This document shows positions 1 through 52,709 of a stretch of 52,709 bases of DNA, piece by piece. The stretch lies in NCBI GenBank assembly GCA_026392155.1, contig JAPLCP010000077.1:1-52709 (forward strand), given 5' to 3'. A program made the translations under genes and the position numbers. The stretch comes from Armatimonadota bacterium (GTDB lineage Bacteria; Armatimonadota; Armatimonadia; Armatimonadales; Armatimonadaceae). The notes below the pieces were generated by a model. It made no database searches. It worked only from the letters and a program-made list of their open reading frames with translations, and was not told the DNA's origin. Numbering within the stretch: position 1 is the first letter of the stretch; each line of letters begins with the position of its first letter.

Positions 1-825
1 CGCCATACCAACAAAACCCATACCTGCCGTACCAGCAAACTGGTTTACACTAGGCGCGAGCCAGAGTCCGCCAACTACAGGAGCAATTGCACAGAGCTGT
101 TGGGGAATCCCAAATTTTGCTAAATGCAGAACGATTTTCCAACGGAATTGTCCTCGTGGACGCCAAGGCATGTAGAACCAATAGAGACTAGCTCCTACCA
201 CTAGGCGCATGCTGAAGCTAATTGTAAGTGCCCATGTTCCCATATGAGCCAATGCGAGGGGAATTAGCGTAACCACCTGAACAATATTCTCTAGCATCTC
301 GACACGTGCAATTATATCAAACTGAAGCCGACGCTCAAAATATAGAAGGGGTAAGACTCGTTGTGAAGAGATTAGTAGGCAAAGCGAAAGAACAATCAGG
401 ATCGGTGTTGCACTAAGATGTAAATTATAAAGATCCAGTAACCAGGGAATTGCAATCAGCAATGTCGTGACAGCGACCAAAGCAATCCCCAACTGAATCA
501 CAAAAACAGAAAACATCTCGTCATCTGTTGGCTCTGTCTCCTGACGAACTAGACTTGAACCAAGACAGCCTTCACCTAAATATTGCACAGGGCCCGTGAT
601 CATGGTTCCTGTATTAAAAGTGCTTGCCTCTGTTGGGGAGAGGAGACGACCAATAGCAAGACGGCTTACCACACCCAGAACGATAGAAAGGATCGTACGA
701 ACTCCCATCACCTTCACCCCGGCAATGGCGGTATCCCGAATATCAACATTACTCTGTGGTCTGGTATCTGTTGGAATATCCTCTTCTGATGTAGAAAGAT
801 TGGGCAAAATTTGGGGTAAGGACAT
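1..825 (-). CDS. Polysaccharide/oligosaccharide flippase (Wzx/RfbX type), 3' end outside window
   Basis: An open frame of 275 codons without a stop starts at ATG 825 (begins MSLPQILPNLS) and continues past the left edge. After a soluble N-terminal stretch of about 40 residues it reads as repeated hydrophobic segments. The order is the one seen in polysaccharide-biosynthesis exporters: a first helix ending in RLAIGRLLSPTEAS, then GSSLVRQE, then long helices and the LLYFERRLQFDIIARVEMLEN region. Family members flip lipid-linked sugar repeat units across the inner membrane for O-antigen or exopolysaccharide assembly. The gene is clearly poorer in G+C than the rest of the window and adjoins transposase remnants, so horizontal acquisition is likely (inference). 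Family fairly certain; substrate unknown. Confidence 0.82.
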   Translation of the reverse strand, partial: MSLPQILPNLSTSEEDIPTDTRPQSNVDIRDTAIAGVKVMGVRTILSIVLGVVSRLAIGRLLSPTEASTFNTGTMITGPVQYLGEGCLGSSLVRQETEPTDDEMFSVFVIQLGIALVAVTTLLIAIPWLLDLYNLHLSATPILIVLSLCLLISSQRVLPLLYFERRLQFDIIARVEMLENIVQVVTLIPLALAHMGTWALTISFSMRLVVGASLYWFYMPWRPRGQFRWKIVLHLAKFGIPQQLCAIAPVVGGLWLAPSVNQFAGTAGMGFVGMA

Positions 826-840
826 AGAGATTATGTTGCA

Positions 841-846
841 ATTATA
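841..846 (-). promoter_or_regulatory. -10 hexamer TATAAT for the flippase gene
   Basis: A perfect TATAAT on the minus strand lies 15 nt before ATG 825. No convincing -35 was found. It implies a leader of only about nine nucleotides. Confidence 0.5.
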
Positions 847-902
847 ACACGAGTACCCATGGTTCGCTCATTTCTGCAGGGCAAGCGCAGGTGAATCGCA
901 TC

Positions 903-1043
903 TTATGATGCCAGCACCTTTTCCAGATAGGTCACGTCCCAGCCCGCCATATGACGCTTGGTCTGAACGCCGACTTTCTCGCTGATTTCTCTCTCGAGAA
1001 GAGAGAGGGCAAGACGGCGAAAGACTCCAAGGCGGCCAAGTCC
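903..1043 (-). pseudogene. C-terminal remnant of an ISAs1-family transposase
   Basis: Reading the minus strand gives a 46-codon stretch ending at TAA (903-905). It contains RRLALSLLERE, TKRHMAGWD and YLEKVL, the diagnostic C-terminal helix and GWD-YLxxxL ending of ISAs1-type (IS4-superfamily DDE) transposases. An in-frame TAA immediately precedes the stretch and no further homologous sequence is readable upstream. The catalytic DDE core is therefore gone and the element is dead. No inverted repeats can be assigned. Confidence 0.6.
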
Positions 1044-1189
1044 TTATAATGATACTGCTGGCGAATTCATGCGGTGGCCAGCCCCCACGATTTTAGTCTG
1101 GCAAAACGACTCACACGAGTGGTCGCAAGCGGCTCACCGACCAACCAAGAAAACACACGGCAAAAGTTCAAAGCAGATCCTACGAGCAA

Positions 1190-2082
1190 GTGCTGCAAGT
1201 GTGCCTTCGCCTGTCCGGCATAACGAGAACGCCGAAGACCATGCATACGAACCGACTCAGAAAGGGTTCCTTCAATCCCTGAACGAGTCTTATAACGCTC
1301 CGAGAATTCCTTAGTTTTCTGATAGGAGCGACGTTCGTGGAGTGCTTCGTGTTCACCTTGAGGATGCAGATCAAGGTTACCGTCACGTGCTTGGCTTCGC
1401 CCTAGGCGATAAGGAAAGCCAAGCGAGCTGGAGCGAGTTTTTCACCAGTTTGAAGTCACGGGGATTAACCGGGGTGGAGTTCCTCATCTCGGATGATCAT
1501 GCAGGACTTGTCAAAGCCATTGAAGGGAGTTTTGTGGGGGCAACCTGGCAGCGATGTCAAGCGCACTTTATCCAAAACCTCTCGGATGCTTGTCCCAAAA
1601 CCGAGGTGGAAGCTTTCCTTAGCTTGGCCAAACAAGTGCTTCATGCTCCCGATCTTGCCAGCGCTCGCACGCGCTTACGAGAGACGTGCCAGACCTTTGA
1701 GAAGCGATGCAGCAAGGCGGTGGCTCTGCTGGAGTCTGCCTTTGATGAAGTGACCAGTGTACTCATCTTACCGACGAAGTACCATCGTCTTTTGAGGACA
1801 AGTAACTCCCAGGAGCGCTTGAATGAAGAGATTCGTCGCAGAGACCGCGTGATTCGGAGTTATCCGAATCGTGCGAGCTGCGAGCGCCTGCTGGGGGCGC
1901 TGCTCATGAAGTTTGACGAAGCAATGACGACGGGAAAAGTCTACACTAACATGGACGATTATCATGCTTGGCGCTTGGAGAGATCTGAGGGGCACGCTTC
2001 ACGGGAGGCTTTGCCCAAGACAGAGGGTTCTGCTGCTGCTTTTAAAGGAAAGGAATCTGAGGTGCTCTTGACGGTGGCTTAA
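1190..2082 (+). pseudogene. IS256-family (Mutator-type) transposase, internally deleted and frameshifted
   Basis: From about 1342 to the TAA at 2080-2082 the frame reads as the C-terminal half of an IS256 transposase: GYRHVLGFALGDKESQASWSEF, ISDDHAGLVKAIEG (second catalytic Asp), the CQAHF region and ERLNEEIRRRDRVIRSYPN (catalytic Glu). Upstream the frame closes at TAG 1312-1314. Between about 1190 and 1335 only traces of the N-terminal half remain; a one-base shift near 1290 is needed to recover the LxESY-RSENSLV stretch that matches the usual LFERYQRSEKALV. The segment with the first catalytic Asp is missing, so the transposase cannot be active. Sequence at about 2155-2195 (ACACCAAAAAATGG, ACTTGACAA) resembles an IS256 right end. 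Confidence 0.8.
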
Positions 2083-2106
2083 GCCGCTATCCAGACGCTT
2101 TTGAAG

Positions 2107-2142
2107 GCGAAGCTACCAAGCTTCGCGGGCGGCAAAGCCGCC
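2107..2142. repeat. Two adjacent short hairpins after the IS256 remnant
   Basis: GCGAAGCT-ACCA-AGCTTCGC (2107-2126) is an 8-bp perfect stem. It is followed at once by GGCGGC-AAA-GCCGCC (2128-2142). There is no T-run, so this is not a canonical intrinsic terminator. It may be part of the IS end or a small REP-like palindrome. Confidence 0.45.
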
Positions 2143-2324
2143 TGGGGAGAGGGAACCGTAATTACACCAAAAAATGGACTTGACAATTTCGCCCTAAGTC
2201 AACAAACTACCGTTATTGATCTCTCGTTAAATCTGTAAACCAGCTCTATTGAAACATCCCATCAAGACATCCTGGAGACGACGGAGACGATTTACTGCAA
2301 AAGTAGCATAATCGAACGCTGGGG

Positions 2325-2330
2325 TATAAT
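2325..2330 (+). promoter_or_regulatory. -10 hexamer TATAAT for the sugar-acid operon
   Basis: TATAAT ends 9 nt before ATG 2340, with no Shine-Dalgarno sequence in between. Transcription would begin within a few nucleotides of the start codon, a nearly leaderless mRNA. Confidence 0.6.
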
Positions 2331-2339
2331 TCCAGAAGC

Positions 2340-3167
2340 ATGAAGATCATCAGATTTATTGACCACGCGGGCAATATCCGCTACGGCACCCCCACCGACG
2401 ACACCTACACCACGGCGACGGCGCTCGAGGGAGATTTATTCACCGGCCTCACCCCCACCAAAGAGCTTCTCTCGGTCGCCAAGCTCCTGGCCCCGATCAC
2501 GCCGCCCAATATTTTGTGCATCGGCCTCAACTACCAGCGGCACGCGGAGGAGAGCGGCATGGCCGTTCCCGACCGACCAATTCTCTTTATCAAGCCCACC
2601 AGCACCCTGAGCAACCCCGGCGACCCGATCATCCACCCGAAAAACAGCGAGGAAGTGGACTACGAGTGCGAGCTAGCCGTGGTGATCGGCAAGACTGCCA
2701 AGAACGTGGACGAAGACGATGCCCTAGACTACGTTTTAGGCTATACCTGTGCCAACGATGTCTCCGCCCGCGACTGGCAGCTACGCTACGATAAACAATG
2801 GACACGCGGCAAGAGCTTCGACACGTTCTGCCCCCTTGGCCCCGTACTCGTCACTGTGGACGAAATAGACGATCCCAACGAGCTTCAGATTCAGACCCGC
2901 GTCAACGGTGAGACGCTGCAAAACTCCAACACGGCAGACATGATCTTCGATGTCTGCGAGATTATCTCGTCGCTCTCCAAGAACTTCACCCTGCTTCCGG
3001 GCACGGTGATCTTGACCGGCACCCCCGAGGGCGTCGGCATGGGACGCACCCCCAAGCGCTGGCTCGTCCCCGGCGATGTCTGTGAGATCGAGATCGAAGG
3101 AATCGGAGTGCTGGTCAATACCGTGGAGGAGGCCCCCTCCGCCCCCAAGTCTGGGGGAACTTTCTAA
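2340..3167 (+). CDS. Fumarylacetoacetate hydrolase (FAH) family protein
   Basis: The 275-residue protein has the FAH fold signature in order: ILCIGLNYQRHAEESG near residue 60, the metal-binding EVDYECELAVVIGK near 105, GYTCANDVSARDWQ near 132, GKSFDTFCPLGP, and a C-terminal TGTPEGVGMGRTP loop. The conserved Glu/Asp ligands are present, so it should be active. Family members hydrolyse or isomerise diketo sugar acids and aromatic breakdown products. The next gene, an SDR, overlaps by one base (TAATG), and a D-apionate-lactonase-like gene follows. A role in breakdown of a deoxy- or branched sugar acid, such as 2,4-diketo-3-deoxy-fuconate-type cleavage, is therefore the best inference. The substrate is unproven. 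Confidence 0.85.
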   Translation: MKIIRFIDHAGNIRYGTPTDDTYTTATALEGDLFTGLTPTKELLSVAKLLAPITPPNILCIGLNYQRHAEESGMAVPDRPILFIKPTSTLSNPGDPIIHPKNSEEVDYECELAVVIGKTAKNVDEDDALDYVLGYTCANDVSARDWQLRYDKQWTRGKSFDTFCPLGPVLVTVDEIDDPNELQIQTRVNGETLQNSNTADMIFDVCEIISSLSKNFTLLPGTVILTGTPEGVGMGRTPKRWLVPGDVCEIEIEGIGVLVNTVEEAPSAPKSGGTF

Positions 3168-3898
3168 TGTTCTCACTGGACGGAAAACGCGCGATTGTGA
3201 CGGGTGGTGCCTCAGGAATTGGGGCGGCGATCGTGGAGACGCTCAAGACACAGGGCGCGAGCGTCCTCGTGCTAGATCTGAGTGACCACGCCGACCTACC
3301 CTGTGATGTCTCCGACCCTGACTCCGTTTCTCGCGCCTTCGCAAAAGCGGATGAAGAGGCAGGCGGGCCGCTGGATATTCTGGTGTGCTCGGCGGGAATC
3401 GGGTTTGTGGGCGATATTCTCAAGACCACCCCCGCGGACTTCGACCGGCTCATGGGCGTGAACGCGCGTGGGCTCTTTCTCTGCTGCCAGGAAGCTGTGC
3501 GCCGCATGAAGGCTAGCGGCAACGGCGGAAGTATCGTCAATATCTGCTCCATCGCCGCCGAGACCGCGCTCGCGGAGCGCTTTGCGTACTCCGCAACCAA
3601 GGGGGCGGTGCTGGCCATGACCCGCTGCATCGGGAAAGACTTTGTGGCAGATAACATCCGCTGCAACGCCGTCTGCCCGGCGCGGGTTCACACCCCGTTT
3701 GTGGATGCCTACTTAGCCAAGAACTACCCCGGAAAAGAGGCCGAGCAGCTCGCCGTGCTGTCGTCCGCGCAGCCCATGGGCCGTATGGGCCAGCCCGCCG
3801 AGATCGCCGCATTGGTGGCCTATCTCTGCTCCGACGAAGCCAGCTTTGTCACAGGCGCCGCCTACGACATCGACGGCGGCGTCATGGCAATGCACTAG
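3167..3898 (+). CDS. SDR-family NAD(P)-dependent dehydrogenase, probably sugar-acid specific
   Basis: This 243-residue classical short-chain dehydrogenase has the Rossmann motif TGGASGIG near residue 11, catalytic Ser in NICSIAA, YSATKGA (YxxxK) and a C-terminal SFVTGAAYDIDGG. The region from CPARVHTPFVDAYL to QPMGRMGQPAEIAAL resembles SDRs that oxidise 2-keto-3-deoxy-L-fuconate-type substrates beside FAH hydrolases. Its ATG overlaps the FAH stop (TAATG), so the two are translationally coupled. SDR assignment is certain; the exact sugar acid is inferred from context. Confidence 0.88.
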   Translation: MFSLDGKRAIVTGGASGIGAAIVETLKTQGASVLVLDLSDHADLPCDVSDPDSVSRAFAKADEEAGGPLDILVCSAGIGFVGDILKTTPADFDRLMGVNARGLFLCCQEAVRRMKASGNGGSIVNICSIAAETALAERFAYSATKGAVLAMTRCIGKDFVADNIRCNAVCPARVHTPFVDAYLAKNYPGKEAEQLAVLSSAQPMGRMGQPAEIAALVAYLCSDEASFVTGAAYDIDGGVMAMH

Positions 3899-3899
3899 A

Positions 3900-3919
3900 C
3901 CGCCGATTTCAATCGGCGG
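3900..3919. repeat. Intercistronic hairpin
   Basis: CCGCCGATT-TC-AATCGGCGG is a 9-bp perfect stem between the SDR stop and the next gene. No T-run follows, so it is more likely an mRNA-stability or REP-like palindrome than a terminator. Similar GGCGG/CCGCC hairpins occur at 48366-48380 and 51550-51571. Confidence 0.6.
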
Positions 3920-3936
3920 AACCAACGGAGAATTTC

Positions 3937-5337
3937 ATGGAACAGGAACTCAGCGCGGGGCCGCTTCGGTGTAAGTTTGCCGACGGCGAGCTGCGCTACA
4001 TCAAACTCGGTGACACGGAAGTTGTCCGGCGGGTGTTTTTTGCGGTGCGAACCAAGACCTGGGATACCCTGACTCCCAAGCTCTCCAACCTCGACATCTC
4101 CCAAACCGAGAGTGGCTTTCGTATTGTCTTCGACGCACGCTGTGAGCGAGGCGCGGCGGGCTTCGACTCAGACGGGGCGTTTAGCTGGTCGGGGAAGATC
4201 GAGGGCAAGCGCGATGGCACGATTGTCTTCACGGCAACCGGCGCACCGACGCGCGACTTTGAGACGAATCGTGTTGGGCTCTGCGTGCTCTTTGGGACGC
4301 CCACGGTCTGCGGCCAGAAGTACACGCTCACAGGCAAAGATGGCTCGCGCACCGGGACGTTCCCCAAGTACGTCAATGCCCCACTCACCTTCGAGGAAAA
4401 CTTCTCGGAGCTACGCTACGGCACTATCCGAGTGAGCGCGACGGGCGATGGGCTTTTCTCCATGGAAGACCAGCGCAACTTCGCCGACTCCAGCTTCAAA
4501 GCCTACATGACGATGCCCTACGCCTACCCCAAGCTGACCAAAGGCGACGCGCACACGCAGACCATCACGATCAAGCCTGAGGGCCTTCTCCAAGCCGTCA
4601 AGCAGCGCACAAGTAAAACGACACGGCTCGTGCTCGGTGAGATCCTGCTCAGTCGCACCTTTCCTGAGATTCGCCAGGGAAGCACGGGCGAGCGAAACTG
4701 GTTCCATAGCATCAACCACGACCGGGAGAAAGCCAAGGCCGCCGAGAGCGTCTCCTTCGCCTACTTCCCCACCGAGCACCTCTACGACGACGACACGTGC
4801 TGGGAGAATGTCCCCGTGATTGTCGAGCTGGCAGAGTCCGCGCGGCAGTTTGCGCCCGGAAAGCAGATAGACATCCATCACATCGCCCTCACGCTCACCC
4901 ATCCCCGCCCTGCCCCTGAGCCACGCAATGCCAACCCAATGGGAGCCGCCTGGGCCGCCGTCTGTCTAAAGTATGCCACGCTCGCTGGAGTGCATAGTGC
5001 CACGTTTGATATGGGACGTGGCTACGCTGCCCGGGCTCTTAATGTCCTGAAGCCTCTTGTCGGTACCCCCTATCGGAGCGTGACTGCCTCAAGCACGGCA
5101 CTCGTCGCACCCGTCGAAGCCTTCGGCCTTGGGCAGTGCGTGATCGTGGTCAATAAAACCGGAGTCCGTCAGCAGGCGACTCTGGAGAAGCTCCTGCCTG
5201 GCAAGTGGGAAGCACAAGAGCTACACGGCCAGACACCCGCTGGTATGGCTCCTGCGAGTACTCCTGTGCGCGTCTCTGGCGGCAAGACCAACCTCAACCT
5301 CGCCCCCCACGAAGTGCGGATTCTCACACGGCGATAA
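3937..5337 (+). CDS. D-apionate lactonase (ApnL)-like protein, short form
   Basis: The 466-residue protein has no signal peptide. Its N-terminal half follows the ApnL pattern: a beta-rich start (AGPLRCKFADGELRYIKLGD), FETNRVGLCVLF, and the hallmark MEDQRNFADSSFKAY. The C-terminal part retains the NPMGAAWAAVCLKYATLAG segment and a beta-sandwich-like tail. Known ApnL proteins open the lactone of D-apionate in apiose catabolism. My recollection is that they are longer, with more sequence in the middle, so this copy may be a shortened or divergent homologue. It follows an FAH hydrolase and an SDR, 38 nt after the SDR stop with an ACGGAG ribosome site. This supports a catabolic operon for a plant-cell-wall sugar acid. 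Function inferred. Confidence 0.6.
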   Translation: MEQELSAGPLRCKFADGELRYIKLGDTEVVRRVFFAVRTKTWDTLTPKLSNLDISQTESGFRIVFDARCERGAAGFDSDGAFSWSGKIEGKRDGTIVFTATGAPTRDFETNRVGLCVLFGTPTVCGQKYTLTGKDGSRTGTFPKYVNAPLTFEENFSELRYGTIRVSATGDGLFSMEDQRNFADSSFKAYMTMPYAYPKLTKGDAHTQTITIKPEGLLQAVKQRTSKTTRLVLGEILLSRTFPEIRQGSTGERNWFHSINHDREKAKAAESVSFAYFPTEHLYDDDTCWENVPVIVELAESARQFAPGKQIDIHHIALTLTHPRPAPEPRNANPMGAAWAAVCLKYATLAGVHSATFDMGRGYAARALNVLKPLVGTPYRSVTASSTALVAPVEAFGLGQCVIVVNKTGVRQQATLEKLLPGKWEAQELHGQTPAGMAPASTPVRVSGGKTNLNLAPHEVRILTRR

Positions 5338-5385
5338 AAAATTCAATACGGAAGAGTTCGACAAGCTCAAGGACACCGGCACCCT

Positions 5386-6795
5386 CTACTCCGCCCGCCC
5401 CGCCGTCCGACCGGGACGACGCATGATCCCACGGCGGCTCTGCCCCACGGGTGGAGCCGCCTCTTTCGTCAGGTCACGGACGATGTCTTTCTTCTCATCC
5501 CCACCGTCGTCTTTTCCGTCAAAGCCCACGCTATAGAGCCGCTGCCCTTTCCGCAAAAGCGGTTTTCCTGAAAACACATCGGTGAGGGGTGTACCCGACG
5601 GCAAGTCTTCCAGGCGTGTCAGAGGTTTCTTTTTTATCCGCTCAAACCCCTGGATCGCCAGAGCAACGCGCGGGAGGCGATAGGCCAGCTCCGCCAGCAA
5701 GAACTCCGTCGCGAGCCCACTGTAGCGCTGGGGATACCAGTAGCCCGCAAACGCCTTCCCCCGTTTGTCCTCAGCGGTATCCAGTGCTTTCAGAGCCCGC
5801 CACTGCGCCGTGAGGTCTGCATCGGGGATCGGAGCGAGCGCAGATTTCACCGCCCGCCAGTAGCGCAGGTTGATCACCTCGGAGGCATCGGCGTAGAGCT
5901 GCCAGCCAAGCGTGTGATCCAGCCGATCCAGCTCCCGCCAGAGCGGGTTGTAGTCCAGAAAGGGCTCGTCCTCGGGCTTATAGAGTTTTTCGCGGTGCTC
6001 ACGGGCATCGCCCTGCTCTTTGACACACTGAAGGAGCCAAATTTCCTTCAGTATGCCGGGAGGAGTGCGCCAAGTTTCCCAGTCACGATCGATCTCTGGG
6101 AGGCGCTCAGGATACTCCAGAGCCACCAAGAACAGCACCCGCGCCGAGAGAATCGCATGTCGGTCTCGGATCGTCCAGACCAGCAGACCAGGCTCCTCGG
6201 TAAGCTGATGCGTAAAGCGCTGGATGAGCCCCAGTGTCGCCAGTGCTTTTTCGGGCTGCTTGTGCCCCTTTGCATAGACCTGAAAGAGCTGGGCCAGCCG
6301 ATCACAGGCAAGTAAGATCTCGCGCCGCCGCTTCCACTCCTCTTCGGTAAGTGCATCATGCCAGCCGAAGTCACAGTGGGGCCGACGCACGCCCTCTCTC
6401 ACGAGCCGCAGTGCGGGAACGGCAGCCTCAAGCACTTTTCCTAGTAGCGCCGCATCACCGTCTTTGAGCTTGCTGGTTGGGCTGAGCATCCTCGCAATGG
6501 CCAGCCGCTCTTCGGGAGTCCAGTCGGGGAGTAAGTTCACGGCCTCACGGTAGAGCGGCGCCGCGTTGTCTTTCTCGCGGAGCACCGGGCGTTTCGGAAG
6601 CTCCTGCATTGCCTGAGGTAGACCTGCCTGCCGTGCCCGCTGCCGCTCTTGGGGCAGTGTCAAAGCAAGCTTAGGCAAGCGGCTATCGCGCTCGCTCATG
6701 AGCCACAGGATCCAAAAAACGCCGCCTAAGAGCGCAAGCCCAAGCACGAACAGAACCAGCCTATTTGCAATTCGCAAATAGTGAACGGCACGCAT
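5386..6795 (-). CDS. Membrane-anchored protein of unknown function
   Basis: ATG 6795 overlaps the TGA of the upstream amidohydrolase by one base (TGATG), so translation is probably coupled and the GTG at 6798 is unlikely. The 469-residue product has one transmembrane helix near residues 12-34 (LVLFVLGLALLGGVFWILWL). A large alpha-helical, Arg/Leu-rich extracytoplasmic part follows, with a C-terminal LYSVGFDGKDDGGDE motif. That ending (YSVGxxGxDxxG) recurs in the gene at 40460-41833, suggesting both belong to one broad lineage-specific family of secreted proteins. No enzymatic motif was recognised. Confidence 0.7.
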   Translation of the reverse strand: MRAVHYLRIANRLVLFVLGLALLGGVFWILWLMSERDSRLPKLALTLPQERQRARQAGLPQAMQELPKRPVLREKDNAAPLYREAVNLLPDWTPEERLAIARMLSPTSKLKDGDAALLGKVLEAAVPALRLVREGVRRPHCDFGWHDALTEEEWKRRREILLACDRLAQLFQVYAKGHKQPEKALATLGLIQRFTHQLTEEPGLLVWTIRDRHAILSARVLFLVALEYPERLPEIDRDWETWRTPPGILKEIWLLQCVKEQGDAREHREKLYKPEDEPFLDYNPLWRELDRLDHTLGWQLYADASEVINLRYWRAVKSALAPIPDADLTAQWRALKALDTAEDKRGKAFAGYWYPQRYSGLATEFLLAELAYRLPRVALAIQGFERIKKKPLTRLEDLPSGTPLTDVFSGKPLLRKGQRLYSVGFDGKDDGGDEKKDIVRDLTKEAAPPVGQSRRGIMRRPGRTAGRAE

Positions 6796-8306
6796 CACAC
6801 GACCCGATTGCCCGCAACGTAGACTTGTTCAGCGGTGAGCGAGGTGAGATTTTGGGCCGTGGGTGCATCGGAGAGGACGACAAAGTCGGCGAGGTACCCG
6901 GGGATGAGCTTGCCAAGATAATGGTCTTGGTGGAGTGCGTAGTGGCTCCCGACCGTGTAGTCATAGAGTGCTTCGTCCACCGAGAGGCCACCTTCGGGTG
7001 TCCAAGCGTGGCGGTTGACGGCGGCGTTGAGGCAGAGAAACGCGTCTAGTTTTTCGACGGGACAGTCCGAGCCGAGCGCCAGGGGGATTCCTGCGGAGCG
7101 CATCGCCGCAAACGGATAGGCATGCTTTGCTCGCGCCTCCCCCACGCGCTCACCGGTCCAGGTGTCCGAAGTCACGAACTGCGGCTGGATCGCCCCGACG
7201 ATCTTATGCTCTGCCATGCGTAACAGCAAGTCAGCAGGTAGGATTGAGACATGCTCGATTCTATGGCGGTGGTACGTATTGTCTTGGTTGCTCTGGCTCA
7301 GGGCAAACTCTATCGCATCCAGGCTCTCGCGCACTGCTTGGTCCCCAATCGCATGGATCACGAGCTGGAAGCCTTTGCTTTGCAGCTCGGCGCAGCGCTG
7401 CTTTAGCACGTCGGGGTCGTAGATACGCGTGCCGCACTCCCCCGTGGCTTCGTAGGGCTCGGCCATGAGCGCCGTGTAGGCTCCGAGTGAGCCATCGGAG
7501 AAGAACTTCGCCCCGCCGAGCTTGAGCCACGTATCGCCAAAGGTCGTGCCGATGCCATGGGCATGAAGCGTGTCGCCACTTGTCTGAGGCGGCATTCCTG
7601 TCACCCGAATCGGAAGCTGATCTTTGCGCCGGAGCCGTGCGTAGGCCCCGAGCTGATCAGGGGTGTCGAGCAGCGTCCCGACACTCGTCATCCCAGACTT
7701 CAGCGCAACGGCAGCGGCTTGGCGCACGGCCTCTTCGCCCTCCGCCTCTGTCAGCGGCGGCACGAGGTTATAAAACGGGGTAATCGCGGTCTCGGTGTAG
7801 AGCCCCGAGTCCACGTCGCCTGCCGCACGCTCCGCCTCAGTGACAAGCGCCAAGGCGGCGGAGTTCACCACCATTGCGTGGCCACAGACACGGGTGACCA
7901 GTAGCGGACGGGTGGGAGAGATCTTGTCTAGCTCAATGCGAGTCGGGAAGCGCCCCTCCACCAGCTTACTCTGGTCGAAGCCCCGTGCCAAGAGAAACGG
8001 GCCATCGTAGCGGACAGCGTGATCTGAGAGGCGCGTGAGTAGCTCGTCGAGGCTGGCGCAGTTCAGGAGATCCGCCGTCCGCAAGAGCCCTGCACCAAAC
8101 ATATAGAGATGCAAGTGCGAGTCGCAGAAGCCCGGCACGACGGTCTTTCCCGCCAGATCAATATATTCGGCGTGTCCCCCCGCGAAGACGCGAGCTTCCG
8201 CGCTACTCCCCGCAAAGACCACCTTGCTATCTGCGACCACAAACGCCTCGGCGCGTGCCGAGGGCGCAGTCATCGTGTGAATAATCGCATTACAAAAAAC
8301 CGTCAT
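6795..8306 (-). CDS. YtcJ-like amidohydrolase (amidohydrolase_3 family)
   Basis: The 503-residue cytoplasmic protein shows the metal-dependent amidohydrolase order: an N-terminal beta-sandwich start (NAIIHTM), PGFCDSHLHLYMFG with the HxH metal pair, the conserved ARGFDQSKL stretch, a central FQLVIHAIGDQAVRESLDA with a metal-binding His, HRIEHVS, and LALGSDCPVEKLDAF with the catalytic Asp. Family members hydrolyse exocyclic or amide C-N bonds on varied substrates; specificity cannot be read from sequence. ATG 8306 is preferred over the TTG at 8327 because the family alignment starts at TVFCNAII and the longer form would overlap the terminator hairpin at 8325-8352. It is co-transcribed with the membrane-anchored gene downstream. 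Confidence 0.88.
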   Translation of the reverse strand: MTVFCNAIIHTMTAPSARAEAFVVADSKVVFAGSSAEARVFAGGHAEYIDLAGKTVVPGFCDSHLHLYMFGAGLLRTADLLNCASLDELLTRLSDHAVRYDGPFLLARGFDQSKLVEGRFPTRIELDKISPTRPLLVTRVCGHAMVVNSAALALVTEAERAAGDVDSGLYTETAITPFYNLVPPLTEAEGEEAVRQAAAVALKSGMTSVGTLLDTPDQLGAYARLRRKDQLPIRVTGMPPQTSGDTLHAHGIGTTFGDTWLKLGGAKFFSDGSLGAYTALMAEPYEATGECGTRIYDPDVLKQRCAELQSKGFQLVIHAIGDQAVRESLDAIEFALSQSNQDNTYHRHRIEHVSILPADLLLRMAEHKIVGAIQPQFVTSDTWTGERVGEARAKHAYPFAAMRSAGIPLALGSDCPVEKLDAFLCLNAAVNRHAWTPEGGLSVDEALYDYTVGSHYALHQDHYLGKLIPGYLADFVVLSDAPTAQNLTSLTAEQVYVAGNRVV

Positions 8307-8324
8307 TGACAAAAATTCCACAAA

Positions 8325-8352
8325 CAAAAAAGCCGGGGCAAGAGCCCCGGCT
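8325..8352 (-). terminator. Intrinsic terminator of the gene at 8366-8878
   Basis: On the minus strand AGCCGGGGC-TCTT-GCCCCGGCT forms a 9-bp perfect stem followed by six T residues. Confidence 0.9.
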
Positions 8353-8365
8353 TGCCACGACGAAA

Positions 8366-8878
8366 CTAACCGCCGAGCTGCTTCATCTGCATGTCAATTT
8401 GCTGCTTGACCATCGGCTTGAACTTCGCTGGGGCCGCCGCAAGAATCTCATCGCTCATCTTTTTGGCAACCGGCTTGATCTCGCCTAGCATTTTCTTTGC
8501 AGCGGGCTCAGACATCATCTGCTTCTGCAGATCCATCATTTTCTTGATGGCTGCCTGTCCCTTAGGACCTTTCTGGTCTTCTGGCTTTAGGCCTTGTGCT
8601 TCTTTTTGAGCCGCTTCCATCTTAGGCTTATATTTCTTCTGGAGCGTCTCCATGTCCGCTTTGTACTTCTTCTGAAGCGATTGCATTTGTGGACCGTACT
8701 TCTTCTGAATATCGGCAGCCTTTTTGGTAAAGGCTTCGTAGGCTTTCTTATCGGCATCGCTGGGGGCAGCGCCGCCTGCGGGTGGCTGTGGTCCCTGGGC
8801 GACTGCCTGCGGTGCGGCCAGGGCCACGGTCACTACCATTGTAAAGGCGGTTGCCAGCCGCATCATCCATTGCTTCAT
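8366..8878 (-). CDS. Small secreted Lys/Gln-rich helical protein with 11-residue repeats
   Basis: The 170-residue protein has a clear signal peptide (MKQWMMRLATAF to AVAQG). The mature part is almost wholly helical. Around residues 56-90 an 11-residue unit of the form KKYxxxMxxLQ is repeated three times. Such hendecad spacing favours an amphipathic or coiled-coil periplasmic helix. A Met-rich segment follows (KKMMDLQKQMM), and the tail is PMVKQQIDMQMKQLGG. No known domain was recognised. The next gene upstream also encodes a small secreted helical protein, with LTxxQ motifs, so a periplasmic chaperone or metal-binding role is possible but unproven. Confidence 0.72.
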   Translation of the reverse strand: MKQWMMRLATAFTMVVTVALAAPQAVAQGPQPPAGGAAPSDADKKAYEAFTKKAADIQKKYGPQMQSLQKKYKADMETLQKKYKPKMEAAQKEAQGLKPEDQKGPKGQAAIKKMMDLQKQMMSEPAAKKMLGEIKPVAKKMSDEILAAAPAKFKPMVKQQIDMQMKQLGG

Positions 8879-8941
8879 TATTGCTAACTTTCTTGAGTTG
8901 AGTTTTACGTTGCTGCTTTCGACAGCATTTATACGCAGAGG

Positions 8942-9373
8942 TTACGTTTTTTGGTTCCCGGAACCGGCTCGTCGCTGAATCGCAGCCTTCAAGGCAGCAT
9001 CCAGTGTCGCCTTTTTCTTGCGTTGTTCCGGAGTCAGGACAGCATCCAGCTCCGTGCGACGGGCATCCAGGGTGGGTTTTAGCTCACCGGAAGCTTTAGT
9101 GCTCAGTGTCCGCATCTGTTTCCGTAGCTCGTCGAGTTTGGGGGCATACTTGTCCTGAACAGCCTTCACCTTCGGGCGGTAGCGTCCAATGATCTCCGTC
9201 CACTTTTTCTTCTGGGCTTCGGTAAGCTTGAGTTCTTTTTCCAGCTCCGCTTGTAGGTTTCGCCGCTGCCCTGTGGGAGCAGGCGCTGTCCCGACAGATT
9301 TTTTCGCCTGAGCGAAAACAGGGCCGACACACAGCAGAGCACAGAATAGAGAGAAGGGTTTCACGGTTCTCAT
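8942..9373 (-). CDS. Secreted LTxxQ (Spy/CpxP-like) protein
   Basis: ATG 9373 is chosen because a -10 hexamer lies 9 nt upstream and a signal peptide follows directly (MRTVKPFSLFCALLCVGPVFAQA). The frame itself could be extended to 9412. The 143-residue product carries two LTxxQ motifs (LTEAQKKKW and LTPEQRKKK) separated by a long charged helix. This layout is typical of the Spy/CpxP periplasmic chaperone and zinc-resistance-associated families. The start codon is only 33 bp from the divergent glycoside hydrolase gene. Confidence 0.72.
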   Translation of the reverse strand: MRTVKPFSLFCALLCVGPVFAQAKKSVGTAPAPTGQRRNLQAELEKELKLTEAQKKKWTEIIGRYRPKVKAVQDKYAPKLDELRKQMRTLSTKASGELKPTLDARRTELDAVLTPEQRKKKATLDAALKAAIQRRAGSGNQKT

Positions 9374-9382
9374 GTCGAACGA

Positions 9383-9388
9383 AGTGTA
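9383..9388 (-). promoter_or_regulatory. -10 hexamer TACACT for the LTxxQ gene
   Basis: TACACT on the minus strand ends 9 nt before ATG 9373. It lies in the 33-bp divergent gap shared with the gene starting at 9407. Confidence 0.5.
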
Positions 9389-9406
9389 CCAGAGGATTAG
9401 GTATTT

Positions 9407-12124
9407 ATGCACATCGGACGACTGTTGGGGTGCTTATTTGGTACTCTTTTGTACTTTGCGGGTAGTGTACGGGCACAGCCGCCCCAGCGCCTGACAGCCA
9501 CTTTAGACCGCGCGGGGACACTCACGGTTCGTGTCGCCAATAGCCAGCGGGTCTTTGCGACCATCCGGCCGGGTATCTTTGAGGCCATGTGGCAGTACCG
9601 AACGACCGTTGCGGCTTCCACCCCTGGGGCGGCTCGCATTCGCACGCGCACCCTCCCCGCCAGTATCGCCGTCACGTTTGAGAGCACTCTGGAGGCTACC
9701 TCCGACCGCAATGTCCGCCTAAAATACACGCTTACCCCCGATAAAGACATCAAGGTTAATAGCGCCCATGTCGCGGTGCTGACGGGCACGGAGTGGTGGA
9801 CAAAAGCGAAGGCAGCTCTCGGTGAGCGGGAGGCGATTGTGGACGAGCAAGCTCCCAAGCAAGGCAATCTCTTAGCTGGCGAAGGAGGGCTCAGTCTCAC
9901 CCGCCAAGGTGTGACCCTCTCGGTGGAAACAAAAGACCAACCCGCTCTCCTGCAAGACAACCGGGCCTTTAATGCACGCGAGCTGGAGCTGCGCTTTGGC
10001 AAGCAGTCCCCTGAGGCGGGCGGCCGGCTCTGGAAAGCGGGGCAGCCCGAGACCTTTGAGCTTCTGATTTCTTTTCCCTCTCCCATCGCCCTGATCCGCG
10101 AGGAGCCTCTGACCATCACTGCGGGCGAGGACTGGATCGCTTTGGACGAGAGCAGCGCGGAGATTACGCCAGGCAGTGCCCTGGACTTTTCCTCGCTTCT
10201 GGATGCCCCCGCCGGAAAGCTTGGGCGGGTGGTCGTGAGTGGTGGACACTTTGGTTTTGAGAAGGGCACGAAGCCGCAGCGCTTCTGGGGAGCCAATCTG
10301 TGCTTTGGGGCGAACTATCTGGAGAAGCCTGACTCGGACAAGCTGGCCGAGCGCTTGGCGCGGCTGGGCTATAACAGTGTCAGAGTTCATCACTTTGATG
10401 GCGAGGCCCTAAACGCCGCCTCACTCGACAAGCTGGACTACTTGATCGCCGCACTGAAAAAACGCGGCCTCTATATCAAGACCGATCTCTATGTCTCACG
10501 TCCCGTTCCCGACACAATCGCACTGGGCGACTTTAAAGCCGCGATCTTCGTCTCAGACGCAGCCTTGGGCAACTGGAAAGACTTCACCAAAGCCCTCCTG
10601 AACCATGTCAATCCCTACACCCAGCTAGCCTGGAAAGACGAGCCTGCCATTGGCTGGCTCAGTGTGGTCAACGAGTCCAATCTCACCAATGGCCTCGCAG
10701 GTTTTAAGCCCGAGCTCATGGCACTCCTAGACAAAGAGTGGCAAGCCTGGCGCAAGGGTCGCGGCCTCGCACCCGCGGCTTTACCGCGCCAAGCAGGCAG
10801 CGATAAAGTGGGTCGTGAAGTAGGTGCTTTCTTTACCCTGCTCCATGAGCGCGGCTACGCCAAGATGAAAGCTTTTATCCGGGAGCAGGGCTGTAAGGCG
10901 CTCTTAACGGACATGAACGGCTGGTCCGAGAGCCCCGCGTTCATGGCGGCGCGCACCAGCCTAGACTTTGTGGACAACCATTTCTACTGGGATCATCCAC
11001 GCTTTCTAGAGACCGACTGGCAGCTCCCCTCCGAAGGCTATCAAGAAGGCGCCAGTGCCATCGGGAGCGGCGGCACTGGCCCTAGTAACGTCGCGATGAC
11101 CCGCCTCTTTGGCAAGCCGTTCACCGTCAGTGAGTTTAACTACACCGCTCCCAATCCTCACCGTAGTGAAGGTGGACTGATCATGGGAGCCGCTGCAGGA
11201 CTTCAGGACTGGGATGGAGTCTGGCGCTTTGCCTACTCCCATAGCAAAGAGTCGGCAGTGGCCCCCGGAGCGCTAAGCTACTTTGACCTCGCCAACGACC
11301 CTGTGAGCCTTGCCAGCGACCGGGCGGGAATCTTGCTCTTCACGCGCGGGGATGTGCGCCCTGCTCCTGGCGCGGTCTCACGCCACCTACGCCGCGATGA
11401 GCTGCTCACCAAGCCGGAGCTGGCTGTCTCGCCGGGTTTTGGGGAGCTGGCTTTGGTCACCCGTGTCGGAACGTGGATTGAAGATGCCTCCGGCCCCCTT
11501 GCGCCGCCCCGCCCCGTGGAGCTGCGCCTGACCAAAGGGGAGTCAAAAGACGCGCTCGCTCAGCTTTTCCAGACCAATCGCCTGCCGGAGAGCAACCGAA
11601 CCAACTTCGACACGCAAGAGCGCCAGTCGGAGACGGGTGAGGTCTTTGTCAATGGCCAGTTTGGCTCCATCCGGATCGTGACCCCACGCACTCTAGGAGG
11701 TGTCTGCCCCGAAGGGGATGCAATCAAGTGCGGCCCTCTGCGAATCGCTGCGGAGGGCACGGAAGCAATGGTCTATGTTTCCTCTCTGGATGGCAAGCCT
11801 GTCTCGGAGAGTGGACGCCTGCTGGTGGCCCATGTGACGGACATCCAGAACACCGGAGCCCGCTACAGCACTTCAAACCGTCGGATCCTAGAGAGCTGGG
11901 GCACTCTCCCCCACCTAGCAAAGCGCGGGACAGCCAACCTCACGCTCACCCGAAAGCTCACCGGAAAAGTCGAGGCATGGCGGCTCGACACCAGCGGTAA
12001 TCGCCTCACTCCCCTAGCCGCCAAGCTCACCGGCACCGAGCTAACCTTGCCACTGACCACACTCGGCCCTGACGGAAAAGCGACGATATACTATGAAGTA
12101 GTGATCAAGGGGGCAACCCCCTAA
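9407..12124 (+). CDS. Secreted clan GH-A glycoside hydrolase (cellulase-like)
   Basis: The 905-residue protein has a signal peptide (MHIGRLLGCLFGTLLYFAGSVRAQ). A beta-rich N-terminal region of about 280 residues comes first. A TIM-barrel starts at RFWGANLCFGANYLEKP, with ERLARLGYNSVRVHHFD in the usual barrel-start position. The acid/base Glu is in WLSVVNESNL (E423) and the likely nucleophile in FTVSEFNYTAPN (E576), the standard clan-A Asn-Glu/Glu arrangement. A further beta-rich C-terminal part is probably a carbohydrate-binding or immunoglobulin-like domain. It should cleave beta-glycosidic bonds in a plant or microbial polysaccharide; the exact GH family is not settled. AGAGGA 10 nt before ATG serves as ribosome site. 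Confidence 0.83.
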   Translation: MHIGRLLGCLFGTLLYFAGSVRAQPPQRLTATLDRAGTLTVRVANSQRVFATIRPGIFEAMWQYRTTVAASTPGAARIRTRTLPASIAVTFESTLEATSDRNVRLKYTLTPDKDIKVNSAHVAVLTGTEWWTKAKAALGEREAIVDEQAPKQGNLLAGEGGLSLTRQGVTLSVETKDQPALLQDNRAFNARELELRFGKQSPEAGGRLWKAGQPETFELLISFPSPIALIREEPLTITAGEDWIALDESSAEITPGSALDFSSLLDAPAGKLGRVVVSGGHFGFEKGTKPQRFWGANLCFGANYLEKPDSDKLAERLARLGYNSVRVHHFDGEALNAASLDKLDYLIAALKKRGLYIKTDLYVSRPVPDTIALGDFKAAIFVSDAALGNWKDFTKALLNHVNPYTQLAWKDEPAIGWLSVVNESNLTNGLAGFKPELMALLDKEWQAWRKGRGLAPAALPRQAGSDKVGREVGAFFTLLHERGYAKMKAFIREQGCKALLTDMNGWSESPAFMAARTSLDFVDNHFYWDHPRFLETDWQLPSEGYQEGASAIGSGGTGPSNVAMTRLFGKPFTVSEFNYTAPNPHRSEGGLIMGAAAGLQDWDGVWRFAYSHSKESAVAPGALSYFDLANDPVSLASDRAGILLFTRGDVRPAPGAVSRHLRRDELLTKPELAVSPGFGELALVTRVGTWIEDASGPLAPPRPVELRLTKGESKDALAQLFQTNRLPESNRTNFDTQERQSETGEVFVNGQFGSIRIVTPRTLGGVCPEGDAIKCGPLRIAAEGTEAMVYVSSLDGKPVSESGRLLVAHVTDIQNTGARYSTSNRRILESWGTLPHLAKRGTANLTLTRKLTGKVEAWRLDTSGNRLTPLAAKLTGTELTLPLTTLGPDGKATIYYEVVIKGATP

Positions 12125-12144
12125 TGGGAAGTATGAGGTTTTGA

Positions 12145-12933
12145 ATGGGTTTTCTGGAAGGTAAGAAGGGTCTGATCTACGGAGTGCGCAACCAGCGCTC
12201 CATTGCCTGGGGCTGTGCGCAGTCGCTGGCACGCGAGGGAGCTGAACTAGCACTCACGTTTTTAGGGGAGCGTGAGGAGCAAGATGTCCGTAAGCTCTCG
12301 CCCGAGCTCGGGGATGCGGTCAAGCTGATTCAGGGCTGTGATCTCACCCAGCCCGACCAAGTCGAGGCGCTCCATACGGCGATCAAAGAGTCGCTTGGAC
12401 AGCTTGATTTCGTGATCCATGCGGTCGCCTTTGCCAAGAAAGACGATCTCTCCAACCCGTTTGTCCAGACCTCCGCAGACGGCTTCGCGCTGGCGATGAA
12501 TGTCTCGGCTTACACGCTGGTCGCGGCTGCCCGTGCCGCAGAGCCGCTGATGACCGAAGGCGGAAGCATCTTGACACTGACATATCTCGGGGCCGACCGG
12601 GTGATTCCGAACTACAACGTGATGGGAGTCGCCAAAGCGGCCTTGGAATCCTCAGTGCGCTACTTGGCAAGTGAGCTTGGCCCGAAGAAAATCCGTGTCA
12701 ATGCCATCTCTGCTGGCCCCGTCATGACACTCTCCGCACGGGGAATCGCGGGCTTTACGGGGCTCTATAAAGCAATCGCGGATGTCGCGCCTCTGCGCAA
12801 AGCCACTGATATTGACGAAGTTGGGGACACGGCGGCGTTTTTATGCTCAAATCTGTCACGCGGCATCACCGGCGAGACGTTGTTTGTGGATAGTGGCTAT
12901 CATATCGTCGGAATGATAACCGGAAACGAGTAA
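12145..12933 (+). CDS. fabI: Enoyl-[acyl-carrier-protein] reductase FabI
   Basis: The 262-residue protein has the divergent SDR pattern specific to FabI: GLIYGVRNQRSIAWG replacing the usual Gly-rich loop, HAVAFAKKDDLSNPF, and the catalytic Tyr-x6-Lys in YNVMGVAKAALE. It also has SAGPVMTLSARGI, which covers the flexible substrate-binding loop, and a C-terminal ITGETLFVDSGYHIVGM. It catalyses the last, NAD(P)H-dependent step of each fatty-acid elongation cycle. The gene starts 20 nt after the glycoside hydrolase stop with GAGG about 8 nt before ATG. Confidence 0.96.
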   Translation: MGFLEGKKGLIYGVRNQRSIAWGCAQSLAREGAELALTFLGEREEQDVRKLSPELGDAVKLIQGCDLTQPDQVEALHTAIKESLGQLDFVIHAVAFAKKDDLSNPFVQTSADGFALAMNVSAYTLVAAARAAEPLMTEGGSILTLTYLGADRVIPNYNVMGVAKAALESSVRYLASELGPKKIRVNAISAGPVMTLSARGIAGFTGLYKAIADVAPLRKATDIDEVGDTAAFLCSNLSRGITGETLFVDSGYHIVGMITGNE

Positions 12934-12937
12934 ACCC

Positions 12938-13711
12938 ATGCGCGTGCCCCTCTTCCTTGCTCTTGCTCTCTTTATCGCCGGTTGCGGTGGAGGCGGTGGA
13001 GGCAGTAGCGATCCAGGGGCAAGCTCCGTCGTGGCGGCGCGGGCAACCCTGGCCTCGGACTCGGCCTCAGAAGTGCTGATTCAGTGGGCCGCGCCGCTGG
13101 ATATCTCGGCCCAGCGCATTGTCGAATATCAAGTCTTCCGGGGCGGTGATCGAATTGGGGCCACCAGCAAAGACGGTCGCAGCTTTCGCGACACGACCAG
13201 CGAGGGGACGTTCGCGTATCAAGAAGCCAGTGGCACCACACTCACGCCCCGCACGGGCAACCACACCGCGCTTCGTCCTGGTGGCACAACGCGCTACCAG
13301 GTTCGCGTCGTCTTCCAGCGAATCGAGCCCAGTGGTGCGACAAGCTACGCAGAGACGAGCTTAAACTCACCCGGGGTGGCCACCACACCACTCGTTCGCC
13401 CCAGTATCGCCAGTGTCACTCCACAGGCCACCGAGGCCCTCGTGCGATTTCCCAAGCTAGACGGAGCCGACCAGTACCAAGTAGAGCTCTCCGCCTTTTC
13501 AGACTTCCGCAGCAAGAGTATCCGTGGCCCGGTTGTTGTCACCAGCGGCGAGGGGCTCATCACCATCCCCTGGCCCGCAGATAGCACCAGTGGCGGCACG
13601 GTCTATGTCCGGGTTGGAGCCCGCTCCACCGCCGATGCCACACCCCCCCTCACCACCGATCCCAATGGCGATGACTACCTCTACTCCAACGCACAAACAA
13701 TTGTCCGTTAG
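12938..13711 (+). CDS. Lipoprotein with fibronectin type III-like domains
   Basis: A lipoprotein signal (LFIAGC lipobox near residue 16) is followed by a run of six Gly and a Ser-rich linker. Two beta-sandwich-like repeats come next; the first contains VEYQVFRGGDRIGATSKDG and TRYQVRVVFQRIEPSG, which fit FN3 strands, and the second contains LDGADQYQVELSAF. It starts 4 nt after the fabI stop. Role unknown; an outer-membrane or cell-surface binding role is plausible. Confidence 0.72.
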   Translation: MRVPLFLALALFIAGCGGGGGGSSDPGASSVVAARATLASDSASEVLIQWAAPLDISAQRIVEYQVFRGGDRIGATSKDGRSFRDTTSEGTFAYQEASGTTLTPRTGNHTALRPGGTTRYQVRVVFQRIEPSGATSYAETSLNSPGVATTPLVRPSIASVTPQATEALVRFPKLDGADQYQVELSAFSDFRSKSIRGPVVVTSGEGLITIPWPADSTSGGTVYVRVGARSTADATPPLTTDPNGDDYLYSNAQTIVR

Positions 13712-13735
13712 TGAACAATAGTATGAGGCAGACGA

Positions 13736-13741
13736 TACAAT
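13736..13741 (+). promoter_or_regulatory. -10 hexamer TACAAT for the helicase gene
   Basis: TACAAT ends 7 nt before GTG 13749, leaving no room for a leader or Shine-Dalgarno sequence. Confidence 0.55.
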
Positions 13742-13748
13742 AGCTATC

Positions 13749-15728
13749 GTGTCTGCTTCCCTCTCGCGTGTCTTTGGTAAAAATGGCCCTCTGGGCAAGC
13801 GGCTTCCGGGCTTTTCGCCACGTGCGGAGCAGACAGCACTGGCGGAGGCGATTGCACTAGGGCTGGAGCAGAGCCGTCCGGTCTTAGCAGAGGCAGGAAC
13901 CGGTGTGGGAAAGAGCCTCGCCTATCTCGTCCCGCTCCTCCGTTGGCTGGAGAAAACCGAAGGCCGTGCGGTGATCTCCACGCACACTCTAGGTCTTCAG
14001 GGACAGCTTATCGAGCGCGACATCCCTGCCGTCTTAGCCGCGCTGGAGTCGCCGATTGAGGCTGCGGTGCTCAAGGGGCGCCAGAACTTTCTCTGCTGGC
14101 AGGAGCTGGAGATCGCCTCGGGAGAGCTCTGGACCTTTGGCGATCCCACCTTTAAGAATGTCCAGCGCTGGGCCAGCGAGAGCGACACCGGCGATGTGGC
14201 GGAGCTTGACTTCACCTACTCCGGCTGGAGCGAGATCGCGGCGCACCCAGACACCTGCCGCCATCGAGAGTGCCGCCACTACGACAAGTGTTTCTACTAC
14301 AAGGCCCGCAAAAATGCCGAGCAGTGTCGGCTCTTGGTGGTCAACCACGCGCTCTTTTTCGCGGATCTTCGCCTGCGCCGCCAGAACCCAGAAGGCCCCA
14401 GTCTGATCCCCAGCTACGATGCCGTGGTCTTCGACGAGGCGCACCACGTGGACGATGTCGCGACCCGTGCCTTTGGTCTGGAGTGGAGCTCGCGCCGCGT
14501 GCCGATCCTGCTCTCACGCTGCAAGCGCCTGCCTCAGCTCAAGGCCAACCAGCTCGCGGCCATTGATGCCATTCACGAGCGCTTGCTGGACCCCTACTTG
14601 GCTGCAGGCAACTACGAAGGCTTTATGCGAGAAGTAGACGCGCCGCAGTTCCGTGAGCTGCGTGATGCGGTCGGCGTGGCGCTGGATGCTCTCGCCAAAG
14701 ACTTAGTCAATATCGCCGAGACAACCACGAAGCCGACGGAGAAAGAGAAAGCGGTCGGGCTGGCAAAGACTGCCACGCGCCTCTCGACAGAGCTCTCTGC
14801 CTTTCACACGGAGCCGCAAGACGACTCCTACTTTCTCTGGTACCACAACCGCACCCTGCGCGGCGGCGGCGTGATGACCACGCTGGTTCGCACGCCCTAC
14901 GAGACTGCGCCCACTCTCGAAGAGGCACTCTACTCTCGCCTAGAGCGCGTCACGTTTGTCTCCGCCACGCTCGCCACAAGCGGCGGCTTCGAGAACGCCG
15001 CAAAGCGCCTAGGCCTAGTCACCCCCCTAGCCCCCACCGGGCACCCTTTGGGCGGGGGGGAGATCAATGCGATCCAGAGCATCCAAGGCTCACCGTTTGA
15101 GTACCAGAAAAATAGCCTTCTCTACATTCCACGCCAGCTTGGCCCTCCCGCCAACACGGATATCTACGCGGAGCGGATGCTCTTTGAGGTGCAGAATCTC
15201 ATCAAGCTTGCCAAGGGCCGGACGTTTGTCTTGTTCACGTCGCACCGGATGCTCTCACTGGCCAAAGAGCGCCTCAAGCAGAGCCTGGAGTACCCGATCT
15301 TTGCGCAGGGCGAGGCTCCCAATGCACGGCTTGTCGAGAGCTTCACCAAGGCGGGCAATGGCGTTCTCCTAGGCACGAGTAGCTTCTGGGAAGGCGTGGA
15401 TGTGCCGGGGGAGGCGCTCTCTCTAGTGATCTTGGATAAGCTCCCCTTCCCCACTCCGGACTCGCCGCCGCTACGTGCCCGTGAGGAGCGCATCAAAGCA
15501 GCAGGCGGCGATGCCTTTAATGAGTTCAGCCTGCCTGTAACCGAGCTGCGCCTCAAGCAGGGCTTTGGGCGCTTACTGCGAACGACAACCGACCGGGGGG
15601 TGGTCGCCATCTTGGATGCCCGGCTCTGGAGCAAGGCCTACGGCAGAAAGTTACTCGATGCCCTTCCTCCCTGCCCAAAAACCGATCAAATTGATCGGGT
15701 CGCTGCGTTCTTCGGAGCCGAGTCGTGA
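13749..15728 (+). CDS. DinG/XPD-like superfamily 2 DNA helicase with iron-sulfur cluster
   Basis: The 659-residue helicase has Walker A AGTGVGKS at residues 49-56, DEAH (229-232) in VVFDEAHHVDD, and SATL and TSSFWEGVDVPG motifs of the second RecA domain. It ends with the motif VI pattern QGFGRLLRT. Four cysteines (C116, C170, C175, C181) between motifs Ia and II match the 4Fe-4S domain of DinG/XPD proteins. These enzymes unwind 5'-tailed DNA, D-loops and R-loops in repair and replication. No exonuclease domain is present at the N terminus. GTG start chosen from the -10 position. Confidence 0.92.
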   Translation: MSASLSRVFGKNGPLGKRLPGFSPRAEQTALAEAIALGLEQSRPVLAEAGTGVGKSLAYLVPLLRWLEKTEGRAVISTHTLGLQGQLIERDIPAVLAALESPIEAAVLKGRQNFLCWQELEIASGELWTFGDPTFKNVQRWASESDTGDVAELDFTYSGWSEIAAHPDTCRHRECRHYDKCFYYKARKNAEQCRLLVVNHALFFADLRLRRQNPEGPSLIPSYDAVVFDEAHHVDDVATRAFGLEWSSRRVPILLSRCKRLPQLKANQLAAIDAIHERLLDPYLAAGNYEGFMREVDAPQFRELRDAVGVALDALAKDLVNIAETTTKPTEKEKAVGLAKTATRLSTELSAFHTEPQDDSYFLWYHNRTLRGGGVMTTLVRTPYETAPTLEEALYSRLERVTFVSATLATSGGFENAAKRLGLVTPLAPTGHPLGGGEINAIQSIQGSPFEYQKNSLLYIPRQLGPPANTDIYAERMLFEVQNLIKLAKGRTFVLFTSHRMLSLAKERLKQSLEYPIFAQGEAPNARLVESFTKAGNGVLLGTSSFWEGVDVPGEALSLVILDKLPFPTPDSPPLRAREERIKAAGGDAFNEFSLPVTELRLKQGFGRLLRTTTDRGVVAILDARLWSKAYGRKLLDALPPCPKTDQIDRVAAFFGAES

Positions 15729-15734
15729 TACAAT
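15729..15734 (+). promoter_or_regulatory. -10 hexamer TACAAT upstream of the purA leader
   Basis: TACAAT follows directly after the helicase TGA stop codon. It would start a transcript near 15741 that meets a terminator about 50 nt later, before purA. Confidence 0.45.
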
Positions 15735-15759
15735 CTTGGTGCGTGAGAGCGCAAACGGA

Positions 15760-15798
15760 ATCCTTATGTAGGATAGCGGCTCGCTATCCTTTTTTTTT
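15760..15798 (+). terminator. Intrinsic terminator with competing hairpin (candidate purA attenuator)
   Basis: AGGATAGCG-GCT-CGCTATCCT (15770-15790) is a 9-bp perfect stem ending in a run of nine T. Immediately upstream, ATCCT (15760-15764) can pair with AGGAT (15770-15774), which destroys the terminator's 5' arm. purA begins only about 20 nt after the T-run and no promoter is visible in between. Readthrough is therefore required for purA expression from either upstream promoter. This is a classic antiterminator/terminator layout, although it could simply end the helicase transcript. Confidence 0.8.
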
Positions 15799-15819
15799 CA
15801 TGGGGGGAGTAGGTTGTCT

Positions 15820-17160
15820 ATGGGCGCGGTAGTGGTCGTGGGGACGCACTGGGGAGACGAAGCAAAGGGTAAGCTGGTAGATCTCCTCGCACAAGATGCG
15901 GAGCTGGTAATCCGCTACGGGGGCGGTCCCAATGCAGGCCACACGGTTCATGTGGGCGAGAGCACCTACAAGTTCCACCTGATCCCCTCCGGGATTCTCA
16001 ACCCGAAAACTCTCTCCATCATGGCCGATGGGATGGTCATTGACCCCGCCACTCTGGTGCGCGAGATCGAGACCCTTCAGGGCGTGGGAATTGACACGAG
16101 CAACCTGCGAATCTCCCACAACGCCCATGTGATTCTTCCCTACCACCGCCTGCTGGATCAGCTCGAAGAGAAGCTCAAGGGGGCGGGTGCGATTGGGACG
16201 ACGGGGCGCGGTGTCGGGCCGTGCTATGCCGACAAGGCGAGCCGTGTCGGGGTGCGAATGGGCGATCTGATTGATCCCAAGCGCCTGCGTGAGCGCTTGA
16301 CGGCTGCCCTGCCACTGAAGAATGCCATTCTGACTAAAGTCTTTGAGGCAGAGGCCGTGGAGCTTGAGGCGCTGATTGCCGAGCTCACCCCGCTCGGCGA
16401 GAAGCTGGCCCGCTATGTCTGTGACACGCAGGCACTCGCAGGCGAGGCACTGGAAGCCAATAAGCGTATCCTCTTTGAGGGAGCACAGGCCACCATGCTC
16501 GACATTGATGGCGGAACCTACCCGTTTGTGACCAGCTCCCACCCGATCTCCGGCGGCGCGTGTATCGGCACGGGCGTCCCTCCCACCGCCATCAGCGAGA
16601 TTCTAGGCGTGGTGAAAGCCTACACCAGCCGGGTCGGGGCGGGAACCGTCCCTACTGAGCTGCTGGATGAGCGGGGCGATAAAATCCGCGAGCGTGGCAA
16701 TGAGTACGGCACCACCACAGGCCGTCCTCGCCGTATTGGCTGGCTGGATGGCTTTGCCCTCCAGTACGCCGCGCGGGTGAATGGCCTCACGGGAATCTGT
16801 ATTGGGCACTTAGATGTTCTCGCGGGCTTTGAGACGATCAATATCTGCGTCGGCTATACCAAAAACGGTGTCCTGCTCAAGCACTTTCCTGCAGGAGATG
16901 TCTGCCTGATGGACGGCTGCGAGCCGGTCTACGAGGCGCTTCCAGGCTGGCCAGAGGACTCCATAGACAACGTCACGCGCTTTGAAGACCTCCCGGCCAA
17001 TGCCCAGGCCTATGTCCGCCGCGTCGAGCTGCTTGCCGGGGTTCCTGCCCGCTTCGTCTCCATCGGTCCCCGCCGCGATCAGACTCTGCTAACGCCCAAC
17101 TCTCCCGCTCCTGCACAGCTCTTTGCCAGTCCCAAAATTTCTCTCCTCACTGAAAAATAA
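15820..17160 (+). CDS. purA: Adenylosuccinate synthetase PurA
   Basis: The 446-residue enzyme converts IMP and aspartate to adenylosuccinate with GTP. Signature motifs are present: GTHWGDEAKGKLVD (P-loop-like, catalytic Asp), GPNAGHTV, the GTTGRGVGPCYADKASR active-site loop, LFEGAQATMLDIDGGTYPFVTSS, GAGTVPTE, and EYGTTTGRPRRIGWLD. ATG 15820 is preferred over TTG 15814 because the protein family begins here and the GGGGGGAG ribosome site is about 10 nt upstream. Expression probably depends on the terminator/antiterminator leader at 15760-15798. Its purine-pathway partners purE and purK lie at 38801-40441. Confidence 0.97.
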   Translation: MGAVVVVGTHWGDEAKGKLVDLLAQDAELVIRYGGGPNAGHTVHVGESTYKFHLIPSGILNPKTLSIMADGMVIDPATLVREIETLQGVGIDTSNLRISHNAHVILPYHRLLDQLEEKLKGAGAIGTTGRGVGPCYADKASRVGVRMGDLIDPKRLRERLTAALPLKNAILTKVFEAEAVELEALIAELTPLGEKLARYVCDTQALAGEALEANKRILFEGAQATMLDIDGGTYPFVTSSHPISGGACIGTGVPPTAISEILGVVKAYTSRVGAGTVPTELLDERGDKIRERGNEYGTTTGRPRRIGWLDGFALQYAARVNGLTGICIGHLDVLAGFETINICVGYTKNGVLLKHFPAGDVCLMDGCEPVYEALPGWPEDSIDNVTRFEDLPANAQAYVRRVELLAGVPARFVSIGPRRDQTLLTPNSPAPAQLFASPKISLLTEK

Positions 17161-17179
17161 CAAGCATCAGTATTCACAC

Positions 17180-17208
17180 TTGAAGATTTCTGTGGGTTAG
17201 TTTATACT
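17180..17208 (+). promoter_or_regulatory. Sigma-70-type promoter (TTGAAG, 17 bp, TATACT)
   Basis: The -35 TTGAAG (17180-17185) and -10 TATACT (17203-17208) are separated by exactly 17 bp. This is one of the best promoters in the window. It starts transcription about 9 nt before a 20-codon ORF and 125 nt before the binding-protein gene. Confidence 0.75.
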
Positions 17209-17217
17209 CTCTCCACG

Positions 17218-17280
17218 ATGCTTTCTAGAAAAGACGGAGTGTGGATCAGTCTTCAGGGAACTCTGGTCATTATTGACTGA
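17218..17280 (+). CDS. Possible 20-residue leader peptide
   Basis: ATG 17218 opens 20 codons (MLSRKDGVWISLQGTLVIID, then TGA) and lies 9 nt after a strong -10, the same spacing as other leaderless starts here. It precedes a long hairpin (17282-17330) and the binding-protein gene. No obvious run of one amino acid is present. It may be a regulatory leader peptide or chance. Confidence 0.35.
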   Translation: MLSRKDGVWISLQGTLVIID

Positions 17281-17281
17281 G

Positions 17282-17330
17282 TACCCTGCCCTCGAATGTT
17301 CACTATCGCCAAGCGCCGCGAGGGACGGTA
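17282..17330 (+). promoter_or_regulatory. Hairpin in the binding-protein leader
   Basis: TACC-ctg-CCCTCG pairs with CGAGGG-ac-GGTA across a 24-nt loop and ends 10 nt before ATG 17341. It could control translation initiation. The stretch CTGAGTACCC just upstream recalls the TPP riboswitch, but the rest of that motif is absent. Confidence 0.5.
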
Positions 17331-17340
17331 GCATATCCCT

Positions 17341-18363
17341 ATGCCTACTCGCCGTGCTTTTTTGTGTCTCCTGGGAGTCCCGCTCCTCGCGGGTTGCCCG
17401 AAACCTGCAACTCCCCCAACCAGCTCTAGCCCTAACATAGCGGCTCGTGAGGATCTAAAAGTTGGCTTTCTGCCTGTCACGTGCCATCTGACTTGCCCGG
17501 TGACGGACTTCGCCTCGCGCACTAGCTCCACGGCGCACTATGAGTCGGAGAAGTTTCTCTCCTGGCCCGATGTTGCCAATGCCTTTAAGGCGGGCCGGCT
17601 TGATGCGACGTTTATGATCGCACCGCTTGCCATGGTACTGCGCGAGCAAGGTGTGCCTTGCCATATTGTCTATCTTGGTCACCGCGATGGCTCCACCGTC
17701 ATTGTCGCTAAGAACAGCACTGCCAAGAGCCTCAAAGATCTCAAGGGACAGACATTTGCCATCCCCAACAAAGCCTCCAACCAGTACCTCGTGATCCGCT
17801 ACTTGATGGAGAAAGAAGGCATGGCAGAAGGCGATCTGATCTTCAAGGAGCTACCGCCCCCGCAGATGCCCGCCGCGCTTGCCGCAGGGAGTATCGCAGG
17901 CTACTTTGTGGGAGAGCCTCACGCCGCCAAAGCCGAAGTGACCGGTGTGGGGCGGGTGCTCTACAAGGCAAAAGACATCTGGCCGCAGTTTATCTCGTGT
18001 GTGCTCGTTGTCTCGGATCGCTTGATCGCTCAGAAACCCGCGCTTGTCAAAGACCTCGTGCGCGGAATCGCCGAGTCCGGGGAGTGGGCGGAGAACCACC
18101 GCGATGAGGCCGCTAAAGTGGCGGCACCGTACTTCATGCAGGACGAGAAGCTCCTCAAGTACGTCCTCGATGATCCGGGTCGTGTCAGCTACCGTCAGCT
18201 CACGCCGGGCAATGAAGAGATGACCAAGATCCGTGACATGGCAATGAAAGCGGGCCTTCTCAAGACCGCGGTTCCCATCTCGGACTTTCTGGACACGCAG
18301 TTTATCCCAAAGAAGATCGAAGCCGCCAAGATCAACATGGCCGACGCGGGCAAGAAGCTCTAG
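17341..18363 (+). CDS. ABC transporter substrate-binding lipoprotein (NitT/TauT family)
   Basis: The 340-residue protein has an Arg-Arg N terminus (MPTRRAFLCLL) and the lipobox LLAGC, fitting a Tat- or Sec-exported lipoprotein. The mature part has the periplasmic-binding type 2 pattern of nitrate/sulfonate/thiamine-precursor binding proteins: LKVGFLPVTCHLTCPVTDFA at the start, DATFMIAPLAMVLREQG, SLKDLKGQTFAIPNKAS and GYFVGEPHAAKAE. The ligand is not predictable. The permease and ATPase genes lie directly downstream on the opposite strand; the two stop codons overlap on a shared CTAG (18360-18363). Confidence 0.87.
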   Translation: MPTRRAFLCLLGVPLLAGCPKPATPPTSSSPNIAAREDLKVGFLPVTCHLTCPVTDFASRTSSTAHYESEKFLSWPDVANAFKAGRLDATFMIAPLAMVLREQGVPCHIVYLGHRDGSTVIVAKNSTAKSLKDLKGQTFAIPNKASNQYLVIRYLMEKEGMAEGDLIFKELPPPQMPAALAAGSIAGYFVGEPHAAKAEVTGVGRVLYKAKDIWPQFISCVLVVSDRLIAQKPALVKDLVRGIAESGEWAENHRDEAAKVAAPYFMQDEKLLKYVLDDPGRVSYRQLTPGNEEMTKIRDMAMKAGLLKTAVPISDFLDTQFIPKKIEAAKINMADAGKKL

Positions 18364-19049
18364 CGCTCCAGACCCAGTGCCGTGAGGAGTGCATGGGTCG
18401 CCTCGACCACGGCGGGAGAGGTGACCTGCCGGGGGCGCGGTGTGGGAATGGCGTACTCGCACTGGATTTGGGCGGGGCGCTCCGAGAGAACCAAGACCCG
18501 ATCGGCAAGCTGAGCGGCTTCTTCAATATCATGGGTCACCAGAATCACCGTGCACGGGCGCTTGTCCAAGAGCCGGGCAAGCTCCGTGCGCATCTTCAGG
18601 CGAGTGAGGTAGTCGAGCGCCGAGAAAGGCTCATCGAGAAGCAGTAAGTCTGTCTTGCCTGCCAGCGCCCGTGCCAGCTCGACGCGCTGGCGCATCCCGC
18701 CGGAGAGCTGGTGTGGGTAGGCATTGGCAAACTCGGTCAGCCCGACAAGCTCCAAAAGCTCGGCAACCTCCGCCTCAGAGACTGCCCCCAGCGCGATATT
18801 CTGGCGCACGGTTCGCCAAGGAAAGAGCCCGTCTGTCTGATAAACCGTACGGGTCGTCCCCGTACGGGTCACCGTTCCCTGGGATGGCTTCAGGTGCCCA
18901 GAGAGTATCGAGAGAAGCGTGGTCTTGCCCGAGCCACTCGGGCCGACAATCGCCAGAAACTCCTGCGGGGCAACACTAAGATCCATAGGGCGGAGCACTT
19001 CCAAGCCCCCAAACGTATGCCCAACGCCTCGTAGCTCTAACGCGCTCAT
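18360..19049 (-). CDS. ABC transporter ATP-binding protein (NitT/TauT family)
   Basis: The 229-residue ATPase has Walker A GPSGSGKTT, Q-loop VYQTDGLFPWRTV, signature LSGGMRQRVELARALAG, Walker B LLLLDEPFSALD and the H-loop VTHDIEEA. ATG 19049 overlaps the permease stop (ATGA), so the GTG start three codons upstream is less likely. It energises the permease upstream and presumably works with the convergent binding protein. Confidence 0.95.
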   Translation of the reverse strand: MSALELRGVGHTFGGLEVLRPMDLSVAPQEFLAIVGPSGSGKTTLLSILSGHLKPSQGTVTRTGTTRTVYQTDGLFPWRTVRQNIALGAVSEAEVAELLELVGLTEFANAYPHQLSGGMRQRVELARALAGKTDLLLLDEPFSALDYLTRLKMRTELARLLDKRPCTVILVTHDIEEAAQLADRVLVLSERPAQIQCEYAIPTPRPRQVTSPAVVEATHALLTALGLER

Positions 19050-19831
19050 CGCTCCCACCCCCAGCGCAGCGACGGCACTTTGGTGAGAAGCATCAGCAAG
19101 CGGTCAAAGGTGATCCCCAGCACTCCGATCACCAGCATCCCCACCAAGATAAGATCCGGGCGGAGTGCCTGGTTGGCATCCTGGATCAGAAACCCCACCC
19201 CACGGTCTCCGGCGATCATCTCCGCCGCCACGAGAACCAGCCAGCAGAGCCCCATGGTTACCCGTAGCATGGTCACCAGCTGCGGCATGATGGCGGGAAA
19301 GAGCACCTGGGAGAAAAGCCGCAGTCCACGGAGCCCATAGTCTTCTGCAACCCGGAAGTAGACACGAGGAACGGCCACGACGGCAGCGACAGTGGTAACG
19401 GCCACCGGAGGGAGCGCGGCAAGTAAGATCAGAAAAACCACGGTCGTGTCCCCTGTCCCGAGCCATAGAACCGCAAACGGAATCCAGGCCAGCGGCGAGA
19501 GCGCACGAAGAAAGTTCAGGACAGGAAGCAGCGCCTCACGAGCCGCCACCCAACGGCCCAGCCAGAGCCCGAGGGGCACTCCCAACCCCACACTCAAAAC
19601 ATAGGCAACCAGCACACGCGCCAGAGAGGCCAGCGTGTCTTTGAGAAGGCGACCGTCGCGCGATGCTTCCGAAAACCCGGCCAGTGCCTCCGTTGGGGAG
19701 GGAAACAGCCCGATCTGCGTGCCGGGTCCGGTGGGACGAACCAGCCAGCCACGGCTCGCCGCAAAAAACCAGGCAGCGAGCAGAACGAAAAGAGTACCGA
19801 GGGGAAGAAGAGAGCGCAGCGGAAGCTTCAT
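19046..19831 (-). CDS. ABC transporter permease (NitT/TauT family)
   Basis: The 261-residue inner-membrane protein has about six hydrophobic segments. The transporter inner-membrane signature reads EDYGLRGLRLFSQVLFPAIMPQL, the EAA-like loop that contacts the ATPase. The first helix is LLPLGTLFVLLAAWFFAA. It is the first gene of a two-gene operon with the ATPase. Confidence 0.92.
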   Translation of the reverse strand: MKLPLRSLLPLGTLFVLLAAWFFAASRGWLVRPTGPGTQIGLFPSPTEALAGFSEASRDGRLLKDTLASLARVLVAYVLSVGLGVPLGLWLGRWVAAREALLPVLNFLRALSPLAWIPFAVLWLGTGDTTVVFLILLAALPPVAVTTVAAVVAVPRVYFRVAEDYGLRGLRLFSQVLFPAIMPQLVTMLRVTMGLCWLVLVAAEMIAGDRGVGFLIQDANQALRPDLILVGMLVIGVLGITFDRLLMLLTKVPSLRWGWER

Positions 19832-19840
19832 GTCGGGAGA

Positions 19841-19846
19841 AGTATA
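19841..19846 (-). promoter_or_regulatory. -10 hexamer TATACT for the permease-ATPase operon
   Basis: TATACT on the minus strand ends 9 nt before ATG 19831. Confidence 0.55.
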
Positions 19847-19973
19847 GCACGCGGGGCACCAACACCCATCCTATCGCTCTCCCTGTGTGGGCGAAGGCAG
19901 GGAAACGAGCTGTTGCGCGGATAGTGATCCCCCCGTAGGCCGAGTTACAACCTTCATCTCATCCTATTTCACA

Positions 19974-21350
19974 TCAGCCCGCAAGACCCGCGAAGTCTTT
20001 GTCGCTAAGGCCTTTGAGCTCGCCGGTGCTGTCTCCAAAGCGCTCTAGCGGAACCCCCATGCGGCGCAGGAGACCGAGGTGGAGGTTGCAGAGCGGAGTA
20101 TTCTTAGCGTAGGTCAGGTGGCGACCTGTGGAGAGCGTGTTGCCGCCGCGCCCGCCGAGCACGAGTGGCAGGTTGTAGGGGCTGTGCGCATTGCCATCTT
20201 TGATGCCACTTCCGAAGAGCACCATGCTATTGTCGAGCAGCGTGCCCTCACCGTCTTTGATGGCTTTCATGCGCTGGAGCATGTAGCCGTACTGGGCCAG
20301 GTGCCAGATCCCGATTTTTTTGTAGGCATCGAGTTTTTCGGCGTTGTTTTCATGGTGGCTGTACTCGTGGTGGCCACCGTGGACACCGGGCAGGAAGCCG
20401 AAGTTGCGCCCGGAGACTTCGTTGCCGAAGAGGAACGTGGAGACACGCGTGGAGTCCGACCAGAAGCCCAGTACCATCAGATCCAGCATGATCCGCACTT
20501 GCTCCGTGTGGTCTAGAGGCCGCTTATCGCCGGGAACGGCGTACCAGTCTTTAATGCGCTTGTCGAGTTTCTCAGACTCCGCACGCAGAATGGGATCGTC
20601 CAAGACGGAGCCCTTGCGGCGAGCGGCATCGAAGGCGATACGCTTCTCGACGGCACGCACGGCATCTAGATACTCTTCGAGCTTGAGGCGATCTGCGGCG
20701 CTGATCTTTTTCTTGAGGCCACTCGCATCGTCGAGCACCGAGTCTAGCACGGACTTGTCACTGGCGCTCACGCCCTTTCCGCTCTGCCCCTGGCGGAAAA
20801 GACGGTCAAAAGCGGCTTGGGGATTGATCTCCCGCGAGACGGGCGTCGTGGGCGTGCTCCAGGAGATATGCGAGCCGTAGAGCGCGGTCAGGCCGACATT
20901 GGTATCCACATAGGTCGTCGGAGGGTCTACGGAGAGCTCCAGCGATGGCAGCGGGGTGAGGTTGCCGAGCTTCTGTGCGATAAGCTGGTCTATCGAGATG
21001 CCCCCCGCATTGAGATTGGCCCCGGTCGTCTTGGCGATCGTGGTGCCGGTCAGAAACGGCGCGATCTTGTAGTAGTGTCCATCACCCGTGATCGAGCCAT
21101 GGTTCATCAGCTCCGTGAGAACGAGGATATCGTCCTTGACGGCAGCAAGAGGCGCAAGAATCTCTGAGAGCTCAAACTGACTTCCATTGCCTTTGGGTGT
21201 CCACGCAAAGGGGTTCACCCCGTTGGGCATGTAGAGCACCGCCAAGCGATTCGGCGACTTCGCCGTGGTCTGAGCCAGCGCCTCAAAAGCGGGCAGGGCA
21301 AGCGCGACACCCGCGCCCCGCAAAACAGTTCGTCGTGTTAGCGTCTTCAT
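19974..21350 (-). CDS. DUF1552 (HXXSHH motif) exported protein
   Basis: ATG 21350 is chosen because a Tat signal follows at once (MKTLTRRTVLRGAGVALALPAFEALAQ) and a -10 lies 7 nt upstream. The frame extends to 21401. The 458-residue protein contains the family hallmark HEYSHH within GVHGGHHEYSHHENNAEKL, plus RLAVLYMPNGVNP and VLFGSGIKDGNAHSPYNLP. In planctomycete-like bacteria this family is usually encoded beside a DUF1587/1588/1592 cytochrome-like protein; no such partner is nearby. Function not established. Confidence 0.88.
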   Translation of the reverse strand: MKTLTRRTVLRGAGVALALPAFEALAQTTAKSPNRLAVLYMPNGVNPFAWTPKGNGSQFELSEILAPLAAVKDDILVLTELMNHGSITGDGHYYKIAPFLTGTTIAKTTGANLNAGGISIDQLIAQKLGNLTPLPSLELSVDPPTTYVDTNVGLTALYGSHISWSTPTTPVSREINPQAAFDRLFRQGQSGKGVSASDKSVLDSVLDDASGLKKKISAADRLKLEEYLDAVRAVEKRIAFDAARRKGSVLDDPILRAESEKLDKRIKDWYAVPGDKRPLDHTEQVRIMLDLMVLGFWSDSTRVSTFLFGNEVSGRNFGFLPGVHGGHHEYSHHENNAEKLDAYKKIGIWHLAQYGYMLQRMKAIKDGEGTLLDNSMVLFGSGIKDGNAHSPYNLPLVLGGRGGNTLSTGRHLTYAKNTPLCNLHLGLLRRMGVPLERFGDSTGELKGLSDKDFAGLAG

Positions 21351-21357
21351 CGCATCT

Positions 21358-21363
21358 ATTTTA
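21358..21363 (-). promoter_or_regulatory. -10 hexamer TAAAAT for the DUF1552 gene
   Basis: TAAAAT on the minus strand ends 7 nt before ATG 21350. It sits in a 49-bp divergent gap. Confidence 0.45.
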
Positions 21364-21376
21364 CCGCAACGCCGTT

Positions 21377-21382
21377 TATAAT
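21377..21382 (+). promoter_or_regulatory. -10 hexamer TATAAT for the gene at 21400
   Basis: TATAAT is followed by a short leader with AAGGAG (21386-21391), 8 nt before ATG 21400. Here the mRNA has a normal ribosome site, unlike the leaderless neighbours. Confidence 0.55.
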
Positions 21383-21399
21383 GATAAGGAGAAATTCCC

Positions 21400-21906
21400 A
21401 TGAGTAAAGTGAGTAAGCTAGTTCTGGTGGTGTGTGCCCTGCTGCTCGTCGCAGCGGGTATCTGGTCACTCGCGCCGCGCCCGGCAGCGACACCGGAGCT
21501 TCAGATCGCGGAGTCGCTGCAAGAGGCTGCGGACTACGCTCAAGCGGGGAGAGTCTCGTCCATGATGGACTTGATCTCCAACGACTTCAAGAGCGGGATG
21601 ATGAATAAAGCACGGATGCAGCTTCTGCTCACCCAGGCAAAGCGCAGTGGGCAGGGAGTGCGCTACGACGTGAGAGTTGCACCACCCCGCGTGCTTCCCT
21701 CCGCCGATGGCAACCCCGACCAGCGGGTGGTCTTTACGGCAGCCTCGGTGCTCGGTGACGGTAGCGAGACGCTCTGGGGTGGCAACCAGCTCACTCTGGT
21801 GATGCGAAAAGAGACGCGCCGCCACAACCTAATCTACACCGAGCCGCACTGGCGCGTGATCTCAATTGCCAACATGCCGCCCCTCCCTGGCGAGAGCAGC
21901 GAGTAG
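21400..21906 (+). CDS. Small membrane-anchored protein, NTF2-like fold possible
   Basis: The 168-residue protein has one N-terminal helix (LVLVVCALLLVAAGIWSLA) as membrane anchor. A helix-rich start (IAESLQEAADYAQAGRVSSMMDLISNDF) and beta-strands ending in HWRVISIANM follow, resembling NTF2/SnoaL-like proteins. It overlaps rlmH by one base (TAGTG). Its own function is unknown; the overlap points to co-translation with rlmH. Confidence 0.7.
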   Translation: MSKVSKLVLVVCALLLVAAGIWSLAPRPAATPELQIAESLQEAADYAQAGRVSSMMDLISNDFKSGMMNKARMQLLLTQAKRSGQGVRYDVRVAPPRVLPSADGNPDQRVVFTAASVLGDGSETLWGGNQLTLVMRKETRRHNLIYTEPHWRVISIANMPPLPGESSE

Positions 21907-22370
21907 TGGCCGCACGTCCCCAGGTCACCGTGCTCTGTGTCGGGAAGCTGCGCGAGACGTACTGGAAAGACGCCATCGCGGAGTATGTCAAGCGGCTTGG
22001 GGGCCAGACCAGTTCCTTTGCGCTGATCGAGGTTGAGGAAGACACCCGTGCCAACTCGGAGAAAGAGGGCGAGCGCCTGCTTGCCAAAATCCCCGAGCGC
22101 GGCTGGGTCGTGGCCTGCGATGGAACCGGAAAGGCACTGGCCTCCGAGGCGCTGGCAGCCAAGATCGAGCAGGTCTGCACCGAGGGCGAGAGCCACTTAC
22201 TGTTTCTCATCGGCGGAGCCAACGGCCTCAGCGATGCCGTCCGCTCTCGTGCCAGCTTCTTGCTCTCGTTTGGCCCGATGACCCTCCCTCACCCACTCGC
22301 GAGAGTCGTCTTAGTGGAGCAGCTCTACCGCGCCTTCAAGATCAACCGCGGCGAGGCGTACCATCGATAA
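21906..22370 (+). CDS. rlmH: 23S rRNA (pseudouridine1915-N3)-methyltransferase RlmH
   Basis: The 154-residue SPOUT methyltransferase starts with GTG 21906, overlapping the previous stop (TAGTG). Family motifs are VTVLCVGKLRETYWKDAIAEYVKRL, WVVACDGTGKALASEALA, LLFLIGGANGLSD, the LPHPLARVVLVEQLYRAFKI knot region and the terminal GEAYHR, which completes the active site. It methylates helix 69 of 23S rRNA in the assembled ribosome. Length is normal for the family. Confidence 0.96.
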   Translation: MAARPQVTVLCVGKLRETYWKDAIAEYVKRLGGQTSSFALIEVEEDTRANSEKEGERLLAKIPERGWVVACDGTGKALASEALAAKIEQVCTEGESHLLFLIGGANGLSDAVRSRASFLLSFGPMTLPHPLARVVLVEQLYRAFKINRGEAYHR

Positions 22371-22396
22371 GCCCCCCCCGGCGGGAGTCAGGGGGA

Positions 22397-23005
22397 TCAG
22401 TCAAACGGCAAGTCGGGCGGCGGCAAGAGCGCACCCGCTCGCTCACAACTCTCACGCCACTCCCACAGAAGTGTGAGGTCAGGAATTGGCCCCGAGGGGA
22501 ACCTTTCCGGGGCGATGGTAATCGGAGGAGTAGGCAGAGAGAGGCTTGTGAGCCAGTCGGCTTCGGCTTGCGAGGCGAAAACCAGCGCGGCGGCGTGGGT
22601 TAGCAAGAGCCGCTCGGGAATGAGAAGCTCCGCGGAGGGGTAGCGACCCGTGCGCCACTCGATAAGAAAGGCTTGTTTTTCCGTGGGGTCCGTGATTGGG
22701 ATAAACTCTTCTCGGTGTGCCCAGCGCTTGGTGTTGTACTTTAGGTACGCCGCGCCAGTGAGCTGACTAATCTCAGGCGAGAAAGCAAGAAGCGCATGCG
22801 GATAGCCACGCGGGAGCTTGTCGGCCAAAAGTGGGGTTTGTGAGGAAAACGAGAGATGGACATAGCTCTCTAGCCCTAGCTTTCGTCGCCGCGAGAGTGC
22901 CGTGGGGCGCGGGTGGGCAGAGGCGCGGAGTGCTCCCTCCGTAAGAATCTCAGGGAGAAATTGGAGCGGCGTGGTATGCCAGTAAAACTCGGGGCTGGGA
23001 ACCAT
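22397..23005 (-). CDS. DarT-like (DUF4433-type) putative ADP-ribosyltransferase
   Basis: ATG 23005 is chosen because a TACAAT -10 lies 12 nt upstream. The upstream extension to 23095 has no family resemblance. The 202-residue protein begins FYWHTTPLQFLPEILTEGALRASA, which fits the HxT...NLxxIlxxGl start of DarT-type ADP-ribosyltransferases. SYVHLSFSSQTPLL follows in the place of the YVPFYFxPRSPML strand, and ELLIPERLLLTHAAALVF resembles the DarT C-terminal QAEFLVPxxVPL strand with its Glu. DarT toxins modify thymidine in single-stranded DNA and are normally neutralised by a macrodomain antitoxin (DarG). No macrodomain gene is adjacent. Assignment is tentative and based on motif order only. 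Confidence 0.45.
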   Translation of the reverse strand: MVPSPEFYWHTTPLQFLPEILTEGALRASAHPRPTALSRRRKLGLESYVHLSFSSQTPLLADKLPRGYPHALLAFSPEISQLTGAAYLKYNTKRWAHREEFIPITDPTEKQAFLIEWRTGRYPSAELLIPERLLLTHAAALVFASQAEADWLTSLSLPTPPITIAPERFPSGPIPDLTLLWEWRESCERAGALLPPPDLPFD

Positions 23006-23017
23006 AATAGCAATAGG

Positions 23018-23023
23018 ATTGTA
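23018..23023 (-). promoter_or_regulatory. -10 hexamer TACAAT for the DarT-like gene
   Basis: TACAAT on the minus strand lies 12 nt before ATG 23005. It is divergent from the topA promoter at 23056-23061. Confidence 0.5.
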
Positions 23024-23055
23024 CACTCTCGTTGCGAAGGGGTGAGCCACCACGA

Positions 23056-23061
23056 TACAAT
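23056..23061 (+). promoter_or_regulatory. -10 hexamer TACAAT for topA
   Basis: TACAAT lies 27 nt before ATG 23089. A short leader follows with AGGAA (23079-23083), 5 nt before the start. Confidence 0.45.
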
Positions 23062-23088
23062 CGGCGGCGTCCCCCTCAGGAATAAAAT

Positions 23089-25383
23089 ATGGCAAGATCG
23101 CTCATTATCGTCGAATCACCGGCTAAGACCAAGACCATCAAGGGTTTTCTTGGCCCCGACTACAAAGTCGAGGCCAGCATGGGCCATGTCCGTGACCTGC
23201 CCAAGTCAAAGTTGTCCGTGGACATTGAAAACGACTTCGCACTCACCTACGAGCCACTGACGGACCGTAAAGACGTGCTTGGAAAGCTCGCGGCGGCGGC
23301 CAAGGGCTGTGACACCATCTACCTGGCCTCCGACCCTGACCGTGAGGGAGAGGCGATCTCGTGGCACATCGCGCAGGCACTGAAGCTGCCTAAAGCGAAG
23401 ATCAAGCGCATCGTCTTTAATGAGATCACCAAGTCGGCGGTGAACTTAGCGCTTGCCAATCCCCGTGAGATCAATCAAGATAAAGTAGAGGCCCAAGAGA
23501 CACGCCGGACGCTAGATAGACTAGTCGGCTACAAGATCAGCCCTCTGCTTTGGAAAAAAGTGCGCAAAGATCTCTCCGCAGGCCGTGTACAGTCCGTGGC
23601 CGTGCGCCTGATCTGCGACCGTGAGCGTGAGATTTTAGCGTTTGTGCCCGTGGAGTACTGGAGCCTTACCGCCAACCTTGCGCCCCAGACCGGCAAGAAG
23701 CAGGCTTTCGATGCCAACTTAGTGGGCTTCGAGGGCAAGAAGCTCGAGATTAAGACTGAGGACGAGACCATGGCGGTCTTGCGGGCGGTCGAGAGCGCCC
23801 CCTGGACGGTCGCCAAGGTCAAGAAGTCCGAGCGGCAGCGACGTGCCTATGCCCCGTTTATTACGTCCACGATCCAGCAAGAAGCGGCGCGCAAGCTTGG
23901 ATTTTCCAGTAAGCGCACCATGACGGTGGCGCAGCAGCTCTACGAAGGCATTGACTTGGGCGGCGATGCAGGTACCGTGGGTCTCATTACCTACATGCGT
24001 ACCGACTCAACACGCGTCGCGGGCGAGGCACAGGCGGCAGCAAAAGAGTACATTATCGAAAACTTTGGCAAGCCCTACGCGCCTGAGAAGTTCAATGTCT
24101 ACAAGTCCAAGAACGCCGCACAGGATGCCCACGAAGCGATTCGCCCGACCTACATCACCCGAGAGCCCGATAGCATCAAGACGCGCCTCAATGCCGACCA
24201 GTACAAGCTCTACCGCCTGATCTGGCTGCGCTTTATTGCGTCGCAGATGTCGCCCGCTGTGATGGATGTCGTACAAGCCGATATTGAAGCGGCAAAGTAC
24301 ACGTTCCGAGCAACCGGCTCCACGATCAAGTTCGACGGCTTCCTGCGGGTCTACAATGAAGGCAAGGACAATCCAGCGCAAGTGGACGATGACGAGAAGC
24401 CACCGCTTCCGCCGCTCAACGAGGGCATGCCGCTGGATCTGCTCAAGCTCCTGCCCAAGCAGCACTTCACCGAGCCCCCGCCACGCTTCACGGAAGCAAC
24501 TCTGGTCAAGGCGATGGAGGAGCAAGGCATTGGTCGCCCCAGTACCTACGCCTCGATCATCTCGACCATCCAGGACCGTGGCTACGTGGCGCTGAATGAG
24601 AAGAAATTTCAGCCCACAGACCTAGGTAATGTCGTCACCGATCTACTGGTTCAAGCCTTCCCCCAGATCCTCGATGTACACTTTACCGCAGGAATGGAGG
24701 AGCGCTTAGACGCGATCGAGGAAGGTAAGGACACCCGGATCGCGCTGCTCAAGGAGTTCTACGAGCCCTTTGCCATCGCCTTGAAGGCTGCCGATGAGAC
24801 CATGGGCAAGTTCGCTAAAGACACTGGTCGCGCCTGCCCTGAGTGTGGCAAGGCACTTGTGGAGAAATTTAGCCGCTACGGAAAGTTTATCTCCTGCTCA
24901 GGCTACCCGGACTGTAAGTACAGCGAGAAGCTCGCCGCTGAAGGAGCTGACGGTGAGGCTGCTCCGGTGGCAGAGCCTGTGGTCTCAGAGATCCCCTGCC
25001 CCAACTGTAGCCGCCTCTTGGTCGAGAAGACGGGGCGCTTTGGGAAGTTTCTTGCCTGCCCTGGCTACCCGGAGTGTAAGTACATCCACAAAGACAAGCC
25101 TGCCGCCGAGTCTACGGGGGTCAAGTGCTTTGCGTGTGGCAAGGGCGAGTTTGTGGAGAAGCGAAGCCGGAGCGGGGTCTTCTACTCCTGTAATCAGTAC
25201 CCTGCCTGCAAGACCGCTCTCCCGGGCAAGCCCCTCACCGACCGCAAGTGCCCTCAGTGCGAGGGCTTGTTGCATGAGAAAGTCTTTAAAGGGCGACTGA
25301 CGGGGATCGCGTGTGCCAACAAAGAGTGTGGCTACTCCGAGAGCATCAAAGCCGCCCTGAAAGAAGAACCCGCTGAGGCCTAG
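23089..25383 (+). CDS. topA: DNA topoisomerase I (type IA)
   Basis: The 764-residue enzyme has the Toprim domain at the N terminus (LIIVESPAKTKTIKGFLG, then ASDPDREGEAISWH). The catalytic Tyr302 is in GLITYMRTDSTR. Also present are LSAGRVQSVAVRLICDRE and MEEQGIGRPSTYASII. Four C-terminal zinc-ribbon repeats follow from about residue 583 (CPECGKALVEKFSRYGKF, CPNCSRLLVEKTGRFGKF, CFACGKGEFVEKRSRSGVF, CPQCEGLLHEKVFKG). It relaxes negative supercoils. It converges on the HTH gene with only four bases between the stops. Confidence 0.97.
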   Translation: MARSLIIVESPAKTKTIKGFLGPDYKVEASMGHVRDLPKSKLSVDIENDFALTYEPLTDRKDVLGKLAAAAKGCDTIYLASDPDREGEAISWHIAQALKLPKAKIKRIVFNEITKSAVNLALANPREINQDKVEAQETRRTLDRLVGYKISPLLWKKVRKDLSAGRVQSVAVRLICDREREILAFVPVEYWSLTANLAPQTGKKQAFDANLVGFEGKKLEIKTEDETMAVLRAVESAPWTVAKVKKSERQRRAYAPFITSTIQQEAARKLGFSSKRTMTVAQQLYEGIDLGGDAGTVGLITYMRTDSTRVAGEAQAAAKEYIIENFGKPYAPEKFNVYKSKNAAQDAHEAIRPTYITREPDSIKTRLNADQYKLYRLIWLRFIASQMSPAVMDVVQADIEAAKYTFRATGSTIKFDGFLRVYNEGKDNPAQVDDDEKPPLPPLNEGMPLDLLKLLPKQHFTEPPPRFTEATLVKAMEEQGIGRPSTYASIISTIQDRGYVALNEKKFQPTDLGNVVTDLLVQAFPQILDVHFTAGMEERLDAIEEGKDTRIALLKEFYEPFAIALKAADETMGKFAKDTGRACPECGKALVEKFSRYGKFISCSGYPDCKYSEKLAAEGADGEAAPVAEPVVSEIPCPNCSRLLVEKTGRFGKFLACPGYPECKYIHKDKPAAESTGVKCFACGKGEFVEKRSRSGVFYSCNQYPACKTALPGKPLTDRKCPQCEGLLHEKVFKGRLTGIACANKECGYSESIKAALKEEPAEA

Positions 25384-25387
25384 GGGC

Positions 25388-26680
25388 CTAGCCCTGTGCG
25401 AGCATCCGCCTAAGGTAGCTCGCTTCCTCAGGCGGTAGTGGAATCGAAAAACCCTTGCCGTTTGCCTTAGGTCGCCCTGCCTCGACATCGAGCATGGAGA
25501 GGGCAGCCATCACGCGCTCTCGCTCAATGGCGGAGGCAACCATAAGGCAAACGGTTCCGTTGTCGTCCCTCTCCGCTTGTTCTAAGATCGCGTTCAGCAT
25601 TCCCACGGAGCGCTTTGCCATCGCGGAGAGCGGGGCGATGGGCCGCGGGAGAGCCACTTTAGGCCGGGGCTGTGGTCTTCGAACCGGTTTTGCCTTCACG
25701 TCTGCCAAGAGTTTTTGCTCATCGCGGAGCTTTTGTTCAGCACGGCGCTTGTCCATCCCCTTCTGGAGTGCTTCTTCGGCTTGCTCAGCCTGACGTGCAC
25801 GGGTCATCCAGCGACTGATGGTCGAGACATCTAGATCCAGAGCGCGGCTGATCCGAGACAGGCTCCACTCCTGGCGATGGAAGGCAAGCGCAGCGAGTCG
25901 GCTCGCCACGGCGGAGTCCTCTTGTGGCTCCGTGTTCTCACGAATCCATGCTGCGACTTCTTCCCGATCCCGAGCCACCTGCGTGTTTTTAGCCGCGTTG
26001 CGGAGCGCACGCCGGGCTGCTTTAACGGCTTCTCGGCTAGGCTCAACAGCACGTGGGGCTCTCACGACCACCACAGGCTCGGGTTGAGGCTGCTCGACAG
26101 GCTTCGCAGGAGCACTCTCCTTGGCTTTTACTTCGTCTTCATCTATCAGCGGAATCCAAAGGTGCATGGTCGCGGGAAGCTCTTTGACCTGGTTGTACCA
26201 GCGTGTTAACTTATGCGGCGTGATTCCGATCAGCGCGGCAATCTCACGGGACTTCTTGCCTTCCTCAAACTGCTGAATGACATAGAGCCGCATGGCATTG
26301 TGGTGACGGTCAAACTCCGTTGGTTCTTTGCCTGCAGGAGGCGGCTTAAGGACGTTATCACGCTGCGCGACGGGGGCCGCCACCGTCGCAGGGACGACAC
26401 GCGGTGGCGCTACGGGAGTAGGAGGAGGTGTTTGGAATGTCGGGAGAGTCTCTGGCTCACGAATGAAGCTCGGAAGTTCCTCAGTCGGCGCATTTCCCTG
26501 CAAGAGGGCATAGGCCTGAAGAAGCTGAGGAACGTAAACTTCATCTTCTGCAAACATCTGCTGCTCTGCTTGAAGAATTTCATCGGTAGAGAGAGGTTGG
26601 CGAAGTGTCTGTCGTTGTCGTACACGATTAAGAATATCTTGTCGCCGGCGCGGCGAAGTTGGAGAATCAGGTGTCATCAT
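25388..26680 (-). CDS. Putative DNA-binding protein with two HTH domains
   Basis: The 430-residue protein alternates low-complexity Pro/Ala-rich segments with two helix-turn-helix regions. The first, near residues 130-168, contains FEEGKKSREIAALIGITPHKLTRWYNQVK. The second, near 265-300, contains EWSLSRISRALDLDVSTISRWMTRARQ. Both look like MarR/resolvase or homeodomain-like HTHs that recognise DNA. A Lys/Arg-rich stretch near 310-345 may add non-specific DNA contact. The tail (GTVCLMVASAIERERVMAALSMLD) is unlike known effectors. Directly upstream is a strong palindromic site (26741-26781), so autoregulation is likely. Its neighbour topA gives no functional link. Not a recognised named family. 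Confidence 0.7.
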   Translation of the reverse strand: MMTPDSPTSPRRRQDILNRVRQRQTLRQPLSTDEILQAEQQMFAEDEVYVPQLLQAYALLQGNAPTEELPSFIREPETLPTFQTPPPTPVAPPRVVPATVAAPVAQRDNVLKPPPAGKEPTEFDRHHNAMRLYVIQQFEEGKKSREIAALIGITPHKLTRWYNQVKELPATMHLWIPLIDEDEVKAKESAPAKPVEQPQPEPVVVVRAPRAVEPSREAVKAARRALRNAAKNTQVARDREEVAAWIRENTEPQEDSAVASRLAALAFHRQEWSLSRISRALDLDVSTISRWMTRARQAEQAEEALQKGMDKRRAEQKLRDEQKLLADVKAKPVRRPQPRPKVALPRPIAPLSAMAKRSVGMLNAILEQAERDDNGTVCLMVASAIERERVMAALSMLDVEAGRPKANGKGFSIPLPPEEASYLRRMLAQG

Positions 26681-26740
26681 AATGGTTTTGGGGGTGCTTT
26701 TCTGTTTAGAAACAAATGAAAAGACATCTCGTTAGACAAT

Positions 26741-26781
26741 ACCTTTGACACAAAAGTTCCTGTGTCAAAGGTGTGTCAAGG
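26741..26781. promoter_or_regulatory. Palindromic operator with a third half-site
   Basis: ACCTTTGACACA (26741-26752) and TGTGTCAAAGGT (26761-26772) form a perfect 12-bp inverted repeat with an 8-bp spacer. A third half-site, TGTGTCAAGG (26772-26781), repeats exactly 11 bp (one helical turn) after the second. The half-sites contain TTGACA on the minus strand, so they would overlap the -35 region of the HTH gene promoter. A protein dimer bound here would block that promoter. The adjacent HTH protein is the natural candidate. Confidence 0.7.
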
Positions 26782-26808
26782 ATTTTTCAAGTATATCACG
26801 GAAAAGAA

Positions 26809-27003
26809 TCACTTGCTTCGTCGCAATAGTACCAGGCACAGATTCCCCCCAATCGGAAAGAGTGCCATCCCCCAAAAGAGTGTCCGGAGGACATCGGCAA
26901 GCTCCGCTCCTGCCCCCACTCGGCTCAGATTATGATAGGCAGCCAGGTCAATAAGTAGTCCGATACTACAGACCACTAAACCAACCCAGCCGACAAGGCG
27001 CAT
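26809..27003 (-). CDS. Small two-helix membrane protein
   Basis: The 64-residue product has hydrophobic helices at about residues 4-22 (VGWVGLVVCSIGLLIDLAA) and 43-60 (FWGMALFPIGGNLCLVLL). It starts 7 nt after the stop of the sugar-isomerase-like gene, so it is co-transcribed with it. Function unknown. Confidence 0.6.
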   Translation of the reverse strand: MRLVGWVGLVVCSIGLLIDLAAYHNLSRVGAGAELADVLRTLFWGMALFPIGGNLCLVLLRRSK

Positions 27004-27010
27004 CGGGTAC

Positions 27011-27766
27011 CTAAACCTTGCCCCAAGCCTTTAGGTTCTCGATACTGATCTTAATGGACTCCAGAGGCGTGAGCGGTGCCTGACAGCTATCCTGCTCCAC
27101 CATGTAGAACTTCGTCCCTGCCGCTTCTGCCGCGGCGAAGAGTGCAGGATAGTCTACGGTTCCGGCTCCGACAGGCGCAAAGCTGCCGTCGCTGTCCATG
27201 TCTTTCAGGTGCACCAGCGGGACACGCCCGGAGAGCCGTGTTAAATAATCCGCAATGTCCTGACCGCCTTTTTTAATCCAGAACGTGTCGAGCTCGGCCT
27301 GAAGGCTTGGAGCGGACTCAAAGAGAACATCCAGGCCCGTCTTGCCGCCTTCCGAGAGATCAAACTCAAAAGCATGGTTGTGGTAGCAGAGTGTCAGGCC
27401 CGCGTCGGCGTACACCGGAGCAATCGCACTCAGCTCCGCCCCGAGCTTGGCGTAGCCCGCTAGAGACTCGGTGTAGGGCTTGCCGATCCAGGGGACGATC
27501 ACATAGTCGTAGCCAAAGAGCCGAGCCTCAGCGATCGCCTGGTCGGGCTTGCCTGTCACGACATCTACCCCAACATGCGCCCCAATGGCTCGCAGGTTAT
27601 TGGCATCGAGAAGCGCTTTATACTCTTCTGCAGTCTTGCCCGCGTAGCCCGCCAGTTCCACACCCTGATAGCCAAGGCTCGCCACATAGGCCAGAGTTCC
27701 CACCAAGTCGCGCTGGGCATCGTCGCGAACCGTGTACATCTGTAAACAAACTGGAATCTTTGTCAT
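27011..27766 (-). CDS. Sugar phosphate isomerase/epimerase-like TIM-barrel protein
   Basis: ATG 27766 (MTKIPVCLQMYTVRDDAQRD) is chosen because homology starts here. The frame itself continues to 28066 over the divergent deiminase gene, which is a shadow. The 251-residue protein has the xylose-isomerase-like/AP endonuclease 2 pattern: LAYVASLGYQGVELAGYAGK, CYHNHAFEF with metal His, ELDTFWIKKGG with Glu/Asp ligands, VPLVHLKDMD with a metal His, and FYMVEQDSC with the final Glu. Members act on ketoses, inositols or related sugars, or as epimerases. GAAGAGGG lies just upstream of the start. No cleavable signal peptide. Confidence 0.85.
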   Translation of the reverse strand: MTKIPVCLQMYTVRDDAQRDLVGTLAYVASLGYQGVELAGYAGKTAEEYKALLDANNLRAIGAHVGVDVVTGKPDQAIAEARLFGYDYVIVPWIGKPYTESLAGYAKLGAELSAIAPVYADAGLTLCYHNHAFEFDLSEGGKTGLDVLFESAPSLQAELDTFWIKKGGQDIADYLTRLSGRVPLVHLKDMDSDGSFAPVGAGTVDYPALFAAAEAAGTKFYMVEQDSCQAPLTPLESIKISIENLKAWGKV

Positions 27767-27805
27767 GCCCTCTTCTTCGCCGTAACACGCCGTGATTCCT
27801 GCGGG

Positions 27806-27811
27806 TACAAT
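27806..27811 (+). promoter_or_regulatory. -10 hexamer TACAAT for the deiminase gene
   Basis: TACAAT ends 7 nt before ATG 27819 with no ribosome site. This supports a leaderless mRNA and a start later than the longest frame (27792). Confidence 0.55.
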
Positions 27812-27818
27812 CCCGTTC

Positions 27819-28859
27819 ATGGCTTCTCCCGTTCTTCTCTGCTCGTCTTTGGACACTGTCGAGGCACTCTTTGTGGTGGAGACGCCGCGTACACAGCCAC
27901 TGGTCGAGGCACTCAAACGGCTCTCGCCAGTGCCGGTGCATGCCATCGCCAACGACCCTGCCCATGCGTCGGATGTCTGGATGCAGGACACGGCAGAGTT
28001 TGCCGTCCGTGACGGCAAGCCTGTGGCGCTGCTAGGCCTGCGCGGCAAGCATGACATGGGCCTCACCTGCGGCCCGCTGGATCAGCTTGTGGAGACCTAT
28101 CTCGCCGAGAAGCTGCCCTCTATTGAGCGGCTCAAAGTTGGGGAGCCAAAGGCGGGGCGGCGCTGGATTGACTGGTACGGGAACTTAGAGGTCTCGCCCC
28201 CAGTGCCCGGATTTCCCGAGGGACGCATTCTCACCGGCAAGCAGCGCGAGCTGAGCTTTCACCCCGAGGCGCTGGCGTTTTTAGAGAGACAAAAGGCTCA
28301 GTGTCCGCCTGTGTTTATAGACGTGAGCTGGCTGACTATCGGGCATGTGGACGAAGTCATTAGCTTTATCCCCGCACCGGAAAAAGATCGGAAGGGCTGG
28401 CGGGCGCTTCTACCATGCCCGGATACCGCACTCTTGGCACTGGCAAACTTGGCCGATGACCAGCCGGCGTTTGTGGGCAAGCGCGGTGAGACGACGGTGG
28501 GTAAGCTCAAGGCACTGGCACAAAACGCGGAGCAGAAGAAGATCCGAGGGGCACTGAAGGCCACGCGCGAGCAGCTAAAAGCCGAGCTGGGAATCGAGCA
28601 GGAGGATATTGTTCCGGTTCCGGCACTCTTTGAAAACGGCCTCGCCGTGATTCCCAATCCGGTCAATAGCCTCGTCGTCGGCAAGACTGTCTTTGTGCCC
28701 GACCCGTGCTTTACGCCCCTGCGCCGTGCACTTGCATCTCCGCTTTCCTCCCTTGGGCTGACCGTGCACTTTGTAGATATCTGGGAGCCTTACCATACGG
28801 CGGCGGGAGAGCTTCACTGCGGCACCAATGCGCTCCGTAGTAAGCCTCCTCGCCGCTAG
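27819..28859 (+). CDS. Protein-arginine deiminase (PAD) family protein
   Basis: The 346-residue protein has no signal peptide. All PAD catalytic residues are recognisable in order: Asp57 in VWMQDTAEF, His176 and Asp178 in IGHVDEVISFIP, and Cys334 in GELHCGTN. They match human PAD4 D350, H471, D473 and C645. Also present are the conserved DWYGNLEVSPPV and VIPNPVNSLVVG. In animals these calcium-dependent enzymes convert peptidyl-arginine to citrulline. This copy is essentially the catalytic domain alone, without the N-terminal immunoglobulin-like domains. Its substrate in bacteria is unknown; a free guanidino compound is also possible. It converges on mgtE, the stop codons sharing CTAG. Confidence 0.87.
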   Translation: MASPVLLCSSLDTVEALFVVETPRTQPLVEALKRLSPVPVHAIANDPAHASDVWMQDTAEFAVRDGKPVALLGLRGKHDMGLTCGPLDQLVETYLAEKLPSIERLKVGEPKAGRRWIDWYGNLEVSPPVPGFPEGRILTGKQRELSFHPEALAFLERQKAQCPPVFIDVSWLTIGHVDEVISFIPAPEKDRKGWRALLPCPDTALLALANLADDQPAFVGKRGETTVGKLKALAQNAEQKKIRGALKATREQLKAELGIEQEDIVPVPALFENGLAVIPNPVNSLVVGKTVFVPDPCFTPLRRALASPLSSLGLTVHFVDIWEPYHTAAGELHCGTNALRSKPPRR

Positions 28860-30271
28860 TGCAGCGAGGTCAGCAAGAGCCGCGCGATAGCCAGGTAGAT
28901 CACGAGGCCCGTCGCGTCCACCAGGGTGGTGATGAGCGGAGCCGAGACCAGAGCGGGGTCAATCTTGAGCTTATGGGCCAGCATCGGGATCAGAGATCCC
29001 ATCAAGTTTGCCCACGTACAGACCGCCACCACTGTCAGGGCAACCACCAGGCTCAGCTCCAGAGAGTTTCCCCGCGCCCGTGTCCAGCCAAAGGCAACCC
29101 CTCCTAAGAGCATGCCTAGCAGAAGCCCTCCAAACAGCTCACGCAGGAGCACTAGGAGCAAGTCGCGACCTCGCACTTCGCCCAGCGCAATCGCCCGGAT
29201 GATCGTCGAGACACTCTGAGCCCCGGTGTTGCCCCCCGTTCCGATCAGCAGAGGGATAAAAGTCGCCAGTGCGGTCACTTGATGGAGCGACGACTGGGCG
29301 GACTTCAAGATCTCTCCGGTCAGAGTCCCGCCGACGAACAGCAACAAGAGCCACCCGATCCGCGAGCGCACCACACGCCAGATGGGCACTGAGAAGTACG
29401 AGAGGTTTTTCATCCCCGCCTCAGCAGAGATTCCACTCTGCTTGAGGAAGTCTTCGGTCTGCTCCTCGTTGAGAATGTCCACGACATCGTCCACGGTCAC
29501 GATTCCGGCCATCGTGCCATCGGGCAGGAGAACGGGAAGCGCCGTAAAGTCGTACTTGCCAACGAGGCGGGCGACTTCCTCTTGGTCCATGTCCGCCGGG
29601 ATCGAGACGATATCGCGAACCATAATGTCGGTGATAAGCTGATCGGCCCGTGCCCGGAGCAGGTCACGGAGCGAGAGAACTCCCACCAGCCGCTCGCCCT
29701 CACGCACATAGAGGACATTGAGGGTCTCGGCCTCCTCAGATCCCTGACGCACGGTCGCAAACGCGGACTCCACGCTCTCATCAGGCCGCAGGCTGATAAA
29801 GCGATCTGTCATCAAGCGCCCTGCCGTGCCGGGCTTGAAGCTCAGAAGCTCGCGCACTTCCTCGGCATCTTCGGGGGAGCGCGTGAAGAGATCTTGAAGA
29901 ATCGCTTTCTGCTTCTCCCGCGTGGTGACCTCGGCGATAATCTCTGCCGCATCGTCCATCGGGAGCAAGTCCAAGAGGGCGGCGATTCGTTCGGGGACTT
30001 CGTTATCGAGTAAGTAGCGGGCCGTGTCCGTGTCAAGCTCATCGAGCACCTCGGCTGCCCGTACGGAGTCTAGGAGCCGGAAGACGCGAATCGAATCATC
30101 ATCGTCTAGGCGCTCCATGACCTCCGCAATATCGGCGGGGTGGTAGCCTTCGAGCAAGGCAACAAGAGGAGTGTTATCAGGCGAATTAAGAACATCACGG
30201 AGGCCCTCTTCGAGGCGCTCGGTGTTCTTTTCGAGTGTTTCCATCCGGATCATGTGAGTGTTGCTCATCAT
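28856..30271 (-). CDS. mgtE: Magnesium transporter MgtE
   Basis: The 471-residue protein has the MgtE architecture: an N-terminal superhelical domain (ALLEGYHPADIAEVMERLDDDD, PMDDAAEIIAEV), a CBS pair (GTAGRLMTDRFISLRPDESVESAFATVR; FTALPVLLPDGTMAGIVTVDDVVDIL), a connecting helix, and five membrane helices ending in PALVSAPLITTLVDATGLVIYLAIARLLL. It is a Mg2+-gated channel in which the CBS domains sense internal Mg2+. ATG 30271 is used; ATG 30268 and 30253 are alternatives. A 200-nt structured leader precedes it and may regulate it. Confidence 0.95.
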   Translation of the reverse strand: MMSNTHMIRMETLEKNTERLEEGLRDVLNSPDNTPLVALLEGYHPADIAEVMERLDDDDSIRVFRLLDSVRAAEVLDELDTDTARYLLDNEVPERIAALLDLLPMDDAAEIIAEVTTREKQKAILQDLFTRSPEDAEEVRELLSFKPGTAGRLMTDRFISLRPDESVESAFATVRQGSEEAETLNVLYVREGERLVGVLSLRDLLRARADQLITDIMVRDIVSIPADMDQEEVARLVGKYDFTALPVLLPDGTMAGIVTVDDVVDILNEEQTEDFLKQSGISAEAGMKNLSYFSVPIWRVVRSRIGWLLLLFVGGTLTGEILKSAQSSLHQVTALATFIPLLIGTGGNTGAQSVSTIIRAIALGEVRGRDLLLVLLRELFGGLLLGMLLGGVAFGWTRARGNSLELSLVVALTVVAVCTWANLMGSLIPMLAHKLKIDPALVSAPLITTLVDATGLVIYLAIARLLLTSLH

Positions 30272-30474
30272 GCAGCCGGGGAGAAGGTTTTTTGGGAAGT
30301 CGCGACGGGCTTCAGTGCCCTATCGCTTTATCTCTAAAAGCTTAAGAGCGTGAAAGCCGCCGCGACGGCATTAAGCCTTCGTCCGTCGCATTTTCTTTCA
30401 TGGGTTTTTCTTGGTGTTCGTAACTGGAACCGTCCGACATTTCGGGCTCTCCTGGCTACCCCGGTTGGGCAGAC
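30272..30474 (-). promoter_or_regulatory. Long structured 5' leader of mgtE with alternative pairings
   Basis: A promoter at 30481-30509 gives a leader of about 200 nt. In the RNA, GCGACGG (from 30389-30383) can pair with either of two copies of CCGTCGC (from 30368-30362 or 30308-30302), two mutually exclusive stems 60 nt apart. Other hairpins are GGGC-ACTGAA-GCCC (near 30322-30309) and CTCT/AGAG (near 30350-30330). The M-box (ykoK) consensus is not present. This may be an unrecognised Mg2+- or nucleotide-responsive leader. Confidence 0.5.
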
Positions 30475-30480
30475 CCGGCG

Positions 30481-30509
30481 ATTGTATCGCTTTCTTTTAG
30501 TATCGGCAA
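30481..30509 (-). promoter_or_regulatory. Promoter of mgtE leader (TTGCCG, 17 bp, TACAAT)
   Basis: On the minus strand, -35 TTGCCG (30509-30504) and -10 TACAAT (30486-30481) are spaced by 17 bp. Confidence 0.65.
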
Positions 30510-30552
30510 GAGTGGGCCGTAACTAAAACCTCTCCCCAAGCGTCCTATCCGG

Positions 30553-30558
30553 TACAAT
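30553..30558 (+). promoter_or_regulatory. -10 hexamer TACAAT for the vWA cassette
   Basis: GGTACAAT ends 10 nt before GTG 30569, the leaderless spacing seen elsewhere. No good -35 found. Confidence 0.5.
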
Positions 30559-30568
30559 AGGAATTACT

Positions 30569-31717
30569 GTGCGGATGCTTCGTTTTTTACTCACTTCTCT
30601 GGCTCTCCTGAGCGCTCTTTTGCCAGCCTTGGCGCAGAGCGACACGGGTGAGATTGTCTCGGGGCTTCAGGCCAAGAGTCCTAAGTGTGTCATGCTGATT
30701 CTCGATGTCTCCGAGTCTATGACCGTAGACAGCTACAACCGAAAGATGCTGGATGCGATCCAGACCATCTTGACCGACGGTGTGCGTGAGGGCGATCAGG
30801 TCGTGCTCTACACCTTTGGGCCGAGCTACAAGAAAGTCTTTGATGAGACTCCGCAGACCCCAGCAGCCCGCCGCAAGCTCCTCGAAATGGTTCCCCTCAA
30901 GCCTGAACCGGGTGAGGGCACGAATATCCGGCAGCCGCATCACGAGGCCCTCAAGCTCGCCCGTGCCTCGGGTAAGACTCCGTTTATCGTGATCCTGACA
31001 GACTCGTTTAACGATCCGCCTAAAAAGACTCCCGCAGCCTACGCGGAGTACCTGAAGTACTACACTCCCGGCAAGCTCGACACGTACCCGGGCACCTCCG
31101 AAAATGCAGACTACGAGTCCCAGCTCGCCTGGATGACAAGCAGCGGTGGCAAGACCTTTGGCATTGGTGTCGAGATCCTGCCTTCAGGTCGCCCGAAAGA
31201 GCGCTTTAAGGTCGCCCCTAAAGCGGGAATCGTTGCGACACCAGAGCCCACTGCCTCGTCCTCAGAGACCAGCGCACCACCGCCGCCCAAGCCCGATGAG
31301 CTTCCGGTGGGCCTGATCGCCGCTCTGATCGGGCTCGGACTGGCAGGCGGTGCCTTTGCTCTCTTGCGCCCCAAGCCCATGCCGCTTCGCATTGCCGGAG
31401 CTGGCTCCCCGCGCGACTTTGACGTGCGGGGCAGTACGACTCTACGACTTGGCGGCGAAGGCGGCTCCGGCGCTCTGGATGCCTACCCGCTGGGGGGAAC
31501 CAAAGCCGTGGCCGCGACCGTCAAGGGCGCACGCGGGGGTTTCACCTTACAGCCGCAACCGGGAAGTGGCTTACGTGTCTACCACAATGGGCTACCGCTG
31601 GAGAAACCAACCCCACTCCGCTACGGCGATGAAGTGCGTGTCAGTGTCGTTGACAGCAACGGTGCCGTGATCAAAGAAAATCGCTTGAAATTTAGTGACC
31701 CGACCAAACTGGTTTAA
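30569..31717 (+). CDS. Secreted von Willebrand factor A domain protein with membrane anchor
   Basis: The 382-residue protein has a signal peptide (RMLRFLLTSLALLSALLPALAQ). A vWA domain follows at about residues 35-210 with the MIDAS motif DVSESM, the conserved Thr in GEGTNIRQP and the Asp in VILTDSFND. A Ser/Pro/Thr-rich linker (about 215-245), one transmembrane helix (VGLIAALIGLGLAGGAFALL) and a soluble beta-rich C-terminal domain complete it. That domain contains SGLRVYHNGLPLEKPTPLRYGDEVRVS, reminiscent of FHA or adhesin-like modules. It leads a four-gene cassette; the next ATG follows its stop directly. A divalent-metal-dependent protein-binding role at the cell surface is likely. Confidence 0.8.
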   Translation: MRMLRFLLTSLALLSALLPALAQSDTGEIVSGLQAKSPKCVMLILDVSESMTVDSYNRKMLDAIQTILTDGVREGDQVVLYTFGPSYKKVFDETPQTPAARRKLLEMVPLKPEPGEGTNIRQPHHEALKLARASGKTPFIVILTDSFNDPPKKTPAAYAEYLKYYTPGKLDTYPGTSENADYESQLAWMTSSGGKTFGIGVEILPSGRPKERFKVAPKAGIVATPEPTASSSETSAPPPPKPDELPVGLIAALIGLGLAGGAFALLRPKPMPLRIAGAGSPRDFDVRGSTTLRLGGEGGSGALDAYPLGGTKAVAATVKGARGGFTLQPQPGSGLRVYHNGLPLEKPTPLRYGDEVRVSVVDSNGAVIKENRLKFSDPTKLV

Positions 31718-32389
31718 ATGATGAAAATGAGATTGTCCCGACTTGTCTGCCTGCTCTTTGCCACACTTGCGCTGGCACTTCCCTCCCTGGCAAAGCCTGA
31801 GCTGAAGGCGCTCGCCGCACCCGACGACCTCAAGAGCCTTTACCGCGCCGGGGAGAACTACACGCTACATCTAGAGTACAAAGACCCCGACGGCTATGAA
31901 ATCAAGAGCGCCAAGTTCCACGACAAGTCCAAAGACGGTGAGCCCAGCTTCGATGCCAAAGACGACTACAAAAATGCTAAGGTGGAGACAGGGGTGACAC
32001 TCTCCTGGGAGGTCAATGGCTTTGCCAAAGGTGACCATGCAGGCTATTTCGAGATAGAGAACGAGAAAGGCATCAAAACACGCTACCCTGGCAAAGATGG
32101 TACCTACTACTCCTTCGCTGTGGAGAGCTTGGTAGATAAGTGGATTGTGATGGGAGTCGGGCTCTTGATCTGCTTGTTCATGCTTCCCTTCTTGGTCTAC
32201 CTGATCGCTCGCTCGGCCAACAAGCAAGGAAACCCGTCAAGCGCGGCAAGAATCGGTTTGATTATCGGAATCTTTGCCGCCCTCGCGCTCTTTATCTTCC
32301 AGTTCTTAAGCTGGTACAGCCCGCTCGTGCTGGTGCTTGGAGGCGTTGCGGCAATCTTCCTTCTTGTGGTTGTGATTACCCGGCGCTAG
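31718..32389 (+). CDS. Exported immunoglobulin-like protein with three membrane helices
   Basis: ATG 31718 immediately follows the vWA stop. The 223-residue protein has a signal peptide (LSRLVCLLFATLALALPSLA). An external beta-sandwich of about 110 residues, rich in Lys/Asp/Tyr, follows (YTLHLEYKDPDGYEIKSAKF, GDHAGYFEIENEKG). Three C-terminal helices include WIVMGVGLLICLFMLPFLVYLIA and a second and third hydrophobic stretch up to the final ITRR. It probably forms a membrane complex with the vWA protein. No known family recognised. Confidence 0.72.
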   Translation: MMKMRLSRLVCLLFATLALALPSLAKPELKALAAPDDLKSLYRAGENYTLHLEYKDPDGYEIKSAKFHDKSKDGEPSFDAKDDYKNAKVETGVTLSWEVNGFAKGDHAGYFEIENEKGIKTRYPGKDGTYYSFAVESLVDKWIVMGVGLLICLFMLPFLVYLIARSANKQGNPSSAARIGLIIGIFAALALFIFQFLSWYSPLVLVLGGVAAIFLLVVVITRR

Positions 32390-32399
32390 AACTCCAAAT

Positions 32400-33380
32400 A
32401 TGGAACTTATTCCCGCTGATCTCGGTGAAAGCCGTGCCATCGCTCTTTTCCAGATGCGTGCGGCTCAGGTTGGTCAACAAAACCCACGCTCAGGGCGCCG
32501 TCTTCGCGCGGCACTCTCAGCATCGTCCAGCCCTAATGCTCTGACGCGCTTCTGGGCAAAAGAGACGGGCCTTGAGGGTGAGGCAGCAACTCAAGCGGTT
32601 CAGAGCGTAAAAGGCCAGCTCAATAATTTAGTGGGAGGCTTCGGCGGTGGTTGGGGCATCGGCTTTGGCGCACCTGCTCTGATGATTTTGGCAGAGGCGG
32701 GACAGCGCCCTGAGATGCTGATCGGGGGGGGGATTTCCGGAGCACTCTCGATTGCCGGTTTTGGAATCGCGGCTCAGATGCCGCGGAACCTGGTGCGGCG
32801 CTGGGGAAAGACTCCTCTCAGTACACAGGAGCTCGATCTGCTTCTGGCGCAAGAAGAGGACGAGCTGGAGCGCTCCTATTTACTTCTGATTCGCGAGGCA
32901 CTTGCCCAGCCGAACCTGCCAGACGCCGCGCAAAAAGAGCTAAAAGAAGCGATTAAAGTTCTTGGGATGGCGCTGGATCACCTGCCCCCGGCTCCGGCAG
33001 AAACGGCGAATCGCAATACCGAGGGCTTACGGGCCGAGGCGCAAGGGCTACGCCAGCAGGCACTGACGGAAACAGACAGAGTTGCTGCAGAGTCGCTAGA
33101 GCGTCGGGCAGATGCACTAGAGCGTAGCGCTAGCGCGATGGAAAAGTCCTCGACACTTCTGCGGCGAAACAGCCTGTTGCGGCAAGAGCTTCAAGCCCAG
33201 CTCGAAGCCCTACGATTAGAGCTGGGCTCGACGAGCGTCTCAGGAGTAGATGCAACGAGCCTCGCGCAAGTGGCAAGCGTCGCCCGTGGGGTTGCTCGCG
33301 AGGCAGACGCGCTGGCCACAGCCCGCGTGGAGCTGGACACACCACAAGTGCAGCAAGTTGGAGTACGATCGTGGAGCTAA
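32400..33380 (+). CDS. Membrane-associated coiled-coil protein A of a tandem paralogue pair
   Basis: The 326-residue protein begins MELIPADLGESRAIALFQ. A Gly-rich hydrophobic hairpin lies at about 78-125 (FGGGWGIGFGAPALMILAEAG, GGGISGALSIAGFGIAAQM). A conserved TPLSTQELDLLLA segment leads to a long helical part with acidic/Arg heptads (GLRAEAQGLRQQALTETDR, ESLERRADALERSASAMEKS). Its neighbour repeats the same order, so the two arose by duplication. No enzymatic motif was seen. The hydrophobic hairpin and coiled coil suggest a cytoplasmic or membrane-bound scaffold. Confidence 0.7.
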   Translation: MELIPADLGESRAIALFQMRAAQVGQQNPRSGRRLRAALSASSSPNALTRFWAKETGLEGEAATQAVQSVKGQLNNLVGGFGGGWGIGFGAPALMILAEAGQRPEMLIGGGISGALSIAGFGIAAQMPRNLVRRWGKTPLSTQELDLLLAQEEDELERSYLLLIREALAQPNLPDAAQKELKEAIKVLGMALDHLPPAPAETANRNTEGLRAEAQGLRQQALTETDRVAAESLERRADALERSASAMEKSSTLLRRNSLLRQELQAQLEALRLELGSTSVSGVDATSLAQVASVARGVAREADALATARVELDTPQVQQVGVRSWS

Positions 33381-34312
33381 AACCTGCTGATCTGGGCAAG
33401 ACCCTGGGAGAAGCGATCATCAAGCGTCGTGGTGGAACGGGCGATCCCAAGGCCGAGCGCAAGCAGATGCTCCAGACGGGAGGAGTCGCGGCGGCAACGG
33501 GAGTTGGCCTTGGGGTGATCAACAACAACCCTCTCATGGGGCTGATCCTCGGCGCGGTCACAGGGGGTGCGTTTGTTTTTTTCCTGCCCCGTGCGCGACA
33601 GAAGCTGCTCTACGAGACCCCGGTGAGCGCGGCGGAGCTTCAGCGCCTCCGGCCACAGCGTACACAGACCACCGCCGTCGTGCCGACCGTTCTGGACACG
33701 ATCTTCTCCACGCTTCTGGGCCAGCCGCTCCCCCCACCGCCACAGAAGCACACCATGGAAGATGCCTACTTCGAGCTTCTGGCCGAGATTCAGGCGCTGA
33801 ATGTCTCCCAAGTTGAGGCGGAGGCGGAGCTACGAAGCACGATCTGCTCCCTCAGCGATGCGGTTGCGGCACTTCCTGAAGTCGCTCCGGTTCACGAAGA
33901 CGAGATCCGGGATCTGGTGGTGGACGCCGAGGGGCTGCTCTTTAAGTCCAAGCGCGAGCCCGATCAGATCATCGCGGAGTCGCTACACCGCCAAGCAGAA
34001 GCGGCTATCCGGCGGGCAAGGGCGCTTCAGAACGCCGCCAAGCTCGCGCGGCGCACACGGACACTGCGTGAGGAGGTCTATCGCCAGATCGGCGCACTTC
34101 GCGCCTCGTTGCCCTCGTACTCACAAGCCTCCCAGAGTGTGGCCACGGGGCGAATCCAAGAGCTCGCCGACTCGGTCACCCGTGTTGCGCAAGACGCGGC
34201 CTCGGTCGTCGCCGCTCAAGAAGAGCTGGTACAAACCCTCGCTCCCGAGTGGCGCGTCCGAACGACAGTTGACGAAGTAGCGCCGCAAGTACAGCGCATT
34301 GGCCGGACATAA
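33371..34312 (+). CDS. Membrane-associated coiled-coil protein B of a tandem paralogue pair
   Basis: The 313-residue paralogue starts with GTG 33371 inside the end of the previous gene (10-bp overlap), with GGAG upstream, so translation is coupled. It begins MELKPADLGKTLGEAIIK. It has the Gly-rich hydrophobic stretch GVGLGVINNNPLMGLILGAVTGGAFVFF, then TPVSAAELQRLRP and a helical region aligned to its neighbour (DAEGLLFKSKREPDQIIAESLHRQAEAAIRRARAL, TRTLREEVYRQIGALRASL). The alignable blocks are the N terminus, the post-membrane segment and the final RIQELADSVTRVAQDA helix. Overall identity is low, so the duplication is old and the two may form a hetero-oligomer. Function unknown. Confidence 0.7.
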   Translation: MELKPADLGKTLGEAIIKRRGGTGDPKAERKQMLQTGGVAAATGVGLGVINNNPLMGLILGAVTGGAFVFFLPRARQKLLYETPVSAAELQRLRPQRTQTTAVVPTVLDTIFSTLLGQPLPPPPQKHTMEDAYFELLAEIQALNVSQVEAEAELRSTICSLSDAVAALPEVAPVHEDEIRDLVVDAEGLLFKSKREPDQIIAESLHRQAEAAIRRARALQNAAKLARRTRTLREEVYRQIGALRASLPSYSQASQSVATGRIQELADSVTRVAQDAASVVAAQEELVQTLAPEWRVRTTVDEVAPQVQRIGRT

Positions 34313-34330
34313 ATAACCAAGAGAAAGCCC

Positions 34331-35731
34331 ATGATCGAAAGACAACCAGAAGCCACAGGCTGGCTTGAGACACTGGCCAAACAGCTCAAAGAGGAGTTTC
34401 ACCTGCCTGCTGTGTGGCTGGCGATAAACCATGAAGACCGCCTAGAGACAGCAGTACTGGGTGTCCACAAATACGGTGAGTCGGCCCCTGCTTCTTTGGA
34501 AGATAAGCTGACAATCGCATCCATCTCCAAACCGATGGCGGGGTTCTGGATCGCAAGCCTTGTTGACCGAGGGATGCTCACCTACGAAACCCGAGTGCTA
34601 GAGATACTCCCAGAGTTGAGTGCCATCTGTCTTCCCGAGCACCGCGAAATCACCCTGGCACAGCTTCTCACCCATACTGCTGGGGTGATCCGCGATGTCA
34701 AGCAGCTTCCCAGTAACTTGCGGCTCGATCAGTACCCGCAAGAGCGCTTGAATCAGGCCCGCGAGGTTCTCTCCTCACCCGCTCCAGAAAACTCCAAAGG
34801 CAAGTCCGTTTATAGCAACAATGGCATGACTCTCGCTGCGACGATGGCTGAGCGTGTTGTACGTGAGCCCTACGAAACCGCCGGGGGACGCTTCTACCGT
34901 GAGCGGCTGGGGCTACGTTCTTGGGGTGTCTGGCCGATGAGCCTCCCCGAGGATATCTCTGTTCCCTGGCCACATGAGCTTAACAACAACGTCCCCGTTC
35001 CCAGATCGCCGCGCTCGGTGGCATTCCAGTTTGTCCGTCCAAGCGGCAGTGTCCACTGCACCATCTCAGATCTGGTTCGTTTTGGGCTAATCGCCACCAA
35101 TGCCACGGATGCTTCACGATCCCTTCTCAAACCGGAGACTTGGGCGCGTCTTACAGAACCATCGCTTGGTAGTAGCACGACACTCTGTAGCTTTTCCACG
35201 GGGCCGAAGACTGTCTATGGACATGGCGGATCACTGGGAACCACACGATCAACTCTCTCTCTTATTGCCGATTGGAGAGTGGCATTTGCCGTGCATACAA
35301 ATGCAAACAGTGAGAAATTTACCGAGGTCGCCCTGCGGCGTATGCAAGATGCTTTTCGGCAACGGCGGGCAAAACGCGCACCTGTCGCTTCGTGTGCCAT
35401 CTATCTAACCGAGGTCACGACGGTTGATGAGACCTGGAAAATCTCTGTTGAGCCTAAACGAACCGACGAGAAGATTCGCATTCGGGTACGATTCCATATC
35501 GAAGCTCGTAGACAGACAGGCGATCTTCAGACCATTGTCAAGCTTGGAGACGTCGAGCGGGTAGACAATCGCTTTACGGGGCTGGTTCCTGGCGACCATG
35601 TCCTACACTTTGAATTTGATACCCCAAAGACAACGCAAACTCCCGTGTTTATTCAGCTTGATGCTCTCGAGACCGCCAACAACCGTACCACACGACCGAA
35701 AATTTTCAAATCAGTACTGAGCCTCCCTTGA
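34331..35731 (+). CDS. Class C beta-lactamase-like serine hydrolase
   Basis: The 466-residue protein has the serine beta-lactamase/penicillin-binding fold: the nucleophile in ASISKPM (S64-x-x-K67), YSNNG (YxN) about 95 residues later, and YGHGGSLG as the KTG-like element (HGG). LAQLLTHTAGV is typical of the family. A beta-rich C-terminal region of about 100 residues follows the catalytic domain. No signal peptide is visible, so it is probably cytoplasmic, perhaps an esterase or D-aminopeptidase rather than a true beta-lactamase. It lies 18 nt after the coiled-coil gene. Base composition is slightly more AT-rich than the cassette. Confidence 0.85.
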   Translation: MIERQPEATGWLETLAKQLKEEFHLPAVWLAINHEDRLETAVLGVHKYGESAPASLEDKLTIASISKPMAGFWIASLVDRGMLTYETRVLEILPELSAICLPEHREITLAQLLTHTAGVIRDVKQLPSNLRLDQYPQERLNQAREVLSSPAPENSKGKSVYSNNGMTLAATMAERVVREPYETAGGRFYRERLGLRSWGVWPMSLPEDISVPWPHELNNNVPVPRSPRSVAFQFVRPSGSVHCTISDLVRFGLIATNATDASRSLLKPETWARLTEPSLGSSTTLCSFSTGPKTVYGHGGSLGTTRSTLSLIADWRVAFAVHTNANSEKFTEVALRRMQDAFRQRRAKRAPVASCAIYLTEVTTVDETWKISVEPKRTDEKIRIRVRFHIEARRQTGDLQTIVKLGDVERVDNRFTGLVPGDHVLHFEFDTPKTTQTPVFIQLDALETANNRTTRPKIFKSVLSLP

Positions 35732-35745
35732 GTTCCCTCCCGCAC

Positions 35746-36315
35746 TCACTTACCGAAACGTGAGTCGGCGGCGGCGGTGGTGATTTTTTCCTGGGCACGG
35801 GTCAGAACTGCAGCTGCAATGGTGATGACTTCTTGGGCGCTCACGGGCTTTGTCGTTTTCTTTAGCAAGGGGTCGGTTTGAGGGAGATAGCCCGCCCGCA
35901 CCAGCTCTTTGAGGGACTTAGCACTCGCAGGCCGACCTTCGACCCAGCCCGCCATCCCTTCCAGCCACAGTGCGAGCTCATCGCCCGACACGGTCTTCTC
36001 CCCCTCGAATTTTCCGCTCACCACTGCCACAATTCCCCGCGCACCCAGTCCCGCAATACCCGCACTGGCCCAGTGTAGAGCGGGAACATCGCTGTAGCGC
36101 TTGACCTTACTCACGTTCGGAGTGAGGTTAGCCTTACGCCCAGGCTTCACTTCGCGCATCACACGCTTCGGCTGAGCGTAGGCGGCTTCGACATGAGTCA
36201 AAAGCTGAAAGAGCGTCGCCGCGAGCTCGTAGCGCGTCACGGCACGCTCCGGCATGTAGCCTGGAACGCCTTTGCTCTGCCGGACATCGTCGTGCCCGTG
36301 TTCTCGTTCTTGCAT
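35746..36315 (-). CDS. S-layer homology (SLH) domain protein
   Basis: The 189-residue protein has at least two SLH-like units: VPGYMPERAVTRYELAATLFQLL near residue 17, and VKRYSDVPALHWASAGIAGLGARGIV near 70. A third, weaker unit is near 145. SLH repeats bind pyruvylated cell-wall polymers. No signal peptide is found, which is odd for an SLH protein and raises the question whether it acts outside the cell. ATG 36315 starts two bases after the mreB stop, so it is in the murA-mreB operon. Confidence 0.7.
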   Translation of the reverse strand: MQEREHGHDDVRQSKGVPGYMPERAVTRYELAATLFQLLTHVEAAYAQPKRVMREVKPGRKANLTPNVSKVKRYSDVPALHWASAGIAGLGARGIVAVVSGKFEGEKTVSGDELALWLEGMAGWVEGRPASAKSLKELVRAGYLPQTDPLLKKTTKPVSAQEVITIAAAVLTRAQEKITTAAADSRFGK

Positions 36316-36317
36316 AC

Positions 36318-37343
36318 TTATTCATAGCTCCCACTGATATTCTGGCTGTCGCGAATGGCATCAAACTCCTCGAGCGCACGTCCCGTTCCGATTGCCACAC
36401 AGGAAAGAGGATCATCAGCGACATGAACGGGAATCCCGGTCGCCAGTGCGAGGAGGCGATCCAGGCCACGGAGAAGCGCACCGCCCCCGGTGAGCATGAT
36501 CCCCCGCTCGATAATATCGGAGGAGAGCTCAGGGGGAGTATGCTCTAGCACGGCTTTCACGCGATCCACCACTTGGGAGATAGGCTCGGCGAGCGCTTCC
36601 CGGATCTCATCTGAAGACACATCCACGGTTTTCGGGAGCCCTGCGACAAGGTCGCGGCCCTTGACTTCCATGTGAAGCTCTTGCTCCAGAGGAAACGCCG
36701 ACCCGATGCGAACCTTAATCTCTTCGGCCGTGCGATCGCCGATCATAAGATTATAGCTATTTTTAATATGACGAATGATCACTTCGTCTATCTTGTTGCC
36801 ACCGACCCGTAGGCTCTTGCTCACAACGATGCCACCGAGGGAGATCACAGCGATATCAGTTGTGCCACCACCAATATCGACCACCATATTGCCCCCTGGG
36901 AGCGCAATCGGTAGGCCCGCGCCTATGGCGGCGGCCATGGTCTCCTCAATGGTAGCAGCGACACCAGCACCCGCTTCTTCCGCGGCTTGAAGCACGGCGC
37001 GCTTTTCGACACTGGTCACACCTGCCGGGACACACACCAGCACGCGTGGCTTGAACGGGCCACGACGACCACAGACTTTTGTGATGAGTGCACGCAGCAT
37101 CTCGCGGGTGGTGGAGTAGTCGGCAATCACCCCATCCTGCATCGGACGGATCGCGATAATATTGCCAGGAGTTCGCCCCAGCATGAGGCGTGCCTCTTCC
37201 CCGACGGCTTTCACCTTTCGCGTAGCCTTATCAATGGCCACCACCGAAGGCTCGCGTAGCACAATTCCTTTGCCACGCTGGTACACCAAGATATTGGCCG
37301 TACCGAGATCAATTCCTATGTCTGGGGTCAGTCGAATCTTCAC
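36318..37343 (-). CDS. mreB: Rod-shape determining protein MreB
   Basis: The 341-residue actin-like ATPase has the phosphate-1 motif DIGIDLGTANILVY, phosphate-2 VDIGGGTTDIAVISLGG, the adenosine motif MLTGGGALLRGLDRLL, and typical MreB segments GEEARLMLGRTPGNI and RPMQDGVIADY. It forms membrane-associated filaments that guide lateral wall synthesis. GTG 37343 overlaps the murA stop by four bases (GTGA). Length is normal. Confidence 0.96.
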   Translation of the reverse strand: MKIRLTPDIGIDLGTANILVYQRGKGIVLREPSVVAIDKATRKVKAVGEEARLMLGRTPGNIIAIRPMQDGVIADYSTTREMLRALITKVCGRRGPFKPRVLVCVPAGVTSVEKRAVLQAAEEAGAGVAATIEETMAAAIGAGLPIALPGGNMVVDIGGGTTDIAVISLGGIVVSKSLRVGGNKIDEVIIRHIKNSYNLMIGDRTAEEIKVRIGSAFPLEQELHMEVKGRDLVAGLPKTVDVSSDEIREALAEPISQVVDRVKAVLEHTPPELSSDIIERGIMLTGGGALLRGLDRLLALATGIPVHVADDPLSCVAIGTGRALEEFDAIRDSQNISGSYE

Positions 37344-38722
37344 ACAACCTCCACTTTATTACCAAGCTCGTCTTCACGCCAGATACTTGCGCCTACCGCA
37401 GCAAGCTTCTGCGTGAGCCGCTCGTAGCCACGGTCAATATGGTGTACAGAGAAAACCCGCGTCGTTCCCTGCGCCGCCAAGCCCGCCAGCACCATTGCCG
37501 CCCCTGCACGGAGATCAGAGGCTTCCACATCCGCACCGCTGAGACCATCCACCCCGGTGATAACCGCTGTGCGGCCTTCCCAGCGTGCCTTAGCTCCCAT
37601 CTTGAGCAGCTCCGCAAGGTAGCGAAAACGACCTTCATAGACCGTGTCTGTGACCATTGCGGTACCTTCGGCGAGGCTCAGGAGCGCTACAATTGGCTGC
37701 TGCAGATCCGTCGGAAAGCCAGGGTGTGGCATCGCGGTAACATCGGTGGCCTTAAGCTGCTTTCCAGGATGCTTAATCCGCACACCATTGGGTGCTTCCT
37801 CGACAACAATCCCCATCTCGGCCAGCTTCATCAGGATCGGGCGCATGTGGCTGGCGTTGGCTCCTTCAAGAAAGAGATCGCCTCGGGTAATCGCTGCCGC
37901 CATTGCCAGGGTTCCCCCCTCTATTCGATCCGGTGAGACCTGGTAGTTGACCCCATGGAGCTCAGTGACCCCCTCAACCGTAATGAGCCCGGTTCCATGG
38001 CCCGTTACTTTTCCGCCCATCGCAACAATCAAGTTTCCGAGATCTTCAACATCGGGCTCCTGCGCTGCGTTTTCGATAATTGTTGTCCCTCGTGCCAGCG
38101 ATGCCGCCATGAGAATGTTCATGGTGGCCCCTACCGAGGGTTTATCGAGATATACCTGAGCGCCGTGAAGGCCACCTGCGGGCGCTTCGGCGAAGATATA
38201 TCCTTGGTTCTCATCAATGGTCGCCCCGAGTGCGATCAGCCCCTTAATGTGCAGATCATAGGCACGTGCTCCAATATTGCAGCCCCCCGGAGGAGCAAGG
38301 CGAACTTTCCTCATTCGGGCTAAGATGGGGCCAAGAAGCTGCAGCGAGCCACGCATCTTAGTAACCAGCTGGTCATCAGGCTCAAACGAGATTAAGTTCG
38401 TGGCATCAATGTGAATGTTCTGCTGATCATCTGAAAAGGCAACCCTAATGCCAACACCTCGCAAAATGATCGCCATATTCGCGATATCACTAATCCGAGG
38501 GGCACGAATCAGCTGGGTCTGTCCCTGGCTCGCTAGAACCGCTCCTGCCATGAGGGCAAGCGTCGCGTTTTTCGACCCCCCCACGTAGATACTTCCTTTC
38601 AGGGGCTGACCACCCTGAATCACAATCCGTGGCTCTTTTGGTGTGGGGCTCATTCGTCGTCCTAGTTCCAATCCTAACCCCGTCTTTTCTGCGCGTGGTA
38701 CGCTCTTTACCTCTGCTGACAT
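37340..38722 (-). CDS. murA: UDP-N-acetylglucosamine 1-carboxyvinyltransferase MurA
   Basis: The 460-residue protein has GGSKNATLALMAGAVLA with the conserved Lys-Asn, RMRKVRLAPPGGCNIGARAYDLH with catalytic Cys148, and GMPHPGFPTD-like MPHPGFPTDLQQP. It transfers enolpyruvate to UDP-GlcNAc, the first committed step of peptidoglycan synthesis. An N-terminal extension of 23 residues precedes MSPTPKEPRIVIQGG; ATG 38653 (M24) is an alternative start. Cys (not Asp) at the active site predicts fosfomycin sensitivity (family knowledge). It heads the murA-mreB-SLH operon. Confidence 0.96.
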   Translation of the reverse strand: MSAEVKSVPRAEKTGLGLELGRRMSPTPKEPRIVIQGGQPLKGSIYVGGSKNATLALMAGAVLASQGQTQLIRAPRISDIANMAIILRGVGIRVAFSDDQQNIHIDATNLISFEPDDQLVTKMRGSLQLLGPILARMRKVRLAPPGGCNIGARAYDLHIKGLIALGATIDENQGYIFAEAPAGGLHGAQVYLDKPSVGATMNILMAASLARGTTIIENAAQEPDVEDLGNLIVAMGGKVTGHGTGLITVEGVTELHGVNYQVSPDRIEGGTLAMAAAITRGDLFLEGANASHMRPILMKLAEMGIVVEEAPNGVRIKHPGKQLKATDVTAMPHPGFPTDLQQPIVALLSLAEGTAMVTDTVYEGRFRYLAELLKMGAKARWEGRTAVITGVDGLSGADVEASDLRAGAAMVLAGLAAQGTTRVFSVHHIDRGYERLTQKLAAVGASIWREDELGNKVEVV

Positions 38723-38791
38723 GATGAACTTTCTCTATAATAAGTTACTCTCGCATTGTATCGCCGAAACGTCCACATGCATAGAAAGAAA

Positions 38792-38809
38792 ACCCTATAC
38801 TTACAGGGT
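38792..38809 (-). terminator. Weak intrinsic terminator overlapping the purK stop
   Basis: On the minus strand ACCCT-GTAAGTAT-AGGGT forms a 5-bp stem that includes the purK TAA and is followed by TTTTC. The stem is short, so this is a modest candidate. Confidence 0.45.
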
Positions 38810-39928
38810 AAGCAACCTACGAGTATTCAAGACACATTCTGCAGCGGTCCCAGGTGTCTGAGCAAGCGCCGTGAGATGGCCCATTTTCCGGCCTGGCCTT
38901 GCTTGGGTCTTACCATAAAGGTGCAAGTGCACCCCGGGAACGCCCAGCACTGCCGACCAATTGGGCTCGCCGCTCTCCGGCCAGAGATCTCCCAGTAGGT
39001 TTGCCATTGCCACTCCGGGGGCCCGGAGCGCCGTTGAGCCCAGTGGCAGCCCACAGACCGCACGAACCTGCTGCTCGAACTGGCTCGTTGCGGCTCCCTC
39101 AATGCTCCAGTGGCCCGAGTTATGGGGACGAGGAGCAAGCTCGTTGACTAGCAAGCGTCCATCAGAGGCGACAAAAAGCTCCACACAGAGCACCCCTACC
39201 ACCCCAAGTGCCTCGAAAATCCCCTTGGCGAGTGCACTTGCCTCGCCATTATCGGCACTATCGTTCAGCGGAGCCATCGTGAGGTCTAAAATATGGTTTG
39301 CGTGGTCGTTGCGCACCAAGGGATAGGCCACGAAGCGCCCGTCCACGCCCCGCGCCCCAACAATGCTGGCCTCGTAGGCAAAGTCTACTAGTGCCTCTAG
39401 GATACAGGGCTGCTCTCCTAGCTCCCTAAAAGCCGCTTGTGCTTCTGAGGCGCTTGCGACTTTTCGCTGGCCCTTACCATCGTAGCCAAAGCCTGCCGTC
39501 TTGAGAATCGCGGGGTAGATAAATCCCTCGCAGTCCGTAGCGCACTCCACGGCTTTAAATGTCGTTGTGGGCACCCCGATCTTCTGCAGAAAGCTCTTCT
39601 CGCGGAGCCGGTTCTGCGTGATATGGAGAACATCGCCGCCGGGCCGAACGGGCGCGTACTTTGCCGCTATCTCCGCTGCCGCCGCACTGACATTCTCAAA
39701 CTCAAAGGTCACCACATCCACGGACTTGGCAAAGGCCGCCACGGCGTCTAAATCGTCGTAGCTTCCCGTGACCTCACGTGCGCCCACTTGTGCACAGGGA
39801 GTCGGGGAGGCATCGGGAGAGAAGCAAGCCACCCGGTAGCCCAAGCGAGTCGCCGCCTGCGCCATCATCCGCCCAAGCTGCCCGCTACCCAAGACCCCAA
39901 TTGTCGCTCCAGGGTTTAAATGACTCAT
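38801..39928 (-). CDS. purK: 5-(carboxyamino)imidazole ribonucleotide synthase PurK
   Basis: The 375-residue ATP-grasp enzyme has the N-terminal [49 protein letters not shown], and the ATP-grasp core [30 protein letters not shown]. It makes N5-CAIR from AIR, bicarbonate and ATP. ATG 39928 overlaps the purE stop (ATGA). Its partner purE is split by a 22-bp duplication, so the pathway's next step may be affected. Confidence 0.96.
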
Positions 39929-40441
39929 AGCGGAAGCTCCATGGCGAGGACTTTCTCGGTCTGGGTTTTGCGGAAGGCATGGAGCTTTGCGCGTAGCTCG
40001 GGGCGGGAGTTGGAGAGGATCGCGATAGCTAGGAGTGCGGCGTTGATCGCGCCCGCCTTGCCGATCGCCAGCGTTCCTACGGGAATCCCCCCCGGCATCT
40101 GGACAATGGAGAGAAGTGAGTCCTGGCCCTTGAGTGCATGGCTCTCGACGGGTACCCCCAGCACAGGAAGTACGGAAAACGCGGCGGCCATTCCCGGAAG
40201 ATGCGCTGCGCCGCCCGCTCCCGCGATAATCACTTCAATCTCCCGCGATAATCACTTCAATCCCGCGTCCCTCCGCGCTCTCGGCGTACTCTTTTAGCAA
40301 GTCGGGGGTGCGGTGGGCACTGACAATCTTGCACTCGTGGGCGACACCAAACTGCTCCAGAGTCTCGTGGGCATGGCGCATGGTGTCCCAGTCGCTGATG
40401 CTGCCCATGATAACCCCAACTAAAAACATCTCTTCATTCAC
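39925..40441 (-). pseudogene. purE: N5-CAIR mutase PurE split in two by a 22-bp tandem duplication
   Basis: Two consecutive frames encode the halves of PurE. The first (40441-40235, GTG start, 68 codons) has [21 protein letters not shown] and ends GIEVIIAGD at a TGA. The second (40233-39925) begins [17 protein letters not shown] at a GTG and continues with [27 protein letters not shown]. Removing one copy of the 22-bp duplicated unit (40218-40261) restores the normal [17 protein letters not shown]. The stop and the GTG are one base apart (TGAAGTG), so reinitiation could still yield two PurE fragments. PurE converts N5-CAIR to CAIR. This may be a true mutation, an assembly error or a split gene. 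Confidence 0.9.
40218..40261. repeat. 22-bp perfect tandem duplication inside purE
   Basis: Two perfect adjacent copies of a 22-bp unit (40218-40239 and 40240-40261; begins CTCCCGCGATAATC on the plus strand). Since 22 is not a multiple of three, it frameshifts purE. Confidence 0.97.
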
Positions 40442-40447
40442 CCAGGC

Positions 40448-40453
40448 ATTGTA
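40448..40453 (-). promoter_or_regulatory. -10 hexamer TACAAT for purEK
   Basis: GGTACAAT on the minus strand ends 6 nt before GTG 40441, giving a leaderless mRNA. The promoter lies just outside the 3' end of the gene upstream. Confidence 0.55.
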
Positions 40454-40459
40454 CCCTCA

Positions 40460-41833
40460 CTATGAGCCTGAGATGTCGTCGCCGCCCCCGTGCTCATCCA
40501 CCCCGTTTGGCCCCACCGACCAGACCTTGCCTGTTTTCGTATCGGAGTGAAGCGGCTCCAACCCCGTTTCGGAAAAAGCATCAGCAGGGAGCTTTAAGCC
40601 GCTCTTTGCCTGCCGCATCAGAGCGGCTTGGAGCAGTGCCAGCTTTACCGAACGCTCCGCATACCCACGCTCGACCCGCCGCGTGTTGGGCGTCATGAGC
40701 TGCACCAGATCACTCTCCGCCGGAGCTAAATCAACCCGTTTTGCCTGCTGATACGGCAGACGGAACTTCTCCAGCACGCTATTCTGGTAGCCCATCACTT
40801 GATCCACAAGCCCCTGCTTGCCGTAGCGCATCAGCTCCGCAAAGTAGGAGGGAATCGCTGTCTGGCTGCTAGAAGAGAAGGCCATGAGGGGGAGCGTGCC
40901 ACTCGGGTCTTGGAAGAGCTGCCCGAGAAGGCTCCGGTTCTGGCGCATCTCGCCCTGCCACATCTCCTCCCGTGTCGTTCTCCGGGCGCGAATCTTCTGA
41001 AGTCGCGCGAGGGCGTTCTGAGCCTGCTCGGGCGTGAGTTTGGCGACGTTGCGGGTTGCTTCGGAGATACCAATGCCAAGCACCAGCTCGCCGATCATGG
41101 GCTGGACGAGAGAGTCGCTCCCATGACTGATCTCTGTTCCGAGCTGGGCCGCATCCAGCGACGCGCCTAGCGCACCGACAAAATCGCCCGCCTCTTCTTT
41201 CAATCGAGCCTCGTCGGCAAGCCCACGCCCCAGAGTACGCATTGCGATAAAGTTCATCACGGGTGCCTCCATACCTGAGCGAAATGGCTGCCCTTTCCAG
41301 AAGCGTGTCTTTGGCCCCTCATACTGGTACGGCAAGCCCTCCCGAATCAGCTTCAGCGAGGGAGCCAGTTTCGTCACGGCCTCGACACGCTGTTCGCGCG
41401 TGTCCACATCAGGCCCCCCTAAACTCTGTGACTGTGAGTACGGATAGCCGGTCATCTCCACAGGCAGGGCATCTACAGCGGCCATGAAGAAGGGGCCCGC
41501 ACTCCTACCCGTTTGTGCCGTCTCCACTCTTGGCGGGTACGGAATCACAGGGGCTTGATTGGCCCAGTACCAGCGTCCGCCAAAGAGCAGTGCGCCAGAG
41601 AGCAATACCAGTGCCCCTTTTTTGCTAAGCCGCTGCCCCTTCAGTCGCATGAAGCCGCGCTGGAGAAACTGCCGCAGCCGCGATTTCAGAGTCACCGCAC
41701 TGCGCCGAAAGTTGGGGATCGGGTCATGTGCACGAACCGCTACGGTTGTGGCCTCGGGCTCTAAGGCAACAGGAACTGAAGCGACAGGCGCGGTATAGCT
41801 CGACTTCTCTTCTTCTTTAAGCTGTTGTTTCAT
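40460..41833 (-). CDS. Membrane-anchored protein of unknown function, paralogue of a decayed neighbour
   Basis: The 457-residue protein has a cytoplasmic N-terminal part of about 70 residues and one membrane helix (GALVLLSGALLFGGRWYWA). A long helical extracytoplasmic domain follows, with a C-terminal GLEPLHSDTKTGKVWSVGPNGVDEHGGGDD. The YSVGxxGxDxxG ending is shared with the gene at 5386-6795 and, much more closely, with the pseudogene at 41837-42060 just upstream. Such endings recall the pseudopilin-like Ca-binding tail, but no prepilin signal is present. Function not recognised. Confidence 0.7.
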   Translation of the reverse strand: MKQQLKEEEKSSYTAPVASVPVALEPEATTVAVRAHDPIPNFRRSAVTLKSRLRQFLQRGFMRLKGQRLSKKGALVLLSGALLFGGRWYWANQAPVIPYPPRVETAQTGRSAGPFFMAAVDALPVEMTGYPYSQSQSLGGPDVDTREQRVEAVTKLAPSLKLIREGLPYQYEGPKTRFWKGQPFRSGMEAPVMNFIAMRTLGRGLADEARLKEEAGDFVGALGASLDAAQLGTEISHGSDSLVQPMIGELVLGIGISEATRNVAKLTPEQAQNALARLQKIRARRTTREEMWQGEMRQNRSLLGQLFQDPSGTLPLMAFSSSSQTAIPSYFAELMRYGKQGLVDQVMGYQNSVLEKFRLPYQQAKRVDLAPAESDLVQLMTPNTRRVERGYAERSVKLALLQAALMRQAKSGLKLPADAFSETGLEPLHSDTKTGKVWSVGPNGVDEHGGGDDISGS

Positions 41834-41836
41834 CGT

Positions 41837-42060
41837 TTAGCCCCATGGGAATTCTTTCAAGCTATCGTCGCCCGCACCGTGCTCGTCAAGACCTTTGCCC
41901 CCCACCGACCAGAGCTTTCCGGTTGTCGGGTCGTAGTGTAAGCTCTCAGCTCCCGTGGAGGAATAGAGACGGGAAACTTGCCCTGATGCTCTGCTTTGTA
42001 GCCTTGCAGCGCCAGCTCCAGCAGTAACTTTCGTGCCTTAGCGGTTCGATAAAAGTACTC
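41837..42060 (-). pseudogene. 3' remnant of a paralogue of the gene at 40460-41833
   Basis: On the minus strand one frame reads ARKLLLELALQGYKAEHQGKFPV. After a frame change it becomes LYSSTGAESLHYDPTTGKLWSVGGKGLDEHGAGDD and ends at TAA 41837-41839. This second part matches the C terminus of the intact downstream gene (LEPLHSDTKTGKVWSVGPNGVDEHGGGDD). The intact gene's ATG lies three bases after the remnant's stop. It is therefore a tandem paralogue that lost its 5' part and gained a frameshift. Confidence 0.75.
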
Positions 42061-42119
42061 CCCTGTTTTAGACGCATACTAGCATCTTCGGCAGGAGGCC
42101 ATTAGGAGTGTAGGTTTGG

Positions 42120-42125
42120 TACAAT
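42120..42125 (+). promoter_or_regulatory. -10 hexamer TACAAT for the isocitrate dehydrogenase gene
   Basis: GGTACAAT followed by a 51-nt leader that ends with TTAGGAG, 6 nt before GTG 42177. This is a conventional leadered gene, in contrast to the leaderless ones. Confidence 0.5.
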
Positions 42126-42176
42126 ACGTCCTGAGAGCCTGCGCGATGTGGGCAAGGAAACTTTTAGGAGCAAATT

Positions 42177-43331
42177 GTGGCAGTTCATAATGTGACGCTG
42201 ATTCGTGGCGACGGAACCGGGCCGGAGCTAGTTGAGGCAACCCGTCGGGTTTTAGAGGCAGCTGTGGCGACCAGTGGGTCGTCGTTTAACTGGGATGTGG
42301 TTGAGGCAGGGGTAGACATCATGGAGACGGCGGGGACGCCGCTTCCGGACAACGTGCTGGAGTCGTGCCGCAAGAACAAAGTGGCGCTCAAAGGCCCGAT
42401 CACCACGCCGATTGGTACCGGCTTCCGGTCTGTCAACGTGGCCCTGCGCAAAGAGCTCGACCTCTACGCCTGTATCCGCCCGTGCAAGACCTACGAGGGT
42501 GTGCGCTCCCGCTACGACAATATTGACATCGTGATCGTGCGTGAGAACACCGAGGATCTCTACGCCGGCGTTGAGTACGACCTGGGCAGCGACGAGGCCA
42601 ATCTGATCATCAAGATGGCGGGTGGCAAGATCCGCTCTGACTCCGCGATCTCGATCAAGCCCTTCTCCGTGACCGGCGTGCGCCAGATCATCAAGGTGGC
42701 CTTTGACTACGCCATTGAGAACAACCGGAAGAAAGTGACGGCGGTCTGTAAGGCCAATATCATGAAGTACACCGACGGCATGTTCTACAAGATCGCCCGT
42801 GAAGTGGCCGCAGCCTACGGTGCGACGTTTGCGCCCGGCACCCCCGCCGCCGCACAAGCCGATCCCACGCTCGCCGACTGTGCAGGCAAGGGCGCAGGGA
42901 TTGTCTATGATGAGTGGCTGGTCGATGCGATGTGCATGCAGCTCGTGCAGAAGCCTGAGAACTACGACGTACTCGTGATGCCCAACCTCTACGGCGATAT
43001 CCTCTCCGACCTAGGCGCAGGCCTTGTTGGTGGACTCGGCGTCGCGCCTGGTGCCAATATCGGTGCGGACTGTGCGCTCTTTGAGGCGACCCACGGCTCC
43101 GCGCCCAAGTACAAGGGCCAGAACAAGGTCAACCCGACCGCGCTGATCCTCTCGGGCTACCTGATGCTCAAGTACCTGAAGGAAGACGCCGCCGCCGAGC
43201 GCCTGGAGAACGCGATCAAGAAGGTCATCGCCGAGGGCGTGAGTGTCACCTACGACATGAAACCCGACCGCAACGACCCCACCGCCGTCGGTACCGCCGA
43301 GATGGCCGACGCCATTATCGCGGCGCTGTAA
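42177..43331 (+). CDS. Isocitrate/isopropylmalate dehydrogenase family, probably isocitrate dehydrogenase
   Basis: The 384-residue enzyme has the beta-decarboxylating dehydrogenase pattern: [93 protein letters not shown], the catalytic [27 protein letters not shown] and [18 protein letters not shown]. The [22 protein letters not shown] segment favours (homo)isocitrate over isopropylmalate. It oxidatively decarboxylates isocitrate to 2-oxoglutarate, NAD or NADP. GTG start with TTAGGAG six bases upstream. Confidence 0.9.
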
Positions 43332-43334
43332 TTC

Positions 43335-43370
43335 CGGGCGTTACGTTTTCGGGCGTTACGTTTCCGGGCG
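43335..43370. repeat. 15-bp tandem repeat after the dehydrogenase gene
   Basis: CGGGCGTTACGTTT recurs with a 15-bp period (43335, 43350), and the start of a third copy lies at 43365. It lies in the 3' untranslated region just before the terminator. Confidence 0.8.
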
Positions 43371-43379
43371 GATAAATCG

Positions 43380-43434
43380 GCCCGCTGTTGCGGCAAGACC
43401 CCTCAAGGGGCCTCGTTGTGATGGCGGGCTTTTT
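43380..43434 (+). terminator. Branched intrinsic terminator of the dehydrogenase gene
   Basis: GCCCGC (43380-43385) pairs with GCGGGC (43424-43429) followed by five T. Between the arms is an inner hairpin CCCCT-CA-AGGGG (near 43400-43410). Confidence 0.75.
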
Positions 43435-43499
43435 CACCGATAGTTGCACCATGAAGCCTACGGACAAGCCACCCCATAAGCTCCAAGTGACTTTACTCT

Positions 43500-44282
43500 T
43501 CAGAGTTTTCGGGCTGCGCTCAGCTCATGGGTCGCAAGTGCGGCAACCTGGCTCACATCGCTGACGGGGGCACCGGCGCGGACGCGGATCGGCTTGCCAT
43601 CGCTGGTGATTCCTAAGGCAAAGAGATAGAGAAAACGATCACTGGAGAGAGCGCAGGCGGTAACAAGGGCTCCCGGATTGAGCCGTGCAAACTCCCGCTC
43701 ACAGATCAGCTCACGACGCGTCGGGAAGTGATCACAGGCGGCGTTGACATCCGCGCATCTCTCCAGATCGTCCTTGCGGCAGAGCACCACGGTTCCTCCC
43801 TGCCCTATCGCGGGCATAAAGAGCTCGGGGGCAAAGATCTCGGTCGCGGCCTCGGAAAGCCCTAGGCGGGAGAGATCGGCGTAGCCCACGATCACGGCAG
43901 CAACCTCGCCCCGATCCAGCGTAGAGAGCTGCTCTTCAAAGGTGCCGGAAAGCACGACGAGCTCCAGATCGGGCCGGAGGGTGGCAAGCTGTGCCTGACG
44001 AAGGGGCGTGCTTGCGCCCACCCGTGCTCCGATTGGCAGCTGCTCCAGCGTGCCGATTCCCGGGGCAACCAAGGCATCACGAATATCGCCACGCTCACAG
44101 AACGCGGCCGGTTCCAGGTCGGTGGGAAAGTCCTCGGCAGAGAGCGCGGCAGCGTCTGCCTCACCCGCACGCACGGCGGCGGCGGGATCGGGGCAGGCAA
44201 GCACCGTTGCCCCCCCCAGAAGCTCACCCACCCACGCGCCACGCCACGCCCCCAGATCATCGTTGTGTACGGCTATTGTCAT
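43500..44282 (-). CDS. Divergent hydroxymethylbilane synthase (HemC)-like protein
   Basis: The 260-residue protein follows the HemC order: AEDFPTDLEPAAFCERGDIRDALVA (compare HSxKDLPT and DPRDALVS), LPIGARVGASTPLRQAQLATLRPDLELVVLSGTFEEQLSTLDRGEVAAVIVGYADLSRLGL, FMPAIGQGGTVVLCRKDD and FPTRRELICEREFARLNPGALVTACAL. It is about 50 residues shorter than normal. Two hallmarks are changed: the SSLRRQ arginine pair is now STPLRQ, and the GGC cysteine that carries the dipyrromethane cofactor is absent (NPGALV). It therefore probably lacks normal porphobilinogen deaminase activity. ATG 44282 overlaps the upstream amidohydrolase stop (ATGA). Confidence 0.75.
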   Translation of the reverse strand: MTIAVHNDDLGAWRGAWVGELLGGATVLACPDPAAAVRAGEADAAALSAEDFPTDLEPAAFCERGDIRDALVAPGIGTLEQLPIGARVGASTPLRQAQLATLRPDLELVVLSGTFEEQLSTLDRGEVAAVIVGYADLSRLGLSEAATEIFAPELFMPAIGQGGTVVLCRKDDLERCADVNAACDHFPTRRELICEREFARLNPGALVTACALSSDRFLYLFALGITSDGKPIRVRAGAPVSDVSQVAALATHELSAARKL

Positions 44283-47200
44283 TTGGACTTAGGCCGTGAC
44301 CGCCAGCGCTCGTAGAGGCCGGACTGCTTGCTGGAAAGATTGACGGGCTTGCCTTCCACAAATGCCTGCCGAACTTGGGTCATCACCTCGAGAATATCGC
44401 CGTTGGTCACCACCAAGTTCGCGTCTTTTCCCGGCTCGATACTTCCTAGGCGACTACCCGCGCCGAGAATCTCCGCCGCGCCAAGCGTGATGGACTTCAG
44501 CGCCTCTTCCCGGCTGAGGCCAAAGGCCGCCGCCATTGCCGCGTGCTGTGCAAGATTGCGAACTTTCTGGGACTCTCCGCCACCTGTGATGGCAAACTTC
44601 ACCCCTGCTTTTGCCAGACGGGCGGGAAGCGTAAAGGAGTCATCATAAGGGGCATCTAGCTTGCGCGGCAGGGCAAGTGTCGGGCCGAGGAGCACGGGGA
44701 CATTTTCTTTGACGAGAAGCTCCGTGCACTCATCGGCCTGGTTTCCTCCCACAATCACCAGCGGGAAGCCTTCTTTCTTCGCCCAGCGCACCGCCGACTC
44801 GATCTCTTTCTTGCTGTTGGCGTTCACAAAGACAGGCACCTTGCCTTCGAGCACCGGGAACATGGCCTCGAACTTTAGGTCTCGCGGGGTCTTGGGGTTG
44901 GTGTTTCGTGCCTGGTGGTAGCGCCGCGCCTGCTCCAAGAAGTCGGCGACAGGCTGCAGCGAGTCACTGGCAATAGGAGTCGCACCCAGAGCCCCCTGAC
45001 CACGTCGGCCCACAAACGGCGGCTGGGCGGCACCCGCTCGGTTGAGGTCGTCCTCCTCGCCCATGTCTTCGCAGCTATCATCGTGATGGTGCTCCCCAAA
45101 GCGCCGTCCGCCGCCGCCGCCCGGCAACGTGGTAAAAAGGCCCGCGAGGGGGTCAAGCGACATTTCTTCCCATGTCCAGCCATCTAGGTTGATGAGCGCT
45201 CCCATCCCCGAGAATGTCCCGCCAGATGGTGCCACCAGCGCACTCAGAATCCCCTCAGCCCTTGTGACTTTGATCGCCTCGGAGTCTGGGTTAATGACGT
45301 GGGCTGCAAACAGCTCGGGCTTGTAGGTGCCTTGCTCGCTCAGATCCTGAGTCTCGCGACGGGAGTCGATCTCGTTGGCTCCAAGCGTGGTATTGGCATC
45401 AATCAGCCCCGGATAGACATGCTGCCCGGAGATGTCTACTCGCGTCGCGCCCGCAGGAACGCTCACCTCGCCCGCCTTGCCCACGGCGAGAATCTTTGAG
45501 CCTTGCACCACGACCACGCCACCGACAATATCTGCGCCGCTGACCGTGTGGACGGTGCCATTCACCAGAGCGGTAACGGGCCCCGTGGGTGTTGCCCCCC
45601 CTGCCCCCGCCGAGCGGAGGGGACGCTTAGGTAGGGCTTCGCCGGCGTTCTCTGGTTCCCCCGCCGGGCGGGGGCTAGGGGGTTGGCCGGAGCTTAGCTC
45701 TTTCACCAGCCGCGTTTTTTCGGCTTCTAGCTCCTTACGGGCGGCGAGATCTGCCGCGCGGTCGAAGAGGAGGTTGCCATCCACGAACGTCTTCTCCGGC
45801 ATGGAGAGCGGCGAGAGCGGGTTGCCTGTCCAGAGCACGATATCGGCATCTTTTCCGGGCTCCAGTGAGCCGGTAAGCTTGTCAATATGGAGCTGCTTGG
45901 CGGGATTAATGGTCACCATTTTTAGCGCCTCCGCAGGCGACATATTGCCCCAGCGGATGGCCTTGGCCGCCTCAACATTCATGCGCCGGGCCAGCTCGTT
46001 GTCATCGGAGTTAAACGACACCGTGACGCCACGCTCGGTCATGAGCGCCCCGTTCCAGGGAATCGCGTCTATGGCTTCGAGCTTGTAGCCCCACCAGTCG
46101 GTAAACGTCGAGCCACCCGCACCGTGCTTGGCGATCTCATCGGCGACTTTGTAGCCCTCTAAGACATGCTGGAACGTGGCGATCTTAAAGCCGAACTCAT
46201 CGGCAAGGCGGATCAGCATGAGAATCTCGCTGGCGACGTAGCTATGGCAGTGCACGAGGCGCTTGCCCTCTAGGATCTCGACCAGCGCATCTAACTGCAA
46301 GTCGCGACGGGTGCCCTCGGGGTTGGCCTTGCGCTTTACAGCATAGTCGCGTGCTTCCGTGAACCGGGCACGAATGATTCTTTCCACTCCCATGCGGCTC
46401 ACGGGGTAGCGTGGCGTGCCCTCACGAAAGCCGCCGCTGTTCGACCGCGTCGGGTTCTCGCCCAGCGCGAACTTGATGCCCTGTGGCGCGTCCTTGATCA
46501 GCAAGTCCTCGGCGGAGTCTGCGCCCCAGCGCCACTTCACTGCGGCATTCTGCCCGCCAATGGCATTGGCCGAGCCATGCAGCACATTGGCGGCGGTGGT
46601 GCCCCCCGCAAGCTGTCGGTAGATATTCACGTCATCCGGGTTGAGCACGTCGGCGATACGCACTTCGGCCGTGACGATATTGCTGCCCTCATTGACACCG
46701 CCCGAGACAGCGGAGTGCGAGTGGCAGTCAATCATCCCCGGCGTCACGTGCTTGCCACGCCCATCTATCTCGACCGTGCCACCAGGAACTTTTAAAGCGT
46801 TGCCAATCGCGGCGATCTTGCCGTCCCGCACCAAGACATCAGTCTCTTTGAGTATCCCCGCCGCCGCACTTGTCCACACCGTCGCGTTGCGCAAGACGAA
46901 GTTTTTGGAAGCCATCGCAGGCGGCAGCGGCGGTATCTGCCCGGTACCCACTTTGGAGAGCACAAAAGGCTTCTCCTCCCCCCCATCCCCCGCCCGGCGG
47001 GGGGGCTCTGCGGTTTGGGGTTTGCCTTCTAGATTTTCCCCCCGCGCGGCGGGGGATGGGGGGGCAGCAGCCAACGTGACAGGCTTGCCTTCGACAAAGA
47101 CCTGCACCAGCTTGGCCTTGGGTGCAAAGAGCGAGTCGCCCTCGACGGCGATCACGTTGGCGAGCTTGCCCTCTTCCAGTGTCCCTGCCTGCTTCTCAAT

Positions 47201-48283
47201 GCCCAGCAGCTTCGCGGGTGAGAGTGTCAGCGCCATGAGTGCCTGGTCTTGGGTGAGGCCAGCCGCGATGAGCTTGCGGGTGTTTTTGAGGAGATCCGCA
47301 GGCGAGCTGGTCGTCAGCGCAAACGGGACACCGACTTTTGCCAATGCAGCCGCAGTCGTCGGAGCCAGGGCGCGAGCACGCAGGCTCTGGAGGGTTTCCG
47401 TAGACATCTCACCCGGCGCGACTGTCGGGGCAGCGGGCAGGTCGGCGGAAAGAAAAACACTGACTTTAGCGTCCTTGAGCTTCTGCGCAATGGCATAGGC
47501 TTCGGTGCCACCCTCGATAATCGGGGTCAGGCCAAACTCTTTACACAGCTTGAGGGCTCGCTCGATCTCCCGTGCACCGCTAGCTCGCACGATCAGCGGG
47601 AGCTTTTTCTCCACCACGGGCTGGAGCGCCTGAATGGTGCGTGTGGGAGTGCCCTTGCCGCCCTTGAACCGGGCATCGTAGAGGGCCTGGCGGGTCGCGG
47701 CGATCTGGCCCATGAGCGAGCCGGGGTACTCACCAAAGCCGCCGCGCTCAAACGAGAGGTGCATCCCAATCCTTGGATTCAGCAGCAGCTCATTGACTTT
47801 CTCAGACTCGCCCAGGCTAATTGCCGCACTGGTTCCCGCAAGAAGGCCCGTCGCGGGTGCCGTGAGCGCGATCCCAAACCCCGCCTGGCGGTAGGGCTTG
47901 TTTGCCTCCGCATCGGGCTTGAAGAGCAGCGCGGCATTGTTCTCCGACTGGATCGCCGACACGGGGTACTTATCGCCACGATCCGATTTGACGACTTCGG
48001 TGGGCATCCCGAGCCGCGTGGATGCGTTGATCAGCCCCGGATAGAGTGTCCAGCCCTTCCCCGAGATCACCTTGGCATCCTTGGGAACGGTGACATTGGC
48101 CCCAACCGACTCAATCACGCCATCGCGCAAGACCAGTGTCCCCGACGCGATCACTTTCCCTGGCGCCGTGACGATCTTCGCGCCCGTGATGGCATAGACA
48201 TTCGGAGCCCCTGGATCGTTGCCCTGCGCGTGTGCAACCGTGGCAAGCCCGAGACTGAGAAAAAGAGCGGCAGATTTTCGCAT
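44279..48283 (-). CDS. Secreted triple amidohydrolase (three fused imidazolonepropionase-like domains)
   Basis: ATG 48283 opens a signal peptide (MRKSAALFLSLGLATVAHAQG); a GGAGGAGGG ribosome site lies 9 nt upstream. The frame extends to 48391 but that part is palindromic repeat. The 1334-residue protein has three amidohydrolase domains. Domain 1 (about 25-405) and domain 3 (about 900-1334) have lost the HxH metal pair (YPGLINAST, YPGLIDANT). Domain 2 (about 436-865) keeps it (PGMIDCHSHSAV), with HCHSY, FQHVLEGYK and SFNSDDNE. Only the middle domain should be catalytic. Proline- and glycine-rich linkers at about 407-435 and 868-896 are encoded by 87-bp palindromic elements. Substrate unknown; a periplasmic peptide or amide hydrolase is likely. 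Confidence 0.85.
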   Translation of the reverse strand: MRKSAALFLSLGLATVAHAQGNDPGAPNVYAITGAKIVTAPGKVIASGTLVLRDGVIESVGANVTVPKDAKVISGKGWTLYPGLINASTRLGMPTEVVKSDRGDKYPVSAIQSENNAALLFKPDAEANKPYRQAGFGIALTAPATGLLAGTSAAISLGESEKVNELLLNPRIGMHLSFERGGFGEYPGSLMGQIAATRQALYDARFKGGKGTPTRTIQALQPVVEKKLPLIVRASGAREIERALKLCKEFGLTPIIEGGTEAYAIAQKLKDAKVSVFLSADLPAAPTVAPGEMSTETLQSLRARALAPTTAAALAKVGVPFALTTSSPADLLKNTRKLIAAGLTQDQALMALTLSPAKLLGIEKQAGTLEEGKLANVIAVEGDSLFAPKAKLVQVFVEGKPVTLAAAPPSPAARGENLEGKPQTAEPPRRAGDGGEEKPFVLSKVGTGQIPPLPPAMASKNFVLRNATVWTSAAAGILKETDVLVRDGKIAAIGNALKVPGGTVEIDGRGKHVTPGMIDCHSHSAVSGGVNEGSNIVTAEVRIADVLNPDDVNIYRQLAGGTTAANVLHGSANAIGGQNAAVKWRWGADSAEDLLIKDAPQGIKFALGENPTRSNSGGFREGTPRYPVSRMGVERIIRARFTEARDYAVKRKANPEGTRRDLQLDALVEILEGKRLVHCHSYVASEILMLIRLADEFGFKIATFQHVLEGYKVADEIAKHGAGGSTFTDWWGYKLEAIDAIPWNGALMTERGVTVSFNSDDNELARRMNVEAAKAIRWGNMSPAEALKMVTINPAKQLHIDKLTGSLEPGKDADIVLWTGNPLSPLSMPEKTFVDGNLLFDRAADLAARKELEAEKTRLVKELSSGQPPSPRPAGEPENAGEALPKRPLRSAGAGGATPTGPVTALVNGTVHTVSGADIVGGVVVVQGSKILAVGKAGEVSVPAGATRVDISGQHVYPGLIDANTTLGANEIDSRRETQDLSEQGTYKPELFAAHVINPDSEAIKVTRAEGILSALVAPSGGTFSGMGALINLDGWTWEEMSLDPLAGLFTTLPGGGGGRRFGEHHHDDSCEDMGEEDDLNRAGAAQPPFVGRRGQGALGATPIASDSLQPVADFLEQARRYHQARNTNPKTPRDLKFEAMFPVLEGKVPVFVNANSKKEIESAVRWAKKEGFPLVIVGGNQADECTELLVKENVPVLLGPTLALPRKLDAPYDDSFTLPARLAKAGVKFAITGGGESQKVRNLAQHAAMAAAFGLSREEALKSITLGAAEILGAGSRLGSIEPGKDANLVVTNGDILEVMTQVRQAFVEGKPVNLSSKQSGLYERWRSRPKSK
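45596..45682. repeat. In-frame 87-bp palindromic element, copy 2, inside the amidohydrolase gene
   Basis: The ends read CCCCCCTGCCCCCGCC (45596-45611) and GGCGGGGGCTAGGGGG (45667-45682), an imperfect inverted repeat. It is exactly 29 codons and encodes the linker PPSPRPAGEPENAGEALPKR and onward. Length, orientation, ends and translation match copy 1. Confidence 0.75.
46978..47064. repeat. In-frame 87-bp palindromic element, copy 1, inside the amidohydrolase gene
   Basis: Perfect 16-bp inverted ends CCCCCCCATCCCCCGC (46978-46993) and GCGGGGGATGGGGGGG (47049-47064). Exactly 29 codons long; encodes PPSPAARGENLEGKPQTAEP and onward between domains 1 and 2. Confidence 0.85.
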
Positions 48284-48292
48284 GATGAGTTC

Positions 48293-48480
48293 CCTCCTCC
48301 CCCAACCCCTCCTCCCAATCCTGGGAGGCAGGATCGGCGGAGGGGGGAGGAATAAAAATGAGGCCGGCGGTTCATCCGCCAGCCCCGGCATTTCTGCCCA
48401 ACATTCTACCCAATCCCATAGTCATTTTGGTCTCCACCTCCCCTCCTCCCAGGATTGGGAGGAGGGGTTGGGGGAGGAGG
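48293..48480. repeat. 188-bp palindromic element with 36-bp perfect inverted ends
   Basis: The 36-bp arm at 48293-48328 is the exact reverse complement of 48445-48480. Each arm also contains its own hairpin (CCTCCCA-ATCC-TGGGAGG). A small GGCGG-TTCAT-CCGCC hairpin (48366-48380) lies inside. Shape and end sequence suggest a MITE-like mobile palindrome. Its left arm supplies the ribosome site of the amidohydrolase gene. Confidence 0.85.
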
Positions 48481-48532
48481 GAGGAGCGGAGGGAGGAGCG
48501 GAGCGGAGGGAGGAGGGAGGAGGGTTTATTTC
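48459..48532. repeat. G/A-rich homopurine tract
   Basis: About 74 bases are almost wholly purine on the plus strand (GGAGGAGGGG, GGAGGAGGGAGGAGCGG and similar). The tract overlaps the right arm of the 188-bp element and reaches the stop of the HAF gene (48526-48528). Such tracts can form G-quadruplex or triplex DNA. Confidence 0.7.
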
Positions 48533-49665
48533 ACGGGTCCGACGACAAACGCGCCGACTTTACCGTCTTTGACGCCCGTACCGACCACGAAGCCCTTGTT
48601 GTTGATGCCACGCGCCTGCACCAGAGTCCAGCCCTCACGGCCATCAATGACATCGTTGAGGTCAATGACTTTCCCGCCGCTCCAGACCGCCGCATGTGCT
48701 TCGCCGCCCTCAGTCTCGATCACGCCGACGACTTGATTGTTGTCGTTGATGCCCAGAGCGAGTCCTTGCTTGCTCCCCGGCACCGGAAGCTCGCCCGTCT
48801 TGCCCTTGCTCCAGCCAATCGGCTTGACCATGCGCTCTTCCGAGATTCCCGCGCCGACAAAGATATCGCGCTCGTTGGCCGCCATCGGAATCGCCATCTG
48901 AAGCCCGCCCATCACCGGGAGCGTCCCAATCTTGCCGTTCTTAAACGCCGCCGGAACCGGCCCGCTCTTGCCAATCGTCAAACCAACCAGCGTCCCGCTT
49001 GCGTTGCCGGATTGCGGCACGAACTCGCCAATAGCTTTCCCATCGCCAGGCTTGCTCCACAGCATCCCCGAAAATCCATTATCCAGGGAATAGGCACTGC
49101 GAAGGAGCCCAAAGCTCGCCCGGTCAAAAGACCCAGAGCTTACATCGAGAAACTGCGGACGGTTCAGGGTAAACGCGGCACGCCCTTGATTATCAAATGC
49201 CACGCCAGCGGCGACGCCGCTTCCGCTGATGGTGGTTGCCATGGTGTCGCGCTTGCCGCTGGTGAGGACGCCGGGTTTGTTGCCTGCCCAGACCGTGCCG
49301 CGGACGTTTTCTTCGTTGCCGATAACGCCTACCACATCGCCCTTGGCATTGATCCCCGTCGCCGCGCTGAACGGTGCGCCTTTGGGAAGGGGCAGTAGCT
49401 CGCCGCGTCGGTTGCGAACCACAAATGCACGCACTTCATCGTCACCAAACGCCGTGCCGACGATCTCGTTCTTGTCGTTGATCGCGACTCCCATGCTTCC
49501 CGTCAGCTCCAGCGGGCCGACGGACTCCACGTGGAGCAGCTCAGCCTGCGGGGTTGGCGTCGCCTGGGTCGCTTTGGGGAGCAGGCGGGCCGGAGCCAGA
49601 ACCGCCGCTGTCGCCACGGCGGTGACAACGCCCACTCGGGTCATATCAGAAATAACATGCTTCAT
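48526..49665 (-). CDS. Exported HAF-repeat protein
   Basis: ATG 49665 is chosen because AGGAGGAA lies about 10 nt upstream; the frame extends to 49746 over the divergent promoter. The 379-residue protein has a weak signal or anchor (VGVVTAVATAAVLAPARLL). At least six repeats of the HAF type follow, with the core G(I/V)NxxGxVVG: GVAINDKNEIVGTAFG, GINAKGDVVGVIGN, ALGINDNNQVVGVIE and GINNKGFVVGTGVKDG. HAF repeats form beta-propeller-like exported proteins of unknown function. Confidence 0.82.
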   Translation of the reverse strand: MKHVISDMTRVGVVTAVATAAVLAPARLLPKATQATPTPQAELLHVESVGPLELTGSMGVAINDKNEIVGTAFGDDEVRAFVVRNRRGELLPLPKGAPFSAATGINAKGDVVGVIGNEENVRGTVWAGNKPGVLTSGKRDTMATTISGSGVAAGVAFDNQGRAAFTLNRPQFLDVSSGSFDRASFGLLRSAYSLDNGFSGMLWSKPGDGKAIGEFVPQSGNASGTLVGLTIGKSGPVPAAFKNGKIGTLPVMGGLQMAIPMAANERDIFVGAGISEERMVKPIGWSKGKTGELPVPGSKQGLALGINDNNQVVGVIETEGGEAHAAVWSGGKVIDLNDVIDGREGWTLVQARGINNKGFVVGTGVKDGKVGAFVVGPVK

Positions 49666-49734
49666 AATCGATAGATTCCTCCTAGTAGTCAGAGACAACC
49701 AAAAGCGAGGGTTGGTTGCAAATTTTGAACGGGG

Positions 49735-49740
49735 TACAAT
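49735..49740 (+). promoter_or_regulatory. -10 hexamer TACAAT for the ABC exporter
   Basis: GGGTACAAT ends 11 nt before ATG 49752. TTGGTT (49712-49717) stands 17 bp upstream as a weak -35. Confidence 0.5.
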
Positions 49741-49751
49741 GCCCATAAGCT

Positions 49752-51524
49752 ATGGAGAACTTCAAGCGGCTGCTACGCTACCTCTACCCCTATCGAGTCC
49801 GGGTCGGTCTTGCGGTGATCCTGATGTTTGTGGTGACCCTCTCCGCGATCCCGATGCCGCTCTTTCAGAAGGAGATTCTCGATGTCGCGATCCCCACGAA
49901 AAACACGAAGCTTCTCTGGCAGATCTTTTTTGCCATCATTGCTCTCTCGATTGCGCGTGGAGCGGTCTCCTACACCCTCAACTACTTGATCTCCTGGCTG
50001 GGACAGCGCGTCGTCTTCGACCTGCGGTTCCAGAGCTACCGGCACCTCCAGCGCCTCTCGCTCGCCTACTACGATGGTCGCCAGCCGGGCAAGATCATGG
50101 CGCGGCTCACCGGCGATATTGATGTGATCCAGTACGCCCTCACCCAGGGCTTTGTCTATCTCATCACGGACCTGGCGACCCTGGTGATTATTATCGGCTG
50201 GCTCTTTCATATTGAGTGGCGGCTCGCCGTGATCGCGCTGGTGACCCTGCCGCTCTATGTCGTGAACTACAAGCTGCTCCTGGGGCGCATCCGGCCTATC
50301 TCAGTGGAGCTGCGCGAAAAATGGGAACAGATGCTCGCTGGGCTCACCGAGAAGCTCGGCGCGATTGCCGTGGTGAAGGCATTTGCCCAAGAAGACCACG
50401 AAGAGAGCGAGTTTATCAAGGCCGAGCAAGAGCGCTTTGTGATCGGGATGACCCAGACCAAGCTCAACCGGGTTCTGGGCGCGACCAGCCAGCTCATTCG
50501 GATGCTAGGGACAGCCACTCTGCTCTGGTACGGCGGGCGGCTGGTGGGTTTTCAGGAGATGACAGCGGGGAACTTGCTGGCGTTTTACTCCTACCTGGCC
50601 TATCTCTACGACCCCGCTGTTCGTGTGGTGGACTTCAATGTCCAGCTCCAGTGGGCAGGCTCGGCCATTGAGCGCGTCTTTGAGACCCTGGACACGCGCC
50701 CCGAGATCATAGATGCCCCCGATGCCGTCTATCTGCCCACCGTCAAAGGCGCGATTCACTTCGATCATGTCCACTTCGGCTACGACACCGAAAACTTAGT
50801 CCTCCATGACATTGATTTCAAGATCGCCCCCGGTGAGATTATCGCCATTGTGGGGCCGAGCGGCGCGGGCAAGTCCACGCTGGTCAATCTCCTAGCGCGC
50901 TTCTACGATGTCACCAAGGGGCGAATCTTTGTGGACGGCCACGATGTGCGCAAAGTGCGCCTGGAGACCATGCGCCGCCATATCGGGCTGGTTTCCCAGG
51001 AGACGATTCTCTTTTCGGTGAGCCTGCGGGAGAACATTCGCTACGGGCGCAAAGAGGCCAGCGAGGCCGATGTGATCGCCGCCGCGAAGGCCGCCGATCT
51101 CCATGAGTTCATTCTCTCGCTCCCCGAGGCTTACGACACCAAGATTGGGGAGGATGGCATTAAGCTCTCCGGCGGCCAGAAGCAGCGCATGGCGATTGCA
51201 CGGGCGCTGCTGGCCAACCCTCGAATTCTCATTCTCGACGATGCCACCAGCGCATTAGACTCCCACACCGAGTCACACATCCAAGCCGCCCTCGCTGAGC
51301 TGATGAAAGGCCGCACCAACTTCGTCATCGCCCACCGCCTCAGCACGATCCTCAACGCCGACCGGATTCTCGTCCTACAAGAGGGAAGGATCATAGATCA
51401 AGGCTCCCACACCGAGCTGATCGCCCGCCCCGGCCTCTACCAGGACCTCTACAACGAGCAGTTTAAGACCGTCCAAGACCTCACCGACGAAGAAAAAGCG
51501 CGCTTGCTAGAGACGGTACAATAG
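49752..51524 (+). CDS. ABC exporter, fused permease and ATPase (MsbA-like)
   Basis: The 590-residue half-transporter has six membrane helices in residues about 15-310 and an ATPase domain with Walker A IVGPSGAGKSTLVNLLARFYD, Q-loop LVSQETILFS, signature LSGGQKQRMAIARALL, Walker B ILILDDATSALD and H-loop IAHRLSTI. It should act as a homodimer that exports lipids, peptides or drugs; substrate not predictable. Its last codons (LLETVQ) recur in the intergenic region downstream. Confidence 0.94.
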   Translation: MENFKRLLRYLYPYRVRVGLAVILMFVVTLSAIPMPLFQKEILDVAIPTKNTKLLWQIFFAIIALSIARGAVSYTLNYLISWLGQRVVFDLRFQSYRHLQRLSLAYYDGRQPGKIMARLTGDIDVIQYALTQGFVYLITDLATLVIIIGWLFHIEWRLAVIALVTLPLYVVNYKLLLGRIRPISVELREKWEQMLAGLTEKLGAIAVVKAFAQEDHEESEFIKAEQERFVIGMTQTKLNRVLGATSQLIRMLGTATLLWYGGRLVGFQEMTAGNLLAFYSYLAYLYDPAVRVVDFNVQLQWAGSAIERVFETLDTRPEIIDAPDAVYLPTVKGAIHFDHVHFGYDTENLVLHDIDFKIAPGEIIAIVGPSGAGKSTLVNLLARFYDVTKGRIFVDGHDVRKVRLETMRRHIGLVSQETILFSVSLRENIRYGRKEASEADVIAAAKAADLHEFILSLPEAYDTKIGEDGIKLSGGQKQRMAIARALLANPRILILDDATSALDSHTESHIQAALAELMKGRTNFVIAHRLSTILNADRILVLQEGRIIDQGSHTELIARPGLYQDLYNEQFKTVQDLTDEEKARLLETVQ

Positions 51525-51937
51525 CGGCAGTAGCCCCTAAGAACGAGTCGCCGTCGGATAAATCCGGCGGCTTAAAAAGACGACGGGCACCTTCGTGCCC
51601 AATAGATTCTGTTGGCTGCGTCTCGTATTACTGGCTGCGAAGGCAGCCGTAGCCCTCTGAAGCCGATGGTTTCAACCTACGGCTACCCACTTGCTGGAGA
51701 CGGTACAGTAGCGCTACCCAGCGAAGGGGGGGCCGAACGCCAACGTTGGGGTTCCGAACTCGGTGGCTGGGGTGCTGAACCCCGAGTCCGTGGCACTTTG
51801 AGCCTCACACTTGCACTTGGGAACCCGAAGCTTGCGCTCTTTACGAGGGCCTTAACATGAAAAACCCCAGCTCTGGTGCTCCGAACCTCAAGTGGTCGGA
51901 GTTCGAAGCACCCGTGTTGGGGTTCTGAAGTGCACGT
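51525..51937. other. Repeat-rich intergenic region with hairpins and a copy of the ABC gene tail
   Basis: No credible gene was found. Hairpins are GCCGTCGGAT-AA-ATCCGGCGGC (51550-51571, one G.T pair) and GGGCAC-CTTC-GTGCCC (51585-51600). CTTGCTGGAGACGGTACAG at 51689 and on repeats, with 2 mismatches in about 25 bp, the end of the ABC gene (51503 and on). From 51720 to 51930 degenerate copies of GGGGTTCCGAACTC-like words recur in both orientations. Confidence 0.6.
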
Positions 51938-52399
51938 TTACGGCTTGGGACTTGGCTTGCTGACTTTGGCAAAACGTCGTCCGAGTTCATCGAGCAGCTC
52001 GTCGAGCCCTTCACCGCGTCCGTTCTCTTGCGCCGCTCGGTACGCCACCAGCGCTGCCACGTACGCCTCGCTTCCCACCGCAACCGCCGTGTCGTCCACC
52101 AGCTCCGCGAGCCGTAGAAGCTCTTGCCGGATACCCTGAAGGGCTTTGACCAGCGCGACATCTTTTGCAAACGCCGCCTCATCGAAGTTACGCGGTAAAA
52201 ACGAGCCATCGTTTGAGACTAGAGTTGCTACTCCAAAGACAAATGCCTGGGTTTTATCGCCCATTTTGGGAAGTTCCTGGCGCTCTTTGGGAGTTAGATC
52301 AATCAGAAAGGGAAGTTTTGTTTTAATGGTCTCTATAGCCGCTAAAACCGCAGCACGATCTGTCTCTGAAAGGGCTGCATCAATACGATTATCTTGCAT
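51938..52399 (-). CDS. Hypothetical protein, helical
   Basis: The 153-residue protein has no signal peptide or membrane segment. It is alpha-helical throughout: ETDRAAVLAAIETIKTKLPFLIDLT, QAFVFGVATLVSNDGSFLPRNFD, VALVKALQGIRQELLRLAELVDDT and ENGRGEGLDELLDELGRRFAKV. AAGGAG precedes ATG 52399 and TATACT (52432-52427) gives the promoter. No family recognised. Confidence 0.72.
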   Translation of the reverse strand: MQDNRIDAALSETDRAAVLAAIETIKTKLPFLIDLTPKERQELPKMGDKTQAFVFGVATLVSNDGSFLPRNFDEAAFAKDVALVKALQGIRQELLRLAELVDDTAVAVGSEAYVAALVAYRAAQENGRGEGLDELLDELGRRFAKVSKPSPKP

Positions 52400-52426
52400 A
52401 GAAATTTTCTCCTTACAACCGTCTAA

Positions 52427-52432
52427 AGTATA
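52427..52432 (-). promoter_or_regulatory. -10 hexamer TATACT for the hypothetical gene at 51938
   Basis: TATACT on the minus strand, 27 nt before ATG 52399, with AAGGAG in between. Confidence 0.5.
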
Positions 52433-52457
52433 CCGTTGAAATTTCTCCCTCGCACTC

Positions 52458-52487
52458 TTGACAGTTTCAAAGAAAAGCAGGTATACT
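52458..52487 (+). promoter_or_regulatory. Consensus sigma-70-type promoter (TTGACA, 18 bp, TATACT)
   Basis: TTGACA (52458-52463) and TATACT (52482-52487) with an 18-bp spacer form the strongest promoter in the window. It drives a leader of about 100 nt for the gene at 52594. Confidence 0.8.
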
Positions 52488-52489
52488 CT

Positions 52490-52534
52490 CTCTAACCTTC
52501 CTTCCTCTAACCTTCCTTCCTCTAACCTTCCTTC
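52490..52534 (+). repeat. Three perfect 15-bp repeats in a 5' leader
   Basis: CTCTAACCTTCCTTC is repeated three times without change (52490, 52505, 52520), immediately after the promoter. The repeats are pyrimidine-rich and may pair with the GGAGGG loop of the hairpin that follows. Confidence 0.9.
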
Positions 52535-52561
52535 CTCTCGGAACGGAGGGGTTCTGAGAGG
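52534..52561 (+). promoter_or_regulatory. Leader hairpin with GGAGGG loop
   Basis: CCTCTC-g-GAAC pairs with GTTC-t-GAGAGG around the loop GGAGGG. The loop is Shine-Dalgarno-like and complementary to the CCTTCC units just upstream, 33 nt before ATG 52594. Confidence 0.6.
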
Positions 52562-52593
52562 TGGGAGTCATCCCGCAGAAAGAGTTGTTCTGA

Positions 52594-52709
52594 ATGCGTA
52601 TCGAAGATCGTGACGAGTTTATAGATGCCGTCGCGCAAGCGGTGATTGATCGTATCGAGGAGAAGAACCATATTCATGGTCTCGTCGAAATGGTGGTTCA
52701 GCGCGTCCT
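52594..52709 (+). CDS. Hypothetical protein, 5' part only
   Basis: An open frame from ATG 52594 runs past the right edge, giving 38 codons here (MRIEDRDEFIDAVAQAVIDR and onward, then an acidic/basic helical stretch). It follows the strong promoter and the repeat leader, which supports a real gene. Too short to place in a family. Confidence 0.55.
   Translation, partial: MRIEDRDEFIDAVAQAVIDRIEEKNHIHGLVEMVVQRV

Follow-up and report, generated by a model that had tools for sequence, protein, structure and literature searches.

The window (the whole stretch of 52,709 nucleotides analysed here, from an Armatimonadota bacterium) contains a gene for a triple amidohydrolase, and at each of the two junctions between its units lies a palindrome that is read through as part of the protein. 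The question raised by this locus is whether the palindromes are products of the host gene or mobile sequences that have come to rest within it and, if the latter, by what means such sequences are disseminated. A sequence-only reading had taken them for two copies of one mobile element, comparable to rickettsial palindromic elements (RPEs), that form the linkers of the protein.

The basic geometry is as that reading described: two 87-bp palindromes, 29 codons each, lie in one minus-strand open frame, and Pfam places them between units 1 and 2 (46978-47064) and units 2 and 3 (45596-45682), with PF01979 and PF07969 each matching three stretches (Table 1). The closest named relative by amidohydrolase is an uncultured Armatimonadetes bacterium. 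Perfect inverted ends of 16 bp had been ascribed to 45596-45682, but it is 46978-47064 that has perfect ends; those of 45596-45682 show five perfect bases and 14 matches in 16. Every arm is itself a small hairpin (CCCCCGC..GCGGGGG), which gives each element the layout of a REP doublet, and the predicted RNA folds of the palindromes fall some 4 to 8 SD below those of shuffles. The arms of the two palindromes are alike and the spacers are not (spacer alignment score 2.0), so that equal length is no proof of one identical unit: the kinship that had been proposed holds for the arms and fails for the spacers. Scored with an arm HMM, the arms reach 8 and 22 bits at 45596-45682, and 23 and 30 bits at 46978-47064 (reversed genome: no match at E<1). 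Both palindromes are diverged, aged copies of a genus-restricted inverted-repeat family to which we give the name C5.

Table 1. Features of the amidohydrolase locus (positions in the window)
Feature	Position	Strand	Remark
Triple amidohydrolase gene, both palindromes in frame	44279..48286	-	ORF, 1,335 aa from ATG at 48286
C5-family palindromic element, domain 1-2 linker, encodes APPSPAARGENLEGKPQTAEPPRRAGDGGE	46978..47064	.	17-bp perfect inverted ends
Left arm, CAT-type head CCCCCCCATCCCCCGCCCGGCGGGGGG, inner GCTCTGCGGTTT	46978..47004	+	
Right arm, CAT-type head, inner AAAATCTAGAA	47038..47064	-	
Older, more degraded C5-family element, domain 2-3 linker, encodes QPPSPRPAGEPENAGEALPKRPLRSAGAGGA	45596..45682	.	
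Left arm CCCCCCTGCCCCCGCCGAGCGGAGG	45596..45620	+	
Right arm, TAG-type head CCCCCTAGCCCCCGCCCGGCGGGGG on minus strand	45658..45682	-	
Palindromic repeat of a second family, intergenic, shortly upstream of amidohydrolase start	48294..48351	.	
Another copy of second palindromic family (CCTCCCCTCCTCCCAGGATTGGGAGGAGGGGTTGGGGGAGG), intergenic	48436..48479	.	

The genome of the window (G000, 4.77 Mb, in which the window is contig C43) contains 104 occurrences of the arm core CCCCCGC(N0-6)GCGGGGG, against one of the reversed pattern. The arm HMM recovers 90 arms in 1.47 Mb and none in reversed sequence; pairing of the arms yields 29 elements, which measure 68-93 bp and for the most part 76-81 bp. The unit thus defined comprises two inverted 38-bp arms, each made up of a C-run head, a mini-hairpin and a short subterminal motif. 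Among 56 aligned arm seeds the heads are CCCCCCTAA, TAG or CAT, and the consensus reads CCCCCCTAACCCCCGCCnGGCGGGGGGACAATAAGGAA...(inverted), alongside a CAT-headed variant. The head CCCCCCTAACCCCCGC occurs 42 times in G000 and 31 times in G001 – the only other species of the genus available for comparison – and is absent from the 59 other Armatimonadota genomes searched: within this set C5 is a multicopy family found only in the two genomes of the genus. No exact target-site duplications of 3-8 bp were found in 29 copies from G000 or 20 from the closed genome G014 (see below), the exact C5 junctions being blurred by flank divergence.

A substantial part of the family lies within genes. Sixteen of 61 elements sampled in 1.47 Mb occur in an open frame with coding sequence on both sides; the sample consists of stretches picked on contigs with C5 matches, which biases element density upward but should not affect the in-gene fraction. 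In-gene calls are based on open frames plus homology (a codon-score test tells frames apart weakly in single 40-codon windows), and a frame-shifted case on contig C27 is left out of the count. The expectation that the two palindromes would have relatives elsewhere in the genome, some of them in frame, is thus borne out. The hosts, named by sequence recognition rather than database assignment, include pheT (phenylalanyl-tRNA synthetase beta chain), polA (DNA polymerase I), PutA (proline dehydrogenase/P5C dehydrogenase), an E2 acyltransferase, an NRPS adenylation domain with the element just ahead of the TSGTTG motif, a hydantoinase, an alpha-amylase, a cytochrome-c/WD40 protein and a DUF1501 protein, in addition to the two amidohydrolase linkers. 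In-frame copies are found mostly at linkers and loops, and typical encoded peptides are SPLTPARRGDNKE and NPPRRAGDGGE.

Comparison with G001 reveals both persistence and turnover. The PheT and DUF1501 elements are also present there, and at five junctions (PolA, PutA, NRPS, cytochrome-c/WD40 and C69:8046) G001 has a different palindromic sequence at the same place, indicating that these loops are recurrent tolerant sites at which palindromic families turn over – a process that the sister species allows to be followed. Among 15 further, mostly intergenic elements a few are common to both genomes and at least six are empty in G001 (C213:22091, C195:40793, C64:9564, C87:23782, C60:11139 and C215:39878). 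Our data thus show that C5 is mobile on the time scale of the genus, and the in-frame fraction adds a second bacterial lineage, this one free-living, to the record of protein linkers built from mobile palindromes.

At the amidohydrolase itself, the G001 orthologue (approximately 80% identical) has no palindrome in either linker. Linkers are nonetheless present at both positions in all orthologues, and in relatives they are hypervariable and proline-rich, which indicates that the C5 elements entered or replaced tolerant linker sequence and did not create the linkers: the palindromes sit in the linkers, as had been supposed, but are not what made them. We found neither the same linkers in every orthologue nor a pair of palindromes without counterparts elsewhere in the genome. 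The G001 domain 2-3 linker bears a degraded resemblance to the copy in G000; its domain 1-2 linker, of some 75 codons, contains LPPGVT and LEGKP motifs common to other genera of the family. The spacer peptide LEGKPQTAEP of 46978-47064 can be aligned with the host linker of G001 (LEGKPAQAPAAP), equally far from domain 2, and some of this spacer may therefore be host sequence caught between half-elements. From this alignment, the 46978-47064 element may comprise two half-elements around a host remnant, having replaced approximately 45 linker codons; tests of its inner flanks lend more support to element ancestry on both sides (background fractions 0.003 and 0.015-0.026).

A lead to the means of dissemination comes from two long members of the family, which hold a gene between the inverted arms (C69:5834-6244 in G000, 411 bp; C2:614516-615006 in G001, 491 bp). 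In each case the gene belongs to DUF559 (PF04480; 8.5e-22 and 3.4e-32), a family of Vsr-like PD-(D/E)XK nucleases with a conserved DFYC...EVDGG.H motif and a solved homologue, PDB 3hrl, deposited as 'Endonuclease-Like Protein'. Both elements stand at the same position in G000 and G001, but their genes face opposite ways. The G000 copy is without the N-terminal part of the domain, and a present-day mobiliser would therefore have to be another copy or be extinct. The DUF559 element is the probable parent of the C5 palindromes; the earlier reading overlooked this likely source, which has the same arms.

The association between DUF559 and inverted repeats extends well beyond the genus. A flank test covering 450 bp upstream and 400 bp downstream (inverted repeats of at least 37 bits) was applied to 78 DUF559 loci that represent at least five phyla, and 38 of them had long inverted repeats on both sides of the gene; at about half of the loci the same test detected no two-sided repeat. 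Armatimonadota contributed 26 positives among 45 loci; of 19 loci from genomes of other phyla four were positive, all of them planctomycete, and of 14 from named records eight (Deinococcus 3/3, Sinorhizobium, Azospirillum, Sphingomonas, Pseudanabaena). These tallies leave out duplicate loci and loci without a tblastn hit, and include contig-truncated ones. Among 1,190 random positions a single one was positive – it proved to be the C69 DUF559 element itself – and none of 279 small coding ORFs had two-sided inverted repeats.

A search of nine genomes with the arms of seven DUF559 elements returned hundreds of matches, many of them inverted pairs; no arm family matched a genome other than those in which its DUF559 element is present. 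Multicopy solo palindromes with the arms of the local DUF559 element occur in at least seven Armatimonadota lineages, and the arm sequences are unrelated between lineages. In G014 paired matches define at least 26 uniform elements of approximately 150 bp; in the 20 copies retrieved the 52-bp arms are those of the 703-bp DUF559 element of that genome, and the subterminal motifs are similar to its own. Internally deleted derivatives would be expected to stand in just this relation to a gene-bearing element. Three of the solo copies (L422, L423 and L428) lie at the centre of an outer palindrome, the left flank resembling the reverse complement of the right. Such nesting exceeded the 95th percentile of shuffled partners in 4 of the 20 copies, a hint that palindromes may be preferred targets in this genome.

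Several DUF559 loci outside Armatimonadota have surroundings of their own. The Pseudanabaena and Picosynechococcus genes lie among CCCCTAAATCCCC-type hairpin repeats (in Pseudanabaena with an inverted repeat of 91 bp) and the Synechocystis gene has CCCCTCTCC-type hairpins on both sides (L385-L387). In Neisseria gonorrhoeae the gene homologous to PDB 3hrl (L384) is flanked on both sides by 114-bp direct repeats, 89% identical, that hold a CCCTCTCCC hairpin. In three Deinococcus species (L379, L380, L390) DUF559 elements lie antisense at different spots of the hydroxyphenylacetate (hpa) cluster.

We consider it likely that the palindromes of the window are aged copies of a mobile repeat, whose solo forms arose by deletion from DUF559 elements and were moved in trans by the nuclease. 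Solo palindromes would be internally deleted, non-autonomous derivatives; the Vsr-like nuclease would nick or cleave the arms, or hairpins at the target, in trans; and repair or strand transfer could then copy the short palindrome into a new site with no target duplication. Insertions within genes would survive only where length and frame give an open reading, as in PLTPARRGDNKE...NPPRRAGDGGE, and where the site is a tolerant linker such as those between the amidohydrolase domains. That DUF559 mobilises C5 repeats we infer from arm sequence and gene content; to our knowledge palindromic repeats outside the RAYT-linked REP families, RPEs included, have no identified mobiliser, and DUF559 is the first good candidate for such a role.

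Three other explanations deserve consideration. One would have the palindromes immobile, as GC-rich stretches of host linker that templated (quasipalindrome) repair turned into palindromes, an idea to which the hypervariable, proline-rich linkers of all relatives and the degraded resemblance in the G001 domain 2-3 linker lend some colour. Such repair, however, can yield neither more than 100 copies with a common 38-nt consensus at unrelated sites nor empty orthologous sites; we reject a host origin on genomic copy number and regard it as barely credible. More serious is the possibility that DUF559 is a parasite rather than the mobiliser: a homing-endonuclease-like invader that cuts palindromes spread by other means and inserts itself in their centres. 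The position of the gene between two arms, the nesting of some G014 elements within outer palindromes, and a Vsr-like fold suited to a nicking or cleaving enzyme would all follow, but lineage-specific targeting must then be assumed each time for the match between gene and own arms in at least seven lineages, and no other candidate mobiliser was found. We judge the invader unlikely.

The remaining alternative is that the palindromes are REP doublets (REPINs) moved by a RAYT (Y1_Tnp) of this genome, with DUF559 as unrelated cargo. The layout of C5 is REP-doublet-like, the genome encodes three Y1_Tnp genes, and REP dimers inside ORFs have been described in several genera (PMC3733652), so that RPEs are not the only precedent for palindromes in frame. 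Yet each of the three genes (L016, L017, L018) has its own inverted repeats of 57-140 bp, and C5 arms are absent within 1.5 kb of all three; as a mobiliser of C5 the RAYT was accordingly set aside. The heads of C5 read CCCCCCTAA or CCCCCCCAT instead of GTAG or CGTC, and the match between arm and gene is with DUF559, in several lineages. This explanation is in our view very unlikely. A separate palindrome family, GTAGCCCGGCACGGGC, does have a GTAG tag and adjoins a C5 arm at C118:3505.

Compared with known systems, the parallels between C5 and REP/REPIN are nevertheless extensive: inverted pairs of short hairpin units that number from tens to hundreds and lie mostly between genes but in part in frame within them, no target duplication seen, and gene-flanking copies thought to be the autonomous form. 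What sets C5 apart is that it has neither of the tags found at the foot of REP palindromes, no matching Y1 tyrosine transposase gene, and a probable DUF559 parent. RPEs resemble C5 as palindromes of approximately 100 bp or less that lie in frame in genes, housekeeping genes included, and leave the frame intact; they differ in phylum and base composition, which makes sequence homology to an RPE family improbable. The proposed comparison with RPEs thus holds in kind, in that C5 is multicopy, in good part in frame within genes, and absent from the G001 amidohydrolase. We know of no parent gene for RPEs, whereas C5 has a candidate with matching ends. MITEs are likewise short, with terminal inverted repeats, and are non-autonomous kin of longer gene-bearing elements, but they show target-site duplication and depend on a DDE transposase; for C5 no consistent duplication was found and the gene of the longer element is nuclease-like. 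The gene between the C5 arms belongs to one protein family with DUF559 and Vsr-like endonucleases such as E. coli YcjD, N. gonorrhoeae 3hrl and Caulobacter VsrA (PMC12907096). These have been treated as solitary nucleases of repair or restriction type, and in the open-access literature we found no paper linking DUF559 to palindromic repeats. In-frame palindromes being already known, it is the probable DUF559 parent that is new.

A broader proposal is that DUF559 genes with hairpin-bearing inverted repeats constitute a widespread, unrecognised class of mobile element, making lineage-specific palindromes independently of RAYT and DDE transposases; that the class takes in C5, the cyanobacterial CCCCTAAATCCCC-type, the alphaproteobacterial CCCTCACCCT-type and possibly the repeat beside E. 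coli ycjD; and that its copies repeatedly add or replace protein loops and linkers. Taking these statements jointly, we lean slightly towards accepting them. PF04480 genes, set in each lineage between arms of that lineage's own repeats, provide a concrete, testable candidate mobiliser and, if DUF559 is shown to mobilise C5 repeats, the class would be new.

The DUF559 gene of E. coli, ycjD, is adjoined by CCCTCACCCCAACCCTCTCCC / CCCCTCGCCCCTCTGGGGAGAGGGTTAGGGTGAGGGG repeats (L391, NZ_CP141089.1, 3' of ycjD; L396, MFDpir). One of these, which we take to resemble the 'Box C' repeat, is present in a median of 17 copies per E. coli genome, and the pairing of gene and multicopy repeat makes the mobiliser question open to work in laboratory strains. 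A clean empty site was sought in genomes without ycjD and discarded; there, sapF and fabI are separated by an RND efflux operon, and the polymorphism therefore cannot be read as a simple insertion.

Two smaller observations concern the neighbourhood of start codons in G000. The element at C83:6095-6172 has ends GGGGGGAAGTTATG that put a G-run 5-6 nt ahead of a start codon, and may therefore supply a Shine-Dalgarno-like sequence. Upstream of the amidohydrolase, the core of the nearer copy of the second palindromic family (CCAATCCTGGGAGG) recurs in the inverted repeat that accompanies the contig C109 DUF559 gene (L331).
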